Part shown: piece by piece, positions 1 through 64,000 of the stretch | How positions within the stretch are numbered: position 1 is the first letter of the stretch | Layout: each line of letters opens with the position of its first letter | Source: Streptacidiphilus pinicola | Lineage (GTDB): Bacteria > Actinomycetota > Actinomycetes > Streptomycetales > Streptomycetaceae | Length of the DNA stretch: 64,000 nucleotides | Assembly: GCF_003258295.1 (NCBI RefSeq) | Contig: NZ_QKYN01000086.1 | Location: 1 to 64,000, forward strand | Direction of reading: 5' to 3' | Notes under the pieces: generated by a model | What the model was told of the DNA's origin: nothing | Seen by the model: the letters and a program-made list of their open reading frames with translations, nothing else | Databases searched by the model: none | Translations under genes and position numbers: made by a program

Positions 1-1596
1 GCCTACTTCGTCGCGGTCGACGTTCTGACCGTGCTTGGCACAGTAGGCCTGCACGTCGTTGAGGAACTGCGCCCAGGTCGCGGAGAAGCGGGTGTCGTTG
101 GCGTCGACCGCGACGAAGTAGGCCCAGTCGCCCGGGGTGGGGTTGAGCACGGCCTGGATCGCGGCCTGCCCCGGGTTGTCGATGGGCGTCGGCGGCAGGC
201 CCTTGACCACGTAGGTGTTGTAGCCGCCCTGCGGGAGCGCCTTCTGCGCATTGGTGAAGGTCTTGCTGCCCAGGCGGTACTGCAACGGCGTGTCCAGCTC
301 CAGCCGTCCCCAGGTGACGTTGGTGTTGAGGCGGTTGTAGAGGACGCGGGCGATCTTGCCGAAGTCGCCCAGGTTGTTGCCCTCCGCCTGCAGGATGCTC
401 GCCTCCTTCAGCACGTCGTAGGCGTTGTTGAGGTTGGCGCCCTTGCCGGCCGTGTCCAGGTTCAACGACTGAATCTCGCCCTTGGCGTTGCCGACCATCT
501 GCTTGAGCAGGTCGATCGGCTGCATGCCCTTGGTGATCGAGTAACGCGCCGGCCACAGGAAGCCCTCGGGGTTGCCGTTCGCCTCGGAGGGCAGACCGAG
601 CTGTGCGACGTCGTCCTTGGCCGACTTGGCCGTCGTGCCCGCGGGCAGTTTCAGCCGCGAGTCGAGGAGCGCGTAGATCGCCTTCGACGTCATGCCCTCA
701 GGGACGATGACGACCGCGCCGCCCGCCTGGTCCTCCAGCGACTTGAGGGCGGCCGCGCCCGACATCTGCAGCTTCAGCGTGTAGTAACCCGGCTGGATGG
801 TCGAGGCCTTCTTGAGGTCCCCGTTGTAGGCGTTGACGAAGGCCTGCGCGGACTCGACCACGCCGGCTGCCTTCAGGGCGTTGCCGATCACCCATCCGGT
901 GGCGCCGTCCGGCACCTGGACCTGCACTTCGGTCGTTCCGTCACCCGTGAAGTCCGCAGGCGCCCCGTAGTGGCTCTTGTAGTACTGGTAGCCGAAGTAC
1001 CCGCCACCGCCGAGAAGGCCCAGCAGCAGCACCGTGACGCCGAGACAGGCCACACCGCTGCGCTTGCGCTCCTTGCGGCCCTTGGCCTCGTCCTTGCGAC
1101 GACCCGAGCGGCTCTCGTCGTCGTCGGAGAGGAACTGCATGTACTCGTCGTCGCCGAGCTCCCCCTGCTCCTCGACGTAGACGTCCTCGTCGGACTGGTA
1201 CGCGTACTCGTCCTCGGCGGGAGCCTCGCCGCGCCCCTCGGCCTCCAGCTTCGCGGCCTCGGCGACCCAGTCGATCCCGTCCGGCCCCGGGCCGGAGGGC
1301 GGCGGGGTCTGTGGACGCGGGCGCTGCGGCGGCTGCGGGGGCTGCTGCTGATAGCCGGGGTACTGCTGCGGCTGCTGACCGTACGGAGGCTGGTTGTACT
1401 GCGGCTGACCGTACGGAGGCTGGCCGTACTGCGGCTGCTGCTGCCCGTACTGCGGTTGCTGCTGCCCGTAGGGGTAGGGCTGCTGCGGCTGCTGTCCGTA
1501 AGGATGGGGAGCCTGCGGGGGGTACCCGCCCTGCCCGCCGTACGGGCCGGCCTGGCCCCACGGTTCGGAGCCGTAGCCCCGGCCCTGGTCGGTCAT
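1..1596 (-). CDS. mltG: Endolytic murein transglycosylase MltG, cut at its C-terminus by the window edge
   Basis: A membrane-anchored lytic transglycosylase that cleaves nascent peptidoglycan glycan strands. The frame is open from an ATG at 1596 to the window edge (532 codons, no stop seen). Residues about 1-95 are a Pro/Gln/Tyr-rich low-complexity tail with PYGQ/PQYGQ repeats, followed by an acidic stretch, one transmembrane segment at about 180-205, and the YceG/MltG domain. The motif KEASILQAEG gives a probable catalytic Glu at about residue 405, followed by the typical ARVLYNRL segment. Family proteins in this group are about 550-620 aa, so only a short tail is missing. The extreme C-terminus overlaps one arm of a 22-bp inverted repeat at the window edge, so the last codons are doubtful. 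The gene lies downstream of ruvX in the same direction, as usual in actinobacteria. Confidence 0.9.
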   Translation of the reverse strand, partial: MTDQGRGYGSEPWGQAGPYGGQGGYPPQAPHPYGQQPQQPYPYGQQQPQYGQQQPQYGQPPYGQPQYNQPPYGQQPQQYPGYQQQPPQPPQRPRPQTPPPSGPGPDGIDWVAEAAKLEAEGRGEAPAEDEYAYQSDEDVYVEEQGELGDDEYMQFLSDDDESRSGRRKDEAKGRKERKRSGVACLGVTVLLLGLLGGGGYFGYQYYKSHYGAPADFTGDGTTEVQVQVPDGATGWVIGNALKAAGVVESAQAFVNAYNGDLKKASTIQPGYYTLKLQMSGAAALKSLEDQAGGAVVIVPEGMTSKAIYALLDSRLKLPAGTTAKSAKDDVAQLGLPSEANGNPEGFLWPARYSITKGMQPIDLLKQMVGNAKGEIQSLNLDTAGKGANLNNAYDVLKEASILQAEGNNLGDFGKIARVLYNRLNTNVTWGRLELDTPLQYRLGSKTFTNAQKALPQGGYNTYVVKGLPPTPIDNPGQAAIQAVLNPTPGDWAYFVAVDANDTRFSATWAQFLNDVQAYCAKHGQNVDRDEVG

Positions 1597-1766
1597 GCGT
1601 CCCCTCGGATTCGGCGGAAGCGGCAGGTGGTTCGACGTGGCGAATCGAACCGGCGTGCCCATGGGCCCGCTGTGGACGGAACGTTACCCGACCGAGGCCA
1701 AGCCGTGTCGGCGGGCACGTCCGCGCCACGCAGAGCTCTCACAAAGCGTCGCTCACAGTGACGAAA

Positions 1767-1790
1767 GGGGCCCACCAGACGGTGGACCCC
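1767..1790 (-). terminator. Hairpin between ruvX and mltG
   Basis: Ten-base arms (1767-1776 and 1781-1790) are complementary except for one position, around a 4-nt loop, just downstream of the ruvX stop. It has no strong T-run, like most Streptomyces terminators. It could end or attenuate ruvX transcription before mltG, which would then need its own promoter in 1597-1766. Confidence 0.45.
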
Positions 1791-1807
1791 CTTGAACCGG
1801 CGTCAGC

Positions 1808-2275
1808 CTACAGCTCCTCGGTGACCGGAAGAACGGTTTCGCCCGGAGGACGTCCGCTGGACTTCTCGGTCTCCAGCGCGGCCTGCAGGATCACCACGGC
1901 CGCCGCCTGGTCGATCCGCGAGCGCCCCTGCTTCGACTTCACCCCGGCGGCGCGCATGCCCGCCGCCGCGGTGACGGTCGTCATCCGCTCGTCGACCAGC
2001 CGCACCGGCACCGGGTAGACCCGACCGGCCAGCCGGGCGGCGTAGTCGCGCACCTTGGCGGCCGCCGGGCCCTCGCGCCCGCTCAGCGAGCGCGGGAGCC
2101 CGACCACGACCTCGATCGCCTCGTACTCCGCGACGATGGCGGTAAGCCGTCCGAGGGATTTCTTACCTGCCGGGACCGTCTCCACCGGGGTGGCCAGCAG
2201 CCCGTCGGGGTCGCAGGAGGCGACCCCGATCCGGGCGTCGCCGACGTCCACCGCGATCCGGCGTCCTCGACGCAT
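1808..2275 (-). CDS. ruvX: Holliday junction resolvase-like protein RuvX (YqgF)
   Basis: A 155-aa RNase H-fold protein of the YqgF/RuvX family, proposed to act as a Holliday-junction resolvase and in 16S rRNA 5'-end processing. The N-terminal RRIAVDVGDARIGVA carries the first catalytic Asp in the usual DxGxxRIGVA motif. VVGLPRSLSGREGPAA is the family's central motif, and PVRLVDERMTT plus a late Asp (RIDQAAAVVILQ) complete the acidic set. It starts at an ATG 12 nt downstream of alaS, the common alaS-ruvX-mltG order, and is probably cotranscribed with alaS. Confidence 0.9.
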   Translation of the reverse strand: MRRGRRIAVDVGDARIGVASCDPDGLLATPVETVPAGKKSLGRLTAIVAEYEAIEVVVGLPRSLSGREGPAAAKVRDYAARLAGRVYPVPVRLVDERMTTVTAAAGMRAAGVKSKQGRSRIDQAAAVVILQAALETEKSSGRPPGETVLPVTEEL

Positions 2276-2287
2276 CGGCGACCGACC

Positions 2288-4959
<2,672 letters not shown>

Positions 4960-4960
<1 letters not shown>

Positions 4961-5319
4961 TACAGGTCCTCATTCCGGTCGAGCTTGGTGATGACGTTGT
5001 CGATTGGTACAGGGGTGCCGGGCGGGAGCGCCGCACGGACGGCTGCGGCGCGCAGCACGCGGGCGTCCTCGGAGTAGCCGGGCGTGGCCAGCACGCTGCC
5101 GTCCAGGCCGAGCTGACGGTTCAGCTGGAGCTCGCGCTGGAGCATCCCGGCGCGCACCTCGTCCCTGAAACTCCGCACGGCCTTGCCGACTTCGAGCGAG
5201 CCGAGGGCCGCACCCTCGGCCAGGCTGCCCGGGGTGAGCGAACGCGCCACGCGGTTCGCCTTGTTGATGGTCCAGACGGTGGCGCCGGCGCCCACCGCCA
5301 TCCAGAAGATCCTGCGCAT
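4960..5319 (-). CDS. DUF6167-like small protein upstream of alaS
   Basis: A 119-aa protein with an N-terminal hydrophobic segment ([17 protein letters not shown]) that could be a membrane anchor, followed by a charged region that is probably helical. Proteins of this type sit directly upstream of alaS in many Streptomyces genomes and are annotated as domain of unknown function (DUF6167, from memory). It lies 4 nt downstream of the DUF948 gene and overlaps alaS by one base, so it is translationally coupled. No catalytic motif is visible and the function is unknown. Confidence 0.75.
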
Positions 5320-5323
5320 CGGC

Positions 5324-5809
5324 TCAGCCCCTCCTTCCGAGGCCCACCAGGCGCAGCAGCCCGTTGCGACGTACCGTCGCCCGCTGCACCTCGGCCTTCA
5401 CCATCCGTTCGATGATCTCCCGCTCCGACTGGTGCGGGACGTACTTCTCCGGACGTCCGGCCGCGCGCTGCTTCGCCACCGCGCTGCGCACGCCGTAACT
5501 GAACGCGGAGAGCTTGACCAGCGGCCCGCCGAGGGTCGCGGCCATCGTGGAGGAGAGCGCCTGCGCGTTCGCGGCGGCGTCCTGGACGTCGGCGGTGATC
5601 GCGTCGACGCGCGCCAGCTGGTCGTTGGCGGCGCGCAGGGTCTGCGCGGCCTCGTCGAGCAGCGGCACGGCCCGCTCGGTCACGGACTCGACCAGCGCGG
5701 TGGCCTCCCGCAGGGCGCGCGCGAGGCGCACCAGCACCACGGCGAGGAGGGTGACCAGCACCGCCCAGAACACGGCGACGACGAGGCCCGCAACCTCTCC
5801 ACCCGACAC
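5324..5809 (-). CDS. DUF948-family membrane-anchored coiled-coil protein
   Basis: About 161 aa. Residues 4-28 (GEVAGLVVAVFWAVLVTLLAVVL) form one transmembrane helix, followed by a long helical stretch (ALREATALVESVTERAVPLLDEAAQTLRAAN) typical of DUF948 and a basic C-terminus. I chose the GTG at 5809 because GAGGGAG lies about 8 nt upstream; a TTG at 5830 would add seven residues with no better ribosome site. It is first in the probable DUF948-DUF6167-alaS-ruvX operon. Function is unknown; DUF948 proteins have been described as general-stress-like in Firmicutes. Confidence 0.75.
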   Translation of the reverse strand: MSGGEVAGLVVAVFWAVLVTLLAVVLVRLARALREATALVESVTERAVPLLDEAAQTLRAANDQLARVDAITADVQDAAANAQALSSTMAATLGGPLVKLSAFSYGVRSAVAKQRAAGRPEKYVPHQSEREIIERMVKAEVQRATVRRNGLLRLVGLGRRG

Positions 5810-5935
5810 CTTGGCGCTCCCTCGCAGCAAAAGCTGGTCTATCTGCGAAACCCTATCGCGCCGAACGCCCTAATCCCGACTGCAATAACCGGCGCCGCCC
5901 GGGGCATGACCAGCCAGCCAATCAGCCGGCGCAGC

Positions 5936-5992
5936 GATCGCGCAGGGTTATCCCCGTGTCGGTGGTTGCTCGCGCAGTTCCTCGCGCCCCTG
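5936..5992. repeat. Dispersed intergenic palindromic repeat, copy A
   Basis: This 57-bp stretch ends in the core CGCGCAGTTCCTCGCGCCCC and matches 35509-35564 over nearly its full length (GATCGCGCAGGG, TGTCGGTGGTT and the core are shared). It belongs to the repeat family seen at five intergenic loci in this window. It lies in the 262-nt gap between the divergently transcribed DUF948 and STAND-ATPase genes. Otherwise that gap shows nothing I recognise. Confidence 0.7.
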
Positions 5993-6071
5993 GGGGCACT
6001 GCCACGTAACCTACCGATCAGTCAGCTCGTTGGGCCGTCCAGGGGACGATCAACCTCCGGAGGAGGTCACG

Positions 6072-8234
6072 GTGACAGCCAACGGCAATCTGCCCGCCGA
6101 GCTCACCGGGTTCGTGGGCCGCACGGTCGAGCTCGCCGTCGCGCAGCGCCTGCTGCGCCGCGCCCGGCTGGTGACCGTCGTCGGTCCCGGCGGCGTGGGA
6201 AAGAGCCGGCTGGCCCGGCGAGCCGCCGCGGGCGCGCTGCCCGACTTCGCCGACGGCGCCTGGCTCGTCCCCTGCGCCGAACTGAGCGACCCCGCCCTGC
6301 TCTGCCACGCCGTCGCCGAGGCGCTGCGGCTGACGGACGGCACCGCGCGCCCGGCGCGCGAGGCGCTGCGGGACTTCCTCGCGCCACGCCGCCTGCTGCT
6401 GGTCCTCGACGGCTGTGAACACCTGGTCGAGGAGGCCGCGCCGCTGCTCGCGTCGCTGCTGACCACGGCGCCGGGGCTGAAGGTGCTGGCGACCAGCCGC
6501 GAGCCGCTGGGCGTGGAGGGCGAGCAGCAGCTGCCGCTCTCGCCGCTGCCCACCGAGGGCCCCGACGCGGACGCGGTGACGCTCTTCGCACAGCGCGCCG
6601 TGGCCGCTCTGCCCGGCTTCGCCGTCACGCCGGAGAACGCCGAGCAGGTCGGCGCGCTCTGCCGCCGGCTCGACGGCATCCCGCTGGCCCTCGAGCTGGC
6701 CGCGGGCCGGCTGCCGCTGCTCTCGGTGCAGCAGATCAACGAGCGGCTCGGCGACCGCTTCGCCCTGCTGACCGGCGGGGCGCGCACCGCCCTGCCGCGC
6801 CACCAGACGCTGCGCACCGCGATCGGCTGGAGTCACGAGCTGTGCAGCGCCCAGGAGCGCCTGCTCTGGGCGCGTCTCTCGGTCTTCGTCGGCACCTTCG
6901 ACCTGGACGCCGCGCAGTACGTCTGCTCCGGCGAGGGCCTCACCGCGGAGGAGGTGCTGGAGACGCTCGGCGCGCTGGTCGCCAAGTCCGTGCTGCTGCG
7001 CGAGCCGGGGCTGGTCGACGGCGTGGCGCGCTACCGCATGCTCGACACGCTGCGCGAGTACGGCGCGCAGTGGCTGCGCGCCGCCGACGGCGAACACCTG
7101 CTGCGGCGCCGCCACCGGGACTGGTACCTGGGCCTGGCCACCTGGGGCGAGGTCGAGTGGTTCAGCCCGCGCCAGCTGGAGACCTCGGTGCGGACCGAGG
7201 CCGCGCACAGCAACCTACGCGCCGCGCTGGAGTACTGCCTGACCGATCCGGGCGAGGAGCAGCTGGCGCTCTTCCTGGCCGGCACGCTCTGGTACTTCTG
7301 GGTCGGCTGCGGTCACCTCGGCGAGGGCCGGGTCTGGCTGGACCGCGCGCTGGACCTGGCGCCGGAGCCGACGGAGGCGCGCGCCAAGGCGTTGTGGGTC
7401 ACCGGCTACCTGTGCATCCTGCAGGGCGACCGCCTGCACGCGATCCGGCTGCTGGAGGAGTGCCGGCAGCAGGCGCTGGACACCGGCGACGACCGGGCGC
7501 TGGCCTACGCCGTGCACCGACAGGGCTGCGCGGCGCTGATCGCCGACGACCTCGACCGGGCCGTCTCCCTGTTCGACGAGGCGCTGTGGCACTACGACCA
7601 GCTCGGCGAGCTGAACAGCAACGTGCTGATGGGCATGTTCGAGCTGGGGCTCGCGCACACCTTCCGCGGCGACGCGGCCACCGGCGCGGCGTGGATCGGC
7701 AAGGTGCTGGTCGAGTGCGAGCGGTTCGGCGAGCGCTGGGCCTACGCCTACGGGCTCTTCGCCTCCGCGTACGCGGCCTGGTCCGTCGGGGACACGGCCA
7801 AGGCCCGGGCGCAGGCCCGCGAGTGCGTCCGGCTCAACCACGCCTTCCGGGACCTGGTCGGCCTGGTGCTCGGCATCGAGCTGCTGGCGCTGCTGGCCAC
7901 CGAGCCGGGCGACGACGGCACGCCGGGCGATCTGCGCGAGGCCGCGTTGCTGCAGGGCGCCGCGCACACGCTGTGGCGCTCGGTCGGCGAACCGCTCTTC
8001 GGCTCGGACAGCTTCAACGCCGCGCACCACGCGTGCAAGCAGCGGGTCCGGCACGGCCTGCCCGAGGCCGAGGCCGCCGAGGCGTTCCGCCGCGGCACCA
8101 CCTTCGCCCTGGACGAGCTGGTCGTGCGCGCCCTGGCGCAGCAGCCGGCCGCACAGGCCGGGACAGCACAGCGCCCCCACGACCGAACGGCCGTGGGGGC
8201 GCTGCGAGAACCGCTCGCGGGTCAGCGCGAGTAG
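6072..8234 (+). CDS. STAND/NB-ARC-type ATPase with C-terminal TPR-like region, no HTH
   Basis: A 720-aa signal-transduction ATPase of the AfsR/LuxR-LAL class. The Walker A motif GPGGVGKS is at about residues 37-44, and Walker B is RLLLVLDGCEH. The NB-ARC signature LDGIPLALELAAGRL follows, then a winged-helix-like stretch (GVARYRMLDTLREYGAQ) and degenerate TPR-type helices to the end. The GTG start at 6072 has GGAGGAGGT 4 nt upstream; the longer frame from 6030 lacks such a site. Relatives often carry a C-terminal LuxR or N-terminal SARP DNA-binding domain; neither is present. The last about 20 codons run through the rpsD terminator hairpin, and the stop overlaps the rpsD 3' end by 13 bp, so the native C-terminus may have been lost. 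Ligand and partner are unknown. Confidence 0.8.
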   Translation: MTANGNLPAELTGFVGRTVELAVAQRLLRRARLVTVVGPGGVGKSRLARRAAAGALPDFADGAWLVPCAELSDPALLCHAVAEALRLTDGTARPAREALRDFLAPRRLLLVLDGCEHLVEEAAPLLASLLTTAPGLKVLATSREPLGVEGEQQLPLSPLPTEGPDADAVTLFAQRAVAALPGFAVTPENAEQVGALCRRLDGIPLALELAAGRLPLLSVQQINERLGDRFALLTGGARTALPRHQTLRTAIGWSHELCSAQERLLWARLSVFVGTFDLDAAQYVCSGEGLTAEEVLETLGALVAKSVLLREPGLVDGVARYRMLDTLREYGAQWLRAADGEHLLRRRHRDWYLGLATWGEVEWFSPRQLETSVRTEAAHSNLRAALEYCLTDPGEEQLALFLAGTLWYFWVGCGHLGEGRVWLDRALDLAPEPTEARAKALWVTGYLCILQGDRLHAIRLLEECRQQALDTGDDRALAYAVHRQGCAALIADDLDRAVSLFDEALWHYDQLGELNSNVLMGMFELGLAHTFRGDAATGAAWIGKVLVECERFGERWAYAYGLFASAYAAWSVGDTAKARAQARECVRLNHAFRDLVGLVLGIELLALLATEPGDDGTPGDLREAALLQGAAHTLWRSVGEPLFGSDSFNAAHHACKQRVRHGLPEAEAAEAFRRGTTFALDELVVRALAQQPAAQAGTAQRPHDRTAVGALREPLAGQRE
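8169..8204 (-). terminator. rpsD terminator, embedded in the 3' coding end of the ATPase gene
   Basis: A perfect 13-bp inverted repeat (8169-8181 and 8192-8204) with a 10-nt loop lies 18 nt past the rpsD stop codon. It is the strongest hairpin near the end of rpsD. It lies inside the last 22 codons of the convergent ATPase gene and could serve both transcripts. Confidence 0.8.
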
Positions 8235-8836
8235 TACTCGACGACGAGCTGCTCGTCGCAGATGACCGGAACCTCACGCCGCTGGGGCAGGCGGTCCAGA
8301 CGGAAGGCCAGGGCCTTCAGGTTGACCTCGAGGTACTTCGCGGTCTGACCCTCACCCGCGTTGCCACCCTCGCGGGCGACGACGAACGGGGTCTTCTCCT
8401 TGGAGCGGTCGCGGACCGTCACGACGAAGCCGGGCTTCATCTGGAACGACGGACGGTTGACCTTGTGGCCGTTGACCTCGATGTGGCCGTGGACGACCAT
8501 CTGACGGGCCTGGTAGATCGTGCGGGCGATGCCCGAACGCAGGACCAGGGCGTCGAGACGGGTCTCGAGCAGCGCGACCAGCGCCTCACCGGTCTTGCCC
8601 TCGACCTTGCGGGCACGGTCGAACGCACGGGCCATCTGGGTCTCGGACAGGTCGTACTGGGCGCGCAGACGCTGCTTCTCGACCAGACGGACCTTGTAGT
8701 CCGAGTTCTGCTTGCGGCCACGGCCGTGCTGCCCCGGCGGGTACGGGCGGGCCTCGAAGTACTTGACGGACTTCGGGGTCAGCGGAATGCCCAGGGCACG
8801 GGCAATCTTGACCTTGGGGCGCTTCTGGTTCGCCAT
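8222..8836 (-). CDS. rpsD: 30S ribosomal protein S4
   Basis: A 204-aa primary 16S rRNA-binding protein. The N-terminus MANQKRPKVKIARALG lacks the zinc-binding Cys of C+ paralogues, as expected of a C- form. The S4 RNA-binding fold is seen in RLDALVLRSGIARTIYQARQMVVHGHIEVNG. The gene is monocistronic and separate from the rpsM/rpoA operon, as in Streptomyces. It has a long upstream leader (8837-9132) and an embedded terminator. S4 autoregulates in many bacteria, which makes the leader interesting. Confidence 0.98.
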   Translation of the reverse strand: MANQKRPKVKIARALGIPLTPKSVKYFEARPYPPGQHGRGRKQNSDYKVRLVEKQRLRAQYDLSETQMARAFDRARKVEGKTGEALVALLETRLDALVLRSGIARTIYQARQMVVHGHIEVNGHKVNRPSFQMKPGFVVTVRDRSKEKTPFVVAREGGNAGEGQTAKYLEVNLKALAFRLDRLPQRREVPVICDEQLVVEYYSR

Positions 8837-9132
8837 GAACCATTACCTCTTTCGGTTGTTTACTGGCTCACCGCTGTTGAAGGAGGTCGCCTCTCGCGGT
8901 CCGGGAAACCGTCCCGCCGTGAAGGCGGGCCGGCAGCCGCTCCCGGGACCGGGCACAACGTGCTGCACGCGAGTGGCCCACCGACCCTGCTGGGTGGTGG
9001 GCTGCACGCGACACCCGAAGGGTGCGCGACGCTCCTGCCGTCCGCCCTCGCGGGCAGGCGGCCTGTATGACGCCCCGACGGTGATGCCGCATCCTGCGAT
9101 GCGACCCGGGACGTCTCGCTCGGGAAAGTCTA
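8837..9132 (-). promoter_or_regulatory. Structured 5' leader and probable promoter of rpsD
   Basis: This occupies most of the 395-nt gap between rpsD and the divergent amidase gene. A TAGACT -10-like hexamer lies at 9127-9132 on the minus strand, about 290 nt upstream of the rpsD ATG; I found no good -35. The leader has several hairpin-forming segments: GCCCACC/GGTGGGC arms around 8974-9003 with an inner CCC/GGG pair, a CACCC-TTCG-GGTG hairpin near 9012-9025, and CCCGCC/GGCGGG near 8911-8930. A ribosome-binding AAGAGG precedes the ATG. An S4-binding regulatory leader is plausible but not shown. Confidence 0.4.
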
Positions 9133-9185
9133 CAGGCTCGGCCACCCCTCGCTTTCCATGCCCCGCCCAGTGGCTCCATTGCCAT

Positions 9186-9202
9186 TGTCAATGCTATTGA
9201 CA
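9186..9202. promoter_or_regulatory. Palindrome with embedded TTGACA upstream of the amidase gene
   Basis: TGTCAATGCTATTGACA has perfect 7-bp arms around a 3-bp centre and lies 30 bp before the amidase ATG. The right arm contains a consensus -35 hexamer (TTGACA, 9197-9202), so a bound repressor would block it. A -10 is not obvious (GGTATC at 9223-9228 is about 20 bp away). It looks like an operator; the cognate regulator is not adjacent. Confidence 0.5.
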
Positions 9203-9231
9203 CTGGCGTTGACCCTGGTGAGGGTATCCGC

Positions 9232-10677
9232 ATGGACTCACTCGAACTCGCCTACCTGCCCGCGACCGACGCGCTCCGCGCGTTCCGGCAGCGCCTGCTC
9301 TCCCCCGTCGAGCTGATGGAGGCCGTCATCGACCGGGCCGAGCGCACCGAGCCCGACGTCAACTGCCTCAGCGAGCGCCTCTTCGAGGAGGGCCTCGCCG
9401 CCGCGCGGGAGGCCGAGCGGCGCTACCTCGGGCACGGCCCGGCACCCCGGCCGCTGGAGGGGCTGCCCGTCGCCGCCAAGGACGAGCACCCGATCGCCGG
9501 ACGCCTCTGCACCGAGGGCTCGCTGCTCCTCGCGGACGAGATCGCGACGGAGACCCACCCGGTGATCCAGCGGGTCCAGGCGTCCGGCGGCATCATCCAC
9601 GCGCGGACCACCACGCCGGAGTTCTGCTGCGCCGCGTTCACGCAGTCCAAGCTCTGGGGCGTCACCCGCAATCCCTGGTCGCTCGCGCACTCCTGCGGCG
9701 GATCCTCCGGCGGCTCCGGCGCCGCGCTCGCCGCGGGCAACGCGCCGCTGGCGACCGGCTCGGACATCGGCGGATCGATCCGGCTGCCCGCCTCCTTCAA
9801 CGGCGTCGTCGGCTTCAAGCCGCCCTACGGGCGCGTCCCGGCGCTGCCGCCGTTCAACCTCGACACCTTCTGCCACGACGGCCCGATGGCCCGCACGATC
9901 GCGGACACGGCCCTGCTGCAGAACACCATCGCCGGCCCCTGGCCCGGCGACGTCGTGTCACTGCGTCCGAAGCTGGAGCTGCCGACGGCGTACGAGGGTG
10001 CGGCCGGCGTCGCGGGGATGCGGATCGCGCTCTGCGTGAACCTCGGCGACTACACCGTGGACCCGGACGTCGAGGCCAACACCCGCGCCGTCGCGGACGC
10101 GCTGCGGGACGCCGGGGCGATCGTCGAGGAGGTCGCGCTCGGCTGGACCCGCGAGCTGATCGACCAGGCCGCGTGGGCGCACTTCGGCGCCATCTTCGGG
10201 CCGTCCGTCGGACAGGCCGCCGAGGCGGCGCCCGAGCTGCTGACCGGCTACGCCCGCGCTTTCGCGCAGCGCGCGGCCGAGGCGGCCGAGGAGATCACCT
10301 TCCTGGAGGGGCTGGAGCTGGAGGGCCGCCTCTACGCCGAGCTCGGCGCCGTCCTGGAGCGCTACGACGCGCTGCTCTGCCCCACCGCCGCGATCCCGGC
10401 CCTGGCGGCGGACGACGAGTACACCGAGACCCGGCTCTCCATCGCCGGGGTCGAGCAGGAGCACTACATGGCGATGGCGATGACCATCGGGTTCAACATC
10501 TGCTCGCGCTGCCCGGTGCTCTCCGTCCCCTCCGGCTTCGCGGCGAACGGCGTGCCGACGGGTGTGCAGATCGTGGGCCGGACCTACGACGACGCCACCG
10601 TGTTCCGCGTCGGCGCGGCGATCGAGGAGACCCGGCCGTGGGCCTACGTCTCAGGCCGACGTCCCCTGGTCGGCTGA
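9232..10677 (+). CDS. Amidase-signature family amidohydrolase
   Basis: A 481-aa amidase-signature enzyme that hydrolyses carboxylic amides with a Ser-cisSer-Lys triad. The Lys is in GLPVAAKDE, the Gly/Ser-rich core is [16 protein letters not shown], and the nucleophile region is [13 protein letters not shown]. It is similar in layout to GatA/AtzF/indoleacetamide hydrolases, but no GatB or GatC lies alongside, so it is probably catabolic; substrate unknown. The ATG at 9232 follows AGGG 7 nt upstream. Its 3' end overlaps that of the convergent rarA gene by 27 bp. Confidence 0.9.
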
Positions 10678-12075
10678 CGGCTCGGGCTTCTCGGGCTTCT
10701 CCGCCGTCTTGGGCTTCTCCGCCGGCGGGTTCTCGCCGCGCAGACGAGCGCGGGTCCAGCTGACGGCGTCGGCGTAGCGGGCCTCGGCGCCGTGGCGGGT
10801 GGGGCGGTAGTACTGCTTGCCGTGCACCTGATCCGGCGCGTACTGCTGGGCGGCGATGCCCTCGGGCAGGTCGTGCGGATAGACGTAACCCTGCGCGTGG
10901 CCGAGCTTCTTCGCGCCCGCGTAGTGCCCGTCGCGCAGGTGCGGCGGCACCGCGCCGGCCAGCCCGGCGCGGACGTCGGCGAGCGCCTCGCCGATCGCGA
11001 CGGTGGCGGCGTTGGACTTCGGCGCGAGGGCGAGCGCGATCACCGCGTGTGAGAGCGTCAGCGACGCCTCCGGGAAGCCGATCATCGCCACGGCCTGCGC
11101 GGCGGCCACGGCCGTCGGCAGCGCGGTCGGGTCGGCGACGCCGATGTCCTCGCTCGCGGAGATCATCAGCCGGCGGGCGATGAACCGCGGGTCCTCGCCC
11201 GCCTCGATCATGCGGGCGAGGTAGTGCAGCGCGGCGTCGACATCACTGCCGCGGATCGACTTGATCAGCGCGCTGGCGACGTCGTAGTGCTGGTCGCCGT
11301 CCTTGTCGTAGCGGACGGCGGCGCGGTTGACGGCGGTCTCGGTCAGTTCGAGCGTGACCGTCGGCAGCCGCTCCTCGATCGCGGCGCCCGCGGCGGCCTC
11401 CAGCGAGGTCAGCGCCTTGCGGGCGTCCCCGCCCGCGATCCGCACCAGGTGCTCCTGGGCCTCCTCGGCCAGCTCGACGGTGCCGTTCAGCCCGCGCTCG
11501 TCCGCGACAGCGCGGCGCAGCAGGACCCGGATGTCGTCGTCGGTGAGGGATTCGAGCGTGAGCAGCAGCGAGCGGGAGAGCAGCGGCGAGATCACGGAGA
11601 AGTACGGGTTCTCGGTGGTGGCGGCGATCAGCGTCACCCAGCGGTTCTCCACGGCGGGCAGCAGGCTGTCCTGTTGGGCCTTGGAGAAGCGGTGGATCTC
11701 GTCGAGGAAGAGCACCGTCTCCTTGCCGGTGGTGCCGATGGTCCGGCGGGCGCCGTCGATGACCGCGCGGACCTCCTTGACGCCCGCGGTGATCGCGGAG
11801 AGCTCGACGAACCGCCGGTCGGTGGCCTGGCTGATCACGTAGGCGAGCGTGGTCTTGCCCGTCCCGGGCGGGCCCCAGAGGATCACGGACGAGGTGGCCG
11901 CCGGACCGGTCGTCGCCGCGACGAGCCGCCGCAGCGGCGAGCCCGGCTTGAGCAGATGCTGCTGGCCGGCGACCTCGTCGAGCGAACGCGGCCGCATCCG
12001 CACCGCGAGCGGGGCACGCCCGGGCTCCTTGCTCTGGATCTCCTCGGCCGCGGCGGTGAACAGGTCTGGCTCCAC
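10651..12075 (-). CDS. rarA: Replication-associated recombination protein A (RarA/MgsA AAA+ ATPase)
   Basis: About 474 aa. Clamp-loader-like AAA+ ATPase acting at stalled replication forks. Near the N-terminus is [15 protein letters not shown]; Walker A is [11 protein letters not shown], Walker B is LFLDEIHRF, and sensor 1 is [12 protein letters not shown]-terminal MgsA tetramerisation region contains [18 protein letters not shown] and [10 protein letters not shown] prefer the GTG at 12075 ([12 protein letters not shown], the usual family start); a GTG at 12099 would add eight residues. It lies 30 nt downstream of the GNAT gene. The last 27 bp overlap the convergent amidase gene. Confidence 0.93.
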
Positions 12076-12105
12076 GCTCCAGACCCTACCTGCGGCCACC
12101 GACAG

Positions 12106-12771
12106 TCAGTCGCCGTCCGTGCCCGGGCGCACCGGCGGCGGTGCACAGGCGGCCAGCGGGCTGTGCCGGGTCCACCCCAGGGTCTCGTACAACGCCCGCC
12201 CGGCATCGCTGGCGCCGAGCACGCCCACCTCCGCTCCGCGGGCCAGAGCCCGGTCGGTCAGCGTGCGCATCACCAGGCTGCCCAGCCCACGACGCCGGTG
12301 GGCCTCCTCGGTCCGGACGCGGTCGACCACGGCGGTCCGCCCGACGACGGCCAACTGCCCGTGCGCCGCGACCGCGCCCGTCGCGTCGAGCACCCGAACG
12401 TAGGTGACGTCGTCCTCTTCCGTCGTGGTCAGGGCGTAGCCGCCGGGAGCCGGGGCGGCGGACGCACCCAGCTCGGCGGCCATGAGGTGGCCGGACTCCG
12501 CGGGATCCACCCGCCAGCCGGCGGGCAGCCGCTCCGCGACCTCGTCCAGCGGGCCCGGCACCTCGAGCCAGACGTCCCCGGTCGTGACCGAGGCGCAGGC
12601 GTCCCGAATGCAGGACTCGTCGGCCCGTTCCACCACATGACGCCCCGCCAGTTCGGGTTCCGCCACGTCGATGTAGAGCCCCCACGGCCGCTCGGTCGGC
12701 CGGGGCTTGCGGCGGGAGACGGCCCACCCCACCGCCCACGCGCGCACCAGGTCCGCAGTCCTCGGATCCAT
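12106..12771 (-). CDS. GNAT-family N-acetyltransferase
   Basis: About 221 aa. The C-terminal half is a GNAT fold: [24 protein letters not shown] is the acetyl-CoA pyrophosphate-binding motif (R/QxxGxG/A form), followed by [16 protein letters not shown]. The N-terminal half is less typical and may form a second degenerate GNAT lobe. The ATG at 12771 has a G5 run 5 nt upstream; a GTG at 12774 is the alternative. An AT-rich palindromic region lies immediately upstream. Substrate unknown. Confidence 0.75.
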
Positions 12772-12780
12772 CACATCCCC

Positions 12781-12820
12781 CTAGCGTGTTCGATATTAAG
12801 CACACTAGAGCAAAATATCG
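12781..12820. promoter_or_regulatory. AT-rich nested palindromes upstream of the GNAT gene
   Basis: Two overlapping symmetric elements lie in a 53-bp gap that is far more AT-rich than its surroundings. One is an imperfect 28-bp palindrome at 12781-12808 with outer CTAG/CTAG arms, GTG/CAC and a central ATAT. The other has CGATATT (12791-12797) and AATATCG (12814-12820) as perfect 7-bp arms. The minus-strand TAATAT (12793-12798) could be a -10 for the GNAT gene. The upstream XRE-cupin gene encodes the obvious candidate regulator. Confidence 0.5.
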
Positions 12821-12824
12821 TCCA

Positions 12825-13439
12825 TCAGTAGAGGCTGGAGAAGAGAACAGCCACCATCCGGGCCGGCTCGTCGGTCTCGTTGCGGAAACTGTGCGGGCGG
12901 CCGGCGGACCACTGGGCGCAGTCCCCCGCCCGCAGCACGTGGTCGCGGCCGTTGTAGCGCACCACCAGCGTGCCCAGGGTCACCGTGACCAGGTCGGAGC
13001 CCTCGTGCTGCAGGTCCTCGACGAGCCCGCTGTGCGGCGCGAAGTCGCCGGTGACGACCTGGTACCCCAGCTCCGGGGCGCGCAGGATCCGATAGACGAC
13101 CCCGGGAGCCCGCGTCAGCGTCTCCTGCTCCTCGCGCGGGTAGACCGAGGCGCTCGCCCGGCCCTGCGCGAAGCCGAGGAACGAGCCGACGTCGTGGCCG
13201 AACACGGCGGCGAGCCGGGCCAGCCGTTCGAGCGCGATGTCGGTCTCACCCCGCTCCAGGGACGCCAGGAAGGACACCGACAGCCCGCACTCCGCAGCCA
13301 CCTGACGCAGCGACATCCCCCGCTGGGTCCGCAGCCGGGACAGCACCGCCCCGGGCGACGGGAAGCCCAACTCCGGATCCCGCTCGCCCCTCCTGCCCCT
13401 GACGTCCGGCTCTCGGTCCCGCTCCCGCTCTGCTTCCAT
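12825..13439 (-). CDS. XRE-family transcriptional regulator with C-terminal cupin domain
   Basis: A 204-aa one-component regulator. The HTH at about residues 28-85 contains LRTQRGMSLRQVAAECGLSVSFLASLERGETDI. A cupin sensor at about 130-200 contains HSGLVEDLQHEGSDLVTVTLGTLVVRYNGRDHVLRAGDCAQWSAGRPHSF. This HTH_3/cupin_2 layout (SutR/PuuR-like) usually controls neighbouring catabolic or transport genes in response to a small ligand. The ATG at 13439 has AGGA about 8 nt upstream. It begins 16 nt after the response-regulator gene and may be cotranscribed with the two-component system, with its likely operator just downstream. Confidence 0.85.
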   Translation of the reverse strand: MEAERERDREPDVRGRRGERDPELGFPSPGAVLSRLRTQRGMSLRQVAAECGLSVSFLASLERGETDIALERLARLAAVFGHDVGSFLGFAQGRASASVYPREEQETLTRAPGVVYRILRAPELGYQVVTGDFAPHSGLVEDLQHEGSDLVTVTLGTLVVRYNGRDHVLRAGDCAQWSAGRPHSFRNETDEPARMVAVLFSSLY

Positions 13440-13455
13440 GGGCCCATCCTGGCCC

Positions 13456-14142
13456 CTAGCGCCAGCGGTAGACGAGCTCCGGCCTGCCCACCTGTCCGTA
13501 CTGCGGTTCGCGGCGGGCCCGGCCGGTCTCGACCAGGTGCTCCAGATAGCGCCGGGCCGTGATCCGCGAGACGCCCGCCGCCGTGCCGACGGCCGCCGCC
13601 GACAGCCCGGTGTCCGCCTCCCGCAGGACGGAGGCGACCGCGTCGAGCGTCGCGGTGGTGAGGCCCTTGGGCAGGGTGGTCCCGCGCGGGGTGCGGAGCT
13701 CGGCGAAGGCCTGGTCGACCTCGTCCTGGCCGAGCGCCTCGCCCCCGCGGTCCAGGCTGGCGCGGTAGCGCGCGTAGCGCGCGAGCCGGTCCTGCAGTGT
13801 CGCGGCGGCGAAGGGCTTCAGCAGGTACTGGACCACGCCGATGGAGACCGCGCGCCGCACCGTCGCGAGGTCGCGCGCGGAGGTGACGGCGATGATGTCG
13901 GCCGCGTGCCCGGCGGTGCGGATCGCGCGGACCAGGTCGAGCCCGTGCCCGTCGGGGAGGTAGAGGTCCAGCAGGATCAGCGCGACCGGAGCCTCCTCGC
14001 GCCGCGTGCGGTCCAGGAAGCGCAACGCCTCGGTCGCACTGTGCGCCACGCCGGCGCAGCGGAAGCCGGCCGCGCGCTCCACGTAGCTGCCGTGCGCCTC
14101 GGCGGCGACGGGGTCGTCCTCGACGACCAGCACGTCGATCAT
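13456..14142 (-). CDS. CitB/DcuR-type response regulator
   Basis: A 228-aa receiver plus HTH protein. The receiver has the acidic pair in VLVVEDDP, the phospho-acceptor Asp in LILLDLYLPD and the Lys in YLLKPF. The C-terminal HTH (GLSAAAVGTAAGVSRITARRYLEHLVETG) is of the CitB type. The ATG at 14142 overlaps the kinase stop by 4 bp (ATGA), which fixes the start and shows translational coupling. With the partner kinase and the divergent DctA-type carrier, it probably activates uptake of C4-dicarboxylates or citrate. Confidence 0.92.
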   Translation of the reverse strand: MIDVLVVEDDPVAAEAHGSYVERAAGFRCAGVAHSATEALRFLDRTRREEAPVALILLDLYLPDGHGLDLVRAIRTAGHAADIIAVTSARDLATVRRAVSIGVVQYLLKPFAAATLQDRLARYARYRASLDRGGEALGQDEVDQAFAELRTPRGTTLPKGLTTATLDAVASVLREADTGLSAAAVGTAAGVSRITARRYLEHLVETGRARREPQYGQVGRPELVYRWR

Positions 14143-15779
14143 CCGGCCACCTCGTGCCGGACGGGGATACGCACGGTCAGCACCGCGCCACGGCCGCGTC
14201 CGACCTCCACGCTCCCCCCGTTGCGCCGCGCGGTCTGCGCGACGAGCGCGAGTCCGATCCCCCTCCCCCGCGCCTGCTCCGGCCGCTTGGTCGACCAACC
14301 GCGCTCGAAGATCCGGTCCACGGCGTCCGGAGCGATGCCCGGCCCGGTGTCGGCGACGCGCAGCAGCAGCTCGCGGCTGTCGGTGCGGGCGGTGACCGTG
14401 ACGGTCGGCGGGCCCGGGTGCTCCCCGGCGCCCTCGATGGCCGCGTCCGTCGCGTTGTCGATGAGGTTGCCGAGCAGCGTCACCAGATCGCGGGCGCTCA
14501 GCCGCTCGGGCAGCGCGTCGTCGATCCGGCTCTCCTCGGTCAGCACCAGGTCCACGCCCCGCTCGGCGGCCTGCGCGGCCTTGCCGAGCAGCAGCGCGGC
14601 CAGCACCGGCTCGTTGACCGCTCCCACCACACGGTCGGTGAGCTGCTGCGCGAGCTCCAGTTCGGCCGTGGCGAAGTCGACCGCCTGCCGGTGGCGACCG
14701 GTCTCGATCAGCGACACCACGGCGTGCAGGCGGTTGGCCGCCTCGTGCGCCTGCGCGCTCAGGGCCTCGGCGAAGCCGCGGACGGAGTCCAACTCGCCGC
14801 TGAGGGCCTGGAGTTCGGTGTGGTCGCGGAGGGTGACCACGGTCCCGAGGTCCGGGCCGTCGCCGATCGGCGAGGTGTTGACGACCACGACGCGGTCGGC
14901 GGTCAGGTGCAGCTGGTCACGGACCGGCTCGGGCCCGGCGACGGCCGCGCGCAGCGGTCCGGGGAGGGCGAGCCCGGCGAAGGGGCGGCCCTCGGCCGGG
15001 CCGTCCAGGCCGAGGAGCTCGCGCGCGGCATCGTTGCAGAGCACGACCGTGCCCGCGCGATCGAGCAGCACCAGGCCCTCGCGGACGGAGTGCAGCGTCG
15101 CCTGGTGGTACTCGTACAGGTGGCTCAGCTCCGCCGCGCCCATGCCGTGGGTGTGCCGCCGCAGGCGGCGGTTGGCGAGCCAGGTGCCCAGTCCGCCGAG
15201 CGCGAGGGCGGCCGCGGCGACCACGACCAGCGCGGTGATCGCCCCGCTCAGCTTCCCGCTGAGCTGCTGGACGGTGATGCCGACGCTGACCAGCGCGACG
15301 ACCGTGCCGGCGGCGTCCCGCACGGGCGCGACCGCGCGCACGGAGGGGCCGAGCGTGCCGGTGTACGTCTCTGTGAAGGTGTGTCCGGCGAGCGCGGGGC
15401 CGATGTGCCCCAGGAAGTGCCGGCCGATCTCGGCCGGGTCCGGGTGCGTCCAGCGGACCCCGTGGGTGTCCATGATCGTGACGAAGTCGACGTGCGCGTC
15501 CCGGGTGACGCGGAGCGAGTAGGGCTGCAGCAGGGCCGTCGGGTCGGTTCCCTGGACGGCCTGGGCCACGCTCGGCGCGTCGGCGACCGCCGTGGCCGTC
15601 GCGACCACCTGCTGCTCGGCCGCCTGCTCGGCGCGGTCGCTGGTCAGCACGTAGGCGAGCACCGCCCCGCCGGCCACCACGAAGGCGACGATCAGCACCT
15701 GCACCGCGAACAGCTGCCCGGCGAGGCTCCGCGCGACGCGGTGACGTCGCGCCGGACGCGGGGTGGTGCTGGCAGGCAT
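14139..15779 (-). CDS. CitA/DcuS-type sensor histidine kinase
   Basis: A 546-aa membrane sensor. The first transmembrane helix is at about residues 20-43 (FAVQVLIVAFVVAGGAVLAY), an extracytoplasmic ligand domain extends to about residue 180, and the second helix lies at about 185-210. A PAS domain (VVLCNDAARELLGLDG) and the kinase core follow. The phospho-His is in LSAQAHEAANRLHAVVSL (Hx3N form of DcuS/CitA kinases); the N box is NLIDNATDAA and the G boxes are DTGPGIAP and GIGLALV. The ATG at 15779 is the only start leaving a sensible membrane N-terminus. The divergent neighbour is a dicarboxylate carrier, so the ligand is probably a di- or tricarboxylate. Confidence 0.92.
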   Translation of the reverse strand: MPASTTPRPARRHRVARSLAGQLFAVQVLIVAFVVAGGAVLAYVLTSDRAEQAAEQQVVATATAVADAPSVAQAVQGTDPTALLQPYSLRVTRDAHVDFVTIMDTHGVRWTHPDPAEIGRHFLGHIGPALAGHTFTETYTGTLGPSVRAVAPVRDAAGTVVALVSVGITVQQLSGKLSGAITALVVVAAAALALGGLGTWLANRRLRRHTHGMGAAELSHLYEYHQATLHSVREGLVLLDRAGTVVLCNDAARELLGLDGPAEGRPFAGLALPGPLRAAVAGPEPVRDQLHLTADRVVVVNTSPIGDGPDLGTVVTLRDHTELQALSGELDSVRGFAEALSAQAHEAANRLHAVVSLIETGRHRQAVDFATAELELAQQLTDRVVGAVNEPVLAALLLGKAAQAAERGVDLVLTEESRIDDALPERLSARDLVTLLGNLIDNATDAAIEGAGEHPGPPTVTVTARTDSRELLLRVADTGPGIAPDAVDRIFERGWSTKRPEQARGRGIGLALVAQTARRNGGSVEVGRGRGAVLTVRIPVRHEVAG

Positions 15780-15938
15780 GTCGGCCAGTGTGCACGGTGA
15801 GCACGCCGGATGAGTAGCCGCGTGCCGTGAACGATATGAACGCAAACGTGACGGCCGCCACGCCCGCCCGGATATTCGTCGGAACCGGCCCGCCACCCGA
15901 GGCCGGTGGGGACGTCATCCGGCAAGGGAGCCGCAGCC

Positions 15939-17288
15939 ATGAGCAGCGCCGTCAGAAGCACCGCCCGCGAACGCACGCACTATCTGTATCTGGCCGTCAT
16001 CGCGGCCGTCCTCGCCGGCATCGTGGTCGGCCTCGTCGCTCCGCACTTCGCCGTGCAGCTGAAGCCGGTCGGCACGGGGTTCGTGAACCTGATCAAGATG
16101 ATGATCAGCCCCGTCATCTTCACCACGATCGTGCTGGGCATCGGCTCGGTCACCAAGGCCGCCAAGGTCGGCAAGGTCGGCGGACTGGCGCTCGGCTACT
16201 TCCTGGTGATGTCGACGATCGCGCTCGCCCTCGGCCTCGTCGTCGGCAACCTCGTCGACCCCGGCCACGGCCTCCACCTCACGCAGGAGCTCGCCAAGGC
16301 GGGCCACGCCCAGGCGGCTTCGGGCGGCGCCGAGGGCACCTCGGACTTCCTCCTCGGCATCATCCCGACCACCCTGGTCTCCGCCCTCACCGGCGGCCAG
16401 GTCCTGCAGACGCTGCTGGTCGCCCTGCTGGTCGGCTTCGCCCTGCAGTCCCTGGGCGCCTCGGGCGCGCCGATCCTGCGCGGGGTGGAGCACCTGCAGA
16501 AGCTGGTCTTCCGGGTGCTGTCGATGATCATGTGGGTCGCCCCGGTGGGCGCGTTCGGCGCGATGGCCGCCGTGGTCGGCGCGACGGGCTGGGCGGCGCT
16601 GAAGTCGCTACTCATGATCATGCTGGGCTTCTACCTGACCTGCGCGATCTTCGTACTGGTGGTGCTGGGCCTGATGCTGCGCCTGATCGCGGGCGTCAAC
16701 GTCTTCGCCCTGCTGAGGTACCTCGGCCGCGAGTTCCTGCTGATCCTGTCCACCTCGTCCAGCGAGAGCGCGCTGCCGCGCCTGATCGCCAAGATGGAGC
16801 ACCTGGGCGTGAGCCGCCCGGTCGCGGGCATCACCGTCCCGGCGGGCTACAGCTTCAACCTGGACGGCACGGCGATCTACCTGACCATGTCCTCGCTCTT
16901 CATCGCGCAGGCGATGGACCGTCCGATGTCGATCGGCCAGCAGATCTCGCTGCTGCTCTTCATGGTCATCGCCAGCAAGGGCGCCGCGGGCGTCACCGGC
17001 GCCGGCCTCGCCACCCTGGCCGGCGGGCTCCAGTCCCACCAGCCCGCGCTCGTCGACGGCGTCGGCCTCATCGTCGGCATCGACCGCTTCATGAGCGAGG
17101 CCCGCGCCCTGACCAACTTCGCCGGCAACGCCGTCGCCACCGTCCTGATCGGCCACTGGACCCACGAGCTCGACCGGGACCGGATGCAGCTCGTCCTCGG
17201 CGGCCGGCTCGCCTTCGACGAGTCGGCGGTGGACGCGGCCAAGGACGCCCCGTCGGCCGTCCCGGCCCAGGCCCCGGCCACGGCGTAG
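15939..17288 (+). CDS. C4-dicarboxylate/cation symporter of the DctA (DAACS) family
   Basis: A 449-aa membrane carrier for succinate, fumarate or malate uptake driven by cations. It has multiple hydrophobic helices from residue 15. The hallmark loops are SSSESALPRLIAKME (serine-rich re-entrant loop HP1) and the NLDGTAIYLTMSSLFIAQA motif of helix 7. The ATG at 15939 has AAGGGAG 8 nt upstream; an earlier GTG at 15906 has no such site. It is divergent from the CitA/CitB-type system across 159 bp, the standard arrangement for sensor-controlled dicarboxylate uptake. DctA is inferred; a glutamate/aspartate carrier of the same family is possible. Confidence 0.9.
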   Translation: MSSAVRSTARERTHYLYLAVIAAVLAGIVVGLVAPHFAVQLKPVGTGFVNLIKMMISPVIFTTIVLGIGSVTKAAKVGKVGGLALGYFLVMSTIALALGLVVGNLVDPGHGLHLTQELAKAGHAQAASGGAEGTSDFLLGIIPTTLVSALTGGQVLQTLLVALLVGFALQSLGASGAPILRGVEHLQKLVFRVLSMIMWVAPVGAFGAMAAVVGATGWAALKSLLMIMLGFYLTCAIFVLVVLGLMLRLIAGVNVFALLRYLGREFLLILSTSSSESALPRLIAKMEHLGVSRPVAGITVPAGYSFNLDGTAIYLTMSSLFIAQAMDRPMSIGQQISLLLFMVIASKGAAGVTGAGLATLAGGLQSHQPALVDGVGLIVGIDRFMSEARALTNFAGNAVATVLIGHWTHELDRDRMQLVLGGRLAFDESAVDAAKDAPSAVPAQAPATA

Positions 17289-17328
17289 GCACGGGCGCCG
17301 GACCGGTCGGGCCTGCCTGCCCGGCCGG

Positions 17329-18822
17329 TCAGGCGGCGGCCTCGTCGCCAGCTGCCGCCTCGCCGTCGTGGGCCTCCTCGACGCTGTGGGAGTCCGTCAG
17401 GCTCAGCGCGCCGCCCACCGCGATCAGGCCGACGACGACGGCGAGCAGGGCGTAGGTGATCCGCTCGCCCCGGAAGAACGACTCGACGAGGCCGCTGCCC
17501 CAGGCGCCCCTCGGGAGCCGCGTGGTGACCAGCGCGGCGATCATGGTGCCGACGACGGCGGTGCCGACGCTGGAGCCGACCTCCTGGGCGGTGTCGTTGA
17601 GGGCCGCGCCGATGGAGGTGCGGTTGCGGGGCATCGCGTCGACGAGGGCGACCGCGCTGATCGTCATCACGGTGCGCAGCCCCACGGTCATGACCACCAT
17701 GCAGACGGCGATGGCGGCGTAGCCGTGGCCGACACCCCAGGACAGGCCCGCCAGCGCGGCGGCCAGGCAGACCGCGCCGATCAGGCAGGCGATGCGGTGG
17801 CCGAACCGGCGCACGAGCCACTCGGACAGCGGGGTCGCGGCCAGCATCGTCACGATGATGGGCAGGTTGGCCAGGCCGGCCCGGACCGGGCTCCATCCGT
17901 AGGCGTACTGGAAGTGCAGGATCAGCCCGAACATCACGCTGGCCATGGCGATCGAGGTGCCGACCTGCGCGATGGCGGCGCCGCGCACGGCGCCCCGGGA
18001 GAAGAGGCGCAGGTCCAGCATGGGCGCCGGGCTGCGCCGCTCGTGGCGGACGAACGCGACGCCGGCCGCAGCCGCGCCCGCGATCGACCCGAGGGTGATC
18101 ACGGAGCGCCAGCCGTGCTCCACGCCGCTGGTCAGCGCGTAGCAGGCGAGCCCGATGGCGGTGATGCTCAGGGCCGCACCCGGCAGGTCGAGCGCGTCCT
18201 TCGTCAGATCCTGCGGCCGGTCGGCCGGCACGCCCAGTCGGACGCCGATGCAGGCGAGCACCGCGATCGGGGCGTTGACGACCAGCAGCCACTGCCAGCT
18301 CACATGGGCCAGCGCGGTGCCGCCGAGCAGCGGACCGAGGACGAAGCCCGACATGCCGACGACGATCATCACCGTCATGGCGCGCATCTGCAGGGCGCGG
18401 TCCTCGAACAGCCGGAAGACCAGCGAGTTCGTGATCGGCGCCATCGCCGCCGCGGCGACGCCGAGGGCGGCCCGCAGGGCGATGAGCTCCCCCGCCGAGC
18501 TGACCAGGACGACGCACAGGCTCAGCGCGCCGAACACGGCCAGTCCGACCAGCAGCACCCGGCGGCGGCCGAACCGGTCGGCCGTCGACCCTGCGGTGAG
18601 CAGCAGCCCGCCGAAGGTCAGCGAGTAGGCCCCGGTGACCCACTGGAGGGCGGTCGTGCCGCTGCCGAGGTCGCGGCCGATGGTCGGCAGCGCGATGGAC
18701 AGCAGCGTGTTGTCGACCATCTCGACGAAGAAGGCCAGGCAGAGCGCGGCCAGGGGTATCCACGCCGCGCGCAGCGACGCGTAGGTGTGCTGCGCGGGGC
18801 GTTGCAGCGTTGCGGTCGTCAT
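17329..18822 (-). CDS. DHA2-family multidrug MFS exporter
   Basis: A 497-aa major-facilitator drug:H+ antiporter with about 14 hydrophobic segments. After DNTLLSIALPTIGRDL comes motif A, GSTADRFGRRRVLL, and motif C-like GMSGFVLGPLLGG. The ATG at 18822 has GAGGAGG on the minus strand about 8 nt upstream. It is divergent from a TetR regulator with three operator-like sites between them, the classic regulated efflux pair. Substrate unknown, probably a toxic lipophilic compound. Confidence 0.92.
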   Translation of the reverse strand: MTTATLQRPAQHTYASLRAAWIPLAALCLAFFVEMVDNTLLSIALPTIGRDLGSGTTALQWVTGAYSLTFGGLLLTAGSTADRFGRRRVLLVGLAVFGALSLCVVLVSSAGELIALRAALGVAAAAMAPITNSLVFRLFEDRALQMRAMTVMIVVGMSGFVLGPLLGGTALAHVSWQWLLVVNAPIAVLACIGVRLGVPADRPQDLTKDALDLPGAALSITAIGLACYALTSGVEHGWRSVITLGSIAGAAAAGVAFVRHERRSPAPMLDLRLFSRGAVRGAAIAQVGTSIAMASVMFGLILHFQYAYGWSPVRAGLANLPIIVTMLAATPLSEWLVRRFGHRIACLIGAVCLAAALAGLSWGVGHGYAAIAVCMVVMTVGLRTVMTISAVALVDAMPRNRTSIGAALNDTAQEVGSSVGTAVVGTMIAALVTTRLPRGAWGSGLVESFFRGERITYALLAVVVGLIAVGGALSLTDSHSVEEAHDGEAAAGDEAAA

Positions 18823-18840
18823 GGCAGTCCTCCTCGTCCG

Positions 18841-18900
18841 ATCGAACGCCGTCCGAGTATCGAACGGCGTACGATGAAGTACGATAGAACACCGTTCGAT
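18841..18900. promoter_or_regulatory. Three tandem TetR-type operator palindromes
   Basis: The central site ATCGAACGGCGTACGAT (18859-18875) is symmetric at 14 of 17 positions. Related 17-mers lie at 18841-18857 and 18884-18900 (the latter ends CCGTTCGAT). They fill the 106-bp divergent region between the MFS exporter and the TetR gene and should control both. Centre-to-centre spacings are about 18 and 25 bp. Confidence 0.75.
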
Positions 18901-18928
18901 GCTGTGCAAACCCGGAGGGACGCGCGCC

Positions 18929-19633
18929 ATGGCAGCACGCCAGCAGAACCGTTCGAGCCAGGGACGCCGACGGGCCTCGCACTCGATGGAGTCCGTGCTC
19001 ACGGAGGCCGTGGCCCTGCTCGACGAGGCCGGCGCGCCCGCGCTCACCTTCCGCGCGCTGGCCCAGCGCCTCGGCGGCGGCGTCGCCAGCATCTACTGGT
19101 ACGTCGCCAACAAGGACGAACTGCTCGACCTCGCCACCGACCACGTGATCGGCTCGATCCTGTCCGACGTCGAGGCGCTGCCGGGCGGCGACGACCCGGT
19201 CGACGACCTGCGCGCGATCGCCGTGACCTTGTTCGACGCGATCGTGGCGCGGCCCTGGCTGGGCGCGTACTTCATGCGCAACACCAACGCGCAGAGCAAC
19301 TCGCTGCGCCTCTACGAACACCTCGGCGCGCAGACCCTCCGCCTCGACCTCACCGCGCGCCAGCGGTTCCACGCCGTCTCCGCGATCATCGGCGTCGTCG
19401 TCGGCTCCGCCGTCGACCTGGGCCAGGAGCCACCCCAGGAGGTCCTCGACGGCCACCTCGGCCGCGACGAGTTCCTCGGCCGCGCCGCCCAGGCCTGGCG
19501 CGAGCTCGACCCTGCGGACTTCCCCTTCGTCCACGGGATCGTCGACGAGTTCGACGGCCACGACGACGCCGACCAGTTCCGCTCCGCCCTGGACCTCACC
19601 CTGGCGGGCCTCCGCCTGCAGGCCGGGACGTGA
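18929..19633 (+). CDS. TetR-family regulator of the adjacent exporter
   Basis: A 234-aa one-component repressor. The N-terminal HTH is ALTFRALAQRLGGGVASIYWYVANKDELLDLATD, followed by a helical ligand-binding domain. The ATG at 18929 has GGAGGGA about 8 nt upstream; an in-frame ATG at 18899 would sit inside the third operator and lacks a ribosome site. Divergence from the MFS gene and the intervening palindromes point to autoregulation and drug-induced derepression. Confidence 0.9.
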   Translation: MAARQQNRSSQGRRRASHSMESVLTEAVALLDEAGAPALTFRALAQRLGGGVASIYWYVANKDELLDLATDHVIGSILSDVEALPGGDDPVDDLRAIAVTLFDAIVARPWLGAYFMRNTNAQSNSLRLYEHLGAQTLRLDLTARQRFHAVSAIIGVVVGSAVDLGQEPPQEVLDGHLGRDEFLGRAAQAWRELDPADFPFVHGIVDEFDGHDDADQFRSALDLTLAGLRLQAGT

Positions 19634-19639
19634 ACAGAA

Positions 19640-19680
19640 CGAAGAGCGGGGCCCCGCCGACGGCAGGGCCCCGCTCTTCG
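19640..19680. terminator. Bidirectional terminator between the TetR gene and aspS
   Basis: A perfect 15-bp inverted repeat (19640-19654 with 19666-19680) with an 11-nt loop sits in the 66-bp gap between convergent genes, so it can serve both strands. Confidence 0.85.
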
Positions 19681-19699
19681 CCACGTACTGCGGTGTGTC

Positions 19700-21477
<1,778 letters not shown>

Positions 21478-21481
<4 letters not shown>

Positions 21482-22758
21482 TGGAGCTTCTCCTTCAGGG
21501 TGGTGACGAGAGCGTCGAGGGCGACCGGGGTCTGGTCACCGGAGCTGAGGTCCTTCAACTGGACCACACCGTCGGCGAGATCACGCTCGCCGGCGACGAC
21601 GGCGAAGCGCGCGCCGGAGCGGTCGGCCGCCTTCATGGCGGCCTTGATGCTCTTGCCGCCGAAGACCAGGTCCGCGGAGACGCCGGCGCGGCGCAGCTCG
21701 GTGACCGCACCGAACAGCACGCGCCTGGCCTGCTCGCCGAGCGGGACCGCGAACACGTCGGTGACGGCCGGGATGTCGAGGGTGACACCCTCGGCCTCCA
21801 GCGCCAGCACGGTGCGGTCGACGCCCAGCGCCCAGCCGACGGACGGCAGTTCGGGGCCGCCGATCATCTCGGACAGGCCGTCGTAACGACCGCCGCCGCC
21901 CACCGCGGACTGCGCGCCGAGGCCGTCGTGGACGAACTCGAAGGTGGTGCGGGTGTAGTAGTCGAGGCCGCGGACCAGCTTCGGGTCGTCCTCGAAGGCG
22001 ACGCCGGCGGCGGTCAGCAGCTCGCGGACCTGCTCGTGGTAGGCCTTGCAGTCCTCGCAGAGGAAGTCGACGAGCATCGGCGCGCCGCCCAGCTGGTCCT
22101 GGACCGACTCGCGCTTGTCGTCGAGCACGCGCAGCGGGTTGATCTCCGCCCGGCGCAACGTCTCCTCGTCGAGGTCGAGGCCGCGCAGGTAGTTCTGCAG
22201 GGCCTCGCGGTAGACGGGGCGGCACTGCTTGTCGCCGAGGCTGTTCAGCAGGATGCGGAAGTTGCGCAGGCCCAGCGAGCGGTAGGCGTCGTCGGCCAGG
22301 ATGATCAGCTCGGCGTCCAGCGCCGGGTCCTCGGCGCCGATCGCCTCCGCGCCGACCTGCCAGAACTGGCGGTAGCGGCCCTTCTGCGGACGCTCGTAGC
22401 GGTACTGCGAGCCGCTGTACCAGAGCTTGACCGGCAGGTTGCCGATCCGGTGCAGGTTGGCCTGCAGCGCGGCGCGCAGCACGGAGGCCGTGGACTCGGG
22501 CCGCAGCGCGAGCTCCTGACCCTCCTCCTTGCGCGTGGTGAGGGTGAACATCTCCTTGGTCACGATGTCGGTGGACTCGCCGACACCGCGCGCGAAGAGG
22601 TTCACGTCCTCGAAGACCGGGGTCTCGATGTATCCGTAGCCGGCCCGGCGCAGCGGTGCGGCCAGCGCCTCGCGCACGGCGAGCACCGCGCCCGCGGTGG
22701 CGGGGAGGACGTCGTAGGTGCCCTTGGGGGCCTGGAAGGCCTGCGAAGAACTGCTCAC
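21478..22758 (-). CDS. hisS: Histidyl-tRNA synthetase
   Basis: A 426-aa class II synthetase. Motif 2 region: [21 protein letters not shown]; histidine-binding HisA motif: [14 protein letters not shown]; motif 3 is in [16 protein letters not shown]-terminal anticodon-binding domain follows. I take the GTG at 22758 ([16 protein letters not shown]); the frame stays open upstream into the hydrolase gene but reads as a shadow there. It lies 22 nt after the metallo-hydrolase gene and overlaps aspS by 4 bp. Confidence 0.97.
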
Positions 22759-22780
22759 GTCTTGTACGTCTCGTCTCTGT

Positions 22781-23488
22781 CTACAGTCCGCGGCGCTGGG
22801 CGCCGGTCGGCGCGGCGCTGCCGGCGACCTGAAGCAGGTACGGGTTGGCGGCGCGCTCGCGACCGATGGTGGTCTGGGGGCCGTGCCCGGAGAGGACCAC
22901 GGTCTCGTCCGGCAGCGGCAGGCACACGCGGGCCAGCGACCGCAGGAGGGCGTCGTGGTCGCCACCGGGAAGATCGGTGCGTCCGACGGAGCCGGCGAAG
23001 AGCAGGTCGCCCGAGAAGAGCACCGGAGGGAGCTCCGGAGCGGCGGGCGTCCTGAAGGTCACCGACCCCCCGGTATGGCCGGGCGCATGCTCGACCGTGA
23101 GGCTCAGGCCCGCCAGCCCCAGCACGCTGCTGTCGCTCAGCACCCGGACGTCGTCCGGCTCGCCGACGGTGATCTCGCCCATCAGCTGCGCGCCGAGGGA
23201 GCGGCCCAGCGCCTTCTCCGGGTCGGAGAGCATGTAGCGGTCCTCGGGGTGGATCCACGCCGGGATGCCGCGCGCGCCGCAGACCGGCACGACCGAGGCG
23301 ACGTGGTCGATGTGCCCGTGGGTGAGCACCACCGCGACCGGCTTCAGCCCGTGCTCGCGCACCGCCTCCTCGACGCCGGCCGCCGCCTCGTGGCCCGGAT
23401 CGACGATGACGCACTCCTCACCGGCGGCGGGGGCCACGAGGTAGCAGTTGGTGCCCCAGGCTCCAGCGGGAAAGCCGGCGATGAACAC
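22781..23488 (-). CDS. Metallo-beta-lactamase-fold hydrolase (glyoxalase II-like)
   Basis: A 235-aa binuclear metal hydrolase. The THGHIDH motif (HxHxDH), the third His in HAPGHTGG, the bridging Asp in FSGDLLF and the last His in [13 protein letters not shown] are all present. The layout is that of hydroxyacylglutathione-hydrolase-like proteins found next to hisS in many actinobacteria. Glutathione is absent from this group, so the substrate is probably a different thioester. First gene of the hydrolase-hisS-aspS operon. Confidence 0.85.
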
Positions 23489-23702
23489 GTGGGTCCCTAC
23501 TCACGTCGAGGAATGGCTGCGGATGCTGTCAGCAGGGTACCGGCGGTAGGGGACGGATCGCGAACCGTATCCGGGGGCGCCTGTCGCCCCGTCGGCGGCT
23601 TTCACCGCGCGTTTACAGACTTGCTCCCTACACTGGGCCGCCGTCGGGTGGGAAGATCCCCGCGACAGCACGGAAGACGACTTCACGGTAGGAGTGTGGG
23701 CG

Positions 23703-24569
23703 GTGGCCCCCAACGACACGCAGCGGCCGAAGGCTGGGCCTCTCCCCAAGGACCCTGAGAAGCGCCGCCGCGAACTGCAGCGCAGGAAGCTGGAGCGCCA
23801 GGCCCAGCTGCGGGCCCAGCGGGTGGCCGAGACCCGCAAGCGGACCCTGATCATCGGCGGGTGCGTCGTCGCGGTCGCCGCGATCGCGGCGGGCATCGTG
23901 GCCGTGATCCCGTCGAGCAAGCCCTCGAAGTCGGCCTCCGCGGACACGGCGAGCAGCTCGCCCTCGACGGCCGCCAACACCCCGGCGGCGGCGAAGGCGA
24001 ACTACACGATCACGCCCAAGAAGAACGAGGGCAGCTGGAAGACCGAGCCGCCGATGACGATCGACACCTCGGCGAACTACACCGCGAAGATCACACTCGG
24101 CCAGGGCCCGGTCACCCTCAAGCTGGACGCGGCCGCCGCGCCGCACACGGTGAACTCCTTCGTGTTCCTCGCCAACCAGCACTTCTTCGACGGCGTCTAC
24201 TGCCACCGGCTCACCACGACCGGCATCTACGTGCTGCAGTGCGGCGACCCGACCGGCACCGGCTCCGGCGGTCCCGGCTACCAGTTCAAGGACGAGAACC
24301 TCACCGCCTCCGCCGTCAAGGGCGGCACCTACCCCGCCGGCACCGTGGCGATGGCCAACTCGGGCCCCAACACCAACGGCTCGCAGTTCTTCCTCGTCTA
24401 CAAGGACAGCCCGCTGCCGGCCAGCTACACGCCGTTCGGCACCATCACCGGCGGCCTCGACGTGCTGAACGCGATCGCGGCCAAGGGATCGGACAGCGCG
24501 AACGGGCAGGGTGACGGAAAGCCCGTCGAACCGGTCATCATGAACACAGTGACCGCGTCGAAGAACTGA
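23703..24569 (+). CDS. Membrane-anchored cyclophilin-type peptidyl-prolyl isomerase
   Basis: About 288 aa. A basic cytoplasmic head rich in Arg/Lys (residues 1-45) is followed by one transmembrane helix (TLIIGGCVVAVAAIAAGIVAVI), a Ser/Ala/Pro linker and an extracytoplasmic cyclophilin domain at about 115-288. Domain motifs are FDGVYCHRL, GDPTGTGSGGPGYQFKDEN, MANSGPNTNGSQFFLVY and FGTITGGLDVL. The usual FxxQ segment is diverged (YVLQCGD). The GTG at 23703 lies 8 nt after GGAG; another GTG at 23694 overlaps that site. It probably folds secreted proteins. Confidence 0.88.
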   Translation: MAPNDTQRPKAGPLPKDPEKRRRELQRRKLERQAQLRAQRVAETRKRTLIIGGCVVAVAAIAAGIVAVIPSSKPSKSASADTASSSPSTAANTPAAAKANYTITPKKNEGSWKTEPPMTIDTSANYTAKITLGQGPVTLKLDAAAAPHTVNSFVFLANQHFFDGVYCHRLTTTGIYVLQCGDPTGTGSGGPGYQFKDENLTASAVKGGTYPAGTVAMANSGPNTNGSQFFLVYKDSPLPASYTPFGTITGGLDVLNAIAAKGSDSANGQGDGKPVEPVIMNTVTASKN

Positions 24570-24777
24570 ACGATGTAGGTCACGGGCGGGCGGCGCAGCC
24601 AAATCAACCTCGCGGGGATACGGACAGCGCCCCTGCCCGTCGCCTATGTTGGCGTCTTGTAGGGTGCGCTTCTGCGCTTCCCGGCGGCGCGGAATCCAAA
24701 CCGGCCGGGCAATCGAACGTGGACGGCGGCCGCCCCGCCTGGAGCAGGACCCGCGGCCGCCATATGGAGGAGGCGCT

Positions 24778-26007
24778 GTGACCAGCGACCCGTGGGGCCG
24801 TGTCGACGACGAGGGGACCGTCTACGTGCGGACGGCCGACGGCGAACGCGTCGTCGGTTCGTGGCAGGCAGGCTCCCCCGAGGAGGCACTTGCCTACTTC
24901 ACCCGTAAGTACGAGGGCATCGCCGTGGAGATCGGCCTGCTGGAGCGCCGCGTGCGTACCACGGACCTCGCCACGAAGGACGCCCAGACGGCCATCGAGC
25001 ACCTGCAGGCGCAGGTGGACGAGGGCCATGCGGTCGGCGACCTGGACGCCCTGGCCAAGCGCCTGAAGGCGCTGTCCGGGGAGGTCGAGTCGCGCCGCGA
25101 GGAGAAGAAGGCCGCGCGCGCCAAGGCCCAGGACGAGGCCCGCGCGTCCAAGGAGGCGCTGGTCGCCGAGGCCGAGCAGTTGGTGGAGTCCACCCAGTGG
25201 CGCGAGGCGGGCGACCGCCTGCGGGCCCTGGTCGACACCTGGAAGGGCCTGCCCCGGCTCGACCGCAAGTCCGACGACGAGCTGTGGCACCGCTTCTCGC
25301 ACGCCCGCTCCGCGTTCTCCAAGCGCCGCAAGGCGCACTTCGCGCAGCTGGACCAGCAGCGCGAGGACGCCCGCCTGAAGAAGGAGAAGCTCGTCGTCGA
25401 GGCCGAGTCGCTGGCCGACTCGACCGACTGGGGCGCCACGGCGGCCCGCTACCGCGAGCTGATGACCGACTGGAAGGCCGCGGGTCGCGCGCAGCGCGAG
25501 GCCGAGGACGAGCTGTGGACCCGCTTCCGCGGCGCGCAGGACGTCTTCTTCCAGGCCCGCTCGGCGGTCTTCGACGAGCGCGACGCCGGCGAGCGCGAGA
25601 ACCAGCACGCCAAGGAGGCGCTGCTGGTCGAGGCCGAGGCGCTGCTGCCCATCTCCGACCTGAGGACGGCGAAGAACCACTACCGGGACATCGCGGAGCG
25701 CTGGGAGGCCATCGGCCACGTCCCGCGCGACGCCCGCCCCCGCCTGGAGTCCCGCCTCCGCCACGTCGAGCAGGCCATCCGCGAAGCGGAGGAGGCCGAG
25801 TGGCAGCGCAGCAACCCCGAGGCGCGCGCCCGCGCCGCGGGCATGACCGGGCTGCTCCAGGCCGCGGTCGACAAGCTCGAGAAGCAGATCGCCGCCGCCG
25901 AGGCCAAGGGCGACACCCGCCAGGTCACCAAGCTGCAGTCCGAGCTGGACGGCCGCCGCGAGCTGCTGGCGCAGGCCCAGAAGGGCCTCGAGGAGTTCAG
26001 CGGCTGA
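24778..26007 (+). CDS. DUF349-repeat protein
   Basis: A 409-aa protein with several DUF349 repeats: each has a WREAGDRLRALVDTWKGLPRL-like helix pair followed by DDELWHRFSHARSAFSKRRKAHF, seen about three times between residues 110 and 330. The whole is strongly alpha-helical and charged. The GTG at 24778 has GGAGGAGG 4 nt upstream. It sits directly upstream of and convergent with relA, as in other Streptomyces. Cellular role unknown; DUF349 proteins occur in bacteria with (p)ppGpp metabolism, but the link is unproven. Confidence 0.85.
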   Translation: MTSDPWGRVDDEGTVYVRTADGERVVGSWQAGSPEEALAYFTRKYEGIAVEIGLLERRVRTTDLATKDAQTAIEHLQAQVDEGHAVGDLDALAKRLKALSGEVESRREEKKAARAKAQDEARASKEALVAEAEQLVESTQWREAGDRLRALVDTWKGLPRLDRKSDDELWHRFSHARSAFSKRRKAHFAQLDQQREDARLKKEKLVVEAESLADSTDWGATAARYRELMTDWKAAGRAQREAEDELWTRFRGAQDVFFQARSAVFDERDAGERENQHAKEALLVEAEALLPISDLRTAKNHYRDIAERWEAIGHVPRDARPRLESRLRHVEQAIREAEEAEWQRSNPEARARAAGMTGLLQAAVDKLEKQIAAAEAKGDTRQVTKLQSELDGRRELLAQAQKGLEEFSG

Positions 26008-26020
26008 GGTGACCCCACGT

Positions 26021-26060
26021 CGAAGGGGGGTACGGGGCTTCGGCCCCGTACCCCCCTTCG
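26021..26060. terminator. Strong bidirectional terminator between the DUF349 gene and relA
   Basis: An 18-bp perfect stem (26021-26038 with 26043-26060) is closed by a C(TTCG)G tetraloop. It lies in the 63-bp gap between the two convergent genes and can serve both. Confidence 0.93.
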
Positions 26061-26070
26061 CGTTTGTCGC

Positions 26071-28506
26071 TCAGCGCGCCTTCGCCGAGGTGACCCGGTA
26101 GACGTCGTAGACGCCCTCGACGCCGCGGACGGCCTTCAGGACGTGGCCGAGGTGCTTCGGGTCGCCCATCTCGAAGGTGAAGCGGCTCATCGCCACCCGG
26201 TCGCGCGAGGTCTGGACCGCCGCCGACAGGATGTTGACGTGCTGGTCCGAGAGCACCCGGGTGACGTCGGAGAGCAGGCGGGAGCGGTCCAGCGCCTCGA
26301 CCTGGATCGCGACGAGGAAGACCGAGGACTGCGTCGGCGCCCACTCGACCTCGACCATGCGCTCCTGCTGCTGCGCGAGCGAGTCGACGTTGACACAGTC
26401 CGTGCGGTGCACGGAGATGCCGTTGCCGCGGGTGATGAAGCCGACGATCGGGTCGCCCGGGACGGGCGTGCAGCAGCGGGAGAGCTTCACCCACACGTCC
26501 GCGACGCCCTTGACCACCACGCCCGGATCCTGCGTCGCGCGCCGCTGGCGGCGGTTGCGGGTCGGGGACGGAGTCGTCAGCTCCTCGATGTCCTCGGTCG
26601 CGCCCTCCTCGCCGCCGAGCGACTGGACGAGCTTCTGGACGATCGTCTGCGCCGCGACGTGGCCCTCGCCGATCGCCGCGTAGAGCGAGGAGATGTCGGG
26701 GTAGCGCATCTCGTGCGCCAGGGTGACCAGCGAGTCGCCGGTGAGGATGCGCTGCAGCGGCAGGCCCTGCTTGCGCATGGCCCGGGTGATCGCGTCCTTG
26801 CCCTGCTCGATGGCCTCCTCGCGGCGCTCCTTGGAGAACCACGCACGGATCTTGTTGCGGGCCCGCGGCGACTTGACGAAGGAGAGCCAGTCCCGCGAGG
26901 GGCCGGCGTTCTCGGCCTTGGAGGTGAAGACCTCGACCGTGTCGCCGTTCTCGAGGGTGGACTCCAGTGGCACCAGGCGGCCGTTGACGCGCGCCCCTAT
27001 GGTCCGGTGGCCGACCTCGGTGTGGACCGCGTAGGAGAAGTCCACCGGGGTGGCCCCGGCCGGGAGCGCTATGACGTCGCCCTTGGGGGTGAAGACGAAG
27101 ACCTCGTTGTTGGAGAGGTCGAACCGCAGCGACTCCAGGAACTCGCTCGGGTCCTCGGTCTCCTTCTGCCAGTCCAGCAGCTGCCGCAGCCAGGCCATCT
27201 CGTTGACGGTCTCGCCCTGGCCGGCGGGGGTGTCGGTGCGGATCTTGGAGGCGCCGGCGACGGCCTGCTGCTTGTACTTCCAGTGAGCGGCGATGCCGTA
27301 CTCGGCGCGGCGGTGCATGTCGAAGGTGCGGATCTGCAGCTCGACCGGCTTGCCCTCGGGCCCGATGACCGTCGTGTGCAGCGACTGGTACATGTTGAAC
27401 TTAGGCATGGCGATGTAGTCCTTGAACCGCCCCGGCACCGGGTTCCACCGCGCGTGGATGGTGCCCAGCGCCGCGTAGCAGTCGCGGACCGAGTCGACGA
27501 GGACGCGCACACCCACCAGGTCGTAGATGTCGGCGAAGTCCCGGCCGCGCACGATCATCTTCTGGTAGACGCTGTAGTAGTGCTTCGGGCGGCCCTTGAC
27601 CTCCGCCTTGATCCGCGCGGTCCGCAGGTCGTCGGTGACCTGCTCCAGGACCGTGCCGAGGTACTCGTCGCGCTTCGGCGCGCGCTCGGCGACCAGCCGG
27701 ACGATCTCGTCGTACATCTTGGGGTAGAGGATCGCGAAGGCGAGGTCCTCCAGCTCCCACTTGATGGTGTTCATGCCCAGCCGGTGCGCCAGCGGTGCGT
27801 AGATCTCCAGCGTCTCGCGGGCCTTCTTCTCCTGCTTCTCCCGCTTGAGGTAGCGCATGGTGCGCATGTTGTGCAGGCGGTCGGCCAGCTTGATGACCAG
27901 GACGCGCGGGTCCTTGGCCATGGCGACGACCATCTTGCGGACCGTCTCGGCCTGCGCGGCCTCGCCGAACTTGACCTTGTCCAGCTTGGTGACGCCGTCG
28001 ACCAGCATGGCCACGGTGTCGCCGAAGTCCCGGCGGAGCTGGTCGAGACCGTAGTCGGTGTCCTCGACCGTGTCGTGCAGCAGACCCGCCATCAGCGTCG
28101 GGGCGTCCATGCCGAGCTCGGCGAGGATCGTCGCGACGGCGAGCGGGTGGGTGATGTACGGGTCGCCGCTCTTGCGCTTCTGACCGCGGTGCCACTTCTC
28201 CGCGATCTGGTAGGCGTGCTCCAGCTTGTGCAGGTCGGCCTTGGGATAGTTGCTGCGCACTATCCGGAAGAGCGGCTCCAGCACCGGGTTGAAGGTGCTG
28301 CTGCGCTGGCCGCCGAGGCGGGCGAGACGTGCGCGGACCCGGGAGGGCGAGGGCGCGGCAGAGCGCGGCGCGACGGCGTGGGCGCCGCCGGCGGCCTGGA
28401 ACGTGGCCGGGACGGCTTTCGGAGGCGCGGGCTTCGGCGCGGCGGGTGCCGGCGCCGGGCGCTCCTCCTGCGTTCCAGCGGCTGTGGGCACGACCTCTTC
28501 GGGCAA
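26071..28506 (-). CDS. relA: Bifunctional (p)ppGpp synthetase/hydrolase of the RSH family
   Basis: About 811 aa. Central stringent-response enzyme that makes and degrades (p)ppGpp. The HD hydrolase domain keeps HDTVEDTD near residue 142. The synthetase domain has RFKD near residue 360, the RxKD signature of bifunctional RSH enzymes (EhDD in monofunctional RelA). A TGS domain begins near 462 ([16 protein letters not shown]), then a helical/zinc-finger region with CCTPVPGD, and an ACT domain at about 735-811. I choose the TTG at 28506 because GAGGA lies 6 nt upstream and the protein then begins LPEEVVP, like other Streptomyces RelA; a GTG at 28512 abuts the ribosome site. Residues 1-70 are Pro/Ala-rich. 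Confidence 0.95.
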
Positions 28507-28624
28507 CTGCACTCCTCGGGAGCGAGACCGGAACCTCAATGGTACCGAGGGTCACAGACCCCCGCGCTCACCGGCCCTGAAGGGGGGCCCTGAGGTACGT
28601 GCAACTACCGGCGGTAGCGAAAGC

Positions 28625-29170
28625 TCAGATCGAGATGACGGTCCCCAGCGGAGCGTCCCCCAGCAGAGGTGCCAGGCGATCCCGTCCACCGAGGAAGCCG
28701 AGCTCCATCAGGACCTCCACCCCCGCCAGCTCCGCGCCCGCCCGCTCGATGAGCGACAGCGCCGCCTCGACCGTGCCGCCGGTGGCGAGGACGTCATCGA
28801 CGACGAGAACGCGCTCGCCCGGCAGGAACGCGTCGGTCTGGACCTCGATGACGGCGGAGCCGTACTCGAGGTCGTACGCCTGCCGGTAGCAGCCTCCGGG
28901 CAGCTTGCCCTCCTTGCGGACGGGCACGAAGCCCGCGCCGGCGGCGTACGCCGCCGGCGCGGCCAGGATGAAGCCGCGGGCTTCGAGGCCGACGATCTTG
29001 GAGGCACCCAGCGCCTTGGCGCGTGCCGCGAGGTGGTCCACCAGCGCGGCCAGCGCCTCGGCGTCGGCGAGGAGCGGTGCGATGTCCTTGAAGACCACGC
29101 CGGGCTTCGGGTAGTCCGGGACGTCGCGGATCTTGGCGGCGAGAAGGCCCGCCAGGTCGGTGCCGCTCAT
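28625..29170 (-). CDS. apt: Adenine phosphoribosyltransferase
   Basis: A 181-aa purine salvage enzyme converting adenine and PRPP to AMP. The PRPP-binding loop is VLVVDDVLATGGT; the flexible hood region is VPVRKEGKLPGGCYRQAYDLEYG. Starting at the ATG at 29170 (MSGTDLAGLLAAKI) gives the normal family length; a longer frame to 29263 is not supported. It lies between secF and relA (118-nt gap to relA), the usual actinobacterial order, linking salvage with nucleotide alarmone metabolism. Confidence 0.96.
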   Translation of the reverse strand: MSGTDLAGLLAAKIRDVPDYPKPGVVFKDIAPLLADAEALAALVDHLAARAKALGASKIVGLEARGFILAAPAAYAAGAGFVPVRKEGKLPGGCYRQAYDLEYGSAVIEVQTDAFLPGERVLVVDDVLATGGTVEAALSLIERAGAELAGVEVLMELGFLGGRDRLAPLLGDAPLGTVISI

Positions 29171-29195
29171 GCGGTCGTCTGCTCCTCGTACGGTG

Positions 29196-30317
29196 TCAGC
29201 GGCGGCCGCCGGAGGACCGGCGGTCGCTACGGCTGCGGTTGACGGGCTGGTTGCGCGGACCACCGGTCGGCGCCGGCACGGTGACCTCGCCCTGCGGGGT
29301 CTCGTCGTCCAGCGTGCGGCCCTCGGCCGCCGCCTTGGCCTCGGCAGCGCGGCGCTGCTTCACCTTGCGGGCCAGCTCGACGTACTCCGGGCGCTTCTCC
29401 TGGAGCCAGGCGACCATCGGCGTGGCCACGCAGATCGAGGAGTAGGCACCGGCCGTCAGACCGACGAACAGCGCCAGCGAGATGTCGTTGAGGACACCCG
29501 CGCCCAGCAGACCGCCACCGATGAACAGCAGCGCGGCGACCGGCAGCAGGGCCAGCACCGAGGTGTTGATCGAGCGGACCAGGGTGCTGTTCAGCGAGAG
29601 GTTCGCCGCGTCGCTGTAGGTCAGCTTGTTCTGACGGGTCAGCTTGTTCGTCGCCGACTTGAGACCGTCGAAGACGACGACCGTGTCGTAGAGCGAGTAA
29701 CCGAGGATCGTCAGGAAGCCGATGACCGTACCGGAGGTGACCTCGAAGCCGACCAGGGCGTAGACGCCGATGGTGATCACGAGGTCGTGCAGCAGCGCGA
29801 CCAGCGCGCCCACCGCGAGCCGCCACTCGAAGGCGAAGGCCAGGTAGAGCGTCACCAGCACCATGAAGGCGATCAGACCGTAGAGGGCCTTCTGGCTGAT
29901 GTCCTGACCCCAGCTGGCGCTGAGCGACTGGGTGCTGATCTGGTCCGTGCTCAGGCCCAGCGAGGACTTGAGCGCGTCCTGGCCGACCGTCGGGTCGATC
30001 TTCTCGGCCGAGCTGATCTGGATGAGGATCTGCTCACCCTTGCTGCTGTTGGCCGTCTGCACCAGGGCGGAGGTGTCGCCCGTGAGCTTGTTCGCAGCCG
30101 TCTGGGCCTGAGAGACCGTGACGCCGGGCTTGGTGACGGTGTAGATCTCACCGCCCTTGAACTCGATGCCGAGGTTCAGGCCCCGGACCGTGAGGCCCAG
30201 GATGGCGGCGACCAGGATGACGCCGGAGATGATCGTCCACAGCTTCCGCCGACCGACGAAGTCGAAGCTGACCTCACCGGTGTAGAGGCGGTGGCCGATA
30301 TTGCCGAAGCGAGACAT
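29196..30317 (-). CDS. secF: Protein-export membrane protein SecF
   Basis: A 373-aa RND-type subunit that works with SecD and YajC to drive SecYEG export with proton-motive force. The N-terminal transmembrane segment is followed by LNLGIEFKGGEIYTV (family motif GIDFxGG), a periplasmic loop and the five-helix SecF core with GFLTILGYSLYDTVVVFD and LSLNSTLVRSINTS. The C-terminal tail is basic (SRSDRRSSGGRR). It starts 4 nt after secD. Confidence 0.97.
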   Translation of the reverse strand: MSRFGNIGHRLYTGEVSFDFVGRRKLWTIISGVILVAAILGLTVRGLNLGIEFKGGEIYTVTKPGVTVSQAQTAANKLTGDTSALVQTANSSKGEQILIQISSAEKIDPTVGQDALKSSLGLSTDQISTQSLSASWGQDISQKALYGLIAFMVLVTLYLAFAFEWRLAVGALVALLHDLVITIGVYALVGFEVTSGTVIGFLTILGYSLYDTVVVFDGLKSATNKLTRQNKLTYSDAANLSLNSTLVRSINTSVLALLPVAALLFIGGGLLGAGVLNDISLALFVGLTAGAYSSICVATPMVAWLQEKRPEYVELARKVKQRRAAEAKAAAEGRTLDDETPQGEVTVPAPTGGPRNQPVNRSRSDRRSSGGRR

Positions 30318-30321
30318 CGGG

Positions 30322-32169
30322 TCAGGCCTCCTTGCCGGCGGCGGGACGAGCCGGACGCCGCGAGTTGCGGCTGTCGCGGAGCGGGTTGCGGACGCCGAGG
30401 CGCTCGGGCGAGAGCCCCGACCACGGGTGGCCGGAGTTGAAGAACTTCCGGCGGGCGAGCAGGGTCATCAGCGGCTTCGTGAAGAGGAAGACCACGACGA
30501 CGTCGAGCAGGGTGGTCAGGCCCAGCGTGAACGCGAAGCCCTGCACCTTGCCGACGGTGAAGAAGTACAGCACCGCGGCGGCCAGGAAGGAGACGAAGTC
30601 CGACACCAGGATGGTACGTCGGGCTCGCGGCCAGGCGTTGCGGACGGCCGGACGCAGCGAGGCGCCCTCGCGCAGCTCGTCACGGACGCGTTCGAAGTAG
30701 ACGACGAACGAGTCGGCGGTGATACCGATGGCGACGATGGCACCGCAGACGGCGGGCAGGTTCAGCGCGAAGCCGATCGCGCCACCGAGGAGCGACATCA
30801 GCGACCAGGTGAGGACCGCGGAGACGATCAGCGAGGCGACCGCCACCAGGCCGAGGCCGCGGTAGTAGGCCAGCGAGTAGAGCACGACCAGGATCAGACC
30901 GATCAGGCCGGCGATCAGGCCCGCGGTGAGCTGGCTGCTGCCGAGCTCCGGCGAGACCGTCACGACCTCCTGGATCTGGAAGTTCAGCGGAAGCGAGCCG
31001 TAGCTGAGCACGTTGGCCAGGGAACTGGCGCTCGCCTGGTCGAAGCTGCCGGAGATGGTGGCCTGGCCGCCGGTGATCGCCGAGCTGACGGTCGGCGCGG
31101 ACTGCACCTTGCCGTCGAGCTGGATGGCGAACTCGTTGGTCGGGGGCTGCGGGTTCTTCGCCAGCTGACCGGTGACGTTGGCGAACTGGCCGCTGCCGTG
31201 CGAGTCGAAGGAGAGGTCGACCTCCCACTGCCCGGTCTGCGTGCTCAGGTTGGACTGGGCCTTGGTGATCGAGGTGCCGTCGACGGCGACCTTGTCCAGG
31301 GCGTACTTGACCCAGGTGCCGCCGCTGGCGTCCTGGGAGCAGGCGACGACCTGGTCGGTCTCCGCGGCCTTGTTCGCGGCGAGCTGCGCGGCGGCCTGGC
31401 CGGCCTCGGTGGTGCAGTCCGTCGCGGCGAACTGCGTCTGCAGCGCGGCCGGGACCGTGCCGCCGACCTGGCCGGAGACGGCGCCGGTCGGCGCGGCGCT
31501 CGGGGTCGCGGCGGCCTTCGGGGTGCCCGCGGCGGCCGCGGACGAGGAGGCGTGAGCGGTGGCCGAGGCGGAGGCGTGCGGCGAGGCGGACGAGCTGGCC
31601 TTCAGGTCCTGCGAGACCGCGTCGCCCTGGGTCTTGCTCGCACTCGGCGAGGCGGTCGCACCGCTGCCCGTCGCCTGCGGCTTGCCGGACGCGCTCGCCG
31701 AGGCGGACGGTTTGGCACCGCCCGTGGACGAGGCGGACGGCGAGGCGCTGCTCTTCGGCAGCGTCGCCGCGTTGGCCTGCACCTGCTCGGCCAGCACCGG
31801 ACGGAAGAAGAGCTTGGCGGTCTGGGCCAGCTCGTTCGCGAGCTGCGTCGAACTGGTGCCCTTGGGGGCGTTGACGACGATCTCGTCGTTGCCCTGGACC
31901 TGCACCGTGGCCTCGGTGACGCCGGTGCCGTTGACGCGGTCGCGCATGATGCCGGCGGCGGTCGCCATGTTGGCGGGGTTGATCGCGCTCTGCTGATTCG
32001 ACGTCGCCTTGAGCGTCACACTGGTACCACCGGCGAGATCGATGCCGAGCCGCGGCGTCGTGTTGCCGGTCCCGAGCATGACCGCCACCAGGGCGACCAT
32101 GACCACCAGGATCAGGCTCAGCGCACGCCCCGGGTATCCGTCACGGGGACGGGACTTGGGTGATGCCAC
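30322..32169 (-). CDS. secD: Protein-export membrane protein SecD with an extended low-complexity loop
   Basis: A 615-aa partner of SecF. The first transmembrane helix leads to PRLGIDLAGGTSVTL. The C-terminal six-helix core contains GLIAGLIGLILVVLYSL and ADSFVVYFERVRDEL, which holds the D/R proton-path residues. Between residues about 145 and 245, inside the extracytoplasmic P1 domain, is a roughly 100-residue Ala/Ser/Thr/Pro-rich insert (SASPSASSTGG and similar runs). Such inserts occur in Streptomyces SecD but not in E. coli. It is the second gene of the yajC-secD-secF group, 146 bp after yajC. Confidence 0.96.
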   Translation of the reverse strand: MASPKSRPRDGYPGRALSLILVVMVALVAVMLGTGNTTPRLGIDLAGGTSVTLKATSNQQSAINPANMATAAGIMRDRVNGTGVTEATVQVQGNDEIVVNAPKGTSSTQLANELAQTAKLFFRPVLAEQVQANAATLPKSSASPSASSTGGAKPSASASASGKPQATGSGATASPSASKTQGDAVSQDLKASSSASPHASASATAHASSSAAAAGTPKAAATPSAAPTGAVSGQVGGTVPAALQTQFAATDCTTEAGQAAAQLAANKAAETDQVVACSQDASGGTWVKYALDKVAVDGTSITKAQSNLSTQTGQWEVDLSFDSHGSGQFANVTGQLAKNPQPPTNEFAIQLDGKVQSAPTVSSAITGGQATISGSFDQASASSLANVLSYGSLPLNFQIQEVVTVSPELGSSQLTAGLIAGLIGLILVVLYSLAYYRGLGLVAVASLIVSAVLTWSLMSLLGGAIGFALNLPAVCGAIVAIGITADSFVVYFERVRDELREGASLRPAVRNAWPRARRTILVSDFVSFLAAAVLYFFTVGKVQGFAFTLGLTTLLDVVVVFLFTKPLMTLLARRKFFNSGHPWSGLSPERLGVRNPLRDSRNSRRPARPAAGKEA

Positions 32170-32270
32170 CTTCTCGATTCTCTCTGTCCATGCCGTGGGC
32201 AGGTCAAGTCGCCCACACCGGGGTACCGGCGGACAGGGGGCGGCTCGGCCACGACGCAGCGGTCCTTGGT

Positions 32271-32298
32271 CCCGGTCGGGCGGTTACGACCGACCGGG
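32271..32298 (-). terminator. Hairpin between yajC and secD
   Basis: CCCGGTCG (32271-32278) and CGACCGGG (32291-32298) are perfect arms around a 12-nt loop. The 146-bp gap is long for a cotranscribed pair, so this may attenuate yajC read-through into secD. Confidence 0.4.
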
Positions 32299-32315
32299 CT
32301 CCGTAGCGCGCAAGG

Positions 32316-32801
32316 CTACTTGGCGGGAGCGTCCTTGTCGCCACCCACCTTGGCGTCGACCTTGCCGGTCTCGGCCGCGGCCTCAGCCGGGGTCTCCGCG
32401 GCGGCGTCGGTCTCGGCCTCGACGGCCTCGTCCTTCGCACCCTCGGCGGGGGTGGCATCCTCGACGACGGCCTCGGCCGCGGCCTCGGTCTCGTCGGTGG
32501 CCTCGTCCGTCTCCGGCTCCTCGCCGTGGACGATGCGGTTGTACTCGACCGGGTCCAGGACCTGGGCGATCGCCTGCTTCGAGTACAGGGCGAAGACGCC
32601 CGGAGCGACCTCGAGCTCGACGGCCTCGTCGGTCACGTCCTTGACCAGCGCGTACATGCCCCCGATGGTGCGCACACCGGCGCCCGGCTCCAGCTGGGCG
32701 CGCAAGTTCTGCGCCTGCTGCTGACGCTTCTTGTTGCTCCGCATCGTCACGAACATGAGTCCGGCCAAGACGATGACCATGAAGAAGAGCGGGTTACCCA
32801 C
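32316..32801 (-). CDS. yajC: Preprotein translocase subunit YajC
   Basis: A 161-aa single-pass membrane protein of the SecDF-YajC complex. The N-terminal helix is PLFFMVIVLAGLMFVTMRSNKKRQQQAQ, with the diagnostic basic R(P)xxKRQQQ stretch. Then comes the conserved LEPGAGVRTIGGMYALVKDVTDEAVELEVAPGV domain, and from residue about 95 an acidic Ala/Glu/Asp-rich tail longer than in E. coli (110 aa). Confidence 0.95.
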   Translation of the reverse strand: MGNPLFFMVIVLAGLMFVTMRSNKKRQQQAQNLRAQLEPGAGVRTIGGMYALVKDVTDEAVELEVAPGVFALYSKQAIAQVLDPVEYNRIVHGEEPETDEATDETEAAAEAVVEDATPAEGAKDEAVEAETDAAAETPAEAAAETGKVDAKVGGDKDAPAK

Positions 32802-32856
32802 GGCTGACAGTCCTTTGCGCGGCCGCAGGGGGGCAGCGGCCAGTCGGTATCGGGGG

Positions 32857-32875
32857 CCCGCCCCGAAAGGGCGGG
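32857..32875 (-). terminator. Small hairpin in the yajC-ruvB gap
   Basis: CCCGCCC (32857-32863) and GGGCGGG (32869-32875) with a 5-nt loop. It lies between the putative yajC promoter and its ATG, so it is either part of the yajC leader or ends ruvB transcripts. Confidence 0.35.
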
Positions 32876-32884
32876 AGCGGGCGG

Positions 32885-32913
32885 AGTCTAGGGGACCGCT
32901 CGCAGTACAACAA
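32885..32913 (-). promoter_or_regulatory. HrdB-type promoter of yajC
   Basis: On the minus strand TTGTTG (32913-32908), a 17-bp spacer and TAGACT (32890-32885) match the vegetative sigma-factor consensus well. Predicted transcription starts near 32878, about 77 nt before the yajC ATG. It separates yajC-secDF from the upstream ruvCAB operon. Confidence 0.6.
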
Positions 32914-33009
32914 CGTCCAGCATGTCATCCGAGTGAGGCGAATGGCGAGTGACGTGACGGACTCGACGTGTACAGAGCCCGTTCAAGGCTGCTAGAGGAG
33001 CCTCTCGAC

Positions 33010-34080
33010 TCACCCTTCCGACGGACCGAACAGCTCCGCCTGCTGCGGGACGGACGTCCCGGCGACCTGCGGCGGCGGGGTCAGGCCGAGGTGCTGCCAG
33101 GCCGCCGCGGTGGCGATCCGGCCGCGCGGGGTGCGGGCCAGCAGACCCTCCCTGACCAGGAACGGCTCGGCGACCTCCTCCACCGTCTCGGACTCCTCCC
33201 CCACGGCCACAGCCAGCGTGGACAGGCCCACCGGGCCGCCGCCGAAGAGCTTCAGCAGCGCGTGCAGCACGGCCCGGTCCAGCCGATCCAGACCGCGCGG
33301 GTCGACCTCGTAGACGGCCAGCGCGGCGGCCGCGATCTCCTCGGTGACCAGGCCGTCGTGCCGCACCTGCGCGAAGTCGCGCACCCGGCGCAGCAGCCGG
33401 TTGGCGATGCGCGGCGTGCCGCGCGACCTGCGGGAGATCTCGGCGGCGCCCTTCGGGTCGATCTCGACGGCGAGCAGCCGGGCGGAGCGGTGGATCACCC
33501 GCTCCAGCTCCTCGGGCGCGTAGAACTCCATGTGGCCGGTGAAGCCGAAGCGGTCGCGCAGCGGCGGCGGCAGCAGGCCGGCCCGGGTGGTGGCGCCGAC
33601 CAGGGTGAACGGCGGCAGCTCCAGCGGGATGGCGGTGGCGCCCGGCCCCTTGCCGACGATGACGTCGACCCGGAAGTCCTCCATCGCCATGTAGAGCATC
33701 TCCTCGGCGGGCCGGGAGAGGCGGTGGATCTCGTCGAGGAAGAGGATCTCGCCCTCGGTGAGCGAGGAGAGGACCGCCGCGAGGTCTCCGGCGTGCTGGA
33801 TCGCCGGGCCCGAGGTGATCCGTATCGGAGCGGCCATCTCCGCCGCGATGATCATCGACAGCGTCGTCTTGCCCAGTCCGGGCGGACCGGAGAGCAGCAC
33901 GTGGTCGGGCGTGGCGCCGCGGTGCCTGGCCGCCTGCAGGACGAGCGAGAGCTGCTCGCGCACGCGCTCCTGGCCGATGAACTCGTCCAGGTCACGCGGG
34001 CGCAGCGCCGCCTCGACGGCCCGGTCCTCGCCGTCCGCGGCGGCGGTGACCAGGCGGTCGGCTGCGGCGTCGTCGTACAT
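33010..34080 (-). CDS. ruvB: Holliday junction branch-migration helicase RuvB
   Basis: A 356-aa AAA+ motor that drives branch migration with RuvA. Walker [10 protein letters not shown]; Walker B: LFLDEIHR; sensor 1: [11 protein letters not shown]. The RuvB C-terminal winged helix contains [14 protein letters not shown] and a final [11 protein letters not shown]. The ATG start at 34080 lies 29 nt after the ruvA stop. Last gene of the ruvC-ruvA-ruvB operon. Confidence 0.98.
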
Positions 34081-34109
34081 GCTCTCTCGGCTCCTCGGAA
34101 GGGTGGAAT

Positions 34110-34730
34110 TCAGCGGGTGCGGTTGCGGCTCTGCAGGGCGGTGCGCAGCAGCGCGGAGACGTTGGGCTTCTCCATGGTCTCGGCCTCCGGCGTCACCGCC
34201 ACGACCGCCTCCTCCGCCTCACGCGGCGCGAAACCGAGGCCCACCAGCGCGGCGTGCAGCTGCTCGTGCCACGGCGCGGGCGCGGCGGCGACGGGCCCGG
34301 CGGCGTGCTGGCTCGGCACGGCGCCTGTCGGCGCGCCGAGCCGGTCCTTGAGCTCCAGCAGCAGCTTCTGAGCCCCCTTGGGCCCGATCCCGGGCACGGC
34401 GGTCAGCGCCTTGGCGTCCCCGCGCGCGACGGCCACGCGCAGCGCCTCCGGGCTGTGCACGGCGAGCATCGCCTGCGCGACCTTGGGCCCGACACCGCTG
34501 GCGGTCTGCAGCAGCTCGAAGGTCTGCCGCTCGTCGTCGTCGGCGAAGCCGTAGAGCGTGAGCGAGTCCTCCCTGACGACGAGGGAGGTGGCCAGTCGCG
34601 TCTCCTCCCCCAGGCGCAGGCGTGCGAGCGTGCCCGGGGCGCAGTGCACGAGCATGCCCACGCCCCCCACCTGGATGACGGCGCTGGAGGGCGTGAACGC
34701 GGCCACGGGGCCGCTGACGAAGGCGATCAC
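34110..34730 (-). CDS. ruvA: Holliday junction-binding protein RuvA
   Basis: A 206-aa protein that binds four-way junctions and recruits RuvB. It has the N-terminal OB-fold ([25 protein letters not shown]), two helix-hairpin-helix motifs ([17 protein letters not shown] and [19 protein letters not shown]), and a C-terminal RuvB-interacting domain ([15 protein letters not shown]). The ATG at 34730 overlaps the ruvC stop by 4 bp. Confidence 0.97.
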
Positions 34731-35251
34731 GGTCGGGGCTCCCTGACGCGACTGAGGGCGGCGGCGATCCTGTTGTTGGCGGTGCCGCGCCAGATGTGGC
34801 AGATGGCGAGCGCGAGCGCGTCGGCGGCGTCGGCCGGCTTCGGCGGCGCGTCGAGGCGGAGGATCCTGGTGACCATGGCCCCCACCTGGGCCTTCTCGGC
34901 CCTGCCGGAGCCGGAGACGGCGGCTTTCACCTCACTGGGCGTGTGCAGGGCGACCGGTATGCCGCGCCTGGTCGCACACAGCATGGCGACTGCGCTGGCC
35001 TGCGCGGTGCCCATCACCGTCCGCACGTTGTGCTGGGCGAACACCCGCTCCACCGCGACCTTGTCCGGCCGGTGCCGGTCCAGCCACTCCTCGATGCCCT
35101 GCTCGATCTGCAGCAGGCGCAGCGCGATGTCCTCCTCGGCGGGCGTCCGCACCACGCCGCAGGCGACCATCGTCAACGGCCGCCCCGGCGCCCCGTCGAC
35201 GACCCCGACCCCACAACGGGTCAACCCCGGATCCACCCCTAGAACACGCAT
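34727..35251 (-). CDS. ruvC: Crossover junction endodeoxyribonuclease RuvC
   Basis: A 174-aa Holliday-junction resolvase with RNase H fold. The first catalytic Asp is in [14 protein letters not shown], the Glu in [13 protein letters not shown], and a late Asp in [12 protein letters not shown]. First gene of ruvCAB; upstream is a 327-bp repeat-filled gap. Confidence 0.97.
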
Positions 35252-35287
35252 GCCCGCAGGCTATCGGCTGGGACCGACAGAACTGTT

Positions 35288-35487
35288 CAGGGGCGCGAGG
35301 CTGTACCGACGCGCGGCTCCGCCGCACGGGCGCGAGCCAGGTCGGCCGAGCCCCCGCAGGCCATTGCAACCACCAGGGGCGCGAGGCTGTACCGACACGC
35401 GGCTCCGCCGCACGGGCGCGAGCCAGGTCGGCCGAGCCCCCGCAGGCCATTGCAACCACCAGGGGCGCGAGGAACTGCGCGACAAGC
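35288..35487. repeat. 86-bp tandem repeat, two full copies plus a diverging third
   Basis: Copies at 35288-35373 and 35374-35459 differ at essentially one base. A third copy starts at 35460 with the same CAGGGGCGCGAGG but then switches to AACTGCGCGACAAGCC, the dispersed repeat core. Each unit thus begins with half of the dispersed element. The repeat occupies most of the 327-bp ruvC-yebC gap; with the next feature it accounts for nearly all of it. No coding sequence is visible. Confidence 0.9.
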
Positions 35488-35566
35488 CACCCACATAGGT
35501 AGAGCCCCGATCGCGCAGGGCCATCCGCTGTCGGTGGTTTCTCGCGCAGTTCCCCGCGCCCCTGAG
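35460..35566. repeat. Inverted pair of dispersed palindromic repeats (BIME-like)
   Basis: A forward core (AGGGGCGCGAGGAACTGCGC, 35461-35480) and an inverted core (CGCGCAGTTCCCCGCGCCCC, 35543-35562) flank about 60 bp that include 35509-35564, the match to copy A at 5936-5992. The arrangement would give a long imperfect hairpin downstream of yebC. Confidence 0.75.
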
Positions 35567-35578
35567 GAGGTGGTGCGA

Positions 35579-36340
35579 CTACTCGTCGGCGTCGAGTTCG
35601 GCCTCGACCTCGGGGGTGAGGTCGAAGTTGGCGAAGACGTTCTGGACGTCGTCGCTGTCCTCGAGGGCGTCGATGAGCTTGAAGATCTTGCGGGCGCCGT
35701 CCGCGTCCAGCTGGACCTGGACGGAGGGGACGAAGTTGGCCTCGGCCGAGTCGTAGTCGATGCCGGCGTCCTGGAGCGCCGTACGCACCGCGACCATGTC
35801 CGTGGCCTCGGTCTGGATCTCGAACGTGTCGCCGAGGTCGTTGACCTCCTCCGCGCCCACCTCGAGGGTGACCTCCATGATCGTGTCCTCGTCGACCTTG
35901 TCGACCTTCGGCACGATGATGACGCCCTTGCGGGAGAACATGTACGACACCGAGCCCGGGTCGGCCATCGAGCCGCCGTTGCGGGTCATCGCGACGCGGA
36001 CGTCGGACGCGGCGCGGTTGCGGTTGTCGGTGAGGCACTCGATCAGGACCGCCACGCCGTTCGGGCCGTAGCCCTCGTACATGATGGTCGAGTAGTCGGC
36101 GCCGCCGGCCTCCGCGCCGGAGCCGCGCTTGACGGCGCGGTTGATGTTGTCGATCGGGACCGAGCTCTTCTTCGCCTTCTGGATGGCGTCGTAGAGCGTC
36201 GGGTTACCGGTGGGGTCTCCTCCGCCGGTACGGGCCGCCACCTCGATGTTCTTGATCATCTTGGCGAAGAGCTTGCCGCGCTTCGCGTCGATGACGGCCT
36301 TCTTGTGCTTGGTGGTAGCCCACTTGGAGTGGCCGGACAT
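35579..36340 (-). CDS. YebC/PmpR-family protein (TACO1-like)
   Basis: A 253-aa protein of the YebC/TACO1 family. The N-terminus [30 protein letters not shown] and the conserved [29 protein letters not shown] are diagnostic. Family members act as DNA-binding regulators or, on recent evidence, as translation factors that help ribosomes at proline-rich sequences. It sits between ruvC and pdxT as in most actinobacteria, with its own repeat-bounded 3' end. Confidence 0.95.
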
Positions 36341-36394
36341 CGAGTTGCTCCTTAAAACAGGCCCAGGTGGAAGTGAACGATGGAGATCTTACCG

Positions 36395-37018
36395 TCACCC
36401 GCCGTGACTGACGGCGCGGACCATCTCCACGAAGAAGGCGTGCACGCGGTGGTCGCCGGTGAGCTCCGGGTGGAACGACGTGGCCAGCAGGTTCCCCTGA
36501 CGGACCGCCACGATGTGCTCGGCCTCGGTGCCCTCGTGCAGCGAGGCCAGGATCTCGACGCCGGCGCCGACCGACTCGACCCAGGGGGCGCGGATGAAGA
36601 CGCCGTGCACGTCGCCGCCCTCCAGGCCGGTGAATGCCACGCCCTGCTCGAAGGACTCGTTCTGCCGGCCGAAGGCGTTGCGGCGGACGACCATGTCGAT
36701 GCCGCCGACCGTCTCCTGGTCGTCGCGGCCGTCGAGGATCTTGTCGGCCAACATGATCATGCCGGCACAGGTCCCGTAGACCGGCATGCCGGCCGCGACG
36801 CGGGCCCGCAGCGGCTCCATCACGCCGAAGAGCAGGGCCAGCTTGGACATGGTGGTGGACTCGCCGCCGGGGATGACGAGCGCGTCGATCTCGGCCAGCT
36901 CCTCGGGGCGGCGGACCGGGCGGGCGAGCGCGTCGGCCTCGGCGAGGGCGACGAGGTGCTCGCGCACGTCGCCCTGGAGAGCGAGGACGCCGATGACGGG
37001 GGTGGAGCTGGACGACAC
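36395..37018 (-). CDS. pdxT: Pyridoxal 5'-phosphate synthase glutaminase subunit PdxT
   Basis: A 207-aa class I glutamine amidotransferase supplying ammonia to PdxS. The nucleophile Cys is in [11 protein letters not shown], His-Glu in [10 protein letters not shown], and the PdxT-specific [10 protein letters not shown] is present. About 100 bp separate it from the upstream pdxS, with which it forms the DXP-independent vitamin B6 pathway. Confidence 0.97.
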
Positions 37019-37117
37019 GGGGAGGACCTCTTCAGGGACGTATGGACGAACGGGAGGAGCCCCGGCCCCACTCGGGGGCCGGGGCTACCGCACGGAAAGC
37101 GAGCGAGCGCGAGGGAG

Positions 37118-38029
37118 TTACCAGCCGCGGTTGGCGTAGCGCTCGGTCTCCGGCAGGGTGTCGCAGTTGATGCCGACCATGGCCTCGCCCAGGTTGCGGG
37201 AGGCGTCCGCGATGATCTTCGGGTCGTCGTAGAAGGTGGTGGCCTTCACGATAGCCGCGGCGCGCTTGGCCGGGTCGCCCGACTTGAAGATGCCGGAGCC
37301 GACGAAGACACCCTCGGCGCCCAGCTGGCGCATCAGCGCGGCGTCGGCCGGGGTGGCCACGCCACCGGCGGAGAAGAGCACGACCGGGAGCTTGCCCAGC
37401 TCGGCGACCTCGGCGACGAGCTCGTAGGGGGCGCGCAGCTCCTTGGCGGCGGCGTAGAGCTCGTTGTTGTCGTAGCCGCGCAGCTTGGCGATCTCGCCCT
37501 TGATCTGGCGCAGGTGGCGGACGGCCTCGACAACGTTGCCGGTGCCGGCCTCGCCCTTGGAGCGGATCATGGCCGCGCCCTCGGCGATGCGGCGCAGGGC
37601 CTCGCCCAGGTTGGTGGCGCCACAGACGAAGGGGGTGGTGAAGGCCCACTTGTCGGAGTGGTTGACCTCGTCGGCCGGGGTCAGCACCTCGGACTCGTCG
37701 ATGTAGTCGACGCCGAGGGCCTGCAGCACCTGGGCCTCGACGAAGTGGCCGATGCGGGACTTGGCCATGACCGGGATCGAGACCGCGTCGATGATCTCTT
37801 CGATCATGTTCGGGTCGGACATGCGGGCGACGCCGCCGTCCTTGCGGATGTCGGCCGGGACACGCTCCAGTGCCATGACGGCCACGGCACCGGCGTCCTC
37901 AGCGATCTTCGCCTGCTCGGCGTTGACCACGTCCATGATCACACCGCCCTTGAGCTGCTCGGCCATGCCGCGCTTGACGCGGGCGGTGCCGACGGCCGGC
38001 TGGGAGGAGGAGGGGGTGTTGGTGGACAC
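37118..38029 (-). CDS. pdxS: Pyridoxal 5'-phosphate synthase lyase subunit PdxS
   Basis: A 303-aa (beta/alpha)8 enzyme condensing ribose 5-phosphate, glyceraldehyde 3-phosphate and ammonia to PLP. Highly conserved [21 protein letters not shown] and SARPADEVNH-type segments (here [16 protein letters not shown]) are present; the Schiff-base Lys is in the KGGVIMDV region. The GTG at 38029 follows GAGG by 6 nt; the open frame extends further upstream but without homology-like sequence. Confidence 0.97.
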
Positions 38030-38185
38030 GAATGACCTCACTGAAGACGCGGATTCGGTGCGATAAGCCCAATGGTAGGCGTGTACCGACCTTATCCGAT
38101 GCTCCACCCGGTCCAGCGGGACGCCACCCCACACGCCACTACGGCGCACTCGGGGCGGCGTCCCGCCGCTGTCCTCGGCCCGTGC

Positions 38186-39145
38186 TCAGGTGAGCCGCAC
38201 GCGCGGGTCGAGCACCGCGTAGAGCAGGTCCACCACAATGTTGGCCAGCACGATGAAGACCGCCGCCAGCAGCACCGTCGCGATGACGACCGGCTGGTCC
38301 TGGCGGACCACGGAGGTCACCGCGAGCCGGCCCAGCCCCGGCAGCCCGAAGATCTGCTCGGTCACGATCGCGCCGCCGAGCAGCGTGGCCAGGTCGATGC
38401 CGAACTGGGTGACCACCGGGGTGAGCGCCGCCCGCAGGGCGTGCCGGATGGTGACCCGGCGCCGGGAGATGCCCTTGGACCGGGCGGTGCGGATGTAGTC
38501 CTCGCCGAGCACCTCCAGCATCTGGTTGCGGGTGAGCCGGATGTAGGTCGCGGCGGTGATGAACGCCAGCGCGCACCACGGCATCACCAGATGGTGCGCC
38601 CACTCCACCGGATCACTGGTGATCGGGACGTAGCCGGAGGGCGGGAACCAGTCCATGCCGTGCGTGGTGAGCAGGAAGAACAGGAAGTACAGCAGCAGGA
38701 TGCCGATCAGGAACGACGGCATCGAGAGCCCGATCAGGGCGAGGATGGTGCCGGCCCGGTCGAGCAGGCTGCGCGGCTTGACGGCCGAGATGACGCCGAT
38801 GGAGACGCCGCCGACCAGCCACAGCACCGCCGCCCCGATCGCGAGCGAGATGGTGACCGGCAGCGCCTGGCCGATCAGGGTGTTGACCGACTCCGAGTTG
38901 TAGTACGAGTACCCGAGGTCGCCGTGGAAAAGGCGGTCCAGGAAGTGCCAGTACTGCGTCAGGATCGGCTGGTCGAGGCCGAGTTGCTTGGTGATCAGGT
39001 TGATCTGGGTCTGGGTGCACAGGCGTCCGCAGATCAGGCGCGGCACGTCGCCGGGGGCGACGAAGAAGAGCCCGAAGGTGAAGACGCTGATGAGCCAGAG
39101 CACCAGGACTCCGGAGAGCAGGCGTCGAAGGAGGAACCGCAGCAT
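38186..39145 (-). CDS. Peptide ABC transporter permease, DppB/OppB type
   Basis: A 319-aa permease with about six membrane helices. The binding-protein-dependent transport EAA-like loop is in EDYIRTARSKGISRRRVTIRHALRAAL. The N-terminus MLRFLLRRLLSGVLVLWLISVFTFGLFF is the DppB hallmark. Last gene of the five-gene SBP-ATPase-ATPase-permease-permease operon (38186-44236). Confidence 0.92.
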   Translation of the reverse strand: MLRFLLRRLLSGVLVLWLISVFTFGLFFVAPGDVPRLICGRLCTQTQINLITKQLGLDQPILTQYWHFLDRLFHGDLGYSYYNSESVNTLIGQALPVTISLAIGAAVLWLVGGVSIGVISAVKPRSLLDRAGTILALIGLSMPSFLIGILLLYFLFFLLTTHGMDWFPPSGYVPITSDPVEWAHHLVMPWCALAFITAATYIRLTRNQMLEVLGEDYIRTARSKGISRRRVTIRHALRAALTPVVTQFGIDLATLLGGAIVTEQIFGLPGLGRLAVTSVVRQDQPVVIATVLLAAVFIVLANIVVDLLYAVLDPRVRLT

Positions 39146-39160
39146 CGTCGTGTCTCCCGG

Positions 39161-40135
39161 TCAGTCCTGGGACAGGCGCCCGGCACGCGGGTCGAGCGCG
39201 TCGCGCACCCCGTCGCCGAGCAGGTTGAAGGCCAGCGTGGTGAGCAGCAGCGCCAGGCCGGGGAAGAGCGGGAACCACCAGGCCACCTGGTAGAAGTCCA
39301 GCGAGTCGCTGAGCATGTTGCCCCAGGTGGGGGTCGGCGGCACGACGCCGAGACCGAGGAAGGACAGGGTCGACTCGAAGACGATGGCGATCGGGATCAG
39401 CAGCGTCGTGTAGACGATCACCGGGGCGAGCACGTTGGGCAGCACGTCCACGAACATGATCCGCATGTCGCCGGCACCGAGTGAGCGGGCGGCCTCGATG
39501 TAGTCCTTCTCCCGGATCGACAGCGTCTGGCCGCGCACGATGCGGCCGACCGCGGCCCAGGTGAAGAAGGCGATGACGAAGACGGAGATGCCCAGCCCGC
39601 TGCCGTAGATCGAGACCAGCGCGATCGCGAAGAGCAGGAACGGGAAGGAGAGCACCACGTCCATGGCCCGCGACAGCACGCTGTCCACGACCGAGCCGAA
39701 GTAGCCGGCCGCGAGGCCGACCAGCACGCCCATGGCGACCGCGAGCAACGTGGAGGCGACGCCGACGAGCAGCGAGACCTGGGTGCCGTAGATGGTGCGC
39801 ACCAGGATGTCCCGGCCCAGGTTGTCGGTGCCGAAGAGGTGCTGGGAGTTCGGCGCGACGGGCAGTCCGTCCACGGTGATGCCGTTGGTGCGGTCCTGGT
39901 CGGTCGGCCCGTAGCCGATCCAGTGCGCCAGCAGCGGCGCGGTGATCGCGACCAGCGCGATGAAGACGATGAACCCGAGGGAGATCATCGCGGCCCGGTC
40001 CTTGCGCAGGATGAACCAGGCCAGCTGCCAGGGGCTGCGGCCCTCGATCGCGCCGGCCGGGATCACGGCCGGCGCGGCGGTGGACCCGGTGGCCGTCTCG
40101 GTGAGGCTCGCGGCCACGGTCTCGTCGGCACTCAT
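39161..40135 (-). CDS. Peptide ABC transporter permease, DppC/OppC type
   Basis: A 324-aa permease. An N-terminal OppC_N-like helix (AMISLGFIVFIALVAITAPLLAHW) is followed by five further helices and the EAA loop EKDYIEAARSLGAGDMRIMFVDVLPNVLAP. The start overlaps the upstream ATPase stop by 4 bp (40132-40135); 15 bp separate it from the DppB-type gene. Confidence 0.92.
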   Translation of the reverse strand: MSADETVAASLTETATGSTAAPAVIPAGAIEGRSPWQLAWFILRKDRAAMISLGFIVFIALVAITAPLLAHWIGYGPTDQDRTNGITVDGLPVAPNSQHLFGTDNLGRDILVRTIYGTQVSLLVGVASTLLAVAMGVLVGLAAGYFGSVVDSVLSRAMDVVLSFPFLLFAIALVSIYGSGLGISVFVIAFFTWAAVGRIVRGQTLSIREKDYIEAARSLGAGDMRIMFVDVLPNVLAPVIVYTTLLIPIAIVFESTLSFLGLGVVPPTPTWGNMLSDSLDFYQVAWWFPLFPGLALLLTTLAFNLLGDGVRDALDPRAGRLSQD

Positions 40136-41223
40136 TCGGCGCGCTCCTCCTCGGGGATCGTCGCGGTGACCCGGGTGAGGTCCTCGCCGGGCTCGACCGG
40201 GAAGTGGCAGGCCGTCAGGTGCGTGTCCGGGTCGCCCGCCCGGGCCACCAGCGGCGGCTGTTCCTGGACGCAGATCGCCTGGGCCTTCGGGCAGCGCGGG
40301 TGGAAGCGGCAGCCGGTGGGCGGCGCGACCGGGGAGGGCACGTCGCCGGTCAGCACGATCCGCTGCCGGGCCGCCGCCTGGTCGGGGTCGGCCACCGAGG
40401 CGGCCGAGAGCAGCGCGTTGGTGTACGGGTGCCGCGGCCGGTTGTGCAGTTCCTCGGAGTCGGCGAGCTCGACGACCTGCCCGAGGTACATCACCGCGAT
40501 CCGGTCGCTCACGTGCCGCACCACGGACAGGTCGTGGCTGATGAACAGGTACGTGAGCCCGAACTCCTGCTGCAGGTCGTCCAGCAGGTTGATGATCTGC
40601 GCCTGGATCGACACGTCCAGGGCGGAGACGGGCTCGTCGGCCACGATCAGGCTCGGCTTGAGGGCGAGCGCGCGGGCGACGCCGATGCGCTGCCGCTGGC
40701 CGCCGGAGAACTCGGCCGGAAACCGGTTGTAGTGCTCCGGGTTGAGCCCGACCAGCTCCATCAACTCCTGGACCTTGGGCTTGCGTTCGTCCCGGTCCCC
40801 CTCGCCGTGGATGGCGAAGGGGTCGCCGATGATCGAGCCGACGCGGCGCCGCGGGTTGAGCGAGCCGTACGGGTCCTGGAAGATCATCTGCATCCGGCGC
40901 CGGTACGGGCGCACCCGGGAGCGGCTCAGGTCGGTGATGTCCTGGCCCTCGAAGAGGATCTGACCCGAGGTCAGCGAGTGCAGCCGGGTGACGCAGCGGG
41001 CCAGCGTGGACTTGCCGCAGCCGGTCTCGCCGACCAGCCCCAGCGTCTCGCCGCGGCGCACCGAGAGGCTGACGCCCTCGACGGCGTGCACCCGGCCGAT
41101 CTCGCGTTTGACGACGACGCCCTGCTTGATCGGGAAGTACTTGACCGCGTCGCGGATCTCGACCAGCATCTCGGACGCGTCGTTCGTGGGTCGGTTCGTG
41201 CTCTCGTTCACGTTGACGCTCAT
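40132..41223 (-). CDS. Peptide ABC transporter ATPase, DppF/OppF type
   Basis: A 363-aa ATPase. Walker A: GETGCGKSTLAR; ABC signature: FSGGQRQRIGVARALAL; Walker B: LIVADEPVSALD; H-loop: FISHDLSVV. The C-terminal oligopeptide-transporter domain has Cys-rich GCRFHPRCPKAQAICVQEQPPL (putative Fe-S cluster site). ATG 41223 overlaps the upstream DppD-type stop by 4 bp. Confidence 0.93.
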   Translation of the reverse strand: MSVNVNESTNRPTNDASEMLVEIRDAVKYFPIKQGVVVKREIGRVHAVEGVSLSVRRGETLGLVGETGCGKSTLARCVTRLHSLTSGQILFEGQDITDLSRSRVRPYRRRMQMIFQDPYGSLNPRRRVGSIIGDPFAIHGEGDRDERKPKVQELMELVGLNPEHYNRFPAEFSGGQRQRIGVARALALKPSLIVADEPVSALDVSIQAQIINLLDDLQQEFGLTYLFISHDLSVVRHVSDRIAVMYLGQVVELADSEELHNRPRHPYTNALLSAASVADPDQAAARQRIVLTGDVPSPVAPPTGCRFHPRCPKAQAICVQEQPPLVARAGDPDTHLTACHFPVEPGEDLTRVTATIPEEERAE

Positions 41224-42269
41224 GCCGCGCCCTCCTCGACCACGCCGCCGCGTCCGGCGGCGCTCGCCGCCCGGCGGTCCTCCTTGACCTGCTCGTTGGT
41301 GCCGAGCAGGTCGGGCGGCAGCCAGCACGCGGAGGTGTGCCGGGGGCTCTCCTCGACCACCGCCAGTTCCGGCTGCTCGGTGCGGCAGCGGTCCATGGCG
41401 AACGCGCACCGGGGGTGGAAGGCGCAGCCGGAGGGCAGCCGGATCAGGCTGGGCGGCTGGCCGGGGATCGGCCGCAGCCGCGCGCCGGCCCCGCTGGAGG
41501 CCGGGATCGACTCCAACAGGCCGTTGGTATAGGGGTGGTGGGCCCGGTAGTAGAGCCCGCGACGGTCGGCCCGCTCGGCGGCCCGGCCCGCGTACATCAC
41601 CATGACCTCGTCGGCCAGGCCCGCGATCACGCCGAGGTCGTGCGTGATCATGATCAGTGCCATCCCGTGCTCCTGCTGGAGGCGCAGCAGCAGGTCCAGG
41701 ATCTGCGCCTGGACGGTGGCGTCGAGCGCCGTGGTGGGCTCGTCCGCGATGACCAGCTTCGGCTCCAGTGCGAGGGCCATCGCGATCAGCGCGCGCTGCC
41801 GCATGCCGCCGGAGAACTGGTGCGGGTAGTCGTCGATGCGCTGCGCCGGGTGCGGGATGCCGACGGAGCCGAGCAGGTCGATCGCGCGACGCCGGGCGAC
41901 GGCGCGGCTGACCGGCTCGTGCGCCTGGATCATCTCGACGATCTGCCAGCCCACCCGGTAGAGCGGGTGCAGGCTGGAGAGCGGGTCCTGGAAGATCGCG
42001 GCGATCCGCGCGCCGCGGACCGAGCAGAGCTCGTCCTCGGTCATGGTGAGCAGGTCCTCGCCCTCGAACCGGGCGGAACCGGTGACCTTGGCGCCGGTGG
42101 TCAGACCGAGCAGCGTCTGGGTGCACACGCTCTTGCCCGACCCGGACTCGCCGACGATGCCGAGCGTGCGCCCGGGTTCGAGGTCGAAGGAGACCCCGCG
42201 CACGGCCTGGACCTCGCCGTCGGCTGTGCGGAAGGAGACGCGGAGGTCGGAGACCTCGAGAAGGCTCAT
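41220..42269 (-). CDS. Peptide ABC transporter ATPase, DppD/OppD type
   Basis: A 349-aa ATPase. Walker A: GESGSGKSVCTQ; signature: FSGGMRQRALIAMALAL; Walker B: LVIADEPTTALD; H-loop: MITHDLGVIAG. The C-terminal Cys motif GCAFHPRCAFAMDRCRTEQP is conserved in the family. The ATG at 42269 (MSLLEVSDLRV) is the standard start; an upstream open frame to 42344 is not needed. Confidence 0.93.
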   Translation of the reverse strand: MSLLEVSDLRVSFRTADGEVQAVRGVSFDLEPGRTLGIVGESGSGKSVCTQTLLGLTTGAKVTGSARFEGEDLLTMTEDELCSVRGARIAAIFQDPLSSLHPLYRVGWQIVEMIQAHEPVSRAVARRRAIDLLGSVGIPHPAQRIDDYPHQFSGGMRQRALIAMALALEPKLVIADEPTTALDATVQAQILDLLLRLQQEHGMALIMITHDLGVIAGLADEVMVMYAGRAAERADRRGLYYRAHHPYTNGLLESIPASSGAGARLRPIPGQPPSLIRLPSGCAFHPRCAFAMDRCRTEQPELAVVEESPRHTSACWLPPDLLGTNEQVKEDRRAASAAGRGGVVEEGAA

Positions 42270-42391
42270 CGTGCCTCGCAGGGGATGGCCGGCCCCGGAT
42301 CCGGGGCCGTGCAGGGATGCCGGACCCGCCCGGCGCGGGTTCACCGCGCCGGGCGGGGTGGTGCGGGACGGGCCGGCGTTGTCGCGTGACG

Positions 42392-44236
42392 TCAGCTGTT
42401 GGGGGACAGCCAGATCTCGGTGACGTCGTAGTTCTGCGCGAAGGGCTCGAAGATCGCGTTGTGCACCCGGTCGGAGCGGAACACCGCGGTGCTCTGCGCC
42501 TCGAACGGGACGATCGCCGCGATGGCCATCAGCCGCTGGTCGGCCTGGGCCCAGAAGCCCGCCGCGGTGCTCTCGTCGGGAGCACCCAGCGCCTTGTCGA
42601 TGAGCGCGTTGACCTGCGTGTCGTTCACGTCGCCCCAGTCGGTCGAGCCGGGGGCGTAGCCGCGGCCGTCGAAGAGCGGCTCGATGTTGGCGCGACCGTT
42701 GTTGCCGAACCAGTCCGGGATCCAGCCCGGCTCGCTGATGTCCCAGCCGCCCGACTTGGCCAGGCTCGGCACCGACAGGTACTTGCCGTAGTAGTCACCC
42801 TGCGGGACCGGCACGATCTGGGTGGTGACGCCGCACGCCTTCATGTCCGTCTGGATGGACTGCGCCACGGCCGGGTGCTTGCCCGCGTTGCGGACCAGGT
42901 CCTTGAGCACCAGCCCGTTCGGGTAACCGGCCGCGGCCAGCATGGACTTGCACTTGGCCGGGTCGCCCTTGCTGCCAGGCGTCGCGTAGGGGTCCATCTT
43001 CTGGTAGCCGAGGCTGCCGGGCGGGATGGTCTGGTCCAGCGGCGTGTTCAGCGAGGGGCCGCCGTAGATCTGACCGATCGCCACCTTGTCCACGGCGTAC
43101 TCCAGCGCCTGCCGCACCGCCGGCTTGCTGAGCGCGCTGCCGTTGCTCGGGCTCTGGAAGTTGAAGACCAGGAACGGGTTGCTGATGCCCGCGGTGTAGA
43201 TGCCCAGGCGCGCGTCCTTGGTCGCCTTCAGCGCCGGGATGGAGGCGGTGGGCACGGTGGTGTCCCACTCCATGTCCGCCGTGCCGGCCTGGATCTGCTG
43301 CTGCACGGCGGCCTCGTCCGGGCCCTCGGTGACGTCGATGTGGTCGACGTACGCGTCACGCACCGGGTCGGAGGCCTTGGCCCAGGCGGGGTTGCGGTCC
43401 AGCTTGACGGACTGCCCCGCCGTGTAGGCGGTGATCTGGTACGGGCCGTCGGAGATGGTGTGCTGACGGAAGGTCGCGTCGTCCGGCATGTAGTTCAGGT
43501 ACTCGACCGGAGCGGGCGAGGAGAACGGCATCGCCAGGATGTTGAGGAAGTCGCTGGCGGGCTTGACCAGCGTGAACTTCACCGTGCTCGCGTCGACGGC
43601 CTGGACGCCGGAGATGTCGTGGCCGGTGATGTACGCCTTCATGTCGGCGATGTCCGGCTTCACCTTGGCGAACGCGTTGCAGTAGTCGGCGAAGCCGGCG
43701 ATCACGCCGGCGTAGTAGCTGAGCGCACCCACGGCGTTCGGGGTGGGGTTGCACAGCCGCTTCATCCCGAGCACCTCGTCCTGCGCGGTGACCGCGCGGG
43801 CCGGGGTGGTGTTCCACATCGCGCCCTGGCGCAGGTGGATGGTGTAGGTCAGGCCGTCGGCGCTGAGTCCGCCGTTGGCGGTGGTCGGCAGGTCGGTGGC
43901 GAGGTCCGGGACGACCTCGTTGACCTTGTTCGGATCGGTCGAGGCCGGATAGGTGAACAGCTGCCGGGCGTAGGCGCGTTCGACGGTGTAGGAGGTCGCG
44001 TAGTAGGCGCTCGCGGTGTCGAGGTGGTCGACGTCGCTGTTGCCGAGGACCTTGAGCGTGCCCCCCTTCGTCGGCGTGCCCGTCGCGTTGACGTTGGCCG
44101 AGTCGGAGCTGTTGCCGGGGCTGTTGCCCGGCCCCGGCTTGCTGCCGGAGCTGCAGCCCGCGGCGGCGAGCGCGACGCTCGTCAGCAGGGCGCCCATGGC
44201 GAGGGTGCGTGATCTGTGGTGCGTGGAACGTGGCAT
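42392..44236 (-). CDS. Family 5 extracellular solute-binding lipoprotein (peptide)
   Basis: A 614-aa lipoprotein. The type II signal peptide MPRSTHHRSRTLAMGALLTS ends in lipobox LAAAGC with the lipidated Cys at residue 28, then a Ser/Gly/Asn-rich linker. The SBP_bac_5 domain begins GGTLKVLGNSDVDHLDTASAYY and includes DGLTYTIHLRQGAMW. It captures oligopeptides or related ligands for the permeases encoded downstream. The ATG has GGAGG on the minus strand 8 nt upstream. A TATAAC -10-like hexamer (44413-44418, minus) lies about 175 nt upstream with no clear -35. Confidence 0.92.
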   Translation of the reverse strand: MPRSTHHRSRTLAMGALLTSVALAAAGCSSGSKPGPGNSPGNSSDSANVNATGTPTKGGTLKVLGNSDVDHLDTASAYYATSYTVERAYARQLFTYPASTDPNKVNEVVPDLATDLPTTANGGLSADGLTYTIHLRQGAMWNTTPARAVTAQDEVLGMKRLCNPTPNAVGALSYYAGVIAGFADYCNAFAKVKPDIADMKAYITGHDISGVQAVDASTVKFTLVKPASDFLNILAMPFSSPAPVEYLNYMPDDATFRQHTISDGPYQITAYTAGQSVKLDRNPAWAKASDPVRDAYVDHIDVTEGPDEAAVQQQIQAGTADMEWDTTVPTASIPALKATKDARLGIYTAGISNPFLVFNFQSPSNGSALSKPAVRQALEYAVDKVAIGQIYGGPSLNTPLDQTIPPGSLGYQKMDPYATPGSKGDPAKCKSMLAAAGYPNGLVLKDLVRNAGKHPAVAQSIQTDMKACGVTTQIVPVPQGDYYGKYLSVPSLAKSGGWDISEPGWIPDWFGNNGRANIEPLFDGRGYAPGSTDWGDVNDTQVNALIDKALGAPDESTAAGFWAQADQRLMAIAAIVPFEAQSTAVFRSDRVHNAIFEPFAQNYDVTEIWLSPNS

Positions 44237-44442
44237 GAGGAGCGCCTCCTGCGATCGAGTTCGGAAGATCGATGCACAAGTGGCGCCGTGGGGGCGGGCA
44301 GGGGTGCCCCGCTCTGAAGTCCACGACGTCGTGATGCCCGGTGAGGCAACGTCAGTAATCTCGGGCTGCCCGGGCCGTCTGTCCACAACACGGACACCAT
44401 CGAAATCATGGCGTTATACGATCGCCGCTGATTGACACCCCT

Positions 44443-44982
44443 TCAGGTGCGTACGGCTTCGAGTGTGCGCGGAGCTTCGTCGTCCATCTCGAAGGCCAGC
44501 GGGAACGGCGCGCGCCCCGCGAGACGGAAGAGCCGCACGATCCGGTGTCGTCGCACGGCGCGCGCCGCGCGCACCGAGTCGTTGTGGAACCGCCGCGCCA
44601 TGGGCACGCGCCGGGCGGCCTCGCCCAGTTCCACGAGCGCGTCCGTCCCGCCCGGCAGCGAGGCGAGTTCGTCCACTTGCTCCTGCTCCCTGAAGACCGC
44701 GCGCAGCGCCTGCGAGAGCTCACTCTCGGCGATCTCCCGCGCGTCGTCCTGCGCGGTGCGGGCCGCGTGCGCGGCCTGGTACAGCAGGATCGACGCGGCC
44801 GGGTCCAGCATCGTCGACGTCGCCAGCTCCAGGGCGCCCGAGGCGCGCCGCAACAGCGCCGCGTCCAACGCGGCTCGCGCGGCGTCGATCCGCGCGTGCA
44901 GCCGGTCGAGCCGCCCGGCGGTCCAGCTCAGGTACACCCCGAAGGCGACAACGACAACGCCGATCCAGATCCATGTGCTCAC
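44443..44982 (-). CDS. LemA-like single-pass membrane protein
   Basis: A 179-aa protein. One N-terminal transmembrane helix (WIWIGVVVVAFGVYLSW) is followed by a long alpha-helical region (TAGRLDRLHARIDAARAALDAALLRRASGALELA), the topology of LemA-family proteins. Classic LemA signature (NxLVxLRNRVxNAWAQIDVQLKRR) is not clearly matched, so I call it LemA-like only. The GTG at 44982 keeps the hydrophobic helix at the start. Neighbours are the peptide importer and the HTH-citrate synthase; no functional link is evident. Confidence 0.55.
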   Translation of the reverse strand: MSTWIWIGVVVVAFGVYLSWTAGRLDRLHARIDAARAALDAALLRRASGALELATSTMLDPAASILLYQAAHAARTAQDDAREIAESELSQALRAVFREQEQVDELASLPGGTDALVELGEAARRVPMARRFHNDSVRAARAVRRHRIVRLFRLAGRAPFPLAFEMDDEAPRTLEAVRT

Positions 44983-45015
44983 AGGGTGTGACCCTATCGG
45001 GAGCGCGAGTGGCAA

Positions 45016-45047
45016 CCTCCAGGGGCGCGAGGCTCGCGCCCCCGAGG
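45016..45047. repeat. Dispersed palindromic repeat, short copy
   Basis: CCAGGGGCGCGAGGCTCGCG followed by CCCCCGAGGG has the core of the dispersed repeat fused to its own inverse, giving a compact hairpin in the 93-bp gap between the citrate-synthase-like gene (ends 45076) and the membrane-protein gene. It may act as a terminator. Confidence 0.6.
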
Positions 45048-45075
45048 GGAGTGCAGCTGCCACGCCTGCCCAAGG

Positions 45076-46278
45076 TCAGCCACGGGCGCCGGTGTACACC
45101 CCGGAGGGGCGGTGGCGGAGGGGAGGGGCCGCGTACTCCTCGAGGGCGTGGGCGAGCCAGCCCGCCGTGCGGGAGAGGGCGAAGATGGTTTCCTCCGCGT
45201 CCGGGGGGAAGGCGGCGAGCTCGGTGAGGAGGGCGAGGGCGAGGTCGCTGTTGGGGAAGGTGCCGAAGCGGTCGCGGGCGACCGCGATGAGGTCGGTGCA
45301 GGCGGCGCGGAGGCCGCGGGGGTCCGGGAGGGGGTCGAGGAGGCGCAACAGCGTGTCCGCGCGCGGGTCGCGGGCGCGGTAGAGGACGTGGCCGAAGCCC
45401 GGGACGGCGCCGGTCTCGCGCAGCGTCGTGGCGAGCGCCGTGACGGGGTCGGTCTCGTGCGCCCGCACGAGCACGCCGCGGGCACGGGCGCCCGCGCCCC
45501 CGTGCAGGGGGCCGTCGAGCACGGCGAGCCCCGCGGTGACGACGGCGTACGGGTTGGCGCGCGTCGACGCGGCGAGGCGGGCCGCGTACGTGGAGGTGGC
45601 CATGTCGTGGTCGGCGAGCAGGATCAGCGCGGCGTCCAGCGCGCGCAGCGCGTCCGCGCTCGGGGCGTCCGCGCCGAGCCGGGCCCAGAGGCGCTCCGCC
45701 ACCGACTCCCCTCCCGCGGCGCGGCGTTCCGGCACCGCGGCCAGCAGCGCGCCGATCAGCGCGCGGCCGGTGGCGACGACGCTGTCGGGCCGCAGGTCGA
45801 GGCTGAGCGGGTCGGCCACGGACGCGGCCAGCACCGCGGCCTTGAACCGGTCGACCGCCCGCGCGGAGGCGGGCAGCGCGTCGGCGCAGGCGCGTACGGT
45901 CTCGGCCAGGCGGGCGGGCGGCGGTGCGAAACGAGCGTCGGGCTCGTCCCGGCCGGTCCACAGCCACACCGCCGTGGCCTCGAAGGTCGACCGCTGGGCC
46001 AACTCCGCGGCGTCCAGGCCGCGGTAGCGGAGCCGGTCGTCCTCCAGCAGGGTCAGCCCGGTGCGGATCGCGGGGCCGGCGGCGGCCGGCTCGGCCGGAG
46101 CTCCGCCGCGCCCGGCGGCGTTGCGCTCGGCGAGGGCCTCGACGTCGGCGGCGGCGAAGAGGCTGCCCTTGCCGTCCGCGGCCCGCACGCGGGTGATCAG
46201 GCCGCGGCTGACGTAGGCGTACAGCGTCTGCGGCTTCACCCCCAGCCGCTCCGCGGCCTCCTGCGTGGTCAGCATCAT
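45076..46278 (-). CDS. Citrate-synthase-like enzyme with an N-terminal DNA-binding HTH
   Basis: A 400-aa fusion. Residues 1-30 form a MerR/excisionase-like HTH (LTTQEAAERLGVKPQTLYAYVSRGLI) and are linked to a citrate-synthase domain from about residue 75. The catalytic residues are present: His259 (PLHGGAG), His297 (GFGHVLYRARDPRA) and Asp345 (FPNSDLAL), so it is probably an active citrate or methylcitrate synthase, though diverged and about 40 aa shorter than typical enzymes. Such HTH-citrate synthases occur in Streptomyces beside or instead of a second copy; none is adjacent here. ATG 46278 (or 46275). The promoter region is shared with a divergent DUF2332 gene and contains a palindrome. 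Confidence 0.85.
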   Translation of the reverse strand: MMLTTQEAAERLGVKPQTLYAYVSRGLITRVRAADGKGSLFAAADVEALAERNAAGRGGAPAEPAAAGPAIRTGLTLLEDDRLRYRGLDAAELAQRSTFEATAVWLWTGRDEPDARFAPPPARLAETVRACADALPASARAVDRFKAAVLAASVADPLSLDLRPDSVVATGRALIGALLAAVPERRAAGGESVAERLWARLGADAPSADALRALDAALILLADHDMATSTYAARLAASTRANPYAVVTAGLAVLDGPLHGGAGARARGVLVRAHETDPVTALATTLRETGAVPGFGHVLYRARDPRADTLLRLLDPLPDPRGLRAACTDLIAVARDRFGTFPNSDLALALLTELAAFPPDAEETIFALSRTAGWLAHALEEYAAPPLRHRPSGVYTGARG

Positions 46279-46300
46279 CGCCCGGGCACCCCACCGTACA

Positions 46301-46317
46301 TTGATTGACTCGATCAA
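46301..46317. promoter_or_regulatory. Palindrome and TTGACA in the divergent promoter of the citrate-synthase-like and DUF2332 genes
   Basis: TTGATTGACTCGATCAA has perfect 5-bp arms (TTGAT/ATCAA) and additional symmetry. TTGACA follows at 46320-46325 on the plus strand. On the minus strand TTGTCA (46325-46320) lies about 17 bp upstream of CAATGT, a possible promoter for the citrate-synthase-like gene. The palindrome would then lie in that promoter's spacer. Candidate site for autoregulation by the HTH of the enzyme. Confidence 0.5.
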
Positions 46318-46355
46318 CATTGACAACTATGGACGGCCGCGTCGAGATTGGCAAT

Positions 46356-47342
46356 ATGACCGCTACAGAGACCGCCGAGGCGTACCGCGTCTTCGGGACC
46401 GTGCACACCAAGGGCCACTCCCCCGCCTACGAGCGGGTCGGCGTGGCCGTCGCCGACTCGGCCGAGCTGCTGGAACGGCTGGTGGCGCTGCCGCCCGTCA
46501 AGCGGCAGCCGAACCTGCTGCTGGCGGCCGTGCGGTACCTGGACGGCCCGGTCGACTCCGGCGAGGCCTTCGTCGGGTGGGCGCTCGCGCACTGGGAGCA
46601 GGTGCGGGCGGTGATCCTGGCCCACGCCACGCAGACCAACGAGGCGGGACGCTGCGCGACCCTGCTGCCGCTGCTCGCGGCGCTGCCGCAGCCCCTGGCG
46701 CTGATCGAGGTGGGGGCCTCGGCAGGGCTCTGCCTCTACCCGGACCGTTACCGGTACCGCTACGACGACACGCCCGCGTTCGGCGCGGCCGAAAGCCCGG
46801 TGACGGCCGTCTGCGCGACCACCGGGCCCGTCCCGTTCCCCGCGCCGGACCGGATGCCGCAGGTGGTCTCCCGCGCCGGCGTCGACCTGAACCCGCTCGA
46901 CCCGGCCGACGCCGACGACGCGCGCTGGCTGGAGAGCCTGGTCTGGCCCGGCCAGCAGACCCGCCTGGACCGGCTGCGCGCCGCGCTGACGGTGGCCCGG
47001 ACCGAGCCGGAGCCGGCCCGGATCGTGCGCGGGGACCTCAATGAACGGATCGCCGAGCTGGTGGCGGGCGCGCCGAAGGGCGCGACGCCGGTGGTCTTCC
47101 ACACCGCTGTGCTCTGCTACCTGCCGCCGGAGGCCCGCCGCGCCTTCACCACCGCGATGCGGGAGCTGCCGTGCCGCTGGATATCCAACGAGGCGCCCGA
47201 CGTCCTGCCCGAGATCGACGCCCGGCTGCCCTGCCCGGCCCCGACCGATCGCGGCGTCAACATCCTTGCCCTGGACGGCGAGCCGGTCGCCTTCACCGGC
47301 CCGCACGGCGAGCGCCTCGACTGGTTCGCCCAGGCCCGCTGA
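46356..47342 (+). CDS. DUF2332-family protein
   Basis: A 328-aa protein of the DUF2332 family. GHSPAYERVGVAVADSAELLERLVALP and LIEVGASAGLCLYPDRYRYRYDD are characteristic; the second resembles an S-adenosylmethionine-binding loop (ExGxSxGL), so a methyltransferase-like fold is likely but unproven. I take ATG 46356 (MTATETAEAYRVFG); ATG 46329 would add nine residues and neither has a good ribosome site. Divergent from the citrate-synthase-like gene, 7 bp from the convergent pimA stop. Confidence 0.75.
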   Translation: MTATETAEAYRVFGTVHTKGHSPAYERVGVAVADSAELLERLVALPPVKRQPNLLLAAVRYLDGPVDSGEAFVGWALAHWEQVRAVILAHATQTNEAGRCATLLPLLAALPQPLALIEVGASAGLCLYPDRYRYRYDDTPAFGAAESPVTAVCATTGPVPFPAPDRMPQVVSRAGVDLNPLDPADADDARWLESLVWPGQQTRLDRLRAALTVARTEPEPARIVRGDLNERIAELVAGAPKGATPVVFHTAVLCYLPPEARRAFTTAMRELPCRWISNEAPDVLPEIDARLPCPAPTDRGVNILALDGEPVAFTGPHGERLDWFAQAR

Positions 47343-47349
47343 CCCTGGC

Positions 47350-48513
47350 TCAGTCCCGGGCCAGCCCCAGCTTCGAGCGCCAGCCCGGGGCCGGCTCCGC
47401 GTCGGTGACCGCCGCGGCGCCCGTCGCCACCGTCTCGTAGACGGCGAGAATGTCCGCGCCGACCGTGGACCAGTCGAAGCGGCGGACGTGGCGGGAACCG
47501 GTGTCGCGCAGCGCCTCGCGGCGCTCCGGATCGGCCAGCAGCCGCAGCACCGTCTTGGCCAGCGAGTCCGCGTCCTCGACGGGGAAGAGCTCGCCGCTGG
47601 AGCCGCCGTCCAGGACCTGGCGGAAGGCGTCCAGGTCGGAGGCGACCACGGGCGCGCGCGCGGAGAGGGCCTCGACCAGGATGATGCCGAAGCTCTCGCC
47701 GCCGGTGTTCGGCGCGACGTAGACGTCGACGCTGCGCAGCAGCCGGGCCTTGTCCTCGTCGGACACCAGCCCGAGGAAGGTGATCCGGTCGCGGACCCCC
47801 TTCGGCAGGTCCTTGACCGCCTCCTCCTCGTCGCCCTTGCCGGCGACCAGCAGCCGCACCTGGGGGCGGGCGGCGAGGATGGTCGGCAGCGCCTCCAGCA
47901 GCGTCGGCAGGCCCTTGCGCGGCTCGTTGATCCGGCCGACGAAGCCGATGGTGTCGCCCTGCCACTCCGGCCGCGGCTCCGCGCTCGCGAAGAAGTCGAC
48001 GTCGACGCCGTTGGGGATGACGACCGCGTCACCGCCCAGGTGCTCGACGAGCGTGGTGCGCGCGTACTCGCTGACCGCGATCCGCGCGGAGATCTTCTCC
48101 AGCGCGGGCTGCAGGATCGGGTAGGCCGCGATCATCGCGCGCGAGCGCGGGTTCGAGGTGTGGAAGGTGGCCACGATCGGGCCGGTGGCGGCCCAACAGG
48201 CCAGCAGCGAGAGGCTGGGCGTGGCCGGCTCGTGGATGTGCAGCACGTCGAAGTCGCCCTCGTGCAGCCAACGGCGCACCCGCGCGGCGGACAGGAAGCC
48301 GAAGTTGAGCCGGGCCACCGAGCCGTTGTACGGCACCGGCACGGCACGGCCGGCGGAGACCACGTAGGGCGGCAGCGGCGTCTCGTCGTCCGAGGGGGCC
48401 AGTACCGAGACCTCGTGGCCGAAGCCGATCAGGTGCTCGGCGAGGTCGCGCACGTGGAACTGGACGCCGCCGGGGACGTCCCACGCGTACGGGCAGACGA
48501 TGCCGATCCTCAC
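47350..48513 (-). CDS. pimA: Phosphatidylinositol alpha-mannosyltransferase PimA
   Basis: A 387-aa GT4-family retaining glycosyltransferase with GT-B fold. The N-terminus RIGIVCPYAWDVPGGVQFHVRDLAEHL is diagnostic of PimA; the donor-binding EX7E motif is ESFGIILVE, and a GFVGRINEPRKGL loop precedes it. It transfers the first mannose from GDP-Man to phosphatidylinositol. GTG 48513 overlaps the acyltransferase stop by 4 bp. Third gene of pgsA-acyltransferase-pimA. Confidence 0.95.
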   Translation of the reverse strand: MRIGIVCPYAWDVPGGVQFHVRDLAEHLIGFGHEVSVLAPSDDETPLPPYVVSAGRAVPVPYNGSVARLNFGFLSAARVRRWLHEGDFDVLHIHEPATPSLSLLACWAATGPIVATFHTSNPRSRAMIAAYPILQPALEKISARIAVSEYARTTLVEHLGGDAVVIPNGVDVDFFASAEPRPEWQGDTIGFVGRINEPRKGLPTLLEALPTILAARPQVRLLVAGKGDEEEAVKDLPKGVRDRITFLGLVSDEDKARLLRSVDVYVAPNTGGESFGIILVEALSARAPVVASDLDAFRQVLDGGSSGELFPVEDADSLAKTVLRLLADPERREALRDTGSRHVRRFDWSTVGADILAVYETVATGAAAVTDAEPAPGWRSKLGLARD

Positions 48514-49478
48514 GCCTGGGCCTCCACGGGCTGCGGGTCCGCGTCGGGGCCGTCCGGATCGGCGTCGGGCCGGACGTTCGGCTTGTCCGGCCGCGGCTCC
48601 AGATCGGCCAGCCAGAAGCGCTGCAGCATGTGCCAGTCCTTGGCGTGCTCGCGCACACCCGCGGCCCAGACGTCGGCCATGGCCTGCGTCATCGCGGCCG
48701 ACTTCTCGCGGCGCGTGCCCTCCTCGGGGACGAGGATCTCCTCGTGCACGCAGCCGCGCATCACCTTGGTCTCGTCGTACCAGAGCGTGACGGGCAGCAG
48801 CGCGGCGCCGGTCTGCGCGGCGAGCGCGGCCGGTCCGGCAGGCATCCGGGTCTTCTCGCCGAGGAAGTCGACCTCGATGCCGGAGGCGGACAGGTCGCGG
48901 TCGCCGACCAGGCAGACCAGCTTGCCCGCGCGCAGCCGCTTGGCCAACGTGGCCATGGTGTGCGCGCCGCCGGTCAGCGGCAGCACCTCCATGCCGAGGC
49001 CCTCGCGGTAAGCCATGAACCGCTCCCAGAGCTTCTCCGGCTTGACCCGCTCGGCGACGGTGCTGAACGGGTAGCCGCGGACCACGACCCAGGCGCCGGC
49101 CAGGTCCCAGTTGCCCATGTGCGGCAGCGCCAGCACCACGCCGCGCCCGGCGGCGAGGGTGTCGTCGAGCCGCTCGATGTGCTCGGGGGTGAAGGAGGCG
49201 CGGATCCGCTCCTTGCCCCACCCCGGCATCCGGAAGGACTCGCACCAGTAGCGCAGGTAGGAGCGCATGCCCTCGCGGCTGAGCTCGCGGATCCCGGCCT
49301 CGTCCAGGTCGGGGCGGACCCGGCGCAGGTTGGACTCCAGCCGCAGCACGCTCTTGCCCTGCTTGCGCCACGCCATGTCGGCGATGCGCCGGAACAGCGC
49401 GTCGGCGACGGGCTCGGGCAGGCGCTTCACCAGGCCCCAGCCCGAGGCGTAGGCGAGATAGGTCAACTGGTCCTTCAC
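48510..49478 (-). CDS. Phosphatidylinositol mannoside acyltransferase (PatA/LpxL-like)
   Basis: A 322-aa membrane-associated acyltransferase. The catalytic HX4D motif is in ALPHMGNWDLAGAW; further acyltransferase motifs FMAYREGLGMEVLPL and LVGDRDLSASGIEVDFLGE follow. The family acylates PIM mannose in mycobacteria. GTG 49478 overlaps the pgsA stop by 4 bp and fixes the start. C-terminal 30 residues are Pro/Asp-rich. Confidence 0.92.
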   Translation of the reverse strand: MKDQLTYLAYASGWGLVKRLPEPVADALFRRIADMAWRKQGKSVLRLESNLRRVRPDLDEAGIRELSREGMRSYLRYWCESFRMPGWGKERIRASFTPEHIERLDDTLAAGRGVVLALPHMGNWDLAGAWVVVRGYPFSTVAERVKPEKLWERFMAYREGLGMEVLPLTGGAHTMATLAKRLRAGKLVCLVGDRDLSASGIEVDFLGEKTRMPAGPAALAAQTGAALLPVTLWYDETKVMRGCVHEEILVPEEGTRREKSAAMTQAMADVWAAGVREHAKDWHMLQRFWLADLEPRPDKPNVRPDADPDGPDADPQPVEAQA

Positions 49479-50143
49479 TGCGCCTCCCCGGTGGCCGCCT
49501 GCGCGGCGTTCACTTCCGCCAACTCCGCCGCCTCGCGTCGGACGGTGAGCACCCGCTGGAACACGGTGATCAGGCTGCCCACGGCGACCGCCCACAGGGC
49601 GATCGGCAGCAGCCACTGGATCCCCGGCACGCCGAACTGGTGCAGGCCGGAGAGACCGGCCGCGACCAGTGTGCCGACCAGCCGCTCCGCGCGCTCGACG
49701 ACGCCGTTGACGTCACACTTGAGTCCGAGGCTCTCGGCGCGGGCCTTGGTGTACGAGACCACCTGGCCGCTCGCGAGGCAGAACAGCGTGACCGCGCAGA
49801 GCAGCAGGTTGTCGCCGCGGCCCGCGTACCACATGGCGATGCCGCCGAAGATCGCGCTGTCCGCGACGCGGTCCAGGGTGGAGTCCAGGAACGCGCCCCA
49901 CGGGCCGGAGCGGCCCGCCTGCCGGGCCATGTTGCCGTCGACCAGGTCGGAGAAGACGAAGGCGGTGATGACGACCGTGCCCCAGAAGAAACTGCCGCGC
50001 GGGTAGAAGACCAGGGCCCCGGCCACCACCCCGGCGGTGCCGACCAGGGTCACCGCGTCCGGGCTGACGCCCTTGCGCAGCAGGAATGCCGCGAGAGGGG
50101 TGAAGACGCGGGTGAAGAAGGCTCGGGCGTATTTGTTGAGCAT
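49475..50143 (-). CDS. pgsA: Phosphatidylinositol phosphate synthase (CDP-alcohol phosphatidyltransferase)
   Basis: A 222-aa membrane enzyme joining CDP-diacylglycerol with inositol 1-phosphate. The CDP-alcohol signature Dx2DGx2ARx8Gx3Dx3D is complete: DLVDGNMARQAGRSGPWGAF then LDSTLDR. About six membrane helices. First gene of the PIM operon, ATG 50143. Its 257-bp upstream region is shared with the divergent EF-G2 gene. Confidence 0.95.
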   Translation of the reverse strand: MLNKYARAFFTRVFTPLAAFLLRKGVSPDAVTLVGTAGVVAGALVFYPRGSFFWGTVVITAFVFSDLVDGNMARQAGRSGPWGAFLDSTLDRVADSAIFGGIAMWYAGRGDNLLLCAVTLFCLASGQVVSYTKARAESLGLKCDVNGVVERAERLVGTLVAAGLSGLHQFGVPGIQWLLPIALWAVAVGSLITVFQRVLTVRREAAELAEVNAAQAATGEAQ

Positions 50144-50400
50144 GGGTCTTCCGACCGCTCCGTTCCAGGCAGGGTCCGGCGGGTTCCGGCGGGGCGCTGG
50201 TCGTCCAGGCGCGCGTTGTCCAGGTGAGCGTCATGCTATCGGGCCGACTGCACCTGACCGGCGTATGGACCTGCGGCGAACAGAGTGGGAGGCTCCAAAG
50301 TACCGCGGGTGATCTGCGTCACATCACTATCCTCATCCAGCTCACCCGGCGCGGGCCCCGTGGCGTCCCTCAAGCGCGTGTGCGGGAGGAGATCACGATC

Positions 50401-52551
50401 ATGGCTGACAAGTCGAGCAACGCCTCAGGGGCCGCCGGCAGGGCACCGTCGGCCGACCGGCCCGAGCAGATTCGGAACGTGGTGCTGGTCGGCCACAGCG
50501 GAGCGGGGAAGACGACGATCGCCGAGACCCTCGCCCTGGCCACAGGGGCGATCAACCGGGCCGGCCGGGTTCAGGACGGCACGACCGTCTCCGACTACGA
50601 CGAGATCGAGCACCGCCAGCAGCGCTCGGTCCAGCTCTCGCTCGTCCCGCTGGAACACGCGGGCTTCAAGATCAACCTGCTGGACACCCCCGGCTACGCC
50701 GACTTCACCGGCGAGCTGCGGGCCGGACTCCGAGCCGCCGACGCCGCGCTCTTCGTCGTCCCGGCCAACGAGGGGATCGACGGCGCCACCCGCGGCCTGT
50801 GGGACGAGTGCGCCGCGGTGAACATGCCCCGCGCCCTGCTCGTCACCAAGCTGGACGCCCCCCAGGCCGACTTCGACACCACCGTCGAACGCTGCCGCGA
50901 GGCGTTCGCCCCGGAGGCCCCCGACTCGGTCCTGCCGCTCTACCAGCCGCTGCGCGACGGCCCGCCCGGCTCCGACGGCACCCCCACCGCGACCGGCCTG
51001 GTCGGCCTGCTCAGCCGCCGCCGCTACGACTACGCGAGCGGGAAGCGCGTCGAGACCGACGCCGGCCCCGAGCTCACCACGGAGATCGGCCCCGCACGGG
51101 AGCGGCTGATCGAGGCCGTCATCACCGAGAGCGAGGACGAGACGTTGATGGACCGCTACCTCGGCGGCGAGACCATCGACACCAAGACCGTCATCGACGA
51201 CCTGGAGAGCGCCGTCGCACGCGGCCACTTCCACCCCGTCATCGCCGTCCTCCCCGCGGCCGAGGGCTCCAAGGAGGGCATCGGCACGGCGGAGCTGCTG
51301 GAGCTGATCACCTCGGCGTTCCCCTCGCCGGTCGAGCACGTCACCCCCGTCCACGAGGGCGAGGAGGCCCTCGGCTGCGACCCGGCGGGGCCGCTGGTGG
51401 CACAGGTCCTGAAGGTCACCTCCGACCCGTACGTCGGCCGGCTCACCCTCTGCCGCATCTTCTCCGGCACGCTGCGCCCCGACGGCCAGGTCCACATGGC
51501 CGACGCGGACACCGACGAGCGCGTCGGCGCGCTCTCCTCCCCCTTCGGCAAGACGCTCCGCCCCGTCCCGCAGGCCGTCGCCGGCGACATCGTCTGCGTC
51601 GCCAAGCTCACCCACGGCATCACCGAGGACACCCTCAGCCTCCCCGACCACCACGTGGGCCTCGACCACTGGGCACTCCCCGAGCCGCTGCTGCCCGTCG
51701 CCATCGCGGCCCACAGCAAGGCCGACGAGGACAAGCTCTCCCAGGGCCTCGCCCGCCTCGCGGCGGAGGACCCCACACTCCGCCTGGAGCAGAACCCGGA
51801 GACCCGGCAGCTGGTCCTGTGGTGCCTCGGCGAGGCCCACGCCGACGTCATGCTGGAGCGCCTGCGCGGCCGGTTCGGCGTCCACATCGACACCGTCGAC
51901 TACATCGTCCCGTTCCGCGAGACCATCGCCGGCCACGCGACCGGACGCGGCCGCCACGTGAAGCAGTCCGGCGGCCACGGCCAGTACGCCATCTGCGAGA
52001 TCGAGGTCGAGCCGCTGCCCACCGGGAGCGGCTTCGAGTTCGTCGACAAGGTGGTGGGCGGCGCGGTCCCGCGCCAGTTCATCCCTTCGGTGGAGAAGGG
52101 CGTCCGCGCGCAGCTGGCCCGCGGGGTCGCGGCGGGGTTCCCGCTGGTCGACGTGAAGGTCACACTGGTCGACGGCAAGGCCCACTCCGTCGACTCCTCC
52201 GACGCCGCGTTCCAGACCGCCGGCGCGCTGGCCCTCCGGGAGGCCGCGACGGACAACGTCCGGCTGCTGGAGCCCGTGGCGGAGGTCCACGTCCTCGTCC
52301 CCGACGACTACGTGGGCGCCGTCCTCAGCGACCTCTCCAGCCGCCGCGGCCGCGTCCTCGGCACGGAGCCTGTCGGCACGGGCGGGAGGACCGCGGTCCA
52401 CGCGGAGGTCCCGGAACTCGAGATCGTCCGCTACGCCGTCGACCTCCGCAGCCTCAGCCACGGCGCCGGCTCCTTCACCCGCGCCTACGCCCGCCACGAA
52501 ACCCTCCCGGAGGCGATCTCGCACAAGGTGCTCAGAGCCGCGGAGAAGTGA
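50401..52551 (+). CDS. Elongation factor G paralogue EF-G2 with altered catalytic motif
   Basis: A 716-aa translational-GTPase-like protein with all five EF-G domains. G1: GHSGAGKT; G4: TKLD. G3 is DTPGYADF: the catalytic His of canonical DTPGH is Tyr99. Switch I lacks the RGITI motif (here RSVQLS). Domain IV/V: HVKQSGGHGQYAICEIEVEPL and YVGAVLSDLSSRRGRVLGTE are EF-G-like. This matches the mycobacterial FusA2/EF-G2 class, reported to lack ribosome-stimulated GTPase. ATG 50401 has GGGAGGAG 9 nt upstream. It is not in the rpsL-rpsG-tuf operon, so it is not the main EF-G. Confidence 0.92.
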   Translation: MADKSSNASGAAGRAPSADRPEQIRNVVLVGHSGAGKTTIAETLALATGAINRAGRVQDGTTVSDYDEIEHRQQRSVQLSLVPLEHAGFKINLLDTPGYADFTGELRAGLRAADAALFVVPANEGIDGATRGLWDECAAVNMPRALLVTKLDAPQADFDTTVERCREAFAPEAPDSVLPLYQPLRDGPPGSDGTPTATGLVGLLSRRRYDYASGKRVETDAGPELTTEIGPARERLIEAVITESEDETLMDRYLGGETIDTKTVIDDLESAVARGHFHPVIAVLPAAEGSKEGIGTAELLELITSAFPSPVEHVTPVHEGEEALGCDPAGPLVAQVLKVTSDPYVGRLTLCRIFSGTLRPDGQVHMADADTDERVGALSSPFGKTLRPVPQAVAGDIVCVAKLTHGITEDTLSLPDHHVGLDHWALPEPLLPVAIAAHSKADEDKLSQGLARLAAEDPTLRLEQNPETRQLVLWCLGEAHADVMLERLRGRFGVHIDTVDYIVPFRETIAGHATGRGRHVKQSGGHGQYAICEIEVEPLPTGSGFEFVDKVVGGAVPRQFIPSVEKGVRAQLARGVAAGFPLVDVKVTLVDGKAHSVDSSDAAFQTAGALALREAATDNVRLLEPVAEVHVLVPDDYVGAVLSDLSSRRGRVLGTEPVGTGGRTAVHAEVPELEIVRYAVDLRSLSHGAGSFTRAYARHETLPEAISHKVLRAAEK

Positions 52552-52574
52552 TCATCAGCCGGTGGCAGCACGCC

Positions 52575-52598
52575 AGGGGCGCGGGGAACCGCGCCCCT
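52575..52598. terminator. Palindromic repeat acting as bidirectional terminator
   Basis: AGGGGCGCGG, loop GGAA and CCGCGCCCCT form a perfect 10-bp hairpin between the convergent EF-G2 and DCC-protein genes. It is also a copy of the dispersed repeat core, suggesting that these repeats serve as terminators. Confidence 0.75.
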
Positions 52599-52625
52599 CG
52601 GGTGTCCCCGGCGCCGACAGGCGCC

Positions 52626-53033
52626 CTAGCGGGGCCCGAGCGCGCAGGCGGGCGTTCCCCCTGGCAGACGGTGGCGGTTCGCGGCGACGAGACGGTAGAG
52701 CGCCGCCGTGGCCACCCGGACGCCCGGGAGGAGCGCGGTCGCGCCGAGGAGGACCCACGGCACCCGGCGGGTGCGCAGCAGGACCTTCGCGGCCGCGTCC
52801 GCGCCGCCGTGGACCTGGCCCGTGGGGGTGATCCAGAGGATCTCGCGTTCAGCGCGCTCGCGCGTGGCCGCGCCGCCGGTGAACGCCGCGAGCGCGTCCA
52901 TGTCGGCGAACTGGAACGGGATCGACGCCCAGCCGTCCGTACCCAGCAGGCGCTCGCCGAACTGCAGGGAAGATGTGCAGAACGCACAGTCGCCGTCGAA
53001 GATCAGGACCGGCGTGCCCGCGGTGATGTCCAT
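52626..53033 (-). CDS. DCC-family thiol-disulfide protein (DUF393)
   Basis: A 135-aa protein. The N-terminal LIFDGDCAFCTSS supplies the DxxCxxC (DCC) motif of the DUF393 family, predicted to have thioredoxin-like redox chemistry. The rest (FADMDALAAFTGG; ALYRLVAANRHRLPGG) matches the family layout. ATG 53033. Single gene convergent with EF-G2; role unknown. Confidence 0.88.
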   Translation of the reverse strand: MDITAGTPVLIFDGDCAFCTSSLQFGERLLGTDGWASIPFQFADMDALAAFTGGAATRERAEREILWITPTGQVHGGADAAAKVLLRTRRVPWVLLGATALLPGVRVATAALYRLVAANRHRLPGGTPACALGPR

Positions 53034-53131
53034 ATCCGTATTGTCGCAGCTCCCGCTGACATGGCGTGATCCACAGCGATACGCTGACAGCGCACGCCCG
53101 TTGACACGCGTTCAGGGGAGGAACCGCGACG

Positions 53132-54769
53132 ATGAGCGATGGACCCTTCGGGCCCCAGGTGCTGCGGACCGACCCGTCGCCGAGCTCCGGGGCCACGACC
53201 TCCCTGTCGTCCATGGCCTACCGGGACGGCGACTTCAAACAGCTGGTGGATCTGCATCCGGAGACCAAGTCCAAGCCGGGGCGGATCAAGCTGCTCGCCC
53301 CGAACCTGGGCGAGGCCTTCTGCGAGGCGCTGATCGCGCGCACGCTGAGCGTCAAGCGCAAGCCGATCGTGCCGTCGTACGGGCTGCAGCCGCGCATCGT
53401 CGTCGAGCACGCGCTGGAGGCGGAGGACGTCCGGCACCAGCGGGACAAGCAGCTCACGCTGGTCGCGGTGGTGTTCGGGCTGCTGTTCCTGCCCGGCACG
53501 CTGCTGTGGCTGCTGGTGTTCGAGCTGGCCCGGCGCGCGCCGGAGAAGAGCCGCGAGCTGTACCAGAACCTCGGCATCGTCGTGGTCGTGCTCATCGCGG
53601 GCCTGCTGGCGTGGCATCCGGGGAGCGTCACCGGGTTCTGGGGGATGTACCTGCGGGTGATGACGATCGTGCCGCTGGTCGGCTGGTACCTGGCGCGGCG
53701 GATCTGCCTCAACACCGCGCAGAAGCTGCGCGACCGGTGGAACGGGCTGCTGGACGGCACCGCGGTCGGTCCGACCGTGCCCGGTGCGGTGCCGAAGGGG
53801 CCGGACGACCACAAGGCGGAGAACCAGCGGATGCGGCTGGCGGAGCTGCTGGCCGAGCAGGACACCAACATCGGGCACTACGCGGGCGCGAAGGGCATCC
53901 TCGGGATCGGGCCGCGCTGGGGCTCGTGGAGCCTGGCGGAGCAGCTGACCCCGGCGGAGGGGCACCAGGAGATCCGGCCGTTCCACAACTTCGACCTGAT
54001 CCGCAAGATCGAGGAGCATCTGCACCGGCTCGGGCGCAGCGCGGTCGCCGAGGGCGGCATCCCGGGTGTCCGGGTGGACCACTGGGTGCTGCTGCCGGTC
54101 GGCGAGGGCGCCGACGAGATCTCCCGCCCCGCGGGGCCGGACATGGACGGGCACCGGATGCGCTCGGTCGCGGTCGCCGACCTGGCGAACAAGCAGACCT
54201 TCGGCGAGGGCCCGCGCCACTACCTCGGCGCCCAGTTCGTGCTCTGGAACGGGCAGTTGATCGTCACCCTGATGGCGAACGTCTCCGTCCTGCACGACAC
54301 GCTGCGCATCGAGGTGACCGGGCACGCGCTCGGCCCGGTCAACCCGCTCTTCGGCAAGAAGGCGGCGCCGCCGGAGAAGACGGTGGCCAAGCGGGGCAAG
54401 TTCTGGGAGGAGGTGACGATCCAGCTGCCCATCGTGGACAACGCCGAGGTCGTCCGCCTCGCCACCCGCGCGCCGTTCACCTGGCCGTGGAGCGCGACGC
54501 TGCTCAACTGGCTCGGCGGCTCGGTCAAGCTCCCGGAGCCCTTCGGCATCCGCTCCGCGTGGGCGGGCCGGCCGTGGACCCACCGCTTCATGGCGGACGA
54601 CGCGATCCGCGTGGCCACCCCGTTCCTCCGCGCCTGCCACGCGGGCACGATGGAGCTCCTCGCGGACCACGACGTCAACCTCGAACGCTTCCAGGCCCGC
54701 TCGCAACTCCTCGGCGCCGAGGTCCAGGGCGTCCGCCCCTTCAAGGCCGACGTCTACGACGCGGACTGA
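53132..54769 (+). CDS. Unrecognised 545-aa membrane protein
   Basis: I do not recognise a family. Residues 1-100 are soluble, then three hydrophobic stretches lie at about 108-132 (LTLVAVVFGLLFLPGTLLWLLVF), 145-163 (LGIVVVVLIAGLLAW) and 170-187, followed by a long C-terminal cytoplasmic-type region with no catalytic motif I can name. The C-terminus contains HNFDLIRKIEEHLHRLGRSAV and DHWVLLPVGEGADEISRP. The ATG at 53132 follows GGGGAGGA about 10 nt upstream. Codon use matches its neighbours. It is likely a conserved Streptomyces protein of unknown function. Confidence 0.8.
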   Translation: MSDGPFGPQVLRTDPSPSSGATTSLSSMAYRDGDFKQLVDLHPETKSKPGRIKLLAPNLGEAFCEALIARTLSVKRKPIVPSYGLQPRIVVEHALEAEDVRHQRDKQLTLVAVVFGLLFLPGTLLWLLVFELARRAPEKSRELYQNLGIVVVVLIAGLLAWHPGSVTGFWGMYLRVMTIVPLVGWYLARRICLNTAQKLRDRWNGLLDGTAVGPTVPGAVPKGPDDHKAENQRMRLAELLAEQDTNIGHYAGAKGILGIGPRWGSWSLAEQLTPAEGHQEIRPFHNFDLIRKIEEHLHRLGRSAVAEGGIPGVRVDHWVLLPVGEGADEISRPAGPDMDGHRMRSVAVADLANKQTFGEGPRHYLGAQFVLWNGQLIVTLMANVSVLHDTLRIEVTGHALGPVNPLFGKKAAPPEKTVAKRGKFWEEVTIQLPIVDNAEVVRLATRAPFTWPWSATLLNWLGGSVKLPEPFGIRSAWAGRPWTHRFMADDAIRVATPFLRACHAGTMELLADHDVNLERFQARSQLLGAEVQGVRPFKADVYDAD

Positions 54770-54776
54770 TCTCGGC

Positions 54777-54929
54777 CCAGCGCCGACAGGAGTGGGCGTG
54801 GCGGTCGGGCTGCGGGTGCACGATGACCGACGCGGGAGCGGCCGCCGAGGTGTAGCCGGCGCTGTAGCTGAGCAGTTGGTGGACGTCCGCAGCGCTCACG
54901 CCGTGGCGGTCGTGGCGCTTGTACGGGCA
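54777..54929 (-). pseudogene. Fragment of a PD-(D/E)XK nuclease-like gene (McrC-like C-terminus?)
   Basis: Reading minus-strand codons in the frame of the adjacent HIT gene, after its stop, gives CPYKRHDRHGVSAADVHQLL followed by SYSAGYTSAAAPASVIVHPQ. This resembles the KYK...ADxYQLLxYA...VxLVHP block of McrC-type and similar restriction nucleases. The segment has no start codon and no intact domain, only about 50 codons, so it is at best a remnant left by gene loss. It accounts for most of the 190-bp gap between the unknown membrane protein and the HIT gene. It was found by eye and may be chance. Confidence 0.35.
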
Positions 54930-54959
54930 CCGTGCGCGGGTCGGAGTCCAGCCGGTGGA

Positions 54960-55505
54960 TCACTCCGGCCAGGCGTCGGCGATCAACTTGCGGGTGTCGC
55001 CGAGCATCTGTGGGAGCACCTTGACGTGGCCGACCACCGGCATGAAGTTGGTGTCGCCGCCCCAGCGGGGGACGACGTGCTGGTGGAGGTGGGCGGCGAT
55101 GCCGGCGCCGCCGGCGGAGCCCTGGTTGATGCCGATGTTGAAACCGTGGGCGTTGGAGGCGGCGCGGAGGGCCGTCATGGCCTGCTTGGTGAGTTCGGCG
55201 ATCTCGACCGTCTCGTCCGCCGTCAGGTCGGTGTAGTCGGCGACGTGGCGGTACGGGACGGCCATCAAGTGGCCGCCGTTGTACGGGTACTTGTTGAGGA
55301 CCGCGTAGGCGTGGACACCGCGGCGGACGACGAGGCCGTCCTCGTCCGTCATGGCCGGGATCGCGCAGAACGGGCAGCCGTCGTCCGGGGCCGGGCCGGT
55401 GGGCTTGGACTCGCCCTGGATGTAGGCCATCCGATGCGGGGTCCACAGGCGCCCGAACCCGTCGGGGGCGCCCGCTCCGTACTGCTGTTCCGGCTCCGTC
55501 GTCAT
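54960..55505 (-). CDS. HIT-family nucleotide hydrolase/transferase
   Basis: A 181-aa histidine-triad protein. The triad is HLHQHVVPRW, with upstream CPFCAIPAMTD (Cys pair, possible metal site) and VLNKYPYNGGHLMAVPYRHV. Similar to AP4A phosphorylase-like HIT proteins that lie next to thrS and pgsA in actinobacteria. ATG 55505; an upstream ATG at 55517 is possible. Confidence 0.92.
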   Translation of the reverse strand: MTTEPEQQYGAGAPDGFGRLWTPHRMAYIQGESKPTGPAPDDGCPFCAIPAMTDEDGLVVRRGVHAYAVLNKYPYNGGHLMAVPYRHVADYTDLTADETVEIAELTKQAMTALRAASNAHGFNIGINQGSAGGAGIAAHLHQHVVPRWGGDTNFMPVVGHVKVLPQMLGDTRKLIADAWPE

Positions 55506-55523
55506 GCTGATCAGCATAGACGC

Positions 55524-55550
55524 GAGGGCGGTCCCGTCGGGACCGCCCTC
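55524..55550 (-). terminator. thrS terminator
   Basis: Perfect 12-bp arms GAGGGCGGTCCC (55524-55535) and GGGACCGCCCTC (55539-55550) around a 3-nt loop, 41 nt past the thrS stop and just upstream of the HIT gene start. Confidence 0.85.
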
Positions 55551-55590
55551 ACGATCACAGCAGTGGAGCAGGATCAGACCTGGCCGCTGC

Positions 55591-57567
55591 TCAGACCTGA
55601 ACCCTGCGCTCGACCACGTCGACCAGCTTGGCCAGGGCGTCGGCGCGGGAGACGCCGTTCTCCTGGGAGCCGTCACGGTAGCGGAAGGAGACCGTGCCGG
55701 CCGCCATGTCCTCGTCGCCGACGATGATCATGAACGGCGTCTTGAGCTTCTGGTGGTTGCGGATCTTCTTCTGCATCCGGTCACCCGAGGCGTCCACGTC
55801 CACACGCAGGCCCTTGGCCTTCGCCTCGCGGGCGAACTCCTGCAGGTACTCGACGTGGGCGTCGCCGATCGGGATGCCGACCGCCTGGACCGGAGCCAGC
55901 CACGGCGGCATCGCGCCGGCGTAGTGCTCCAGCAGCACCGCGAAGAAGCGCTCGATCGAGCCGAACAGCGCGCGGTGGATCATGACGGGACGCTGGCGCG
56001 AGCCGTCCGGGGCCGTGTACTCGAGGTCGAAGCGCTCCGGCAGGTTGAAGTCGACCTGGATGGTCGACATCTGCCAGGTGCGGCCGATCGCGTCCTTGGC
56101 CTGGACGGAGATCTTGGGGCCGTAGAAGGCCGCGCCACCCGGGTCCGGGACCAGCGGGAGGCCCTGCTTCTCGGCGGCCTTGCGCAGCGTCTCGGTCGCC
56201 TCCTCCCAGACCTCGTCCGACCCGATGTACTTCTCCGGGTCCTTGGTGGAGAGCTCCAGGTAGAAGTCGTTCAGGCCGTAGTCGCGCAGCAGGTCCAGCA
56301 CGAAGGTCAGCAGCGAGTCGAGCTCGTCCGCCATCTGCTCCTTGGTGCAGTAGATGTGCGCGTCGTCCTGGGTGAAACCGCGGGCGCGGGTCAGGCCGTG
56401 CACCACGCCCGACTTCTCGTACCGGTACACGGTGCCGAACTCGAACAGGCGCAGCGGCAGCTCACGGTAGGAGCGGCCACGCGCGTCGAAGATCAGGTTG
56501 TGCATCGGGCAGTTCATGGGCTTGAGGTAGTAGTCCACGCCCTCGTCGAGCTGCATGGGCGGGTACATGCCGTCGGCGTACCAGTCCAGGTGGCCCGACT
56601 GCTCGAACAGGGTGCCCTTGGTGGCGTGCGGGGTGTAGACGAACTCGTAGCCCGCCTGCTCGTGCCGCGTGCGCGAGTAGTCCTCCATCGCGCGGCGGAT
56701 GATGCCGCCCTTGGGGTGGAAGACCGCGAGGCCGGAACCGATCTGCTCCGGGATGGAGAAGAGGTCCAGCTCGGCGCCGAGCTTGCGGTGGTCGCGCTTC
56801 TCGGCCTCCTCGAGGAAGTCGAGGTACGCCTTCAGCTCGTCCTTGGACGGCCAGGCGGTGCCGTAGATGCGCTGCAGCATCGGGTTCTTCTCGCTGCCGC
56901 GCCAGTACGCGGCGGCGTTGCGCATCAGCTTGAAGGCCGGGATCAGGCGGGTGCTGGGCAGGTGCGGACCGCGGCAGAGGTCCTTCCAGCAGAGCTCGCC
57001 GGTCTTGGCGTCCAGGTTGTCGTAGATGGTCAGCTCGCCGCCGCCCACCTCGACGTTCGCGCCGTCCTCGGAGCTCGCGGAGCCCTTGAGGCCGATCAGC
57101 TCCAGCTTGTACGGCTCGCTCGCCAGCTCCTCGCGGGCGGCGTCCTCGGTCACCACGCGGCGCTGGAAGCGCTGGCCGCGCTTCTGGATCTCCTGCATCT
57201 TCTTCTCGATGACCTTGAGGTCCTCGGGAGTGAACGGCTTCTCGACGTCGAAGTCGTAGTAGAAGCCGTCCTTGATCGGCGGGCCGATGCCGAGCTTGGC
57301 CTCCGGGAAGACCTCCTGCACGGCCTGGGCCATCACGTGCGCGGTGGAGTGGCGCAGGATGTTGAGGCCGTCCTCGCTGGTGATCTCGACCGGCTCGACC
57401 TCGTCGCCGTCCTGCACGACATAGGTGAGGTCCTTCAGCTCGCCGCCGACCTTGGCGGCGACGACGGCGCGCTGGCCCTCGAAGAGCTCGGCGGCCGTCG
57501 TGCCCGTCGTCACCACGCGGTCTTCCCGATCGGGTTCGCGACTGATGACCACACGGACGTCCGACAC
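55591..57567 (-). CDS. thrS: Threonyl-tRNA synthetase
   Basis: A 658-aa class II synthetase. N-terminal TGS-type domain ([26 protein letters not shown]), editing domain with [11 protein letters not shown], catalytic core with zinc ligands Cys in [10 protein letters not shown], His in RGFTQDDAH and His in [13 protein letters not shown], and C-terminal anticodon-binding domain. Normal length. ATG 57567. No T-box-like leader is seen in the 249-bp upstream gap. Confidence 0.97.
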
Positions 57568-57668
57568 CGGACTCTCCTGACTCTCGGTACCTCACGGAAG
57601 CGCAGCTGTCGACGCTGCGATCACGATGGTACCGACCCCGCGCCAGGATTCGCTCCCGCGCCCGGTTG

Positions 57669-57808
57669 CAGCACGCAAGGGGCGCGGGGAACCGCGCGCG
57701 TACCCACCCATCGGGGTCCCCCAGCCGAAGGCTGGGGGCGGACGGCCCTGGGCGCTCGGGATATCAAGACCCAGGGTGGCTTGTCGCGCAGTTACGCGCG
57801 CCCCCGGA
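57669..57808. repeat. Composite palindromic repeat element (BIME-like)
   Basis: This element fills most of the 248-bp gap between the 57816 gene and thrS. It begins with AAGGGGCGCGGGGAACCGCG (57677-57696) and ends with TCGCGCAGTTACGCGCGCCC (57783-57802), which are forward and inverse copies of the dispersed core. Inside are a 9-bp hairpin CCCCCAGCC-GAA-GGCTGGGGG (57718-57738) and a CCCTGGG/CCCAGGG pair (57745-57751, 57770-57776). The rest of the gap shows nothing I recognise. Confidence 0.7.
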
Positions 57809-57815
57809 CAGGGCA

Positions 57816-59096
57816 TCAGTCCGTCTCGTCCTCGGCATCCGCCTCGGGGGCGGAGCCCGCGCGGAGGCGGAGCGTTTTGGCGAGGCGGTCGCGTTCCGCT
57901 TCGTCGAGTTCGACCGGGGTCACGTCGCGCGCGGCCGCGACCCTGCGGAAGCCGCCCTTGCGTTCCAGCCGGCCCAGCAACCGGACGGGCGTCCCGTCCA
58001 GGTGCGCGGCGATCGCGACGCGGTAATCGGCGTCGGCGAGCTTGACGCGGACCTCGTCCACGTCCGCGCCGCTCAGGACGCGCAGCCGGACCGTGCCCTC
58101 GCCGCCGGGGACGGCGCGTTTGAGGCGGACCACCGCGCCGGTGAGCTCCACCTCGACCGCGGGCTCGCTGCGCTCCAGGCGCTCCGCCGCGGCCTCCAGC
58201 GCGGGCAGGTCGCCGGGCGAGAACTCGACCACCGGGCGGCGGCTGCCGAAGCCCGGGGGTGGTCCGACCTGCGCGGACCAGTGCAGGCTGACCCGCACGC
58301 CCTCGCTGCCGCGCACCAGCAGCACGACGGAGGCGATCAGCTCGCGGCTCAGCCCCAGTCGGACGCCGTTGTCGAACGCTTCCGTCTGACCGGTCGCCCG
58401 CTGCAGGTCGACGGCTTCGCGCAGCGCCTCCAGGGCGAGCACGAGGGTGGTCGCGGCGGGGCGCTCGGCCGGCGCCGGGGTGTAGGCGGTGAGCAGCCCC
58501 GCGCCCGTCCCGGGCGCGACGACCAGGACGCGGTCCAGGAAGCGGGCGGCGTGGCGGTCCAGCCGGGCGCCGAAGTAGGCGCAGCGGGCGCGGCCGGCCT
58601 TGGCCGCGGCCGCCAGCATCGCGGTCGCCGCCTCGCGCAGCTCCGTCTCGCTCCCCCACGGGACCGCGCCACCGACGCCGGGCACCTCCCGACGCCAGTG
58701 GATCTCGTCGCCGGGGACGAGCAGCGCCGCGAGGATGGCCCGGGCCGACGGCACGCCGGAGCGGGCCAGCGTCGTGAGGCTCTCCTCCAACAGGTCGACG
58801 CTGTCGTCGAAGCCGCGGTCGGCCGGTACCAGCAGGCTGGTGTCCGGCTCCAGGTCGTCCGGCGGCGCCCAGCGGCTGTACCGGCCGCCCGATCCGCCGC
58901 GGCGGACCCAGCCGTGCCGGGCCAGCAGGGTGGTGAGCACGCTCGGGTCGACCCGGGTCGCGTCGGGCACGGCCTGCTCGTCGTCGCCGGTCGCGTCGGA
59001 GTCCGCGAGGGGGGCGCGCGGCCCCCGCGCGTGGACGGCGGTGCGGCCCACGGGGGTCACCGCATCTGCCGTGGTGTCACGCCGCCTGGCTGTCAC
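57816..59096 (-). CDS. Unrecognised 426-aa protein cotranscribed with a DUF4365 gene
   Basis: No family recognised. Residues about 40-75 look like a winged-helix segment (DPSVLTTLLARHGWVRRGGSGGRYSRW), followed by a mixed alpha/beta region and a C-terminal stretch (PVRLLGRLERKGGFRRVAAARDVTPVELDEAERDRLAKTLRL). GTG 59096 has GGAGG 6 nt upstream; the longer frame to 59225 overlaps the DUF4365 gene. It is 43 bp downstream of that gene, so the pair is probably one transcript. Possibly DNA-interacting by context; not shown. Confidence 0.7.
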   Translation of the reverse strand: MTARRRDTTADAVTPVGRTAVHARGPRAPLADSDATGDDEQAVPDATRVDPSVLTTLLARHGWVRRGGSGGRYSRWAPPDDLEPDTSLLVPADRGFDDSVDLLEESLTTLARSGVPSARAILAALLVPGDEIHWRREVPGVGGAVPWGSETELREAATAMLAAAAKAGRARCAYFGARLDRHAARFLDRVLVVAPGTGAGLLTAYTPAPAERPAATTLVLALEALREAVDLQRATGQTEAFDNGVRLGLSRELIASVVLLVRGSEGVRVSLHWSAQVGPPPGFGSRRPVVEFSPGDLPALEAAAERLERSEPAVEVELTGAVVRLKRAVPGGEGTVRLRVLSGADVDEVRVKLADADYRVAIAAHLDGTPVRLLGRLERKGGFRRVAAARDVTPVELDEAERDRLAKTLRLRAGSAPEADAEDETD

Positions 59097-59139
59097 GCCT
59101 CGCCTCCCGGGCCGGTGGGGTCGCCCTCGATCGGGTCGA

Positions 59140-59703
59140 TCAGGGCCGTTCGCCCGCCCCCACACGCGCCATGATGGCGCACAGCGCGCGATCGTCGAAG
59201 ACATGCTGAGTCGGTATCCGGACATTCGTCCGCCGCCGCCCCGTCACCGGGTGGCCGGCCAAATTGACCCAGTAGCAGCAGTGCCGCAGCTCCAGCCGGT
59301 CCGGCCGGGCCAGCAGCCACTGGTCCACCTGCCGCGGGACCAGCATGACGACGAGTATCTTGTGCACCGCGACCCGGGGGTGGGCGAGTTTGCGCAGGTG
59401 CTCGTTGTCCAGCGTGAAGCTGAAGGACGGCCCGGAGGGATTCGGCGCGATCTGGTAGGTGCACTTCAACTGGACCTTGATGGTCACCTCGTCGTCCTCG
59501 ACGTGGAACGGACTGCCGTGGCTGAGGTGCCAGTCGATGCCGTTGTCGGGAAAGGGCGAGGCCAGCGCGCAACCCGCCGCCGCGGCCACCGCGTGCAGGT
59601 AGCCGACCTGCAGCGTCTCCATGCAGGACGTCACGGCCAGTTGGCCGCGTAACGTGCGCCCTTCGTCCGGTCGCTCGGCCGGCTCGGGCAGGGAGAATGC
59701 CAT
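59140..59703 (-). CDS. DUF4365-family protein, PD-(D/E)XK nuclease-like
   Basis: A 187-aa protein of DUF4365 type: RGQLAVTSCMETLQVGYLHAVAAAAGCALASPFPDNGIDWHL is the family's opening. Asp57 (GIDW), Gln78 and Lys80 (IKVQLKCTY) give the D-(20 aa)-QxK pattern expected of the PD-(D/E)XK nuclease superfamily. The ATG at 59703 gives the sensible start. It is first gene of the pair with the unknown 57816-59096 protein and divergent from an exonuclease gene. Confidence 0.78.
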   Translation of the reverse strand: MAFSLPEPAERPDEGRTLRGQLAVTSCMETLQVGYLHAVAAAAGCALASPFPDNGIDWHLSHGSPFHVEDDEVTIKVQLKCTYQIAPNPSGPSFSFTLDNEHLRKLAHPRVAVHKILVVMLVPRQVDQWLLARPDRLELRHCCYWVNLAGHPVTGRRRTNVRIPTQHVFDDRALCAIMARVGAGERP

Positions 59704-59916
59704 CACTGCCGCTCTCGGTCTGGGCGACGGGGACGTCCGACCGGCCCCGGACACCCCGTCAATTTCGGTCTTTCCAGGGGCCGGTGGCATGAAACGGGAA
59801 AGTGCCCGGCAGATCGATGATTGAACGCGGAAAGTGACCGGGTATCACCCGATCGTGAGCGCTTCGCGGTCCGACCCGGACGGCGAAGGGGACAGAAGCG
59901 CGGCAGGGGGTCGGAC

Positions 59917-60642
59917 ATGACGCTCTGGTACGAGGGGCCGCTGGCCTCCTTCGACACCGAGACCACCGGCGTGGACGTGGAGCACGACCGGATCGTGACG
60001 GCCTCCCTGGTGATCCAGGAGCAGCCGGACGGGATGGTGCGGCGCCGCGACTGGGCCGTCGATCCTGGCCTGCCGATCCCGGCGCAGGCCACCGCGGTGC
60101 ACGGCCTCACCGACGCCTGGGCACGCGAACACGGCGCCACGCCGGGCGTGGCCGTCGAGGAGATGGCCCGGGCACTGGCCGAAAACGCTCGCGCGGGGCG
60201 ACCGCTGGTGGTGATGAACGCCCCCTACGACCTGACCCTGCTGGACCGTGAGCTGCGCCGCCACCGTGGACTGACTCTCAGTCAGTATCTGGCGGGCGCA
60301 CCGCTGTTGGTCGTCGACCCCTGGGTGGTGGACCGGCATGTCGACCGCTACCGCAAGGGCCGTCGGACGCTCACCGCGCTGTGCGAGCACTACGCGGTGC
60401 CGCTGACCGACGCGCACGACGCCGCCGCGGACGCCACCGCCGCCCTGGAGTTGACCCGGGCCATCGGGCGGCGCCACCACGGCAGGCTCGAAGGACTCAG
60501 CGCGGCCGAACTGCACCTGCGCCAGGCCGTCTGGCACGCGGCCCAAGCACGGGGCCTGGAGCAGTGGTTCGCCCGCAGCGGCACCCCGACCCACGTCGAG
60601 CCGGCCTGGCCGCTGCGCCTGCCACTCGACCGCGCCGCCTGA
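59917..60642 (+). CDS. DEDDh-family 3'-5' exonuclease
   Basis: A 241-aa exonuclease of the DnaQ/epsilon type. Exo I: FDTETTG (Asp13, Glu15); Exo II: LVVMNAPYDLTLLDREL; Exo III epsilon: DAHDAAADATAAL with HxxxxD. A C-terminal extension after residue 180 (HGRLEGLSAAELHLRQAVWHAAQARGLEQWF) is typical of stand-alone Streptomyces exonucleases. ATG 59917 has GCAGGGGG about 9 nt upstream. Proofreading-like or repair role inferred. Confidence 0.92.
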   Translation: MTLWYEGPLASFDTETTGVDVEHDRIVTASLVIQEQPDGMVRRRDWAVDPGLPIPAQATAVHGLTDAWAREHGATPGVAVEEMARALAENARAGRPLVVMNAPYDLTLLDRELRRHRGLTLSQYLAGAPLLVVDPWVVDRHVDRYRKGRRTLTALCEHYAVPLTDAHDAAADATAALELTRAIGRRHHGRLEGLSAAELHLRQAVWHAAQARGLEQWFARSGTPTHVEPAWPLRLPLDRAA

Positions 60643-60662
60643 GAGGCGTGCTGCCCGAACGA

Positions 60663-60692
60663 CTGAAGGCCCCTCAGTTGAGGGGCCTTCAG
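60663..60692. terminator. Terminator for the exonuclease gene and tRNA-Val 1
   Basis: Near-perfect palindrome of 14-bp arms (60663-60676 and 60679-60692) with a 2-nt centre. It lies 20 nt after the exonuclease stop and 13 nt past the tRNA 3' end, so it can serve both convergent transcripts. Confidence 0.8.
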
Positions 60693-60704
60693 GTGCTGCA
60701 CGGG

Positions 60705-60776
60705 TGGGCGATACTGGTTTCGAACCAGTGGCCTCTTCGGTGTGAACGAAGCGCTCTCCCACTGAGCTAATCGCCC
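60705..60776 (-). tRNA. tRNA-Val (anticodon CAC), copy 1
   Basis: 72-nt cloverleaf. Acceptor arms GGGCGAT/ATCGCCC, D-arm GCTC-AGTGGGAG-AGC, anticodon stem CTTCG/CGAAG with loop TTCACAC (anticodon CAC, reads GUG), T-arm ACTGG-TTCGAAA-CCAGT, discriminator A. CCA is not encoded. It differs from copy 2 at two or three positions in the variable and T-loops. Confidence 0.97.
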
Positions 60777-60882
60777 GGGCACGCAGAGAACATTAGCACT
60801 GCCTGGGCCGATGCCGGAAAACCAGGACCCACACACGGCGCCGCACCTCGAACAAATCGAACACCAGTGCTATGTTGATGAC

Positions 60883-61320
60883 ATGCCCACCGTGCTCGTC
60901 CTGATCGATGCGCAGCGCGACATGCTGCTCTCGCCCACCGTGGCCGCCGCCCTGCGGACGCTGCTCAGCCAAGCCCGCAACGAGGGCGCGCCGGTGGTCC
61001 ATCTGCGGACGGGCCGACAGGAGCTGATGTTCGGCTCCTGGCCCCAGGAGCAGGTCGTCGAGCACACCGCCGACGACGCCTTTCTCGGCTCGGCGCTCTC
61101 CGACGCGCTCCCGCTCGGCCACCGGATCGTCCTGGCGGGGGTGTGGAGCGAGGAGGCCGTCCGAAGCACGGCCCTCAGCGCGCTCAAGCGCGGCCACCGC
61201 GTCCTGCTCGCCTCCGGCGCGCACGAGGGCTACGCGCCGGACGCCGCCCCACGAATCGAACACGAGCTCGCGCGGGCCGGCGCGGTGATCGCCGGCGCGG
61301 ACGCCGTCGCCTTCGACTGA
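60883..61320 (+). CDS. Isochorismatase-fold protein lacking the catalytic Cys
   Basis: A 145-aa cysteine-hydrolase-fold protein. VLVLIDAQRDML has the catalytic Asp9. However, the usual GVxTxxCVxxTA segment reads GVWSEEAVRSTALSA, putting Ala92 where the nucleophilic Cys should be, and the mid-sequence Lys (K..YSAF) is also not evident (EHTADDAFLGSAL). Fold retained, hydrolase chemistry likely lost; may bind or regulate. ATG 60883; an upstream frame to 60811 lies over the promoter region. It lies between two tRNA-Val genes. Confidence 0.8.
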   Translation: MPTVLVLIDAQRDMLLSPTVAAALRTLLSQARNEGAPVVHLRTGRQELMFGSWPQEQVVEHTADDAFLGSALSDALPLGHRIVLAGVWSEEAVRSTALSALKRGHRVLLASGAHEGYAPDAAPRIEHELARAGAVIAGADAVAFD

Positions 61321-61386
61321 GCGGGAGCGGGCGCAGGAGCGGCGGTCCGGCGTTCGGCTGGGCCGGACGGGGGAATTAGCGGACGA

Positions 61387-61421
61387 CGAAGGCCCGCAGG
61401 TCGCTGACCTGCGGGCCTTCG
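61387..61421 (-). terminator. Terminator of tRNA-Val 2
   Basis: Perfect 16-bp stem (61387-61402 with 61406-61421) around a 3-nt loop, 8 nt past the tRNA 3' end. It can also end the convergent isochorismatase-fold gene. Confidence 0.85.
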
Positions 61422-61429
61422 GATCCCGG

Positions 61430-61501
61430 TGGGCGATACTGGGTTCGAACCAGTGACCTCTTCGGTGTGAACGAAGCGCTCTCCCACTGAGCTAATCGCC
61501 C
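61430..61501 (-). tRNA. tRNA-Val (anticodon CAC), copy 2
   Basis: 72 nt with the same acceptor, D and anticodon arms as copy 1 (loop TTCACAC, anticodon CAC). T-arm ACTGG-TTCGAAC-CCAGT and variable loop AGGTC. CCA not encoded. Second of two near-identical genes about 650 bp apart. Confidence 0.97.
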
Positions 61502-61703
61502 GGGCGCAGGGAAAACACTACCGCATGCCGGACGGTGCTCCGGCACGCCCGACAGCCGTCGGCCGGGGTGGCCGAAAAGCGCCCCCAGGACCGTCCCTGG
61601 ACGACCCATTCCCCCCTCCGAGCTGCGAAGTTCGTGACGCATGTGACAGCTGTGACTGCTGAGCCAGATGGGGCATCAGCGGCGCACTAATCCGGACAGA
61701 CGG

Positions 61704-61730
61704 GTTTACACCGGGCTCGAAGGTGGGATG
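61704..61730 (+). promoter_or_regulatory. Candidate stress-sigma promoter of ssgB
   Basis: GTTT at 61704-61707, a 17-bp spacer and GGGATG at 61725-61730 resemble the GTTT-N(14-17)-GGGTAT/C pattern of SigB/SigH-type factors. Such control has been reported for ssgB in S. coelicolor. Predicted start near 61737, about 50 nt before the ATG. The -10 is imperfect. The rest of the 286-bp gap upstream of ssgB shows nothing else I recognise. Confidence 0.45.
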
Positions 61731-61787
61731 GTCCGTTCGCCGACGTGCGATCCCCGAGCGCACACTGAGCGAAAGGCCTTGGCGCTT

Positions 61788-62201
61788 ATGAACACCACGG
61801 TCAGCTGCGAGCTGCACCTGCGCCTCATCGTGTCGAGCGAGTCTTCCCTCCCCGTTCCGGCGGGGCTGCGCTACGACACGGCCGACCCCTATGCCGTGCA
61901 CGCCACCTTCCACACGGGCGCCGACGAGACCGTCGACTGGGTGTTCGCCCGCGACCTCCTCGCGGAGGGGCTGCACCGGCCGACCGGGACCGGCGATGTC
62001 CGGGTGTGGCCCTCACGCAGCCACGGACAAGGAGTCGTCTGCATCGCCCTGAGCTCTCCGGAAGGAGAAGCCCTGCTGGAGGCCCCGGCGCGAGCGCTGG
62101 AGTCCTTCCTCAAGCGCACCGATGCCGCCGTCCCTCCGGGGACGGAGCACCGCCACTTCGACCTGGACAGGGAGCTGAGCCACATCCTGGCCGAGAGCTG
62201 A
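61788..62201 (+). CDS. ssgB: Sporulation septum-site regulator SsgB
   Basis: A 137-aa SsgA-like protein, near-identical to what I remember of S. coelicolor SsgB: MNTTVSCELHLRLIVSSESS, GLRYDTADPYAVHATFHTGA, VRVWPSRSHGQGVVCIALSS and RHFDLDRELSHILAES. SsgB recruits FtsZ to initiate sporulation septation in aerial hyphae. ATG 61788 is the homologous start (AAAGG about 10 nt upstream); a longer frame to 61668 is not needed. Terminator at 62271-62301. Confidence 0.97.
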   Translation: MNTTVSCELHLRLIVSSESSLPVPAGLRYDTADPYAVHATFHTGADETVDWVFARDLLAEGLHRPTGTGDVRVWPSRSHGQGVVCIALSSPEGEALLEAPARALESFLKRTDAAVPPGTEHRHFDLDRELSHILAES

Positions 62202-62270
62202 GGCCGGCTGCACAACGCACTTCACAGATGCGCAGGCGTGCTGACTCGGGGGCGCGCGGCGCAGTACGAC

Positions 62271-62301
62271 ACGCCGCCGCGATCACAGATCGCGGCGGCG
62301 T
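62271..62301 (+). terminator. ssgB terminator
   Basis: Perfect 14-bp inverted repeat ACGCCGCCGCGATC / GATCGCGGCGGCGT (62271-62284 and 62288-62301) with a 3-nt loop, 69 nt past the stop. Immediately followed by tandem repeats. Confidence 0.85.
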
Positions 62302-62308
62302 CGTCATG

Positions 62309-62423
62309 TTCGGCGTGACGGCACTTGTTGGCCCACCACCTTCGGCGTGACAGCACTTGTTGGCCCACCGCCTTCGGCGTGACAGCACTTGTTGGCCCAC
62401 CGCCTTCGGCGTGGACATGAACC
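62309..62423. repeat. 32-bp tandem repeat, three copies plus a partial fourth
   Basis: Units at 62309-62340, 62341-62372 and 62373-62404 are near-identical; the first differs by two bases. Each starts TTCGGCGTGACAGCACTTGT and ends TTGGCCCACCGCC. A partial fourth unit (TTCGGCGTG) begins at 62405. It fills the gap between the ssgB terminator and the CGNR promoter. There are no spacers, so it is not a CRISPR array; it reads in no coding frame. Confidence 0.9.
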
Positions 62424-62493
62424 ACTCCCACCCACGACATGTAGAGTCTGCGCAACCAGTCGCGACACGTACGGACGAGCCAGGAGCCCCGCC

Positions 62494-63084
62494 GTGCTGA
62501 TCACCCACGACACCGAGTGCGCACTCGACGTGCTGGTGGAACTGCTGAACACCTCCCCCAAGGCCGGTGGCCACGAGGGGCTGCCCGACCTTGCCGCCTT
62601 GCGCGGCTTCGTGGTGCGCCGCGAGATGAGCGACGTCGGTCAGCTGACCCAGGGGGATCTCGACGCCGTGCGCCGGCTGCGGCAGAGGTTCTGGGACGTG
62701 CTCGACGCGTCGAGCACCCGGGAGGCCGCCGAGCTGCTCAACGCGATGATCGCGCGGGCGGGCACGACGCCGCGGCTGACCGACCACGACGGCCACGACT
62801 GGCACGTGCACTACTTCGCGCCCGGCGCGGCCCTGGCCGACCGGCTGGCCGCCGAGGCCGGGATCGCGCTGTCGCTGGTGATCGTGGCCGGGGAGCGGGA
62901 CCGCCTGCGGCACTGCGAGGCGCCGGACTGCGTCCGGGTCTTCGTCGACCTCTCCCGCAACCGCTCGCGTCGCTACTGCGACAGCCGCACCTGCGGCAAC
63001 CGGCTGCACGTCGCCGCCTACCGCGCCCGGCAGCGCACCGCGCCGCCCGCCGAGGCAGAACGCGGCGTCGGCGTCGGGTCGTGA
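62494..63084 (+). CDS. CGNR zinc-finger protein (ABATE-domain regulator)
   Basis: A 196-aa protein. The C-terminal CGNR zinc finger is complete: CEAPDCVRVFVDLSRNRSRR followed by YCDSRTCGNRLHVAAYRAR. The N-terminal part (ALDVLVELLNTS) matches the ABATE ligand-binding-like domain typical of CGNR regulators. GTG 62494 lies 8 nt after AGGAG. Its stop overlaps the LtrA gene start by 4 bp (GTGA), so the two are coupled; it probably regulates the pair. Confidence 0.9.
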   Translation: MLITHDTECALDVLVELLNTSPKAGGHEGLPDLAALRGFVVRREMSDVGQLTQGDLDAVRRLRQRFWDVLDASSTREAAELLNAMIARAGTTPRLTDHDGHDWHVHYFAPGAALADRLAAEAGIALSLVIVAGERDRLRHCEAPDCVRVFVDLSRNRSRRYCDSRTCGNRLHVAAYRARQRTAPPAEAERGVGVGS

Positions 63085-64000
63085 CACCGGACGCGTCCGC
63101 CAGACCCTCCCCCGCGGGACCCGCCGAGTCGGTGCGGTCGCTGGAACTCTTCTTCGACCTCGTCTTCGTCTTCACCATCACCCAGATCGCGGGTGTCCTG
63201 GTGGAGCACCCGGACCTCGGCGGTCTGGCGCGTTCCGCGCTGCTGCTGACGATCATCTGGTGGATGTACGGGGGCTTCGCCTGGCTGACCAACGCGCTCG
63301 ACCTGGACCGCACCGGCCCGCGGCTGCTCCTGCTGCTCGGCACCGCGGGCTTCTTCGTGATGTCACTGGCCGTGCCGCGCGCCGGCGGGCCCGGCCCGTG
63401 GGGCGTGGTCTTCGGGGCGGCCTACCTGGGCGTGGTGTCGGTGCACTTCGTCGGCTTCCTGCGCACCTCCGGCCGGCGCGGCATCCACCGGATCGGCCCC
63501 TACAACTTCGCCAGCGCCCTGGTGGTGCTCGCGGCCGGGTTCGTCCCGGCCGACCACCGCGCCTGGGTGTGGGCGCTGGCCTGCCTGATGGAGTGGGTGA
63601 CCCCGTTCGTGTCGGGCGTCGGCGGCTTCACGGTGGGTGTCGGCCACTTCGTCGAGCGGCACGGGCTCGCCGTGATCATCGTGCTCGGCGAGTCCATCAC
63701 CGAGGTCGGCGCCGCGGCGAGCCATCTCGACGACCTGACCACCGTGCTGCTCGGCTCGCTGCTCGCGCTGGCCGCGAGCGCCGCGATGTGGTGGCTCTAC
63801 TTCGACCGCGAGGAGGAGGACAGCGCCGGGCTGCTGGAGCTCATCCCGGTCGAACGGCGCCCGCACGCGGCGCTGTGGTCCTTCGGGTACTCCTACCTGG
63901 GGCTGATCTTCGGGATCGCGGTCACGGCGGTCGGCATGCAGAAGTCGCTGGACTCCTTCGGCCGTCCGCTGCACGAGCTCTCCGCCGTTCTGCTGCCGCT
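63081..64000 (+). CDS. LtrA-family membrane protein, cut by the window end
   Basis: At least 306 residues. The N-terminal SLELFFDLVFVFTITQIAGVL is the family's first helix with FDLVFVF hallmark; WWMYGGFAWLTNALDL, HFVERHGLAVIIVLGESI and WWLYFDREEEDSAG match low-temperature-requirement A proteins. About eight membrane segments are visible. GTG 63081 overlaps the CGNR stop by 4 bp. Function in actinobacteria unknown; C-terminus not in the window. Confidence 0.9.
   Translation, partial: MTPDASARPSPAGPAESVRSLELFFDLVFVFTITQIAGVLVEHPDLGGLARSALLLTIIWWMYGGFAWLTNALDLDRTGPRLLLLLGTAGFFVMSLAVPRAGGPGPWGVVFGAAYLGVVSVHFVGFLRTSGRRGIHRIGPYNFASALVVLAAGFVPADHRAWVWALACLMEWVTPFVSGVGGFTVGVGHFVERHGLAVIIVLGESITEVGAAASHLDDLTTVLLGSLLALAASAAMWWLYFDREEEDSAGLLELIPVERRPHAALWSFGYSYLGLIFGIAVTAVGMQKSLDSFGRPLHELSAVLLP

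Follow-up and report, generated by a model that had tools for sequence, protein, structure and literature searches.

The window analyzed, a stretch of 64,000 nucleotides from Streptacidiphilus pinicola, contains a gene that joins a helix-turn-helix (HTH) domain to a citrate synthase domain and a divergent DUF2332 gene, with 77 bp between the start of the former (ATG 46278) and the likely start of the latter (ATG 46356). The genes and domains are as follows.

45076–46278, minus strand: HTH-citrate synthase fusion gene, 400 amino acids, start ATG 46278
46120–46278, minus strand: winged HTH of the HTH_17/MerR/excisionase type, residues 1–53, from profile matches and an AlphaFold model
45127–46068, minus strand: citrate synthase domain PF00285, residues 71–384, from profile matches and fold
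46356–47342, plus strand: divergent DUF2332 gene (PF10094, 260.7 bits), likely start ATG 46356

The conserved protein, which opens with MMLTTQEAAERLGVKPQTLYAYVSRG, begins at ATG 46278 within a longer minus-strand ORF (45076–46326). Fusion of an HTH to a citrate synthase, as claimed in the original prediction, was confirmed by Pfam and NCBIfam profiles. Residues 2–53 matched HTH_17 (3.5e-9, 37.2 bits against a cut-off of 27), and matches above cut-off were also obtained with the excisionase HTH TIGR01764 (29.7 bits against 28.8) and with MerR PF00376 (1.2e-6, 28.7 bits against 28.2), which identifies the N-terminal HTH as MerR-type; the score for PF13411 was slightly below its cut-off (21.2 against 21.6 bits). 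Citrate_synt PF00285 matched residues 71–384 at 6e-58 and 197 bits, the curated cut-off being 27. In the AlphaFold model (mean pLDDT 75, from a shallow alignment of 8 rows), the HTH (helices 5–12 and 16–24, strands 30–32 and 39–42, helix 43–55) is followed by a poorly ordered linker (residues 56–85, pLDDT below 50) and then by the citrate synthase domain. Citrate and methylcitrate synthases of the PDB were matched by both sequence and fold, and all fifty Foldseek matches listed were to enzymes of these two kinds. Named Streptacidiphilus relatives were S. melanogenes, S. neutrinimicus, S. anmyonensis and S. jiangxiensis.

Identity to solved citrate synthases was 21–28% among the fold matches listed, NCBIfam citrate synthase scores were far under their cut-offs (for TIGR01800, 140 bits where 421 is required) and the S. 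pinicola genome encodes two other citrate synthases. These observations favor the view that the protein is a pseudo-enzyme of the MocR/GabR kind, i.e., a DNA-bound sensor of oxaloacetate or acyl-CoA that lacks useful turnover. The codons of the three catalytic residues are the following.

45502–45504, minus strand: catalytic His259, His in 122 of 122 relatives
45388–45390, minus strand: catalytic His297, His in 122 of 122 relatives
45244–45246, minus strand: catalytic Asp345, Asp in 122 of 122 relatives

The original numbering of these three residues holds with the ATG 46278 start, as does the claim that they are intact. In an alignment limited to full-coverage, stop-free matches (122 distinct fusion proteins), His224, His259, His297, Arg306, Asp345 and Arg370 were identical throughout and Arg390 was identical in 121, with one gap. 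We take the roles of the catalytic His-His-Asp and of the oxaloacetate-binding His and three Arg to be those of the E. coli and pig enzymes. Such conservation argues against a decayed enzyme, and invariance of the catalytic residues, beyond those that bind ligand, argues against a pseudo-enzyme, since relaxed selection should have lost some of them. A sensor without turnover is thus regarded as possible rather than probable.

In the preferred explanation, in which the citrate synthase serves as a transcription factor, the protein would act at a candidate operator in the intergenic region, which also holds a predicted promoter.

46301–46317, either strand: palindrome TTGATTGACTCGATCAA, part of the proposed operator
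46301–46323, minus strand: proposed operator TCAATGTTGATCGAGTCAATCAA, from cross-promoter conservation
46326–46354, minus strand: predicted fusion-gene promoter TTGCCA-17-CATAGT, from a sigma-70-like promoter scan

The palindrome, which was correctly placed between the two divergent genes in the original prediction, occurs once in the window, the expected number of matches from shuffling being 0.01 with up to three mismatches. Dyads with 5-bp arms and spacers of 0–12 number 2306 in the same 64 kb, and a bare 5+5 dyad is therefore unremarkable; to judge from the sequence comparisons, the significance of the palindrome stems from its conservation and not from its dyad form. Occurrence by chance was ruled out by this conservation across genomes and by rarity in control windows. 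The palindrome belongs to a larger conserved site that consists of TGTCAAYRTTGAT followed by ATCAAT, and the proposed operator combines a core, TCAATGTTGA (46323–46314), with a second half-site, ATCAA. In five Streptacidiphilus promoters the second half is conserved as ATCAATRTA, and it is this half that the palindrome, TTGAT-N7-ATCAA, uses.

A promoter scan that accepted spacers of 16–18 nt only returned one sigma-70-like pair on the minus strand (46354–46326), against a mean of 0.0 in shuffled sequences. Among the five aligned Streptacidiphilus sequences TTGCCA was identical and the second hexamer was either CATAGT or AATAGT. The palindrome had been assigned to the promoter spacer; in the sole promoter-like pair it was instead found just downstream of the -10 hexamer, and an alternative pairing of TTGTCA with CAATGT, which would place it in the spacer, was weak as judged by eye. 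The predicted promoter stops 2 bp ahead of the operator core, so that a bound protein would sit over the transcription start. Operators of the MerR family sit in long promoter spacers of 19–20 bp; the pair detected here, by a scan confined to shorter spacers, has a 17-bp spacer with the palindrome downstream.

The importance of the site was evident from its conservation across fusion-gene promoters. Of 123 distinct promoters, 112 had its invariant core, TCAAYRTTGA, in exact form within 250 bp upstream of the fusion gene, and a further 4 had it with one mismatch; the exact core was present in 2 of 1494 other 250-bp windows from the same loci. Among relatives with less than 47% identity (the lowest in the set being 36%), 29 of 34 had the exact core. 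Eleven further promoters that failed the strict pattern all contained it (11/11), and addition of ten of these brought the tally to 122 of 133 distinct promoters, beside which the same 1494 windows, belonging to the count of 123, were kept as controls; the sample was non-random, with best-scoring loci taken first and others, including exceptions, picked by hand. Rows were excluded if they had less than 250 bp upstream, lacked the HTH segment or came from loci no longer than 1500 bases, and duplicate promoters were counted once. The absence of the palindrome from orthologous promoters had been named as evidence that would speak against the original prediction, and what these counts reveal is a core that extends well beyond Streptacidiphilus.

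When aligned on the core, the conserved element reads TG-TCAAYRTTGA-TT-G-AATCAATRT. The next TCAA begins 5 bp past the core in 68 of 112 promoters, and spacings of 0, 1, 4, 6–9, 15–16 and 31 also occur, so that the position of the second half-site is flexible. This variable distance is unusual and counts against a rigid dimer. In 93 of 122 promoters TGTCAA occurs at the core and reads TTGACA on the other strand toward the partner gene, as might be expected if the site were a promoter element that drives both genes and not an operator. A promoter element, in contrast with the site, would neither form a dyad with a second half-site nor be so nearly unique in each genome. Moreover, a group of Streptomyces has similar palindromes ahead of a CoA-transferase gene. 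This explanation is accordingly considered very improbable.

The case for an operator was strengthened or qualified by a survey of 394 Streptomycetaceae genomes, in which the fusion gene was called at E ≤ 1e-60, a threshold that misses fusion genes carrying inserts. The fusion gene was present in 221 genomes and the strict site in 180, as a single copy in 171 and as two copies in nine, although in four of the nine (G141, G267, G367 and G402) the two copies are a single palindromic position matched on either strand; the reversed pattern, used as a control, gave 0 matches in every genome. Site and fusion gene occurred together in 175 genomes, the fusion gene without the strict site in 46, the site without the fusion gene in 5 and neither in 168 (Fisher p = 5e-60, relatedness ignored), these counts being non-independent events in related genomes. 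On inspection, four of the 5 site-only genomes (G267, G332, G348 and G270) had an adjoining fusion gene after all, and 179 of the 180 genomes with the strict site thus carry the gene. The fifth, G061, has two sites, both within long PKS-like ORFs, which were judged by eye to be unrelated, as was the C3 site of G335, between MarR-like and MFS-like ORFs. Examination of 34 of the 46 fusion-gene genomes without the strict site revealed the exact core with other spacing or flanks in 28, a one-mismatch core in G345, a site at the partner gene in G344 and absence of the core in G021, G082, G302 and G414. In Streptacidiphilus, 5 of 14 genomes have the fusion gene, and no site was found in those of the 14 that lack it. 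A looser pattern, applied to the 5 genomes with the gene, matched every fusion promoter and gave a single additional match, in G008, while the reversed form used as a control matched once, in G007; no second target was found with the loose pattern in the S. pinicola genome itself.

The usual divergent neighbor in the Streptomycetaceae loci examined is not a DUF2332 gene but another gene for citrate synthase (353 bits with PF00285; 340 bits with NF009005, for which the cut-off is 332). At the cut-offs used, fusion gene and partner were both present in 204 of the 394 genomes, the partner alone in 12, the fusion gene alone in 17 and neither in 161. Of the 12 partner-only genomes, the 9 examined (all but G071, G200 and G202) proved to have the fusion gene, or no less than its HTH portion, beside the partner; in G153 the contig stops shortly after that portion. 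Fusion gene and partner are thus nearly always together, and co-occurrence within the Streptomycetaceae alone cannot identify the reader of the site. Other neighbors were noted in other loci. In Actinomadura and in G058, G429 and G456 the divergent gene encodes an HMGL-like (NifV/LeuA-like) protein, that of G058 being nearest to NifV homocitrate synthase but below the cut-off (248 of 463 bits). The neighbor in another family (f27) was a citrate synthase-like ORF in 13 of 15 loci (three were tested, all matching PF00285 at 380–407 bits) and a cupin-domain ORF in the other two (G542 and G742); it was a citrate synthase in G446 and a citrate synthase with CBS domains in G778, where the adjacent site has one mismatch. 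The fusion gene is the sole gene observed in common among the lineages compared, in which partners differ and the site persists, and because it is constant while partners vary its product is the best candidate reader of the site.

Matches to DUF2332 were obtained in 21 of 205 fetched loci, all from Streptacidiphilus, and DUF2332 as the ancestral partner was rejected on this ground. Within that genus DUF2332 and the fusion gene occur in exactly the same 5 of 14 genomes, and the usual partner citrate synthase was detected in none of the 14 at E ≤ 1e-100. DUF2332 is probably a replacement confined to Streptacidiphilus, and what the site has mainly been conserved to control is probably the divergent partner gene.

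Loci in which the pair has been split, and other exceptions, bear on the same point. Seven of the 123 promoters lack the core within 250 bp at up to one mismatch (G270, G344, G021, G302, G414, G082 and G489). The core in G270 lies 289 bp upstream of the fusion start. In G344 the partner is 2.4 kb off, and the site is beside the partner and not beside the fusion gene. No partner was detected in the genomes of G021, G302, G414 and G082, and the site is absent at the fusion gene; G489 has neither the core nor a recognized divergent partner in the 1.5 kb examined. G112, in which two partner matches were found, has a partner about 20 kb away with separate sites at partner and fusion gene, a partner remnant of about 40 residues still lying beside the latter, and G330 has two partner remnants, each of which retains a site. 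The association of the site with the divergent partner is thus no looser than its association with the start of the fusion gene itself. Since some fusion promoters lack the core, autoregulation is not universal, and loss of the site with the partner suggests that selection has acted less on strict autoregulation than on control of the partner. A counter-pattern, in which the site is present without a partner detected in the genome, was seen in Streptacidiphilus and in G130, G295, G331, G349 and G352.

Another regulator has been linked to the corresponding region of Streptomyces coelicolor, where SCO5831 (citA3) and SCO5832 (citA4), putative citrate synthase genes, flank one intergenic region (PMC12323332). 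An MtrA site, TTGACTTAACTGTCCA, was assigned between them, a shift of the intergenic probe by MtrA was reported from EMSA and both genes were up late in growth in an mtrA mutant (PMC12323332). These results favor the explanation that the site is read by a third regulator (MtrA, GlnR or another factor) and that the HTH of the fusion protein has some other role or is a relic. The reported MtrA site, however, resembles a different conserved Streptomyces element, TTGATTCGACTGTCCA, the end of which is separated from the core by a median of 18 bp in a scan of 46 sites. In Streptacidiphilus just a piece of the MtrA-like element, GTCCATAGTTG, was recognizable by eye; because this piece abuts the core, the argument is weaker than it would be from clean absence. 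Moreover, a general regulator would have many sites, whereas most genomes with the strict pattern have a single copy of it. Apart from G061, with its PKS-like ORFs, every searched genome that has the pattern also has the fusion gene, the only gene that the compared lineages were observed to share. A third regulator is thus considered unlikely, and the fusion protein is retained as the presumed reader.

A possible second target was noted in Streptomyces. G215 has its sole strict site beside a gene for a CoA-transferase and, at the fusion promoter, the core alone. Palindromes of the form TTGA-Y-N3-R-TCAA lie near the CoA-transferase start in 9 of the 10 closest orthologues from genomes that carry the fusion gene (not in G097) and, as a variant, in 2 of 3 orthologues from genomes without a detected fusion gene (G145 and G067, not G109), while the remaining 19 loci had no such palindrome, the loci examined being the best 30 of 75 matching genomes together with G215 and G353. 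For the CoA-transferase as an additional target in a group of Streptomyces, these sequence matches are no more than suggestive.

Taken together, the results make it likely that the fusion protein is an enzyme-derived transcription factor that has its own operator, regulates the divergent gene above all and also itself, and probably responds to a ligand. The winged HTH, joined to citrate synthase by a flexible linker, would bind the candidate operator in the divergent promoter, which comprises TGTCAAYRTTGAT and, a few bases further on at a spacing that varies, ATCAAT; the citrate synthase dimer would offer two such HTHs, an arrangement suited to half-sites at variable spacing. The genes controlled would be its own and, mainly, the divergent gene, i.e., a citrate synthase in most Streptomycetaceae, a NifV/LeuA-like gene in Actinomadura and a few others and DUF2332 in Streptacidiphilus. 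The shared intergenic region holds a conserved candidate operator tied to the regulator, as is expected of an autoregulated divergent regulator. Since the site is conserved, near-unique and tracks the fusion gene, the proposed control of the regulator's own and the divergent gene is well supported, while DUF2332, originally put forward as the target, can be so regarded in Streptacidiphilus only. Repression is the likelier sign of control because the operator lies at the predicted transcript start, where bound protein would cover the start of the fusion-gene transcript, and usually overlaps TTGACA toward the partner. Oxaloacetate and/or acyl-CoA in the intact active site would probably alter DNA binding, as the conservation of active-site residues suggests. 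Citrate synthases close over oxaloacetate, and this closure is a plausible route from ligand to changed DNA binding.

A broader interpretation is offered tentatively: a working citrate synthase may have become a widespread actinobacterial switch in which active-site occupancy by oxaloacetate and acetyl- or propionyl-CoA sets the expression of a second, dispensable condensing enzyme, with partners swapped and sensor and operator kept. The swapped partners would comprise citrate synthases (one with CBS domains), NifV/LeuA-like proteins (possibly Re-type citrate synthase) and DUF2332. In one group of Streptomyces, a family III CoA-transferase would have come under the same control as an additional target.

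Citrate synthase sets entry to the TCA cycle, and the proposed mechanism, if true, would provide a one-protein link from acetyl-CoA and oxaloacetate supply to gene expression in antibiotic-producing bacteria. The system, with one protein, one site and about one place per genome, is simple to test. Among titles and the opening parts of abstracts in the open-access literature, no study of an HTH-citrate synthase regulator or its operator was found; within the scope of these searches, the widely conserved fusion protein has thus received no study. Abundance of SCO5831 is mentioned in PMC9739823, and in Caulobacter a citrate synthase is reported to act outside its enzymatic role (PMC7083601).

Several known systems resemble the one proposed. 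The fusion protein shares its type of HTH with the MerR family, BldC and excisionases but differs in having a citrate synthase domain as its remaining part, which leaves it without a MerR-type effector domain; dimerization would presumably occur through the citrate synthase fold. PutA and BirA are trigger enzymes in which one protein is both enzyme and transcription factor, with other enzymes and other DNA-binding folds; the dual role of the fusion protein is a prediction from sequence. In MocR, GabR and PdxR a winged HTH is fused to a complete metabolic-enzyme fold, often with the gene divergent from the one regulated, and both the full enzyme fold and the divergent arrangement recur here. 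Those proteins combine a GntR-type HTH with an aminotransferase fold, whereas the present protein combines a MerR/excisionase-type HTH with a citrate synthase fold in which the catalytic residues are invariant. In the main text of PMC12323332, SCO5831 and SCO5832 are both treated as citrate synthases and the term helix-turn-helix does not occur. The two genes resemble most Streptomycetaceae loci in being a citrate synthase pair with a shared intergenic region, and we infer from this arrangement that SCO5832 is the HTH fusion. If citA4 does encode the fusion protein, an annotated isoform would gain a function and its divergent pairing would be explained. In Streptacidiphilus, DUF2332 stands where S. 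coelicolor has citA3.

Among 14 Streptacidiphilus genomes, the DUF2332 gene (window 46356-47342, plus strand) and the divergent gene for the HTH-citrate synthase fusion were found in exactly the same five, and joint gain or loss of the pair in this genus is therefore probable. The fusion gene is followed on its 3' side by one further feature:

44443-45063, minus strand: small ORF that resembles LemA only weakly (17.5 bits versus a cut-off of 26.2)

The divergent partner, a second citrate synthase in most Streptomycetaceae loci read, was of another kind at several loci. In L026, L027 and L028 (Actinomadura), L103, L134 and L151, the gene divergent from the fusion gene encoded an HMGL protein of NifV/LeuA-like type, which may be a Re-type citrate synthase. 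The partner in genome G778 (L135:2-1450) was a citrate synthase carrying two CBS-domain stretches, a second sensory fusion within one gene pair. At L141 and L146 (genomes G542 and G742), a small cupin-domain protein replaced the condensing enzyme as divergent neighbour, and the operator core TCAAYRTTGA was retained despite this neighbour. Operator copies were also retained next to the partner or its remnants in genomes where the pair was separated or the partner decayed, namely G344 (L113), G112 (L091 and L110) and G330 (L090). Simple E-value cuts undercount fusion genes, since those in L096, L097, L098, L154, L155, L157 and L158 were missed at E ≤ 1e-60, apparently because of additional residues.

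Distant from the fusion gene, operator-like sites were noted 5' of a CaiB/BaiF family III CoA-transferase gene in G215 (L161:2037-2066; protein match to PF02515, 172 bits) and G353 (L093:2836-2870), and related palindromes occurred at the same gene in several further Streptomyces. This gene may be a second target of the operator system.

In Streptomyces intergenic regions (e.g., L070-L089), TACGGTG was conserved within approximately 10 bp of the fusion gene ATG and looks like the -10 element of a leaderless transcript. A second conserved element, TTGATTCGACTGTCCATGCTTGACT, lay close to the partner gene in these regions and was similar to the MtrA site reported for the SCO5831-SCO5832 intergenic region of S. 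coelicolor (PMC12323332).
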